Source: an uncultured Clostridia bacterium
GTDB lineage: Bacteria > Bacillota > Clostridia > Christensenellales > DTU072
DNA length: 22,152 bases
Assembly: GCA_934296355.1 (NCBI GenBank)
Contig: CAKRAY010000009.1
Coordinates: 1-22,152 of the forward strand
Direction of reading: 5' to 3'
The notes below the pieces were generated by a model. It was not told where the DNA came from. It did no database searches and was given only the letters and a program-made list of their open reading frames with translations. Positions within the stretch are counted from its first letter, which is position 1, and each line of letters starts with the position of its first letter. Position numbers and translations under genes: made by a program. Shown piece after piece: positions 1 through 22,152 of this stretch.

Positions 1-42
1 ATAACAAGCCGTAAGGTACGTAACGGCTTCCTTGTAAGTCGG
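1..42. repeat. Left arm of window-terminal inverted repeat
   Basis: Bases 1-33 are the exact reverse complement of 22117-22149. The match continues to base 42 (partner 22108) with two mismatches. It overlaps the start of the 57-bp direct repeat at 21-77, so it belongs to a wider family of intergenic repeats. Because the interior is housekeeping genes, a contig broken at a dispersed repeat explains it better than a mobile element does. Confidence 0.9.
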
Positions 43-77
43 CGCTTCGGCGGTTAACAGTACGCATTAGCACAAAG
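21..77 (+). repeat. 57-bp dispersed repeat, copy 1
   Basis: This copy matches 215-271 at 56 of 57 positions. Both begin TAACGGCTTCCTTG and end GCATTAGCACAAAG. No reading frame or known element is recognised. A hairpin follows immediately at 78-103. Confidence 0.9.
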
Positions 78-103
78 AAAAAGAGGTCATTCGACCTCTT
101 TTT
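78..103. terminator. Bidirectional terminator-like hairpin
   Basis: An 11-bp perfect stem (78-88 with 93-103) encloses the loop ATTC. A-rich 5' and T-rich 3' edges give a U-run on either strand. It could end ychF transcripts leftward or transcripts entering from outside the window. The stem core GAGGTC is shared with the hairpins at 147-173 and 22047-22078. Confidence 0.7.
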
Positions 104-146
104 TGACTGCTATAAGTACCCGCCGAACGACTGGCGCCGAAAAAAG

Positions 147-173
147 AAAGAGGTCGTTATCGCGACCTCTTTT
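147..173. terminator. Second terminator-like hairpin of the same family
   Basis: A 10-bp stem (147-156 with 163-172) encloses the loop TTATCG. The hairpin, with its following sequence up to about 209, is nearly the reverse complement of 22011-22074 at the other end of the window. It probably terminates ychF transcription, 220 bases beyond the stop, and may also be part of the repeat itself. Confidence 0.65.
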
Positions 174-214
174 GACTGTAATGTAATGCCCCCTTGCGAT
201 TGGTACCGTTATCT

Positions 215-271
215 TAACGGCTTCCTTGTAAGTCGGTGCTTCGGCGGTTAACAGTACGCATTAGCACAAAG
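215..271 (+). repeat. 57-bp dispersed repeat, copy 2
   Basis: One mismatch separates this from 21-77. The stretch 1-391 holds only such repeats and hairpins: this pair, a 16-bp element CGAACGAYTGGCGCCG at 124-139 and 373-388, and the mosaic repeat at 301-370. No gene is supported there. Confidence 0.9.
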
Positions 272-300
272 GGAAAGCCGAGGCTACGCGTGTTATGCTC

Positions 301-370
301 ATACGTGGCTATATGCTTAAACAAGAATATCGCCTATTCGCGTAAATTGGATGCAACGTCACACGTTGCC
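301..370 (+). repeat. Mosaic intergenic repeat, copy A
   Basis: The order is GGCTATATGCTTAA, then an AAGAA/CCTATTCGCG block, then GGATGCAACGT and ACGTTGCC. The same order occurs at 8121-8195 (+), and inverted at 18042-18110 and 18165-18240. The GCAACGT...ACGTTGC end is nearly palindromic. All copies are intergenic. Confidence 0.8.
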
Positions 371-391
371 GACGAACGATTGGCGCCGTAT

Positions 392-1474
392 CTACACATT
401 GAATCTAAACACCACCACATCCCCGTCTTTCATAACGTAGTCCTTGCCTTCGCTGCGCATTTTGCCTTTTTCTTTGGCGGCGTTGTAGGACCCGCATTCT
501 ATGAGCGTGTTGTAGTCTACTATTTCGGCGCGGATAAAGCCGCGTTCGAAGTCGGAGTGAATTTTGCCCGCGGCTTGGGGTGCTTTTGTGCCTTCCGTTA
601 TCGTCCAGGCGCGCGTTTCTTTTTCGCCCGCGGTAAGGAAGGAGATTAAACCGAGTAAGGAGTAGCATTTTTTTACGAGTTTATCGAGTCCGCTTTCGGT
701 CATTCCCAGTTCTTCCATAAACATAGCGCGGTCTTCGTCGTCGAGTTCGGAAAGTTCTTCTTCGAGTTTTACGCAGAGAGCGATTACTTCGCTATTTTCC
801 GCCTTGGCGTATTCCGCTACTTTTTTTACGTTTTCGCAGTTTTCGCCGCCTTCTGCAACGTTCGCGACGTAAATTACTTTTTTCATCGTGAGTAAGAACA
901 GACTATTTACGAATTCTTCTTCGTCTTTAGTGAAACTCATACTTCTTGCGGGTTTGCCGCTTTCGAGCGTGGCGTAAATACGATTGAGAAGTTCGAGTTC
1001 GGCAACGTATTTTTTATCTCCGCCCTTCATGGCCGATTTGGTGCGGTCGATACGCCTTTCGAGCATATCCATATCCGCGAAAATGAGTTCCAGCGATATG
1101 GTTTCTATATCCCTTATCGGGTCGATAGAGCCGTCGACGTGAGTTATGTTTTCGTCTTCGAAACACCTTACCACGTGTACGATAGCGTCCACTTCGCGAA
1201 TGTGCGAAAGGAACTTATTGCCTAAGCCTTCGCCCTTGCTCGCGCCTTTTACGAGTCCCGCGATATCGACGAACTCAATCGCAGTGTAAACGGTGCTTTT
1301 GCTGTTGTAAAGTTTGCTGAGCGTATCGATTCTTTCGTCCTTGACGGCAACGACGCCTACGTTGGGGTCGATTGTGCAGAAAGGATAGTTCGCAGCCATG
1401 GCTTTGCCTTTCGTCAAAGCGTTAAACAATGTACTTTTGCCTACGTTCGGTAGTCCGACAACTCCTAATTTCAT
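392..1474 (-). CDS. ychF: Redox/ribosome-associated ATPase YchF (OLA1 family)
   Basis: This is a 360-residue member of the universally conserved YchF/OLA1 family of P-loop NTPases, which bind the ribosome and hydrolyse ATP. The G1 loop is GLPNVGKST (7-15), the G3 motif is DIAGL (70-74) within the family signature [17 protein letters not shown], and the G4 position reads NVAE (205-208), the variant linked to ATP over GTP preference. A helical arm follows (about 125-200), and a TGS domain closes the protein (about 277-358). E. coli YchF is 363 residues. An upstream in-frame ATG at 1717 would add 81 unrelated residues. The start at 1474 is preferred because [10 protein letters not shown] is the family N-terminus and AAGAAGGG lies just upstream. 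It is divergent from uppP and has its own strong promoter at 1547-1575. Confidence 0.96.
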
Positions 1475-1546
1475 AAAAACCCTTCTTGTTTTAACCGTAT
1501 TAACGCGCGAAAAAATCTCGACGCGTCCGTATTTTTTTTCGCATAA

Positions 1547-1575
1547 ATTATACAATGAAACATATTTTTTGTAAA
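1547..1575 (-). promoter_or_regulatory. Sigma-A promoter of ychF
   Basis: On the minus strand TTTACA (1570-1575) and a perfect TATAAT (1547-1552) are separated by 17 bp. The start site would be near 1540, giving a leader of about 65 nt. The -35 lies only 11 bp before the uppP start codon on the other strand. Confidence 0.8.
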
Positions 1576-1586
1576 GAGAAACCACT

Positions 1587-2339
1587 ATGAAAGATATTTT
1601 GGACGGAATTATTCTCGGCTTGGCGCAAGGCTTAACCGAGTTTCTACCGGTGTCGAGCAGCGGACACTTGGTTTTGTTGGAAAGGGCGGGTATAGGCGAG
1701 CCGAGTATGCTCACCAACCTATTATTACATCTCGCGACCCTTCTCGCGGTGCTTTTCTATTACAGAAAATCGGTTTGGGAAGTCGTGCGCCATCCGCTTA
1801 AAGAAAAGAGTTTGTTCGTGCTTACGGCAAGCGTGCCGACCGCTGGCGCCGCCGCGCTCGTTCGCTTCGTTTTGCCGGATACCGACGCGTTTTTACCCTT
1901 CTTCTTTTGCGTGACTTCGGTCATATTGCTTTTGCCGAAAATTTTGCCGCCGAAAGAGGGCGTTATGCAAGGGAAAGTCGTCTTGCCCGCGCTGATAACG
2001 GGTTTAAGCCAGGGCGTCGCTTGCTTTTCGGGCATTTCGCGCAGCGGTACGACTACCGTTTGTTTACGGTACGTAGGTAAAGGCGACGAGAGCGCGGAGT
2101 ACTCGTTCCTACTGTCCATACCCGTGATAATCGGCAGCAGTATCGTGGAAATAATCTCGAGCGGTAAAAATTCAAGCGTTAACGTAGGTACGGTTCTCGG
2201 CATGATAATCGCTTTCGTTACCGGAATAATCGCCATAAGATTTTTCGAGAAACTCCTCAAAAAAGACAAACTTCACTACTTCTCGATTTATACGTTTATT
2301 ATGGCAATCGTCGCGTTTTTAGTGCAAATTTTTTGTTGA
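1587..2339 (+). CDS. uppP: Undecaprenyl-diphosphatase UppP (BacA)
   Basis: This integral membrane phosphatase converts undecaprenyl diphosphate to undecaprenyl phosphate, recycling the lipid carrier for peptidoglycan and other envelope polymers. Overproduction of the family gives bacitracin resistance. The first conserved motif is GLAQGLTEFLPVSSSGH (11-27), with Glu18 and His27. The second is GISRSGTT (149-156), with the essential Arg152. The usual Pro-Gly before ISRSG is Ser-Gly here. Hydrophobic segments run through most of its 250 residues, slightly short of the usual 260-275 because the central loop is compact. The ribosome binding site is weak (AAAGAG). No convincing promoter was found on this strand. 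It stands alone, divergent from ychF and followed by the DnaA-box region. Confidence 0.96.
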   Translation: MKDILDGIILGLAQGLTEFLPVSSSGHLVLLERAGIGEPSMLTNLLLHLATLLAVLFYYRKSVWEVVRHPLKEKSLFVLTASVPTAGAAALVRFVLPDTDAFLPFFFCVTSVILLLPKILPPKEGVMQGKVVLPALITGLSQGVACFSGISRSGTTTVCLRYVGKGDESAEYSFLLSIPVIIGSSIVEIISSGKNSSVNVGTVLGMIIAFVTGIIAIRFFEKLLKKDKLHYFSIYTFIMAIVAFLVQIFC

Positions 2340-2787
2340 AAAACCGTCGGTAAAAACGTCTCGGTTACCCGTATCGACGCGATTGGGAACTATTAAACGA
2401 CACAAAGAAAAAGCGCGGAGTTTTTTCCGTCGACAAAAATCGACAAAACCTCGCCTTTTTCCACATAAAAAACGAGTTATCCACATTTTTGTCTCGGAGT
2501 TATCCACAACAGCGGATAAAAACGGCTTAAAAACGGCGGTTTGCCGACGAATTTCGCAAAAAATCAACACGTTAATAATGTTGATAACTTTGTGGATAAC
2601 TTCGTAGCATTTTGTTACAAAAAGAAAAAACTCGTTTTTAAGGGCGGTTTGGGGATACCTAACGGACTTTTCCACAGTGTTAGCGCTCGGTAAAGACGGG
2701 TAATAATCGGCGTAAAAAGCGCATAGAATAGCGTATAGAAACGGGTCGCGCGTTAAGCGAGCGAAAAAATCGCTTTCGGAGGGAATT
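2340..2787. other. Gene-free stretch with DnaA-box cluster; candidate oriC or DnaA-binding locus
   Basis: Perfect DnaA boxes TTATCCACA lie at 2477-2485 and 2500-2508 (+), with one reversed at 2591-2599. One-mismatch boxes TTTTCCACA lie at 2457-2465 and 2668-2676. The stretch is AT-rich between boxes (about 2545-2645). No comparable cluster was noticed in the other intergenic regions. Bacterial origins have such clusters, but in Bacillota they usually flank dnaA, which is not visible here. A DnaA-titrating or DnaA-regulated site is the alternative. No gene is supported in this stretch. Confidence 0.6.
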
Positions 2788-3483
2788 TTGCATATAATAG
2801 TTTTGAAGAAAAAAGTGTTTTTTGCAGTTGTGATAGCGTTATTGGTTTGTCTTGTCGGTTTGGCGTTCGGACTTGCCTTTTCGCATAGGAAAACCGTGGG
2901 CGCGTTCGGAAGGAAGACGATTGTTTTAGACCCCGGACACGGCGGTATCGACAACGGCGTCGTAGGCGCGGCGGGAACGAAAGAATCGGAAAAGAATCTG
3001 CAAATATCGCTTATGTTAAAAGAAGTTCTGGAAGACGCGGGTTTTAACGTGGTTTTGACGAGAAAAGATAAAGGCGGCTTATACGAAACGGAAAAAGATT
3101 TTAAGAAGCAAGATTTCGCCAAACGTAAGGAGATTACGCTTAACGCAAATCCGGACGCGCTTATCAGTGTGCATTGCAACAAGTTCCCCACCAAAGACCG
3201 CCGCGGCGCGCAAGTTTTCTTTAACGCAACCAGTAAATCGGGAAGAAACCTCGCCGGCGCGATGCAAAACGGCTTGAACGGTCTGAACGTGGCGCATACG
3301 GGCAGAGCGTATTCCGCGCTTCCCGGAGATTACTTTATGCTCAACCTTACCGAAGCGCCTTCGGTTATCGTGGAATGCGGGTTCTTGTCGAACGCCGAAG
3401 ACGAAAAACTTCTTTGCGACGAAAAATACTTGCGAGAATTCGTCGATACGCTGGCGTTTTCGATAATCGAGTTTTTGGAATAA
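2788..3483 (+). CDS. N-acetylmuramoyl-L-alanine amidase, Amidase_3 family (CwlD-like), membrane-anchored
   Basis: This zinc amidase cleaves the amide bond between muramic acid and the peptide stem of peptidoglycan. A basic N-terminus is followed by one membrane segment (about 10-31), and the catalytic domain (43-230) would lie outside the membrane. The metal ligands fit His51 in LDPGHGG, Glu66 in TKESEKN and His129 in ISVHCN, with the catalytic Glu196 in VIVECGFLSN. Size (231 residues) and a single anchored domain match CwlD, which makes muramic-delta-lactam in spore cortex. Whether this organism sporulates cannot be judged. The start is TTG: GGAGGG ends 4 bp before it, and no ATG or GTG is suitably placed. 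A large antisense frame here is only a shadow. Confidence 0.93.
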   Translation: MHIIVLKKKVFFAVVIALLVCLVGLAFGLAFSHRKTVGAFGRKTIVLDPGHGGIDNGVVGAAGTKESEKNLQISLMLKEVLEDAGFNVVLTRKDKGGLYETEKDFKKQDFAKRKEITLNANPDALISVHCNKFPTKDRRGAQVFFNATSKSGRNLAGAMQNGLNGLNVAHTGRAYSALPGDYFMLNLTEAPSVIVECGFLSNAEDEKLLCDEKYLREFVDTLAFSIIEFLE

Positions 3484-3509
3484 CGCTCGATAATCGCTTG
3501 TATAAATCG

Positions 3510-3534
3510 GGGGTCGGACACGACCTCTTTTTTT
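3510..3534 (+). terminator. Rho-independent terminator after the amidase gene
   Basis: A 7-bp stem (3510-3516 with 3521-3527, including one G-U pair) has loop GACA and is followed by seven T. It separates the amidase from the ABC operon. Confidence 0.8.
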
Positions 3535-3594
3535 ATTTTCCGCAACATTCACATAGAAGTATATATAAAATTAAATATTTTCTTAAAAAAAGGT

Positions 3595-3623
3595 TTGACA
3601 TTAAAAAAATATTGTGGTAATAA
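3595..3623 (+). promoter_or_regulatory. Sigma-A promoter of the ABC exporter operon
   Basis: A perfect TTGACA (3595-3600), 17-bp spacer and TAATAA (3618-3623). The 50 bases upstream are very AT-rich, like an UP element. The start site would be near 3630. Confidence 0.85.
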
Positions 3624-3654
3624 ACTTTTGACCCAAAAGACAATTAGAAAAAAA

Positions 3655-3715
3655 GCGGGTTCGCCCGCGGTTTCGAGCGACGAAATAGGGGGGTAAAGCG
3701 CCATTGAGATGGCGC
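3655..3715 (+). promoter_or_regulatory. Structured 5' leader with three hairpins before the ABC operon
   Basis: Three compact stem-loops follow in series: GCGGG/CCCGC with a TTCG loop (3655-3668), TTTCG/CGAAA (3671-3685), and GCGCCAT/ATGGCGC with loop TGAG (3698-3715). The last ends just before the ribosome binding site AAGGAG and contains the spurious ATG at 3709. No T-run follows, so control at translation or mRNA stability is more likely than termination. The function is inferred. Confidence 0.5.
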
Positions 3716-3729
3716 AAAAAAGGAGTTTT

Positions 3730-5568
3730 ATGATAAAAAGATTATTAAAGAGCGTGCGCGAATACAAACGCGCCAGCATACTGACGCCGATTTTCATCGC
3801 GTGCGAAGTTTTGCTGGAATGTTTTTTACCGCTGATTACGTCGAGTCTTATAAACACTTTGCAAGATAACTATTCCTCGGGCGTAAGCGGAACGAGTACG
3901 GGTTTGATTCACGATATCAACGCTCTGATTGCCGGTTGGGCGAATGGCGACATGATTACCGGCATTGCCATTCACGGCGCGATATTGATAGTTTTCGCGT
4001 TGCTTAGTTTGACTTTCGGCGCGCTTGCGGGCAGAACGGTTGCCGTCGCTTCCGCGGGATTTGCCAAGAATTTAAGAAAAGATATGTATTATCGCATACA
4101 AGGCTTTTCGTTCGCCAATATAGACAAGTTTTCGGCGACGAGTTTGGTCACGCGTCTTACCACCGACGTTACCAACGTGCAAATGTCGTATATGATGGTA
4201 ATAAGAGGCGGTATAAGGTCGCCCATGATGTTCCTCTTTGCGGTTATACTTTCTTTCAGTATAAGCAACACGGTCGCGCTCATATCGCTGGGCACAATGC
4301 TTATTTTGCTGATATTCGGCATATTCTTGTTCCGTAAAGTAATTCCGTTTTTTAACAGAATTTTCAAGAAGTACGACAAACTTAACGAGTCCGTGCAAGA
4401 GAACGTCAAAGCCATGCGCGTCGTTAAAGCGTACGTGAGGGAAGATTACGAAAAGAAGAAGTTCGGCAAAGCGAGCGACGAACTGAAAGACGACTTCACC
4501 AAGGCGGAAAAGATGTTGGCGGTAGCGAGTCCGGTTATGCAATGCGCGATGTACGTCGTGCTTTTACTTACCGTGTTTATCGGCGCGATGATAGTGGTCG
4601 GCGACGCGCATCCGCTGGGCGACTATATGCAAATAGGCGAGATTACCAGTCTGATTAACTACGGTATGCAGACGCTTATGAGTCTGATGATGCTTTCGAT
4701 GATCGCCGTCACGGTAACGATGTCGGTAGAATCCGCGAGAAGAATAAACGAAGTGCTTGCCGAAGAAAGCACGATAACCAATCCCGAAAACCCGGTTTAC
4801 GAAGTGCCGAGCGGCGACGTGGAATTCAAGAACGTGAGTTTTAAGTATTCCGCTACCGCAAAAAAGGACGCCCTTTACGGGATAAACTTGAAAATCAACG
4901 CCGGCGAAACGGTGGGTCTGATCGGCGGAACGGGTTCGTCGAAAACCACGCTGATACAACTTATCCCGAGATTATACGACGCCACGGACGGAGAAGTTTT
5001 CGTAGGCGGAAGGAACGTAAAAGAATACGATATGGATTCTTTGAGAAACCAAGTTTCGGTAGTGCTGCAAAAGAACTTGCTTTTCTCGGGTACGATAAAG
5101 GAGAACTTACGTTGGGGCGACGAGAACGCTACCGACGAAGATATCGTACGCGCTTGTAAACTCGCGTGCGCGGACAGTTTCGTCGAGTCTTTCCCCGATA
5201 AGTACGACACTTATATCGAGCAAGGCGGAGCCAACGTGTCCGGCGGACAAAAGCAAAGACTTTGCATAGCGAGAGCGCTACTCAAAAAGCCGAAGATACT
5301 TATACTCGACGATTCTACCAGCGCGGTCGATATGAAAACCGACGCCATGATAAGAAAGGCGTTCGCGGAAGAAATTCCCGACACGACGAAAATCATTATC
5401 GCGCAACGTATCGCTTCGGTAGAGCATGCGGATAAAATCGTAGTGCTGGACGGCGGCAGAATTAACGGCGTCGGCACGCACGAAGAACTTTTGAAGACAA
5501 ACGCGATTTATCAAGAAGTCTATAACTCGCAAATCAAAGGCAGCGACGAGCAAAAGGAGGACGAGTAA
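3730..5568 (+). CDS. ABC exporter half-transporter, subunit with degenerate ATPase site
   Basis: A 612-residue type IV (MsbA-like) exporter subunit with a six-helix membrane domain (about 10-330) and a nucleotide-binding domain (about 360-600). Walker A is GGTGSSKTT (399-407) and the signature is VSGGQ (503-507). Walker B ends in Asp527-Asp528, so the catalytic Glu is an Asp, and the H-loop His is Gln559. This is the pattern of the degenerate partner in heterodimeric exporters such as TM287/288 and BmrCD. The start is placed at 3730, 21 bases into the longer frame, because AAGGAG lies 5-6 bases before it, while the ATG at 3709 is buried in a hairpin with no ribosome binding site. The stop is one base before the next gene's start, so the pair is probably translationally coupled. 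The substrate (drug, lipid or peptide) cannot be told. Confidence 0.94.
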   Translation: MIKRLLKSVREYKRASILTPIFIACEVLLECFLPLITSSLINTLQDNYSSGVSGTSTGLIHDINALIAGWANGDMITGIAIHGAILIVFALLSLTFGALAGRTVAVASAGFAKNLRKDMYYRIQGFSFANIDKFSATSLVTRLTTDVTNVQMSYMMVIRGGIRSPMMFLFAVILSFSISNTVALISLGTMLILLIFGIFLFRKVIPFFNRIFKKYDKLNESVQENVKAMRVVKAYVREDYEKKKFGKASDELKDDFTKAEKMLAVASPVMQCAMYVVLLLTVFIGAMIVVGDAHPLGDYMQIGEITSLINYGMQTLMSLMMLSMIAVTVTMSVESARRINEVLAEESTITNPENPVYEVPSGDVEFKNVSFKYSATAKKDALYGINLKINAGETVGLIGGTGSSKTTLIQLIPRLYDATDGEVFVGGRNVKEYDMDSLRNQVSVVLQKNLLFSGTIKENLRWGDENATDEDIVRACKLACADSFVESFPDKYDTYIEQGGANVSGGQKQRLCIARALLKKPKILILDDSTSAVDMKTDAMIRKAFAEEIPDTTKIIIAQRIASVEHADKIVVLDGGRINGVGTHEELLKTNAIYQEVYNSQIKGSDEQKEDE

Positions 5569-5569
5569 T

Positions 5570-7498
5570 ATGGCAGGTCCGATAAAAATGAAAGGTAAAG
5601 GTATGGCGATTAACGCCAAGCAAACTTTTTCGCGCCTTATGAAAGAACTGTTCGCGAATAACAAGGGAATGCTCGTTCTCGTCGCGGTGTGCTTGCTGTT
5701 ATGCAGCGTGGCGACCTCGGGAGCCAGTATCTATATTATAAATATGACCCAGTCCTTGTTCGAATCGGGTTTGATTAAGGACGAAATAATGAAGTCGCTC
5801 ACCATCGGCGTAAGCGTCATGGCGTGTATCTATATAGTGGGTATAATCGCTTCGTATTTCAAAGAATGGGCTATGGCGATAGTAACGCAAAGATTTCTTA
5901 ACGATATAAGAAAAAAAATGTTTAACGGTATGCAAAATCTACCGATTAAATACTTCGACACGCACGTGCACGGCGATATAATGAGTTACTATACGAACGA
6001 CGTAGACGCGATAAGACAACTCGTTTCGCAAAGTTTACCGTCGATTTTCCAAGCCTCGATTATGCTTATAATCGTCTTTATAGTAATGATTTACTATTCC
6101 TTATGGCTCACGCTTATCGTGCTTAGTTGCGTGGTAATAATGTTCTTCGTGTCCAAAATAGTGGGCGGCAACAGCGCGAAATACTTCATTCGTCAACAAA
6201 AGACCATCGCCAAAACCGAAGGCTATATCGAAGAAATGATACACGGTCAAAAGGTAATCAAAGTTTTCTGCCACGAAGAAAAAGCGAAAGAGGGCTTCGA
6301 TAAAGTAAACGACGAACTTTGTCACGACGCGGCGCAAGCCAATACCTACGCGAACGTGCTTATGCCGATACTCGGCAACATAGGCAATATGATGTACGTT
6401 TTGTTAGCGTTCACGGGCGCGTTAATCGTCGCTAAGGAAGGACTTAACGTGGGACTCAGCGGAGTATCGCGCGACGCGGCGGTCATCATACCGCTGGTAG
6501 TCGGCTTCCTTACCATGGGCAAACAGTTTACCAACCAAATCGCGCAAATCAGCCAACAAATCAATGCTGTCGTCATGGCGCTTGCCGGCGCGGAAAGAGT
6601 TTTCTCGCTGATGGACGAAAAACCGGAAGAAGACCAAGGTTACGTTACGCTCGTTTACGCGAAGCGCGACGAAAACGGCAATCTTATCGAATCGCAAGAA
6701 AGAACCGGACTTTGGGCGTGGAAGCACCCGCATAAAGCGGACGGCACCGTTACTTACGTTCCGCTTAGAGGCGATATAGAAATGCACGAAGTCGATTTCG
6801 GATACGTTCCCGAAAAAATCGTTCTTCACGACGTTTCGTTACACGCTAAGCCGGGCGAAAAATACGCTTTCGTCGGCGCGACGGGCGCGGGTAAAACAAC
6901 TATAACCAACCTTCTTAACAGGTTCTACGACATAGACGACGGAAAAATCCGCTACGACGGCATAAATATAAACAAAATTAAAAAATCTGACTTGCGTAGG
7001 TCGCTCGGTATGGTTTTACAAGATACCAGTTTGTTTACCGGTACGATTATGGAAAATATCCGTTACGGTAGGCTCGACGCCACCGACGAAGAAGTTTATG
7101 CCGCGGCGAGAATCGCCAACGCCGACGATTTCATTACCAGACTTCCCGACGGCTATAACACGATGCTGACCAACGACGGAGCCAACCTTTCGCAAGGTCA
7201 AAGGCAGTTGCTGTCGATAGCGAGAGCGGCGGTTGCCGACGCGCCCGTAATGATAATGGACGAGGCGACGAGTTCTATCGATACGAGAACCGAACTTCTC
7301 GTTCAGCGCGGTACCGATAGGCTTATGCAAGGCAGAACGGTGTTCATCATAGCGCATAGACTTTCCACCGTGCAAAACGCCGACACGATTATGGTCCTCG
7401 AACACGGACGAGTCATAGAGCGCGGCAGTCACGAAGAATTGCTCGCCCTTAAAGGTCAGTATTACCAACTCTATACCGGCGCGTTCGAATTAGAATAG
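5570..7498 (+). CDS. ABC exporter half-transporter, subunit with canonical Walker B and H-loop
   Basis: The 642-residue partner of the preceding subunit, with a six-helix membrane domain (about 30-345) and an NBD (about 400-640). Walker A is GATGAGKTT (436-444), Walker B ends Asp564-Glu565, and the H-loop is His596. The signature reads LSQGQ (540-544) instead of LSGGQ. Nucleotide sites form across the dimer, so this subunit's intact Walker motifs meet the partner's good VSGGQ (consensus site), while its altered signature meets the partner's defective Walker B (degenerate site). About 50 extra residues (350-400) precede the NBD, as is common in clostridial homologues. AAAGGAGG lies 9 bases before the ATG. 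No simple terminator follows; the inverted repeat at 7559-7619 may serve. Confidence 0.95.
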   Translation: MAGPIKMKGKGMAINAKQTFSRLMKELFANNKGMLVLVAVCLLLCSVATSGASIYIINMTQSLFESGLIKDEIMKSLTIGVSVMACIYIVGIIASYFKEWAMAIVTQRFLNDIRKKMFNGMQNLPIKYFDTHVHGDIMSYYTNDVDAIRQLVSQSLPSIFQASIMLIIVFIVMIYYSLWLTLIVLSCVVIMFFVSKIVGGNSAKYFIRQQKTIAKTEGYIEEMIHGQKVIKVFCHEEKAKEGFDKVNDELCHDAAQANTYANVLMPILGNIGNMMYVLLAFTGALIVAKEGLNVGLSGVSRDAAVIIPLVVGFLTMGKQFTNQIAQISQQINAVVMALAGAERVFSLMDEKPEEDQGYVTLVYAKRDENGNLIESQERTGLWAWKHPHKADGTVTYVPLRGDIEMHEVDFGYVPEKIVLHDVSLHAKPGEKYAFVGATGAGKTTITNLLNRFYDIDDGKIRYDGININKIKKSDLRRSLGMVLQDTSLFTGTIMENIRYGRLDATDEEVYAAARIANADDFITRLPDGYNTMLTNDGANLSQGQRQLLSIARAAVADAPVMIMDEATSSIDTRTELLVQRGTDRLMQGRTVFIIAHRLSTVQNADTIMVLEHGRVIERGSHEELLALKGQYYQLYTGAFELE

Positions 7499-7553
7499 AC
7501 ACATATTCGCATATAAAAGTGCGTGGCGTTTGCAAAATTTGCATAAATCGTCT

Positions 7554-7582
7554 TTGACATAACGACAAGAATACCCTATAAT
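7554..7582 (+). promoter_or_regulatory. Consensus promoter of DUF898-like gene, copy 1
   Basis: A perfect TTGACA (7554-7559), exactly 17 bp, then a perfect TATAAT (7577-7582). The whole promoter is repeated with only a few changes at 8235-8263. Confidence 0.9.
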
Positions 7583-7619
7583 TTAATAGATAACGAAAAG
7601 GTTAGGGGCTTGTCGTTAT
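7559..7619 (+). promoter_or_regulatory. Inverted repeat embracing the promoter; operator or read-through terminator
   Basis: Perfect 11-bp arms ATAACGACAAG (7559-7569) and CTTGTCGTTAT (7609-7619) lie 39 bp apart, with inner CCCTA/TAGGG pairing. The left arm lies between -35 and -10, so only read-through RNA from the ABC operon could fold it, followed by TTTTTAT. Transcripts from the internal promoter carry only the right arm. Both copies of the duplication keep it (second copy 8240-8300). Confidence 0.5.
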
Positions 7620-7655
7620 TTTTATATTTTCAAAAAATTTTTAGGAGGAAAAAAA

Positions 7656-7955
7656 ATGGAATCTAAATTTGACGGCGGCTTGCTCGGCATGATCGGTATC
7701 AACATTTTGCAAAGTCTTATCATTACGTTTACGCTTTGTATAGGTTTACCTTGGGCGGTTTGCATAAAGGAAAACTGGTACGCTAAGCACACCACTATCG
7801 ACGGTCATCAAGTCGTTTTCGACGGAACCGGCGGACAACTTTTCGGCAACTACATAAAGTGGCTCTTACTCACGTTGATAACTTTCGGAATCTACGGATT
7901 CTGGCTGAGTATTAAAATGAAACAGTGGGTCGTTAAGCACACTCACTTGGCTTAA
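7656..7955 (+). CDS. Small DUF898-like (YjgN-type) membrane protein, copy 1
   Basis: A 99-residue protein with two hydrophobic segments (about 12-36 and 67-88). Around them is the pattern FDG...GLPWAVCIKENWYAKHT and IDGHQVVFDGTGGQLFGNY, then ITFGIYGFWLSIKMKQW, which resembles the repeats of DUF898/YjgN membrane proteins, whose function is unknown. AGGAGG ends 7 bases before the ATG. It is nearly identical to 8336-8635 (Ser20 here, Asn there). It has its own promoter and a terminator at 8002-8032, so it is monocistronic. The family assignment is from remembered motifs and is moderately sure. Confidence 0.88.
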   Translation: MESKFDGGLLGMIGINILQSLIITFTLCIGLPWAVCIKENWYAKHTTIDGHQVVFDGTGGQLFGNYIKWLLLTLITFGIYGFWLSIKMKQWVVKHTHLA

Positions 7956-8001
7956 TAACAACAAAAAAAAATAGTTTTCCCTAAAAACGTTTCAAATCGG
8001 T

Positions 8002-8032
8002 CGCGGCGATGTCATCGCCGCGGCTTTTTTTT
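8002..8032 (+). terminator. Terminator of DUF898-like copy 1
   Basis: A 9-bp GC-rich perfect stem (8002-8010 with 8014-8022) with a 3-base loop, followed by GC and eight T. Confidence 0.9.
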
Positions 8033-8046
8033 CGATATCATATCGT

Positions 8047-8083
8047 CAAAAAAACGAGAGGAATTGTTTTATTCCCTCTCGTT
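8047..8083 (-). terminator. Terminator-like hairpin facing the minus strand
   Basis: The stem AACGAGAGG/CCTCTCGTT (8053-8061 with 8075-8083) extends by AAT/ATT with one bulged C. Read on the minus strand it ends in a run of seven T, but no minus-strand gene is nearby. It may travel with the adjacent repeat. The stretch 7956-8335 otherwise holds the first terminator, the repeat at 8121-8195 and the second promoter. Confidence 0.55.
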
Positions 8084-8120
8084 ATATAATAATTGAACCT
8101 ACAACCGGTCAACCGACACG

Positions 8121-8195
8121 CCTATATGCGGCTATACGCTTAAATAAGAACAAAAGTCTATTCGCGAAATTTGGATGCAACGTGCGTACGTTGCC
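8121..8195 (+). repeat. Mosaic intergenic repeat, copy B
   Basis: Same module order as 301-370: GCGGCTATACGCTTAA, AAGAACAAAAGTCTATTCGCG, GGATGCAACGTGCGTACGTTGCC. It lies between the two copies of the DUF898-like gene, just before the duplicated promoter segment begins. Confidence 0.85.
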
Positions 8196-8234
8196 AAACG
8201 TGCGTGGCATTTGCAAAATTTGCATAAATCGTCT

Positions 8235-8263
8235 TTGACATAACGACAAGTATACCCTATAAT
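8235..8263 (+). promoter_or_regulatory. Consensus promoter of DUF898-like copy 2, possibly also of the lipoprotein gene
   Basis: TTGACA (8235-8240), 17 bp, TATAAT (8258-8263). No terminator or separate promoter is visible between copy 2 and the gene at 8688, so this promoter may drive both. Confidence 0.88.
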
Positions 8264-8335
8264 TGGATAGATAACGAAAAGGTTAGGGGCTTGTCGTTAT
8301 TTTTATATTTTCAAAGAATTTTTAGGAGGAAAAGA

Positions 8336-8635
8336 ATGGAATCTAAATTTGACGGCGGCTTGCTCGGCATGATCGGCATCAACATTTTGCAAAATCTTAT
8401 CATTACGTTTACGCTTTGTATCGGTTTACCTTGGGCGGTTTGCATAAAGGAAAACTGGTACGCGAAGCACACCACTATCGACGGTCATCAAGTCGTTTTC
8501 GACGGAACCGGCGGACAACTTTTCGGCAACTACATAAAGTGGCTCTTACTCACGTTGATAACTTTCGGAATCTACGGATTCTGGCTGAGTATTAAAATGA
8601 AACAGTGGGTCGTTAAGCACACTCACTTGGCATAG
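8336..8635 (+). CDS. Small DUF898-like (YjgN-type) membrane protein, copy 2
   Basis: 98 of 99 residues match copy 1; the difference is Asn20 for Ser20. Most nucleotide differences are silent third-position changes, so both copies look selected and functional. The start at 8336 has AGGAGG 6 bases upstream; a longer in-frame start at 8291 lies in the conserved leader and has no ribosome binding site. The stop is 52 bases before the lipoprotein start. The position suggests, but does not show, a link to the surface protein. Confidence 0.9.
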   Translation: MESKFDGGLLGMIGINILQNLIITFTLCIGLPWAVCIKENWYAKHTTIDGHQVVFDGTGGQLFGNYIKWLLLTLITFGIYGFWLSIKMKQWVVKHTHLA

Positions 8636-8687
8636 ATTTCATAAAAAACAAGTATTAGACAACATAAAAACGCACGGGGGCGTCAAT

Positions 8688-11600
8688 ATGAAAATCGGGA
8701 AAAAACTTCTTCTCTTATTGGTATTTATTTTGGTATGCGCATGCATGGTCGCGTGTAACGACAAAACTTCGCAAGGCGCGGGAACCGGCGACGGCAAACA
8801 GTCGATAGAAGCGTTAGACGCGGTTACGGGCATTACGCTTAACCAGCATTTAATAGTTTGGAACGCCGTTTCGCAAGCGGAATATTACGGAATCGTCATA
8901 AACAGCGAGGAGCATTTGACGAACGAGGCGTTTTTCGACGTGCGTACGATAAACCTACCTAAGGGCGCGTATTCCGTTCAGGTCAAAGCGTATACGAGCA
9001 ATAAAAACAAAAAAACCTCGACTTCCGAAGCCGTTATGATAACGTATGCGGGCGCGGAAACGGTATATACGGTGCAAATCGTTCCCCAAGACGGCGGAAC
9101 GACTAACTTTACTTCGAGGGAATATAAAGCGAATAACGTCGTAGACCTTATCGCATACCCTAAGGAAGGATACCATTTCGACGGTTGGTATTCCGATAAT
9201 TTTTATAAACTTTCTTCCGAAAAAACGTTTAGTTTCTCGATTAACGGCAACACCGTTATTTTTGCTAATTTCTCGCTCGACGCCGAAACGATAAACAAAG
9301 AGGCTTACGAAGATTCCGAGTTAATGAGATGCTCGGAAGATTTTGCGGTAGTCGTGCTTTGCCCGGAGGGAGAATCGTACATAAAAGAACACTTTTTCGT
9401 TTACGACGATTACTTTTTGGACGACGACGGTAACGTGGTCGGCGGTTGCGAAGAGTATGCCGAAAGAAAAATCGGCAGAATAGAAAGTCGCGGTAACGAC
9501 TTGTATATCATTTCGCCGAGAGAAGAATACGCAAAGAGCGGCGCGTACGTCGCCAAAGCGACCGGAAACGTGTCGATTTTGAAAGAGTATTCGCGTTTTA
9601 TGAACTCCGTAGGCTCGCAAAACGCGTCAGCCAAGAACGCCGACGATTCGGGAGCGGATATCGACTCGGAACTGTCCGCGCTCGAAGACGATAAGGGCGT
9701 AGACTCGCTTACTTTCTCCATAGACAACGTGCCGCACGAGGATATTAAACTCAGAGCGGACGTTTATATTTATTCCTACGGCAGTAACGAGGAAGCGACT
9801 TCCGACAACGTGGACGGTTGGATTTTGGAAAGAATCGGCGACGGCATTTACGACCCCGACACCGGTATAAGCGGCGGCTTTACCACAAGGTCGATTACCG
9901 TAAGGAACGGATACGACTTAAAGGAAGGCGACGTGGTCGGCTTCGGCGGAACGATGACGAAAAACATTACCGTCAGCCAAATAAACGAAAACAGCGTTTT
10001 CGGTAGAATAAAAGATATTATTTACTGCGGCGATACCGAGTATTACCCGATTATTTACGTAGAACTGGAATCGGTGGAGAGCGATAGCGACGTGTTCGAA
10101 ACGCTCGACGTGTACTCCGAGGGCGATATAGATATAGAAAACTACGTCGACGTGGACGACGAGGAACTAAAAACCGGCGCGGCGAACTTGTTCTTCGCGT
10201 CCGAAGACTTCCAAAAGTTCTTGGCGTCCGTAGAAGTGGCGACGGAGCGTTACGCCGAAGAGAACGATTGCGTTTTGCAAGACGGCGCGTTGAACGCCGC
10301 GTCCATTTTGGACAAAATTAAATTAAAACCCGAATTAAAGAAAGAGAAAAACAAGTTCTCGCTGACTATAAGAGGCAACCTCGATATCGAATTCGGCAAA
10401 AAAGAGAAAAAATACGGTAAAGCGGGCGGCGTGTTCTCCGTTTCTTTCGAGTTTACCGAAGCGTTGAAATTCGAATACAACTTTTCTTGGGTAAAAAAGG
10501 AAACGAAAGTATTTAAGATAAAATATACCGCCGGAATAGACCTTAAAGTGGTCACGACGAACGAAACGAAGTTCGTTTTCGACGTTGCGGTCAAGTACTC
10601 CGCGGGTACGCAAACGGCGAAGTTCATACTTAACGAAAGCACGAAATACGTTCACGTAGCGGACTGCTTCCACGTCGACCAAATGAACGAAAGCAACAAG
10701 AAGACGTCCAACGAAACCATACAAGAAATAGAAAAGAAAGGCTATACGCCGTGTAAACACTGCATACATCCTAAATATATAGTAAACAATTCGAGCAAGT
10801 GCATACACTTAACGAACTGTTTCCACGTAGCGCAAATGCTCCCGACCAACAAACGCCCGACCACGTTATCGATAGATGACTTGACTAAGGACGGATATTG
10901 GGCGTGCGGAAGTTGCCACCCCGACAAAGCGGACGAAGAAATCGACCCCGAAGATACCGAAGCATTCAGAAAGAAAATAAGCGATTCGCTCAGCTACGAA
11001 GATTGGGGCGAAAAACTTAACGAACTTAAAAAATGCCTTAAAGACAGCGACGCGAATTACGATTCGAGCAAGGACTTCAGACTCATTGAAGTACCGTTCA
11101 ATTTCGTCGTTACCGTTTGGCTGAAAGCGTATCTCACGTTATCGTTTAACGTAGAAGCGAGCGTACATTACGAGCAAAAAACTTCCACGCGAGTGACCAT
11201 AGGCGTAAGAGCGGCGATTGGCGAAAACTTCCGTACGGCGTATGAAAAAGAAGAACTAGGCACGACCAAGGAAATGACCATCGTGGGTAAAATCGGCATT
11301 AAAGCGGGCGTAAAACTCGAAATAGCCGTGAGCGACCCGCTGAACTTGGTGTCCTTGGGCTTATACGGCACGGTGGGCGTTTACGCCGACTTAGCGGGTA
11401 TCGTACATATATCGAACGTAGGCGAGAACTACGCCGGCGCGTACTTCGAACTCGGCTTTTATTACGACTTCGGACTTACGTATAGGGTGCTTATGTTTAA
11501 GGGTTCGGTTTCTATAAGTAAACTGTTCGGCTTAAGCGGCAAAGTACCTTTCGTGAAAATGGGATACGATAAGGTAATTTACGCGTATACGAGAGACGTT

Positions 11601-14600
11601 TCCGAAGTTTTGGTGCAAGCCTCGGAGAACAAAAACGAGTTTACCTTAGGAGAATTGAATCTACTCGGCGTAAAGACCATCTCCTTGCCCTCGATGAAAA
11701 CCGCGCAAGAAACGCTCGACCTATCTTCGGGCGATTACGTAGTCAATTTGAGGTTAAAAGACGGCGATTATTACGAAATAGTCGGGTCTTCCATACGAGT
11801 AAAGAGCGGCGCGCCCGAAACTTTCGAAGATACTTTGAGCATTTCGATAACGAGCAAAGATAAATCGTGGAAAACGTTTAAGGGACATAACGACATACTC
11901 TATCTGCCGACGATTACGGTAAAACTCGTCTGCGCGAACAAATGTACCGACCACGCGCTGATATACTTGCCTACCGAAGATCCGACTTGCGAAGATACCG
12001 GCTTGGAAGAGTGCTTTATGTGTACGTATTGCTTAAAACTCTTCGATATAGAAATGAACGTGCAGTTAACGGAAAGGAAAGTTATCGCCGCGCTCGGACA
12101 CGATATCGTTCCTATCCCCGCCGTTCCCGCGACTTGTTATAAAACCGGTCTCGGCGAGGGCGCGATTTGTCAAAGATGCGAGTATATAAGCGTACCGCAA
12201 CCGGTCACCGACGCGCTCGGACACGAGGCGGGAGAAGAATGGCATATCGCCGTAGAGGCTTCTTGCGAAGGTCAGGGCAGTATGTATAGGAGTTGTATCC
12301 GTTGCGACTTGCCGATGAATTACAAAGCCGTTTTACCGCTCGGTCACGACGCGGGCGATCAAGAACTCTCTTGTCAAAACCCGATTTTGTGTACGCGTTG
12401 CGATAAAGTACTTGCCAAAGCCATAGGTCACGACTATTACGAAACGAGTAAGAAAGACCCCACTTGCGAAACCAACGGCTGGAAAGTCCTTACTTGTAAA
12501 AAGTGCTCGGGGACCACTACCGAGATAATCAACGCGACCGGACACGCCGATAGAAAGGACGCCGACGAAGTGTGGGTTTCCGTGGCTTCCACTTGCTTGG
12601 ACGCGGGCGAATGGTCGTGGAGATGCAATCACGTAGGTTGCGACGTCGAGGGCGGAAAAATATGTAAAGAAAGAATAGCCCCCGACGGTCATATCTATGC
12701 CGACGACTATACGGTAGACATCGAGCCGACTTGTACCGAACCCGGCGAAAAGTCTATTCACTGCGTTAAGTGCGGAGTGAAAAAATCCGATTCGCAAGTA
12801 ACGCTGGACGCGCTCGGACACGACAGTACCCCCGCGACTTGTACTACCGACGAAGTGTGCGCAAGATGCGATAAGAAGATTAAATCCGCGCTCGGTCATA
12901 AGTATGAACTCGCTACGCCCGGTAACGAAGAAGCCATTTATAGGTGCTTGACTTGTGGCGATGAAGTAACCCATACTCACGATTTCGAGTTGAAAGTAAT
13001 TCAACCCACTTGTACTTCGCAAGGCTATACCGAACATACTTGTAAAGAAGAATTTTGTAGTCACTACACGTATAGAAGCGACTTCAATCAGCGCGAACAC
13101 GCTTGGCAAGAAAGTAAACGCGGGGAGGCTACTTGCTCGAATAACGGCTTTGTAGAATACGTTTGCGCCTACTCCGATTGCGGCGAAACCAAGACCGAAA
13201 CGCTGGTCGCGCACCATGTTTACGACGAGGACTACACCGTGGACGTAGAACCGACTTGTACGGCGAAAGGCAGTAAGAGCAAGCATTGCTTGTGGTACGA
13301 TATTTGCGGAGTGAAGACCGACGCGCAAGAGATAGACGAGAAAGGACATACCGCTAATATGGAACACGCGAGTTGCGTAGAAGACAGCGTTTGCGTTACT
13401 TGCGGACAAGTTCTGGAAAAATCGATCGGACACGACTTCCGCGAAGTCGAAGGCACGAGGGAGTACGAATCGTACACCGCCTTGTTCCGTTGCGAAAAAT
13501 GCGGCGAAGAGAAAACCGATGCGTTCGCGCATAACTATGACTCGGGCGAAGTAATCGCGCCTACTTGCGTGTCCGAGGGATATACTATATATCGTTGCAC
13601 GGACAAGAATTGTAACTTCGAGAAGAAAGATAACTATACCGCCAAGGTAGACCACGTTTACGGCGATACGGGCGTAATAACCGAGCCGACTTGTATAGCC
13701 GACGGTTTCGCTACCTACGCTTGCCTTGTTTGCGGTCACGAAGATAGAAGAGCGTATGAAGACAATCAAAAACTCGGACACTTCTGGAAAGAATCGCCCG
13801 CAGTCAACCCGACTTGTACCGAACCCGGTAAAACCGCCGGCGTATACTGCTTGCGTTGCAAAAAGGTAAGTTTAGAGCAAACAACCGTAGACGCGCTCGG
13901 ACATAATTATATAGATACGCAAGTCGAACCTACTTGTACGCAAGACGGCTATACTCGCCACGCTTGCGATAGATGCGGCGATAGTTACGACGATAGCAAA
14001 ACCGCGGCGCACGGCTTGATAAAAGTAGAACGTAAAGAGGCTGCTTGCGAAACCGCCGGCAATATAGAATACTACCGTTGTTCGTTACTGACTTGCGGAA
14101 AACTCTATTCCGACAAAGGCGGCTTAAATCAAATCAGCGCGGCAAACACGGTTATCGCCGCCAAGGGTCACGATTACGATAGAAGCAGTTACTTTAAGTA
14201 TGAAAATAGCACTTGCGCAAAAACGGGTAAGGCTGTATACAAGTGCAAAAATTGCGACGATTTGGAAGAACATATCATAGATAAAAAAGACCATACCAAT
14301 AAGATTAACGCAAGAATAGAACCTACTTGTACGACCGAAGGTAAAACCGAAGGCGTTGAATGCGCCGTTTGCGGCGAAATAATAGTATCGCAAAACCCGA
14401 TTCCCGCTAAGGGACACTCGTATAAAGCAATAAGACAAGAACCGACTTGCACGGAAGCCGGACTTATAACTTATACTTGTACCGTATGTAACGATAAAAA
14501 TGAGGAAGATATCGACCCGCTAGGACACGATTTGAAAGAAAAAGCCGATTATGAAGAGTTAAAGTCAGAAGACGAGTGTTCACCGGACAATTATTGGAAA

Positions 14601-15851
14601 TGCCTTAGATGTGAAAAATACTACTCCGATGCAGAAGGTGAAACTGAAATCAAAAAAGGCGATTGGGTCAATGCACATGTACTTACTACGGTAAAAGAAA
14701 GAAAAGATGATGGAAAGATTTGTACAGAAAATTATACTATCTACGAGTGTACTCGTTGTACCAATGGTGTAACCAAAATCGTGTATGACAAACATAGTGC
14801 TAACGATAATTGCATTTGTGCAAGATGCGGAGCGGTTGCGCACATGCCCAACGACAATTGCATTTGTACAAAATGCGGAGCGACCGCACACACATTTGAC
14901 GATAATTGCGTATGCACCGTATGCGGAAAAACTGTTCACGGAATTAAAGACGGTAACTATTGTCGTCATAATAACAATATTTACTTCGGTACATATCCGC
15001 AAAGCAAAGTAATGGATAATAGCATTACTTCCGCTCTTACTATCCTAGCGGGAACGTTACCTACTTCGAGTAATTCCGCTAATTGGACTTCCTATGGCTA
15101 CTATATAGGCGGAAAAGTAAGTAACTTTATGTGGTATATCGACAAAGAATATAAAGGCGAGAAGTATAGAGGAGTGTACTTCACGAGTTATAGACCTTAT
15201 ACCTGTGGTAGCAGTAGTTCTACGAGTAACACTTATCAAGACGATAACGGCTACTATACGTCCACGGTATATTGGTTTAAGTATGAACCTATTAAGTGGA
15301 GAATACTAAAAGAAAGCGACGGAAAAGCGTTAATTTTAGCAGACTTAGCGATAGACAGTCAACAGTATTATCATAGTAAGTCAAACCGTACGGTTGGCGG
15401 TAATACCGTATATCCCAATAACTATGCGGAAAGTGATATTAGAAAGTGGCTTAACGATACCTTCTATAATACCGCTTTTAGCACGTTGCAAAAAAAATTG
15501 ATACAAGTTACCGAAGTGGATAACAGCACAAGTAGCACTGGACCAAATAGTAATGATTACGCTTGCGAAAATACAAACGACAACGTATTCTTACTTAGTT
15601 GCACGGATGTAGCCGCTTACTTAACGATCAATAGCGAAAGACAAATGAAGAGTAGCGACTACGCTAAGAGTCAAGGCATACAAGAAGGCAATAGTTACGT
15701 CGGACCGCATATGTGGTGGCTCCGTTCGCCTTACTATTACGAGTGTGATGGCGCACACAGCGTCGATTACGGCGGCTTTCTCGACTACGATGCCAACGTC
15801 CACTGTACTGGCGACGGCGTTCTTCCCGCTTTGGTGATGCGGTTATCGTGA
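8688..15851 (+). CDS. Giant Cys-rich repeat lipoprotein with C-terminal DUF6273-like domain
   Basis: 2387 residues. A lipoprotein signal peptide ends in MVAC (Cys23), so the protein is probably lipid-anchored outside the membrane. In order: FN3-like domain (about 41-122); InlB B-repeat-like domain with GYHFDGWYS (125-197); a long acidic and beta-rich region (200-650); two Ada-like modules (653-692 and 704-743) with spaced His/Cys and a GYxxCxxC end; a second beta-rich region (about 790-980); about 24 degenerate repeats of the form PTCTxxGYxxxxCxxCG...ALGH plus three short CxCxxCG units (1081-2087); and a DUF6273-like domain starting NNIYFGTYPQ (2097) with EPIKWRIL and WWLRSP (2343-2348). The Cys pairs could bind metal or form disulfides. 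The ribosome binding site is a modest GGGGGCG. Codon use turns more AT-rich from about 14530. The role is unknown; adhesion or ligand binding is an inference. Confidence 0.93.
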   Translation: MKIGKKLLLLLVFILVCACMVACNDKTSQGAGTGDGKQSIEALDAVTGITLNQHLIVWNAVSQAEYYGIVINSEEHLTNEAFFDVRTINLPKGAYSVQVKAYTSNKNKKTSTSEAVMITYAGAETVYTVQIVPQDGGTTNFTSREYKANNVVDLIAYPKEGYHFDGWYSDNFYKLSSEKTFSFSINGNTVIFANFSLDAETINKEAYEDSELMRCSEDFAVVVLCPEGESYIKEHFFVYDDYFLDDDGNVVGGCEEYAERKIGRIESRGNDLYIISPREEYAKSGAYVAKATGNVSILKEYSRFMNSVGSQNASAKNADDSGADIDSELSALEDDKGVDSLTFSIDNVPHEDIKLRADVYIYSYGSNEEATSDNVDGWILERIGDGIYDPDTGISGGFTTRSITVRNGYDLKEGDVVGFGGTMTKNITVSQINENSVFGRIKDIIYCGDTEYYPIIYVELESVESDSDVFETLDVYSEGDIDIENYVDVDDEELKTGAANLFFASEDFQKFLASVEVATERYAEENDCVLQDGALNAASILDKIKLKPELKKEKNKFSLTIRGNLDIEFGKKEKKYGKAGGVFSVSFEFTEALKFEYNFSWVKKETKVFKIKYTAGIDLKVVTTNETKFVFDVAVKYSAGTQTAKFILNESTKYVHVADCFHVDQMNESNKKTSNETIQEIEKKGYTPCKHCIHPKYIVNNSSKCIHLTNCFHVAQMLPTNKRPTTLSIDDLTKDGYWACGSCHPDKADEEIDPEDTEAFRKKISDSLSYEDWGEKLNELKKCLKDSDANYDSSKDFRLIEVPFNFVVTVWLKAYLTLSFNVEASVHYEQKTSTRVTIGVRAAIGENFRTAYEKEELGTTKEMTIVGKIGIKAGVKLEIAVSDPLNLVSLGLYGTVGVYADLAGIVHISNVGENYAGAYFELGFYYDFGLTYRVLMFKGSVSISKLFGLSGKVPFVKMGYDKVIYAYTRDVSEVLVQASENKNEFTLGELNLLGVKTISLPSMKTAQETLDLSSGDYVVNLRLKDGDYYEIVGSSIRVKSGAPETFEDTLSISITSKDKSWKTFKGHNDILYLPTITVKLVCANKCTDHALIYLPTEDPTCEDTGLEECFMCTYCLKLFDIEMNVQLTERKVIAALGHDIVPIPAVPATCYKTGLGEGAICQRCEYISVPQPVTDALGHEAGEEWHIAVEASCEGQGSMYRSCIRCDLPMNYKAVLPLGHDAGDQELSCQNPILCTRCDKVLAKAIGHDYYETSKKDPTCETNGWKVLTCKKCSGTTTEIINATGHADRKDADEVWVSVASTCLDAGEWSWRCNHVGCDVEGGKICKERIAPDGHIYADDYTVDIEPTCTEPGEKSIHCVKCGVKKSDSQVTLDALGHDSTPATCTTDEVCARCDKKIKSALGHKYELATPGNEEAIYRCLTCGDEVTHTHDFELKVIQPTCTSQGYTEHTCKEEFCSHYTYRSDFNQREHAWQESKRGEATCSNNGFVEYVCAYSDCGETKTETLVAHHVYDEDYTVDVEPTCTAKGSKSKHCLWYDICGVKTDAQEIDEKGHTANMEHASCVEDSVCVTCGQVLEKSIGHDFREVEGTREYESYTALFRCEKCGEEKTDAFAHNYDSGEVIAPTCVSEGYTIYRCTDKNCNFEKKDNYTAKVDHVYGDTGVITEPTCIADGFATYACLVCGHEDRRAYEDNQKLGHFWKESPAVNPTCTEPGKTAGVYCLRCKKVSLEQTTVDALGHNYIDTQVEPTCTQDGYTRHACDRCGDSYDDSKTAAHGLIKVERKEAACETAGNIEYYRCSLLTCGKLYSDKGGLNQISAANTVIAAKGHDYDRSSYFKYENSTCAKTGKAVYKCKNCDDLEEHIIDKKDHTNKINARIEPTCTTEGKTEGVECAVCGEIIVSQNPIPAKGHSYKAIRQEPTCTEAGLITYTCTVCNDKNEEDIDPLGHDLKEKADYEELKSEDECSPDNYWKCLRCEKYYSDAEGETEIKKGDWVNAHVLTTVKERKDDGKICTENYTIYECTRCTNGVTKIVYDKHSANDNCICARCGAVAHMPNDNCICTKCGATAHTFDDNCVCTVCGKTVHGIKDGNYCRHNNNIYFGTYPQSKVMDNSITSALTILAGTLPTSSNSANWTSYGYYIGGKVSNFMWYIDKEYKGEKYRGVYFTSYRPYTCGSSSSTSNTYQDDNGYYTSTVYWFKYEPIKWRILKESDGKALILADLAIDSQQYYHSKSNRTVGGNTVYPNNYAESDIRKWLNDTFYNTAFSTLQKKLIQVTEVDNSTSSTGPNSNDYACENTNDNVFLLSCTDVAAYLTINSERQMKSSDYAKSQGIQEGNSYVGPHMWWLRSPYYYECDGAHSVDYGGFLDYDANVHCTGDGVLPALVMRLS

Positions 15852-15856
15852 TAACC
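15711..15856 (+). other. Candidate DGR-type variable region at the 3' end of the lipoprotein gene
   Basis: After WWLRSP, 31 of the 34 codons 2349-2382 (15732-15833) are NNY, and AA occurs only once in these 102 bases. Four-fold residues (Val GTC, Leu CTC, Ala GCC) also end in pyrimidine. This is what adenine-directed mutagenesis of AAY codons would leave. A perfect 16-bp dyad, GGTTATC-GT-GATAACC (15841-15856), spans the stop codon. No reverse transcriptase or template repeat is in the window. Confidence 0.4.
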
Positions 15857-15873
15857 AAGAATCACCGATAATC

Positions 15874-15891
15874 TTGCGCCATAAGGCGCAA
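15874..15891 (+). other. Short perfect hairpin just after the lipoprotein gene
   Basis: TTGCGCC and GGCGCAA form a 7-bp stem with loop ATAA, 23 bases after the stop. Some DGR target genes carry a similar short GC-rich hairpin after the variable region. It has no T-run, so it is not a terminator by itself. Confidence 0.55.
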
Positions 15892-15896
15892 TCGAC

Positions 15897-15938
15897 TTAC
15901 GGAAAACGGAAAGCGATTTTGTCGCCCGTTTTTCGTAA
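15897..15938 (+). other. Long imperfect hairpin
   Basis: TTACGGAAAACGG (15897-15909) pairs with CCGTTTTTCGTAA (15926-15938) with one wobble. Inside it GCGA/TCGC forms a second stem. Only a short T-run lies within the 3' arm, so a role in termination is uncertain. Confidence 0.5.
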
Positions 15939-15953
15939 TGACTGTAAAAATAC

Positions 15954-15988
15954 AAAGAACTCGCCTTATTCTCGGCGGGTTCTTTGAT
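15954..15988 (+). terminator. Probable terminator of the lipoprotein gene
   Basis: A 12-bp stem AAAGAACTCGCC/GGCGGGTTCTTT with one U-G pair and an 8-base loop (15954-15985). The T-rich tract is weak (TCTTTGATTT), but this is the strongest terminator-like structure after the gene. Confidence 0.6.
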
Positions 15989-16147
15989 TTATGGCGGTCG
16001 GCAATGCCGAGCAATCAACGCTTTCTTAGCGTGGAGTGTCTCATGCACGTTGCTTTACACCACAAAAAACAATACTATTTTTATTATTGAAAACCTATTT
16101 TTGTCGAGAAAACAAAAGCGGATATAAGAAATCTAAGTTTTTTGTGG

Positions 16148-16309
16148 TTCTTGCGAAAACCTCGACTAGCGTACATCGTCGCAATACCTATCATTATCTT
16201 GCTCTCCGTCGCGACGAAAAGCAAGACTTTTCTCGGATTGCTCCTCTTCCCCAAAAAGCAAAATGCTTTTAGGGGTGCCCCATTTTCCTACGCTCGGTTT
16301 TCGCAAGAA
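16148..16309. other. Nested inverted-repeat element: MITE-like or structured RNA
   Basis: Perfect 14-bp arms TTCTTGCGAAAACC (16148-16161) and its complement (16296-16309), with AGCGTA/TACGCT pairing just inside. Within lie CTTGCT/AGCAAG around the palindrome CGTCGCGACG (16198-16225), and a 12-bp hairpin with one mismatch and loop AAA (16249-16275). No protein is supported here. In the stretch 15852-16495 this accounts for the middle, with hairpins before it and the guaB promoter and leader after it. Confidence 0.6.
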
Positions 16310-16348
16310 ATCAACGCACCTTAGCCACTCCTTTCTTAACGTTTACCG

Positions 16349-16377
16349 TTGACAAAGGCGTGATTTTGTTGTAAAAT
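16349..16377 (+). promoter_or_regulatory. Sigma-A promoter of guaB
   Basis: A perfect TTGACA (16349-16354), 17 bp, TAAAAT (16372-16377). The start site would be near 16384, giving a leader of about 112 nt. Confidence 0.87.
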
Positions 16378-16383
16378 TAGTCA

Positions 16384-16495
16384 ATGTTAGGAAAAAGATT
16401 TTTATTTCGTAAAATAATTCAGAATATCATACATTGAGGACAGTCAATGCGGGATGAGCCGCGTTTGACTGTTTTTTCTAAAAAGGAGGCTTTAT
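16384..16495 (+). promoter_or_regulatory. guaB leader with competing hairpins (attenuator candidate)
   Basis: The leader contains an intrinsic terminator (16440-16477). CATTGA (16432-16437) can pair with TCAATG (16444-16449), which would block the terminator's 5' arm. An upstream AATGT near the start site could in turn pair with ACATT (16431-16435). An AT-rich hairpin (16402-16417) lies between. This three-way exclusivity is typical of transcription attenuation. It does not match the purine riboswitch consensus as remembered. Confidence 0.5.
16440..16477 (+). terminator. Intrinsic terminator inside the guaB leader
   Basis: ACAGTCAA (16440-16447) pairs with TTGACTGT (16465-16472), continued inward by a U-G pair and GCGG/CCGC around a bulged U, with a 6-base loop and then six T. 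It ends 6 bases before the guaB ribosome binding site, so termination here would switch guaB off. Confidence 0.75.
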
Positions 16496-18004
16496 ATGGC
16501 AACGTATTATCAAGAACCGTCCAGAACGTTCAGCGAATATTTGTTTATTCCCGGGTATACGGACGCGAACTGTATCCCCGCCAACGTGGACTTATCCACG
16601 CCGCTCGTTAAGTTTAAGAAAGGCGAGGAGAGCGCGATAAAACTTAATATTCCGCTCACTTCCGCGATTATGCAATCGGTCAGTAACGATACTTTGGCGA
16701 TTGCGCTCGCAAAAGAGGGCGGTATTTCTTTCATATTCGGCAATCAGTCGATAGAGAGCGAAGCGGCAATGGTGCAACGGGTAAAGAATTACAAGGCGGG
16801 TTTTGTCGTAAGCGACAGTAACCTTACTCCTGACGATACGCTCGGCGACGTTATCGCGCTTGTGCAAAGGACCGGACACTCGACCATAGCCGTTACCGAC
16901 AACGGCGAAAGTAACGGGAAACTTCTCGGTATTGTGACGAGCAGAGATTACAGAGTAAGCCGCATGGGTATGGACGTGAAAGTCAAAGAGTTCATGACGG
17001 GTATAGAGCATCTTATCGTAGGCGACGAAAACGTTACCCTTACCGAAGCGAACGATATTATTTGGGAACATAAACTCAATCAGTTACCGATTATAGACAA
17101 GAACGGCAACCTTTTATATCTCGTATTCCGTAAGGACTATTCGGAGCATAAGGACAACCCCTTAGAATTGCTCGACGAGCAAAAACGCTACATGGTAGGC
17201 GCGGGCATTAACACGCTCGACTACGAAAAAAGGGTTCCCAAACTCGTCGAAGCGGGAGCCGACGTGCTTTGTATAGACAGTAGCGAGGGTTATACTGTTT
17301 GGCAAAAGAGGACGATAGAGTTTATTCGCGCCAAGTACGGCGACAGCGTGAAAGTCGGCGCGGGCAACGTGGTTGACAAGGACGGGTTCAGGTTCCTTGC
17401 GGAAGCGGGCGCGGACTTTGTTAAGGTCGGTATCGGCGGCGGGTCTATTTGCATTACGAGAGAGCAAAAAGGTATCGGCAGAGGTCAAGCGACGGCGGTT
17501 ATCGAAGTCGCTAAGGCGCGCGACGAGTACTTCCGCGAAACGGGTATTTACGTACCTATTTGTTCGGACGGCGGTATCGTACACGATTATCATATGACGC
17601 TTGCGCTCGCTATGGGCGCGGACTTCTTGATGCTCGGTAGGTATTTTGCTCGGTTCGACGAAAGCCCGACGAATAAACTCGTAGTTAACGGCACTTACGT
17701 TAAGGAGTATTGGGGCGAGGGCAGTAACCGCGCGCGCAACTGGCAACGCTACGACCTCGGCGGAAGAGCAAGGCTCGGTTTCGAAGAGGGCGTGGATAGT
17801 TACGTTCCTTACGCCGGCAGTCTTAAAGACAACGTGGCTAAGAGTTTATATAAAGTAAAAAGCACTATGTGCAACTGCGGCGTGACGAATATAAGCGATT
17901 TGCAAAAGAACGCGAAAATGACCTTGGTCAGCGCGACCAGTATCGTCGAGGGCGGCAGCCACGACGTTATCATAAAGAACACTCAAACCCGTAGCGACAT
18001 ATAA
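16496..18004 (+). CDS. guaB: IMP dehydrogenase, Tritrichomonas foetus-like type
   Basis: IMP dehydrogenase oxidises IMP to XMP with NAD+, the committed step of guanine nucleotide synthesis in the cytosol. The 502-residue protein is a TIM barrel with a two-CBS-domain insert (about 100-220). The catalytic Cys319 lies in [12 protein letters not shown], Asp261 in CIDSSEG, and the flap Arg418-Tyr419 in NWQRYDLGG. These numbers, and long stretches such as the N-terminal [11 protein letters not shown] and SAIMQSVS, match the T. foetus enzyme as I recall it, more than the typical bacterial GIGPGSICTTR type. AAGGAGG lies 7 bases before the ATG. Expression is probably controlled by the leader terminator. 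No clear terminator follows, only repeats. Confidence 0.97.
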
Positions 18005-18041
18005 GGTAGCGTTCAAAGCACGTTCCTTTACGCCACAAAAA

Positions 18042-18110
18042 GCAACGTACGCACGTTGCATCGCAATTACGCGAATAAACCGTGTACGTTAATGAGCATA
18101 TAGCCGCGAA
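18042..18110 (-). repeat. Mosaic intergenic repeat, copy C (inverted)
   Basis: Read on the minus strand it gives GCGGCTATATGCTCATTAA, TTTATTCGCG, GCGATGCAACGTGCGTACGTTGC, the same order as copies A and B. A related short block, CACGTTSCTTTACRCCACAAAAA, lies at about 18018-18040 and also at about 16045-16067. Confidence 0.8.
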
Positions 18111-18164
18111 TAAATGTGCCAACGGCACCTCGGCCCCCAACCAGGGCGCGACACGTTAAGCGGA

Positions 18165-18240
18165 AGCGTACGCACGTTGCATCGCATCTTTGCGAATAGG
18201 CGTTTGTTCTTAATTAAGCATATAACCGCATAGATAGATA
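18165..18240 (-). repeat. Mosaic intergenic repeat, copy D (inverted)
   Basis: The minus strand reads ATGCGGTTATATGCTTAA, AAGAACAAACGCCTATTCGC, GCGATGCAACGTGCGTACGC. It is in direct orientation with copy C, about 125 bases apart, between guaB and the GH27 gene. Confidence 0.83.
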
Positions 18241-18297
18241 TACCGGCAGTAGAGTGCCATACGTTGTTAAAACAATTTTTACAAGGAGTTAACTATT

Positions 18298-19953
18298 ATG
18301 AGCGAAAAGAAGTGCAACCTATGTTATATCAGACAAATCACGCAACCTATGCGAAGCGCGAAAAGCATACGCGAGGCGGCGCCGTACGATAACGGCGTAA
18401 CCAAACCGCCCATGGGTTGGTCGAGTTGGAACTGTTTCCGCAACAATATCGACGAACAAAAGATTATCGATATTGCCGAAGCGATGGTAAAAACCGGTCT
18501 TAAAGACAAAGGTTACGTTTCGCTTAATCTGGACGATAATTGGCATTCGTCTATGCGCGACGAAAACGGAGATTTGCAAGGCGATTTGGAGAGGTTTCCT
18601 AACGGTATCGGCAATTTGATTTCGTATTTGAACGGAAAAGGCTTGAAAGTCGGTTTGTATACGAGTAACGGCACGCTTACTTGCGAGGACTTACCCGCTT
18701 CTTTCGGCAACGAAGAAAGGGACGCTTACCGCATTGCGAGATGGGGAGCGGAGTTCTTTAAGTACGATTTTTGTCATCATCACGCTTTCACTTCCGCCGC
18801 GCCGCTCGTTTCGGCGATAGGCTTGATAAAGTCGGGCGATTCCGAGGAAAGAATTACCGTTCCCGTAAGCGAAGCGACTTTGGGCGGCAACGCAAAGTAC
18901 GTTAAGTTCCCGAAACTCCCTTCGGGCGGGTACGTTAAAGGCTTGGATAAGAACAAGGGTATTATTATTTTCGACGGAATCGAAGCGGAAGAGGGCGAAT
19001 ACACGCTTACGATAGTCACTAAGAAAATCGGCGATAAAAAGGAAAGATTTATCGCGGTGGAAGTAAACGACGGCGACGCGGAGATAATTACCGTGCCCGG
19101 TTGTCACAAACCTAACGTTTACGCGAGAGTTCAATGCAAGGTTACCCTTAATAACGGCAAGAATATAATTAAACTCTATAATCCGCTTCTTAACAAAGCC
19201 GACGGATATATGTATCAATATAGGTATATGGGCAAAATGTTAAAGAAAGCGACTGCGCGCGTGGCGTTAGAAAGCGGCAAGGCGGAAAAGCCGATTACCT
19301 ATTCTATATGCGAGTGGGGCTTTAACCGTCCTTGGGAATGGGGCGTTACGGCGGGCAATCAATGGCGTACTACGCTCGATATTCGCCCGTGGTGGATATG
19401 GATGATGCTCATTTACCGTCGTACCGTCAAGTTGTGGAAGTATTCGAGCAAAGGACATTACAACGACCCCGACATGCTCGAAGTCGGCAACGGCAAACTC
19501 ACTTTCGACCAGAACAAAACGCATTTCAGTATATGGTGTATGCTTAACGCGCCGCTTATTTTAGGCAACGATTTAAGGAAGTTCATAAAAGAAGACGGTA
19601 GTGTGGACGAAAACAACGAAGTTTTGAAAATCGTCACTAACGAGAACCTCATTGCGGTCAACCAAGACGAAAAGGGCATGCAGTGTAAGAGGGTACGCTC
19701 CTTGCCGAGGGCGGACGTGCTTGCCAAACCCCTCGCGGACGGCGTGGCGATTTGCTTCTTCAACAGAACGCGTTTCGCAACAAGCGCGACTTTCGATATA
19801 AACGCGCTCGCGGAAGACGAGTACTTCGATTTCGTTAAACGCGACGGCTATACGCTTTGCGACTTGTGGACGAACGAAACTTCGGCAAGCGACGGCAAAC
19901 TTACCGTAGAATTACCGCCCTACGCGTGCAAAGTTTATAAAATAAAGTATTGA
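18298..19953 (+). CDS. GH27-family glycosidase (alpha-galactosidase-like) with inserted beta-domain
   Basis: A 551-residue retaining glycoside hydrolase of family GH27, probably releasing alpha-galactose or a related sugar from oligosaccharides. The family N-terminus PPMGWSSWNCF begins near residue 37 after a non-secretory leader with no signal peptide, so it is likely cytoplasmic. The nucleophile is Asp157 in FKYDFC and the acid/base Asp392 in YNDPDMLEVGNG. Between these, about 163-320 is a beta-rich, CBM-like insertion (GEYTLTIVTKK, ARVQCKVTLNNGKNIIKLYN) that splits the barrel. The barrel resumes at ITYSICEWG and GNQWRTTLDI, and a beta-sandwich closes the protein. AAGGAG lies 9 bases before the ATG. 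Exact specificity is uncertain. No sugar transporter is adjacent unless the PQ-loop protein serves. Confidence 0.92.
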   Translation: MSEKKCNLCYIRQITQPMRSAKSIREAAPYDNGVTKPPMGWSSWNCFRNNIDEQKIIDIAEAMVKTGLKDKGYVSLNLDDNWHSSMRDENGDLQGDLERFPNGIGNLISYLNGKGLKVGLYTSNGTLTCEDLPASFGNEERDAYRIARWGAEFFKYDFCHHHAFTSAAPLVSAIGLIKSGDSEERITVPVSEATLGGNAKYVKFPKLPSGGYVKGLDKNKGIIIFDGIEAEEGEYTLTIVTKKIGDKKERFIAVEVNDGDAEIITVPGCHKPNVYARVQCKVTLNNGKNIIKLYNPLLNKADGYMYQYRYMGKMLKKATARVALESGKAEKPITYSICEWGFNRPWEWGVTAGNQWRTTLDIRPWWIWMMLIYRRTVKLWKYSSKGHYNDPDMLEVGNGKLTFDQNKTHFSIWCMLNAPLILGNDLRKFIKEDGSVDENNEVLKIVTNENLIAVNQDEKGMQCKRVRSLPRADVLAKPLADGVAICFFNRTRFATSATFDINALAEDEYFDFVKRDGYTLCDLWTNETSASDGKLTVELPPYACKVYKIKY

Positions 19954-19976
19954 TTTTATATAAAAATTCTAAAATA

Positions 19977-20017
19977 AAGACGTAACGCGAACAATAGCAT
20001 TGTTCGCGTTACGTCTT
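19977..20017. terminator. Bidirectional terminator between convergent genes
   Basis: A perfect 18-bp stem (19977-19994 with 20000-20017) has the loop TAGCA. On the minus strand the 3' side is followed by TTTATTTT; on the plus strand the T-run is poor. It separates the GH27 gene from the convergent SGNH-like gene. Confidence 0.8.
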
Positions 20018-20053
20018 CTTAGGTTTATAAAATAGGGTTTACGGATGCCCTAA

Positions 20054-20581
20054 TTAGCAGATAGAGAATGCGTCGCAAAAACTGATTTTTCCGCCGCGGA
20101 AGAAATTGCTCAGTCTATGGAAAACTTCGGGTAAAGAAGTTTCTTCTGGGTCGAGCGAAACGTATTGCGCGGTCGTTCCCGCAACGAGTCTTTTAATTCT
20201 TTCGTTCGTTTGTACGTCTTTATTCGGCGTTTGCATAACGTAGACTTTGGCGTGAGGGTAGGATGAAGTTATTTTCTTTATAAGTTCGGAGTAGTCTTGA
20301 TAAAACTTTTCGTCTATGGTTTCGGTATCGCCGAAAGATAAAAGAATGGTTTTCGGGTCAAGCGATTTTAAGCAATATTCGTATAAGTCCTTGGCTTCGC
20401 TTACCGTCAGTCCTTCCAAACTTCTGTTGTACACGACGTAGTCGGTTACGGTGCCTTGCATAAAGTCGTAGAACGGGAAATCGTATAAATAATCCGAACC
20501 GAAAACAGCCACTTCGCCTTTAATCGCCATTTCGTTAAGCGTAACGAATCCTTTTGCTTTTTCAGATAAGTCTTGTTTCAT
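20054..20581 (-). CDS. Degenerate SGNH/GDSL-hydrolase-like protein
   Basis: A 175-residue protein that aligns by eye with small SGNH hydrolases, but its active-site blocks are lost. Block I GDS reads FGSDYLYDFP (27-36), block II NRG reads YNRSLEGLT (51-59), block III GxND reads FGDTET (83-88), and no C-terminal DxxH pair follows. It is probably not an esterase and may bind a ligand or protein. There is no signal peptide or membrane segment. AAGGAG lies 8 bases before the ATG. It starts 12 bases after the PQ-loop gene ends, so the two form an operon. The SGNH relation is an inference from pattern. Confidence 0.8.
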   Translation of the reverse strand: MKQDLSEKAKGFVTLNEMAIKGEVAVFGSDYLYDFPFYDFMQGTVTDYVVYNRSLEGLTVSEAKDLYEYCLKSLDPKTILLSFGDTETIDEKFYQDYSELIKKITSSYPHAKVYVMQTPNKDVQTNERIKRLVAGTTAQYVSLDPEETSLPEVFHRLSNFFRGGKISFCDAFSIC

Positions 20582-20593
20582 TTTTTCTTCTCC

Positions 20594-20962
20594 TTATGCG
20601 TGTATGTGTTTCGCGCCGTAAGAATGAGCGCGTTTTATTTCTTCGTCGTTATTTTCGTTATTTTCGGCGGTAACCGCGTTAACGCTATGCGCCGTAGCGT
20701 TCTTTTTACGAGTTTTGTTGATTATCGTTATTAAAAGGTCGACGAGGACTATAACTAAGTTGATGACGTACAGCCATAGTACGTAAGTTACGTTGTTCGC
20801 CGCGATTTTGCTGATTATTCCGCAAATGTATCCGACCGTTATTACGCAAGTGAATACGACGCTTTTTCCTTCCGCCGATTTGGAGCGTATGCTCTTGATT
20901 ACCGAAATCGGCCACGAAATGCCGAAACATATTAACATAAATACTTCAAAAAGTTCTGCCAT
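20594..20962 (-). CDS. Small PQ-loop / SemiSWEET-like membrane protein
   Basis: 122 residues with three hydrophobic segments (about 4-22, 34-54 and 59-82), the layout of a PQ-loop half-transporter. The first helix carries ISWPISVIKSIRSKSAEGKS, in which the Pro and the following basic loop resemble the PQ motif and its K-S-A-x-G loop. SemiSWEETs of this size form dimers and move sugars; other PQ-loop proteins move different solutes. The polar C-terminus (85-122) is Asn/Glu-rich with a His-rich end. AAAGGAT lies about 9 bases before the ATG. It is first in a two-gene minus-strand operon divergent from the LysR regulator. The substrate is unknown. Confidence 0.82.
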   Translation of the reverse strand: MAELFEVFMLICFGISWPISVIKSIRSKSAEGKSVVFTCVITVGYICGIISKIAANNVTYVLWLYVINLVIVLVDLLITIINKTRKKNATAHSVNAVTAENNENNDEEIKRAHSYGAKHIHA

Positions 20963-21023
20963 TTTTATTTTATCCTTTTTTGTTTAATTTTTTTTCGTTT
21001 TGCTTTCTTTTGCTTTCGTTCAC

Positions 21024-21029
21024 ATTATA
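21024..21029 (-). promoter_or_regulatory. -10 element of the PQ-loop/SGNH operon
   Basis: A perfect TATAAT on the minus strand. The -35 is weak (TTATAC, 18 bp away), which fits activation by a regulator. It overlaps the control region of the LysR gene. Confidence 0.5.
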
Positions 21030-21032
21030 CTC

Positions 21033-21061
21033 TTGACAATCGATAATGTATAATATATATT
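21033..21061 (+). promoter_or_regulatory. Sigma-A promoter of the LysR gene
   Basis: TTGACA (21033-21038), 17 bp, TATATT (21056-21061). The spacer and -10 lie inside the dyad at 21039-21077. Confidence 0.7.
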
Positions 21062-21077
21062 ATTTATGATATCGATA
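21039..21077. promoter_or_regulatory. Putative LysR operator dyad
   Basis: Two ATCGAT palindromes (21039-21044 and 21071-21076) are 32 bp apart, about three helical turns, with the palindrome TAATATATATTA (21051-21062) near the centre. It covers the LysR promoter and the upstream side of the divergent promoter, where LysR-type proteins usually bind. Confidence 0.55.
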
Positions 21078-21099
21078 ACTTTTAGGAATATATTTATTT

Positions 21100-21975
21100 A
21101 TGGAACTAACATTACTCAGGTATTTTTACGAAACGGCGCGACTGGAACACGTCACGAAAGCCGCCGACAATCTGCATATAGCGCAACCGGCGTTAAGCAA
21201 GGCGATAAAGTCGCTCGAAGAAGAACTCGGCGTGAGTTTATTTTATAAGGTAGGGCGGGGAGTGAAGTTGACCGAATACGGGGAGTTTTTGAAGGAGCGC
21301 GCGGAGCGGATTTTGCGCGAAGCGGACTTACTGCCGTTAGAAATAAAGAAACTTGCGGATTTAAGCGAAAAAACCGTATCGCTTAACGTTTTGGCGGCGT
21401 CGACGATAATCACGGACGTAATTATCAAGTTTAAAAAAGCCAATCCGGACGCGATTTTTAAGATGACGCAAAAAGAGGGTGAAAAAGCGGACGTAACGGT
21501 GCTTACGAACGGCACGGCGGGGACTTCGATAAGCGGCGTAGACAAGCACGCCGTTATAGAGGAGCGAATATTCGTGGCTGTGCCGAGCGATTACGATTAT
21601 TCGGAGAACGAAGAAATCGACCTTAACGAGTTACGCTTCGAGAACTTTATTTGTTTATCGGGTTCGAGGCGATTCAGACCGCTTACCGACGCGTTTTGTT
21701 TATACGCGGGGTTCAAACCGCAAGTGGCGTTCGAGAGCGATTCGCTCATCGCGGTAAAGAACCTTATATCCGCGGGCGTGGGCGTGGCGTTTTGGCCCGA
21801 GTTCAGTTGGGGCTCGTTAAACCATAAGAACATAAAACTTATTACGCCGAAAAATCCCGCGTGTCAAAGGGAAATCGTCGTCATTCGTTCGGAAACGAGA
21901 AAGTCCGCGCTTTGCGACGAGTTTTTCGACTTTTTAGTGAAAGAACTTTATTCGGCGCGTAGAAGAAGCGTATAA
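21100..21975 (+). CDS. LysR-family transcriptional regulator
   Basis: 291 residues, typical of the family. The N-terminal winged helix-turn-helix (about 1-60) contains HVTKAADNLHIAQPALSKAI and LEEELGVSLFYKVGRGVKLT, the usual LysR sequence, followed by a linker helix and a periplasmic-binding-protein-like effector domain (about 92-288). The effector is unknown. It is divergent from the PQ-loop/SGNH operon across 137 bp, the classic arrangement for regulating both itself and its neighbour. The ribosome binding site is weak (AGGA, about 12 bases before the ATG). A hairpin terminator follows at 22047. Confidence 0.95.
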   Translation: MELTLLRYFYETARLEHVTKAADNLHIAQPALSKAIKSLEEELGVSLFYKVGRGVKLTEYGEFLKERAERILREADLLPLEIKKLADLSEKTVSLNVLAASTIITDVIIKFKKANPDAIFKMTQKEGEKADVTVLTNGTAGTSISGVDKHAVIEERIFVAVPSDYDYSENEEIDLNELRFENFICLSGSRRFRPLTDAFCLYAGFKPQVAFESDSLIAVKNLISAGVGVAFWPEFSWGSLNHKNIKLITPKNPACQREIVVIRSETRKSALCDEFFDFLVKELYSARRRSV

Positions 21976-21992
21976 TTTTTCCGGCGCCAGTC

Positions 21993-22012
21993 GGCAACGT
22001 GCGTACGTTGCC
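21993..22012. repeat. 20-bp near-palindrome of the dispersed repeat family
   Basis: GGCAACGTGCGTACGTTGCC is palindromic except at its centre and matches the end of the mosaic repeats at 8176-8195, 18042-18060 and 18165-18180. The flanking GGCGCC and GGTACC sites recur at the left end of the window. Confidence 0.8.
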
Positions 22013-22046
22013 GGTACCAGTCGCAAGGGGGCATTACATTACAGTC

Positions 22047-22078
22047 AAAAGAGGTCGTTATCGCGACCTCTTTTTTTT
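22047..22078. terminator. Terminator after the LysR gene
   Basis: An 11-bp stem AAAAGAGGTCG/CGACCTCTTTT (22047-22057 with 22064-22074) with loop TTATCG, ending in eight T. It is the same hairpin as 147-173, and the flanking sequence is inverted relative to it. Confidence 0.85.
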
Positions 22079-22107
22079 GTGTAATTCCATTTGTTTCCCC
22101 CTTGGTA

Positions 22108-22149
22108 CCGACTAATAAGGAAGCCGTTACGTACCTTACGGCTTGTTAT
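22108..22149. repeat. Right arm of window-terminal inverted repeat
   Basis: Bases 22117-22149 are the exact reverse complement of 1-33, and two mismatches follow within the next nine bases. Confidence 0.9.
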
Positions 22150-22152
22150 CTA

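Follow-up and report, generated by a model that had tools for sequence, protein, structure and literature searches.

DUF6273 is described as a carrier of the variable regions (VRs) of diversity-generating retroelements (DGRs), with the VR at the C-terminus of the domain (passages of PMC10743442 and PMC11792537). The domain was found to be C-lectin-like by structure comparison (passages of PMC10743442). Such targets are described from gut phages, namely the tentaclins and a Faecalibacterium prophage. In T. denticola, the DGR of the TvpA type has several targets situated far from the reverse transcriptase (RT) and the template, and many of these targets are predicted lipoproteins (passages of PMC4891356). 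The VRs of BPP-1-type DGRs are followed, 4-34 bases downstream, by hairpins with a 7-10 bp stem and a 4-base loop (passages of PMC3240598). A search of one literature collection retrieved no paper joining Christensenellales with diversity-generating. The DNA analyzed here, referred to as the window, is the whole stretch of 22,152 nucleotides from an uncultured Clostridia bacterium (contig CAKRAY010000009.1). Judged from sequence comparison, the 3' end of a giant gene in the window is very probably a DGR variable region.

The product of this gene has 2387 residues. Translation and Pfam analysis revealed a lipoprotein-like N-terminus, a Cys-repeat middle part and DUF6273 at the C-terminus (Table 1). 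The N-terminal signal is presumably of the lipoprotein type, according to the lipobox rule, and the protein is probably surface-anchored. It contains 23 CxxC motifs, 21 of which are located between residues 1109 and 2079. The DUF6273 match (E 2.4e-22) covered profile positions 1-169 of 172 and reached 80 bits against a curated cut-off of 23.5. On the basis of Pfam matches, the neighbors of the giant gene code for a YchF-type GTPase, BacA, two ABC transporters, an IMP dehydrogenase, an alpha-galactosidase and a LysR regulator, which together look like an ordinary chromosomal set. At 16349-16495, a promoter-like site (TTGACA and TAAAAT, spaced by 17) is followed by a terminator-like hairpin just 5' of the IMP dehydrogenase gene, and this pair is perhaps a regulated leader.

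Table 1. Coordinates of the features of the giant gene and its 3' flank in the window.
Feature	Position	Strand	Basis or remark
Giant ORF, 2387 residues	8688..15851	+	ORF and translation; Pfam
Lipoprotein-like signal, hydrophobic stretch ending ...MVAC, Cys = residue 23	8688..8756	+	Translation
Cys-repeat region, proposed stalk	12012..14924	+	Motif count; role inferred
DUF6273 domain, residues 2211-2383	15318..15836	+	Pfam PF19789
Proposed VR, 5' constant codons WWLRSP	15714..15731	+	Codon counts, template alignment
Proposed VR, 28 variable codons, residues 2349-2376	15732..15815	+	Codon counts, related templates
Proposed VR, 3' constant codons GVLPALVMRLS	15816..15848	+	10 of 11 residues common to P0041
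Dyad over the stop codon, 7-base arms with 2 bases between	15841..15856	.	Also at one VR of G015 (L116)
Spacer motifs AATC (15860-15863) and TAATCT (15869-15874), ahead of the hairpin	15860..15874	+	
Hairpin TTGCGCC-ATAA-GGCGCAA, proposed target-recognition element	15874..15891	.	

The sequence-only reading had pointed to three peculiarities of the tail: 31 of the 34 codons after WWLRSP end in a pyrimidine, the dinucleotide AA appears once in the corresponding 102 bases, and the residues are those reachable from AAY. A recount gave the same two counts, and 33 of the 34 residues were found to fall in the NNY-encoded set. The codons GAG, GCA and TTG are the exceptions in third base, all others being NNY, the AAY-derivable form characteristic of a DGR VR. 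For comparison, 5508 windows of 34 codons were taken from nine genes of the 22-kb stretch with the VR tail left out; they overlap and are not independent. None of them reached 31 pyrimidine-ending codons (mean 18.5, maximum 28), and AA was present at most once in 40. The same residue-set level was reached by 71 of 5500 other windows and is hence uncommon, not unique. When the peptide was kept fixed and synonymous codons were redrawn from local usage, 31 or more pyrimidine-ending codons were obtained with P = 0.0032 (mean 25.4 of 34) and AA at most once with P = 0.24. Because of this latter value, obtained with the peptide kept, the scarcity of AA carries little information over and above the residues, and it was rejected as separate evidence.

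The structural model of the last 228 residues showed a mean pLDDT of 79.8 and a pTM of 0.81, the first 35 residues being poorly modelled. In the numbering of this model, predicted strands at 184-189, 196-200, 206-211 and 222-226 run across the VR. The likeness of the window's DUF6273 tail to C-lectins is presumed from the passages of PMC10743442.

YchF of the window was compared with a draw of 297 genomes of the G001 order. Identity was 79-82% for the five top matches, and we infer that the window has its neighborhood in this order and in the family of G152. Four RTs were aligned, and the alignment served as query against 396 genomes of the order (E<=1e-10). DGR-type RT matches were observed in 61 genomes, three of which supplied query RTs and are included by construction; the weaker matches are taken to be other RT classes. 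At 21 of the best 30 RT loci, a stretch near the RT reads W[LS]R[ST] and is then rich in Asn codons. Twenty loci with added flank were scanned for template and VR, and a clean partner was found in 12. In these 12 pairs, with paired segments of 82-134 bases, the partner departs from the template at 187 of 389 template adenines and at 6 of 935 other bases, the latter figure being a lower bound because the score used to choose the segments penalized non-A mismatches. Eight loci are outside these totals: the retrieved stretch of L206, L207, L213, L215 and L221 contained no VR in the scan, L214 gave pieces of a VR only, and L216 and L217 showed out-of-register tandem copies with 13-16 non-A mismatches. 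Template-like copies are repeated near the DGR RT in L216 (about 5967-7120, ~330-350 bases apart) and in L217. The pairs of G001 (15 A and 5 other mismatches) and of G220 (22 A and 2 other mismatches with 5 gap columns, by blastn) are also outside the total of 389 adenines. Of eight target proteins of DGR loci, six scored above the DUF6273 cut-off, one scored below it and one gave no match.

One genome, G391, possesses an RT, an Avd-like protein, a template and a 2129-residue Cys-repeat target together. Its Avd-like protein matched NCBIfam DivGenRetAVD with E 2.3e-11, under the curated cut-off of that family. Since its VR lacks one codon relative to the template, an ungapped alignment of the two showed 18 non-A mismatches. 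The giant target (L155:10344-16733) has a VR near the N-terminus, then 43 CxxC motifs and a hydrophobic C-terminus, and so mirrors the window protein. G391 serves as a positive control for the tail as well as, mirrored, for the architecture. Six RVT_1 loci scanned with a VR of the same genome yielded no matching template; one of them, in G001, has a differently built template, and the RTs of some of these loci read like members of other classes. A guessed template pattern, TCN CCN (AAY)4 AGY (AAY)2, was found within 2 mismatches in 1 of the 396 genomes of the order and had no exact match in viral contigs. It was discarded as too strict, because the RT search later led to many templates.

The window was aligned with 15 of the 20 related templates. 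Positions 9, 11, 12, 23, 26, 27 and 30 of the window correspond to Asn in 13-15 of these 15 templates. Asn was found in none of them at WWLRSP, A13, V16, G20, V28 and G34 to L39, and in at most 4 at positions 7, 10, 14, 19, 21, 22, 24, 31 and 32, the last of these results counting against the DGR reading. Position 9 of the window is GAG, which is underivable from the template codon AAT, so the window's own template must differ there.

Neither an RT nor a template repeat was found within the window. In the family of G152, RT matches were observed in 3 of 40 genomes and were strong only in G220. In G278 and G220, the neighboring VR alone matched the template well. The relative with the most VRs, G015, has 12 DUF6273 matches and VRs on six contigs. 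It gave no RT match, and a search with one of its VRs retrieved no strong template match, all eight strong matches being VR copies, with weaker matches besides. It is therefore possible, if rather doubtful, that the tail was diversified by a DGR which has since been lost and that its sequence is now fixed and drifting normally. T. denticola isolates with target genes but no core DGR are a precedent for such a state (passages of PMC4891356). However, MAGs can miss cassettes, and in five G015 copies of one tail type the average identity is 77% in the 450 bases upstream and 62% in the VR but reaches 96% across the 36 constant bases and 92% over the first 64 bases past the stop, suggesting continued rewriting or constraint there. 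A lost DGR is a rival to present activity, not to DGR origin. On balance, the tail is probably still being diversified. The RT and template would then be present in the window's organism, far from the gene. The remote DGR proposed in the sequence-only reading may indeed act on it, as the scattered copies of G015 and the T. denticola system suggest. In viral contigs, no exact match of the window's 3' end and no relative of its DUF6273 domain was found, and 15601-15960 had no match in phage records by distant blastn.

A dyad of 16 bp over the stop and a downstream hairpin of 7 bp with a 4-base loop had also been claimed for the window. Both were located: the dyad spans the TGA at 15849-15851, and the hairpin, starting 22 bases past the stop, is of the kind looked for downstream of a DGR VR. 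A 7-bp stem with a 4-base loop and at least 4 G/C is present in 16 of 736 90-base stretches of the window. The spacer motif, AATCT or [AT]AATC, was found within 50 bases 3' of all 13 verified VRs (the 12 from the template/VR scan and that of G001). Its background was 2413 of 17558 random 50-base windows of the same DGR loci; it was present after 29 of 135 stops of long ORFs and after 2 of 12 templates, where 8 of the 12 template ends are placed approximately. A GC-rich hairpin (stem at least 5 bp, loop 3-6 bases) occurs in the first 75 bases after 11 of the 13 verified VRs, a raw count from loci which are themselves GC-rich. Among 52 DUF6273 tails with the window counted, pyrimidine-ending codons number 26 or more of 30 in 13 tails and no more than 21 in 20 tails. 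The tails form a range, and DUF6273 therefore also exists without the signature, as in L007 from a close genome. The motif is present in 9 of the 13 high-signature tails, counting the window itself and five G015 copies; with the window left out, it is found in 8 of 12 against 3 of 20 low-signature tails.

The dyad was found among 171 loci at only one site of G015, whose surrounding 3' DNA also resembles the window. It occurs in 2 of 40 genomes of the family, at the VR in G015 and in unrelated coding DNA in G107, and was rejected as a general DGR mark. That the dyad and the hairpin are parts of a transcription terminator unrelated to a DGR is unlikely. Both come after the stop, and terminator-like sites of the plus strand lie further 3' (15913-15925, 16029-16046 and 16446-16465), but the hairpin has no T-run and is absent from the list of terminator-like sites in the window, and AATCT with a hairpin is also seen after VRs beyond which the reading frame goes on, L155 being one case.

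Scanning of genome contigs with the last 247 residues revealed 78 loci, most of them titled Clostridia MAGs and a minority titled Tenericutes, Acholeplasmatales, Bacillales or Treponema. Many tails have the pattern WWLRSP....S..A..V...G......V..T..GVVPAL in common, with free positions between. The best protein relatives of the domain, P0041 and P0122, are only 69% and 71% identical, so no strain of the window's species was found. P0041, from a different species, agrees with the window in 145 of 189 residues before the VR, 8 of 28 inside it and 10 of 11 after it. In a set of 230 tails from 241 proteins, the mean VR identity was 45% for the 38 tail pairs which are 90-95% identical upstream and 67% for the 16 pairs above 95%. 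The VR is the same or nearly the same in 7 of the 15 closest protein pairs listed, some of which are perhaps copies of one gene. Five pairs of giant proteins are 94-97% identical before the VR and 36-52% inside it, and all their post-VR residues agree: P0101/P0107 (2798 of 2961 residues before the VR, 10 of 28 in it), P0047/P0049 (2747 of 2829, 14 of 27), P0047/P0054 (2654 of 2811, 13 of 28), P0049/P0054 (2652 of 2813, 10 of 27) and P0047/P0055 (2696 of 2785, 11 of 28). P0101 and P0107 have lipoprotein-like starts. Another protein, P0002 (2429 residues), contains several DUF6273-like stretches, each with a WLRSP-like end and differing residues.

Paralogues within G015 showed the same contrast at the codon level. 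In six of them, a set that omits the copies in L118 (frameshifted) and L116 (short), codon positions 1, 2 and 3 differ in 52, 43 and 22% of comparisons in the VR against 19, 18 and 34% upstream. Among codons with unlike residues, the third base is changed in 27% of cases in the VR against 67% upstream. Of the two omitted copies, the one in L118 (plus strand, 1606) is a decayed target, a DUF6273 copy with a frameshifted VR. In L116, on the minus strand from about 1960, a VR and its downstream sequence are located in a 64-residue frame without a preceding DUF6273, as if the cassette had moved alone. Recombination between paralogues could in principle pass on finished VR cassettes, with no mutagenic retrohoming taking place in this organism, and the conserved 3' ends across the G015 paralogues and the stand-alone cassette of L116 would suit such exchange. 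It is nevertheless quite improbable, as pairs more than 95% identical upstream often differ in scattered codons and not in shared blocks, and exchange cannot create the NNY diversity initially. Ordinary diversifying selection on a binding loop combined with codon bias, with no retroelement involved, is the least probable explanation of all: residue make-up explains the low AA and part of the pyrimidine excess, and many DUF6273 tails, L007 among them, lack the signature, but third positions in G015 change least where residues change most, templates of the same form lie beside RTs, and the downstream element is conserved.

The proposal that the tail is a DGR target is thus supported from three sides. 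In related genomes, templates lying next to RTs have partners in DUF6273 tails built like that of the window. The downstream element is common to the window and the verified VRs. Between giant relatives that are otherwise almost identical, most of the differences fall in the VR. Because of these observations, the tail is almost certainly a DGR VR. In the proposed mechanism, the source would be a template RNA with mostly AAC/AAT codons in its tail. A DGR reverse transcriptase encoded outside the window would copy this RNA and misread its adenines. The resulting cDNA would take the place of about 15714-15848, with the constant 3' end, the AATC/TAATCT spacer and the hairpin as guides. Since no NNY codon can turn into a stop, this would randomise the last part of the C-lectin-like domain while the protein stays unbroken. 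The lipid-anchored Cys-repeat region would hold the variable domain away from the cell, and the variable tip would presumably bind some ligand. The earlier suggestion of a display stalk for a variable tip fits the lipoprotein-like start, the Cys-repeats and the C-terminal variable domain, and the protein may serve as one.

More tentatively, the VR and the AATC(T)-hairpin might form a portable module in this group of Clostridia, carried by many unlinked surface proteins of a genome, including giant lipoproteins, with one RT and template acting in trans. The G015 VRs with the same downstream sequence on several contigs hint at this. A single cell would then display a variety of long stalks, the tip of each randomised on its own. 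The signature, consisting of an NNY-rich DUF6273 tail, a constant 3' end, the AATC(T) spacer and the hairpin, can be read without the RT and would make such targets countable. If such tails are rewritten in living populations, the surface of uncultured gut Clostridia would carry randomised binders whose stalks are 2000-3000 residues long, and this would bear on their attachment to food, mucus, phages or one another.

Comparison with described systems places the window protein between several of them. It resembles the tentaclins and the Faecalibacterium prophage target in having DUF6273 with a C-terminal VR; those are phage proteins with an adjacent cassette, whereas the window codes for a chromosomal giant lipoprotein-like protein with no cassette seen (passages of PMC10743442 and PMC11792537). 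The T. denticola targets are lipoproteins remote from the core and are present also in strains without it, but they possess a C-lectin domain of the FGE-sulfatase type, are far shorter than 2387 residues and belong to another phylum (passages of PMC4891356). With the BPP-1 DGR, the window shares a VR at the 3' end of the gene and a GC-rich hairpin downstream, while its ATAA loop departs from the GRNA loop rule of phage DGRs (passages of PMC3240598). G391 is similar in its DUF6273-type VR, its long Cys-repeat region and the AATCT and hairpin after the VR. The order is reversed, however: in G391 the VR is near the N-terminus with the repeats after it, while in the window the anchor comes first and the VR last, and the RT, Avd-like gene and template adjoin the target in G391 and not in the window. 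DGR targeting of DUF6273 is already known from phages, as passages of the papers on gut-phage targets describe. To this group the window tail adds a member marked by an unusually long, predicted lipid-anchored stalk and by its AATC(T)-hairpin element.
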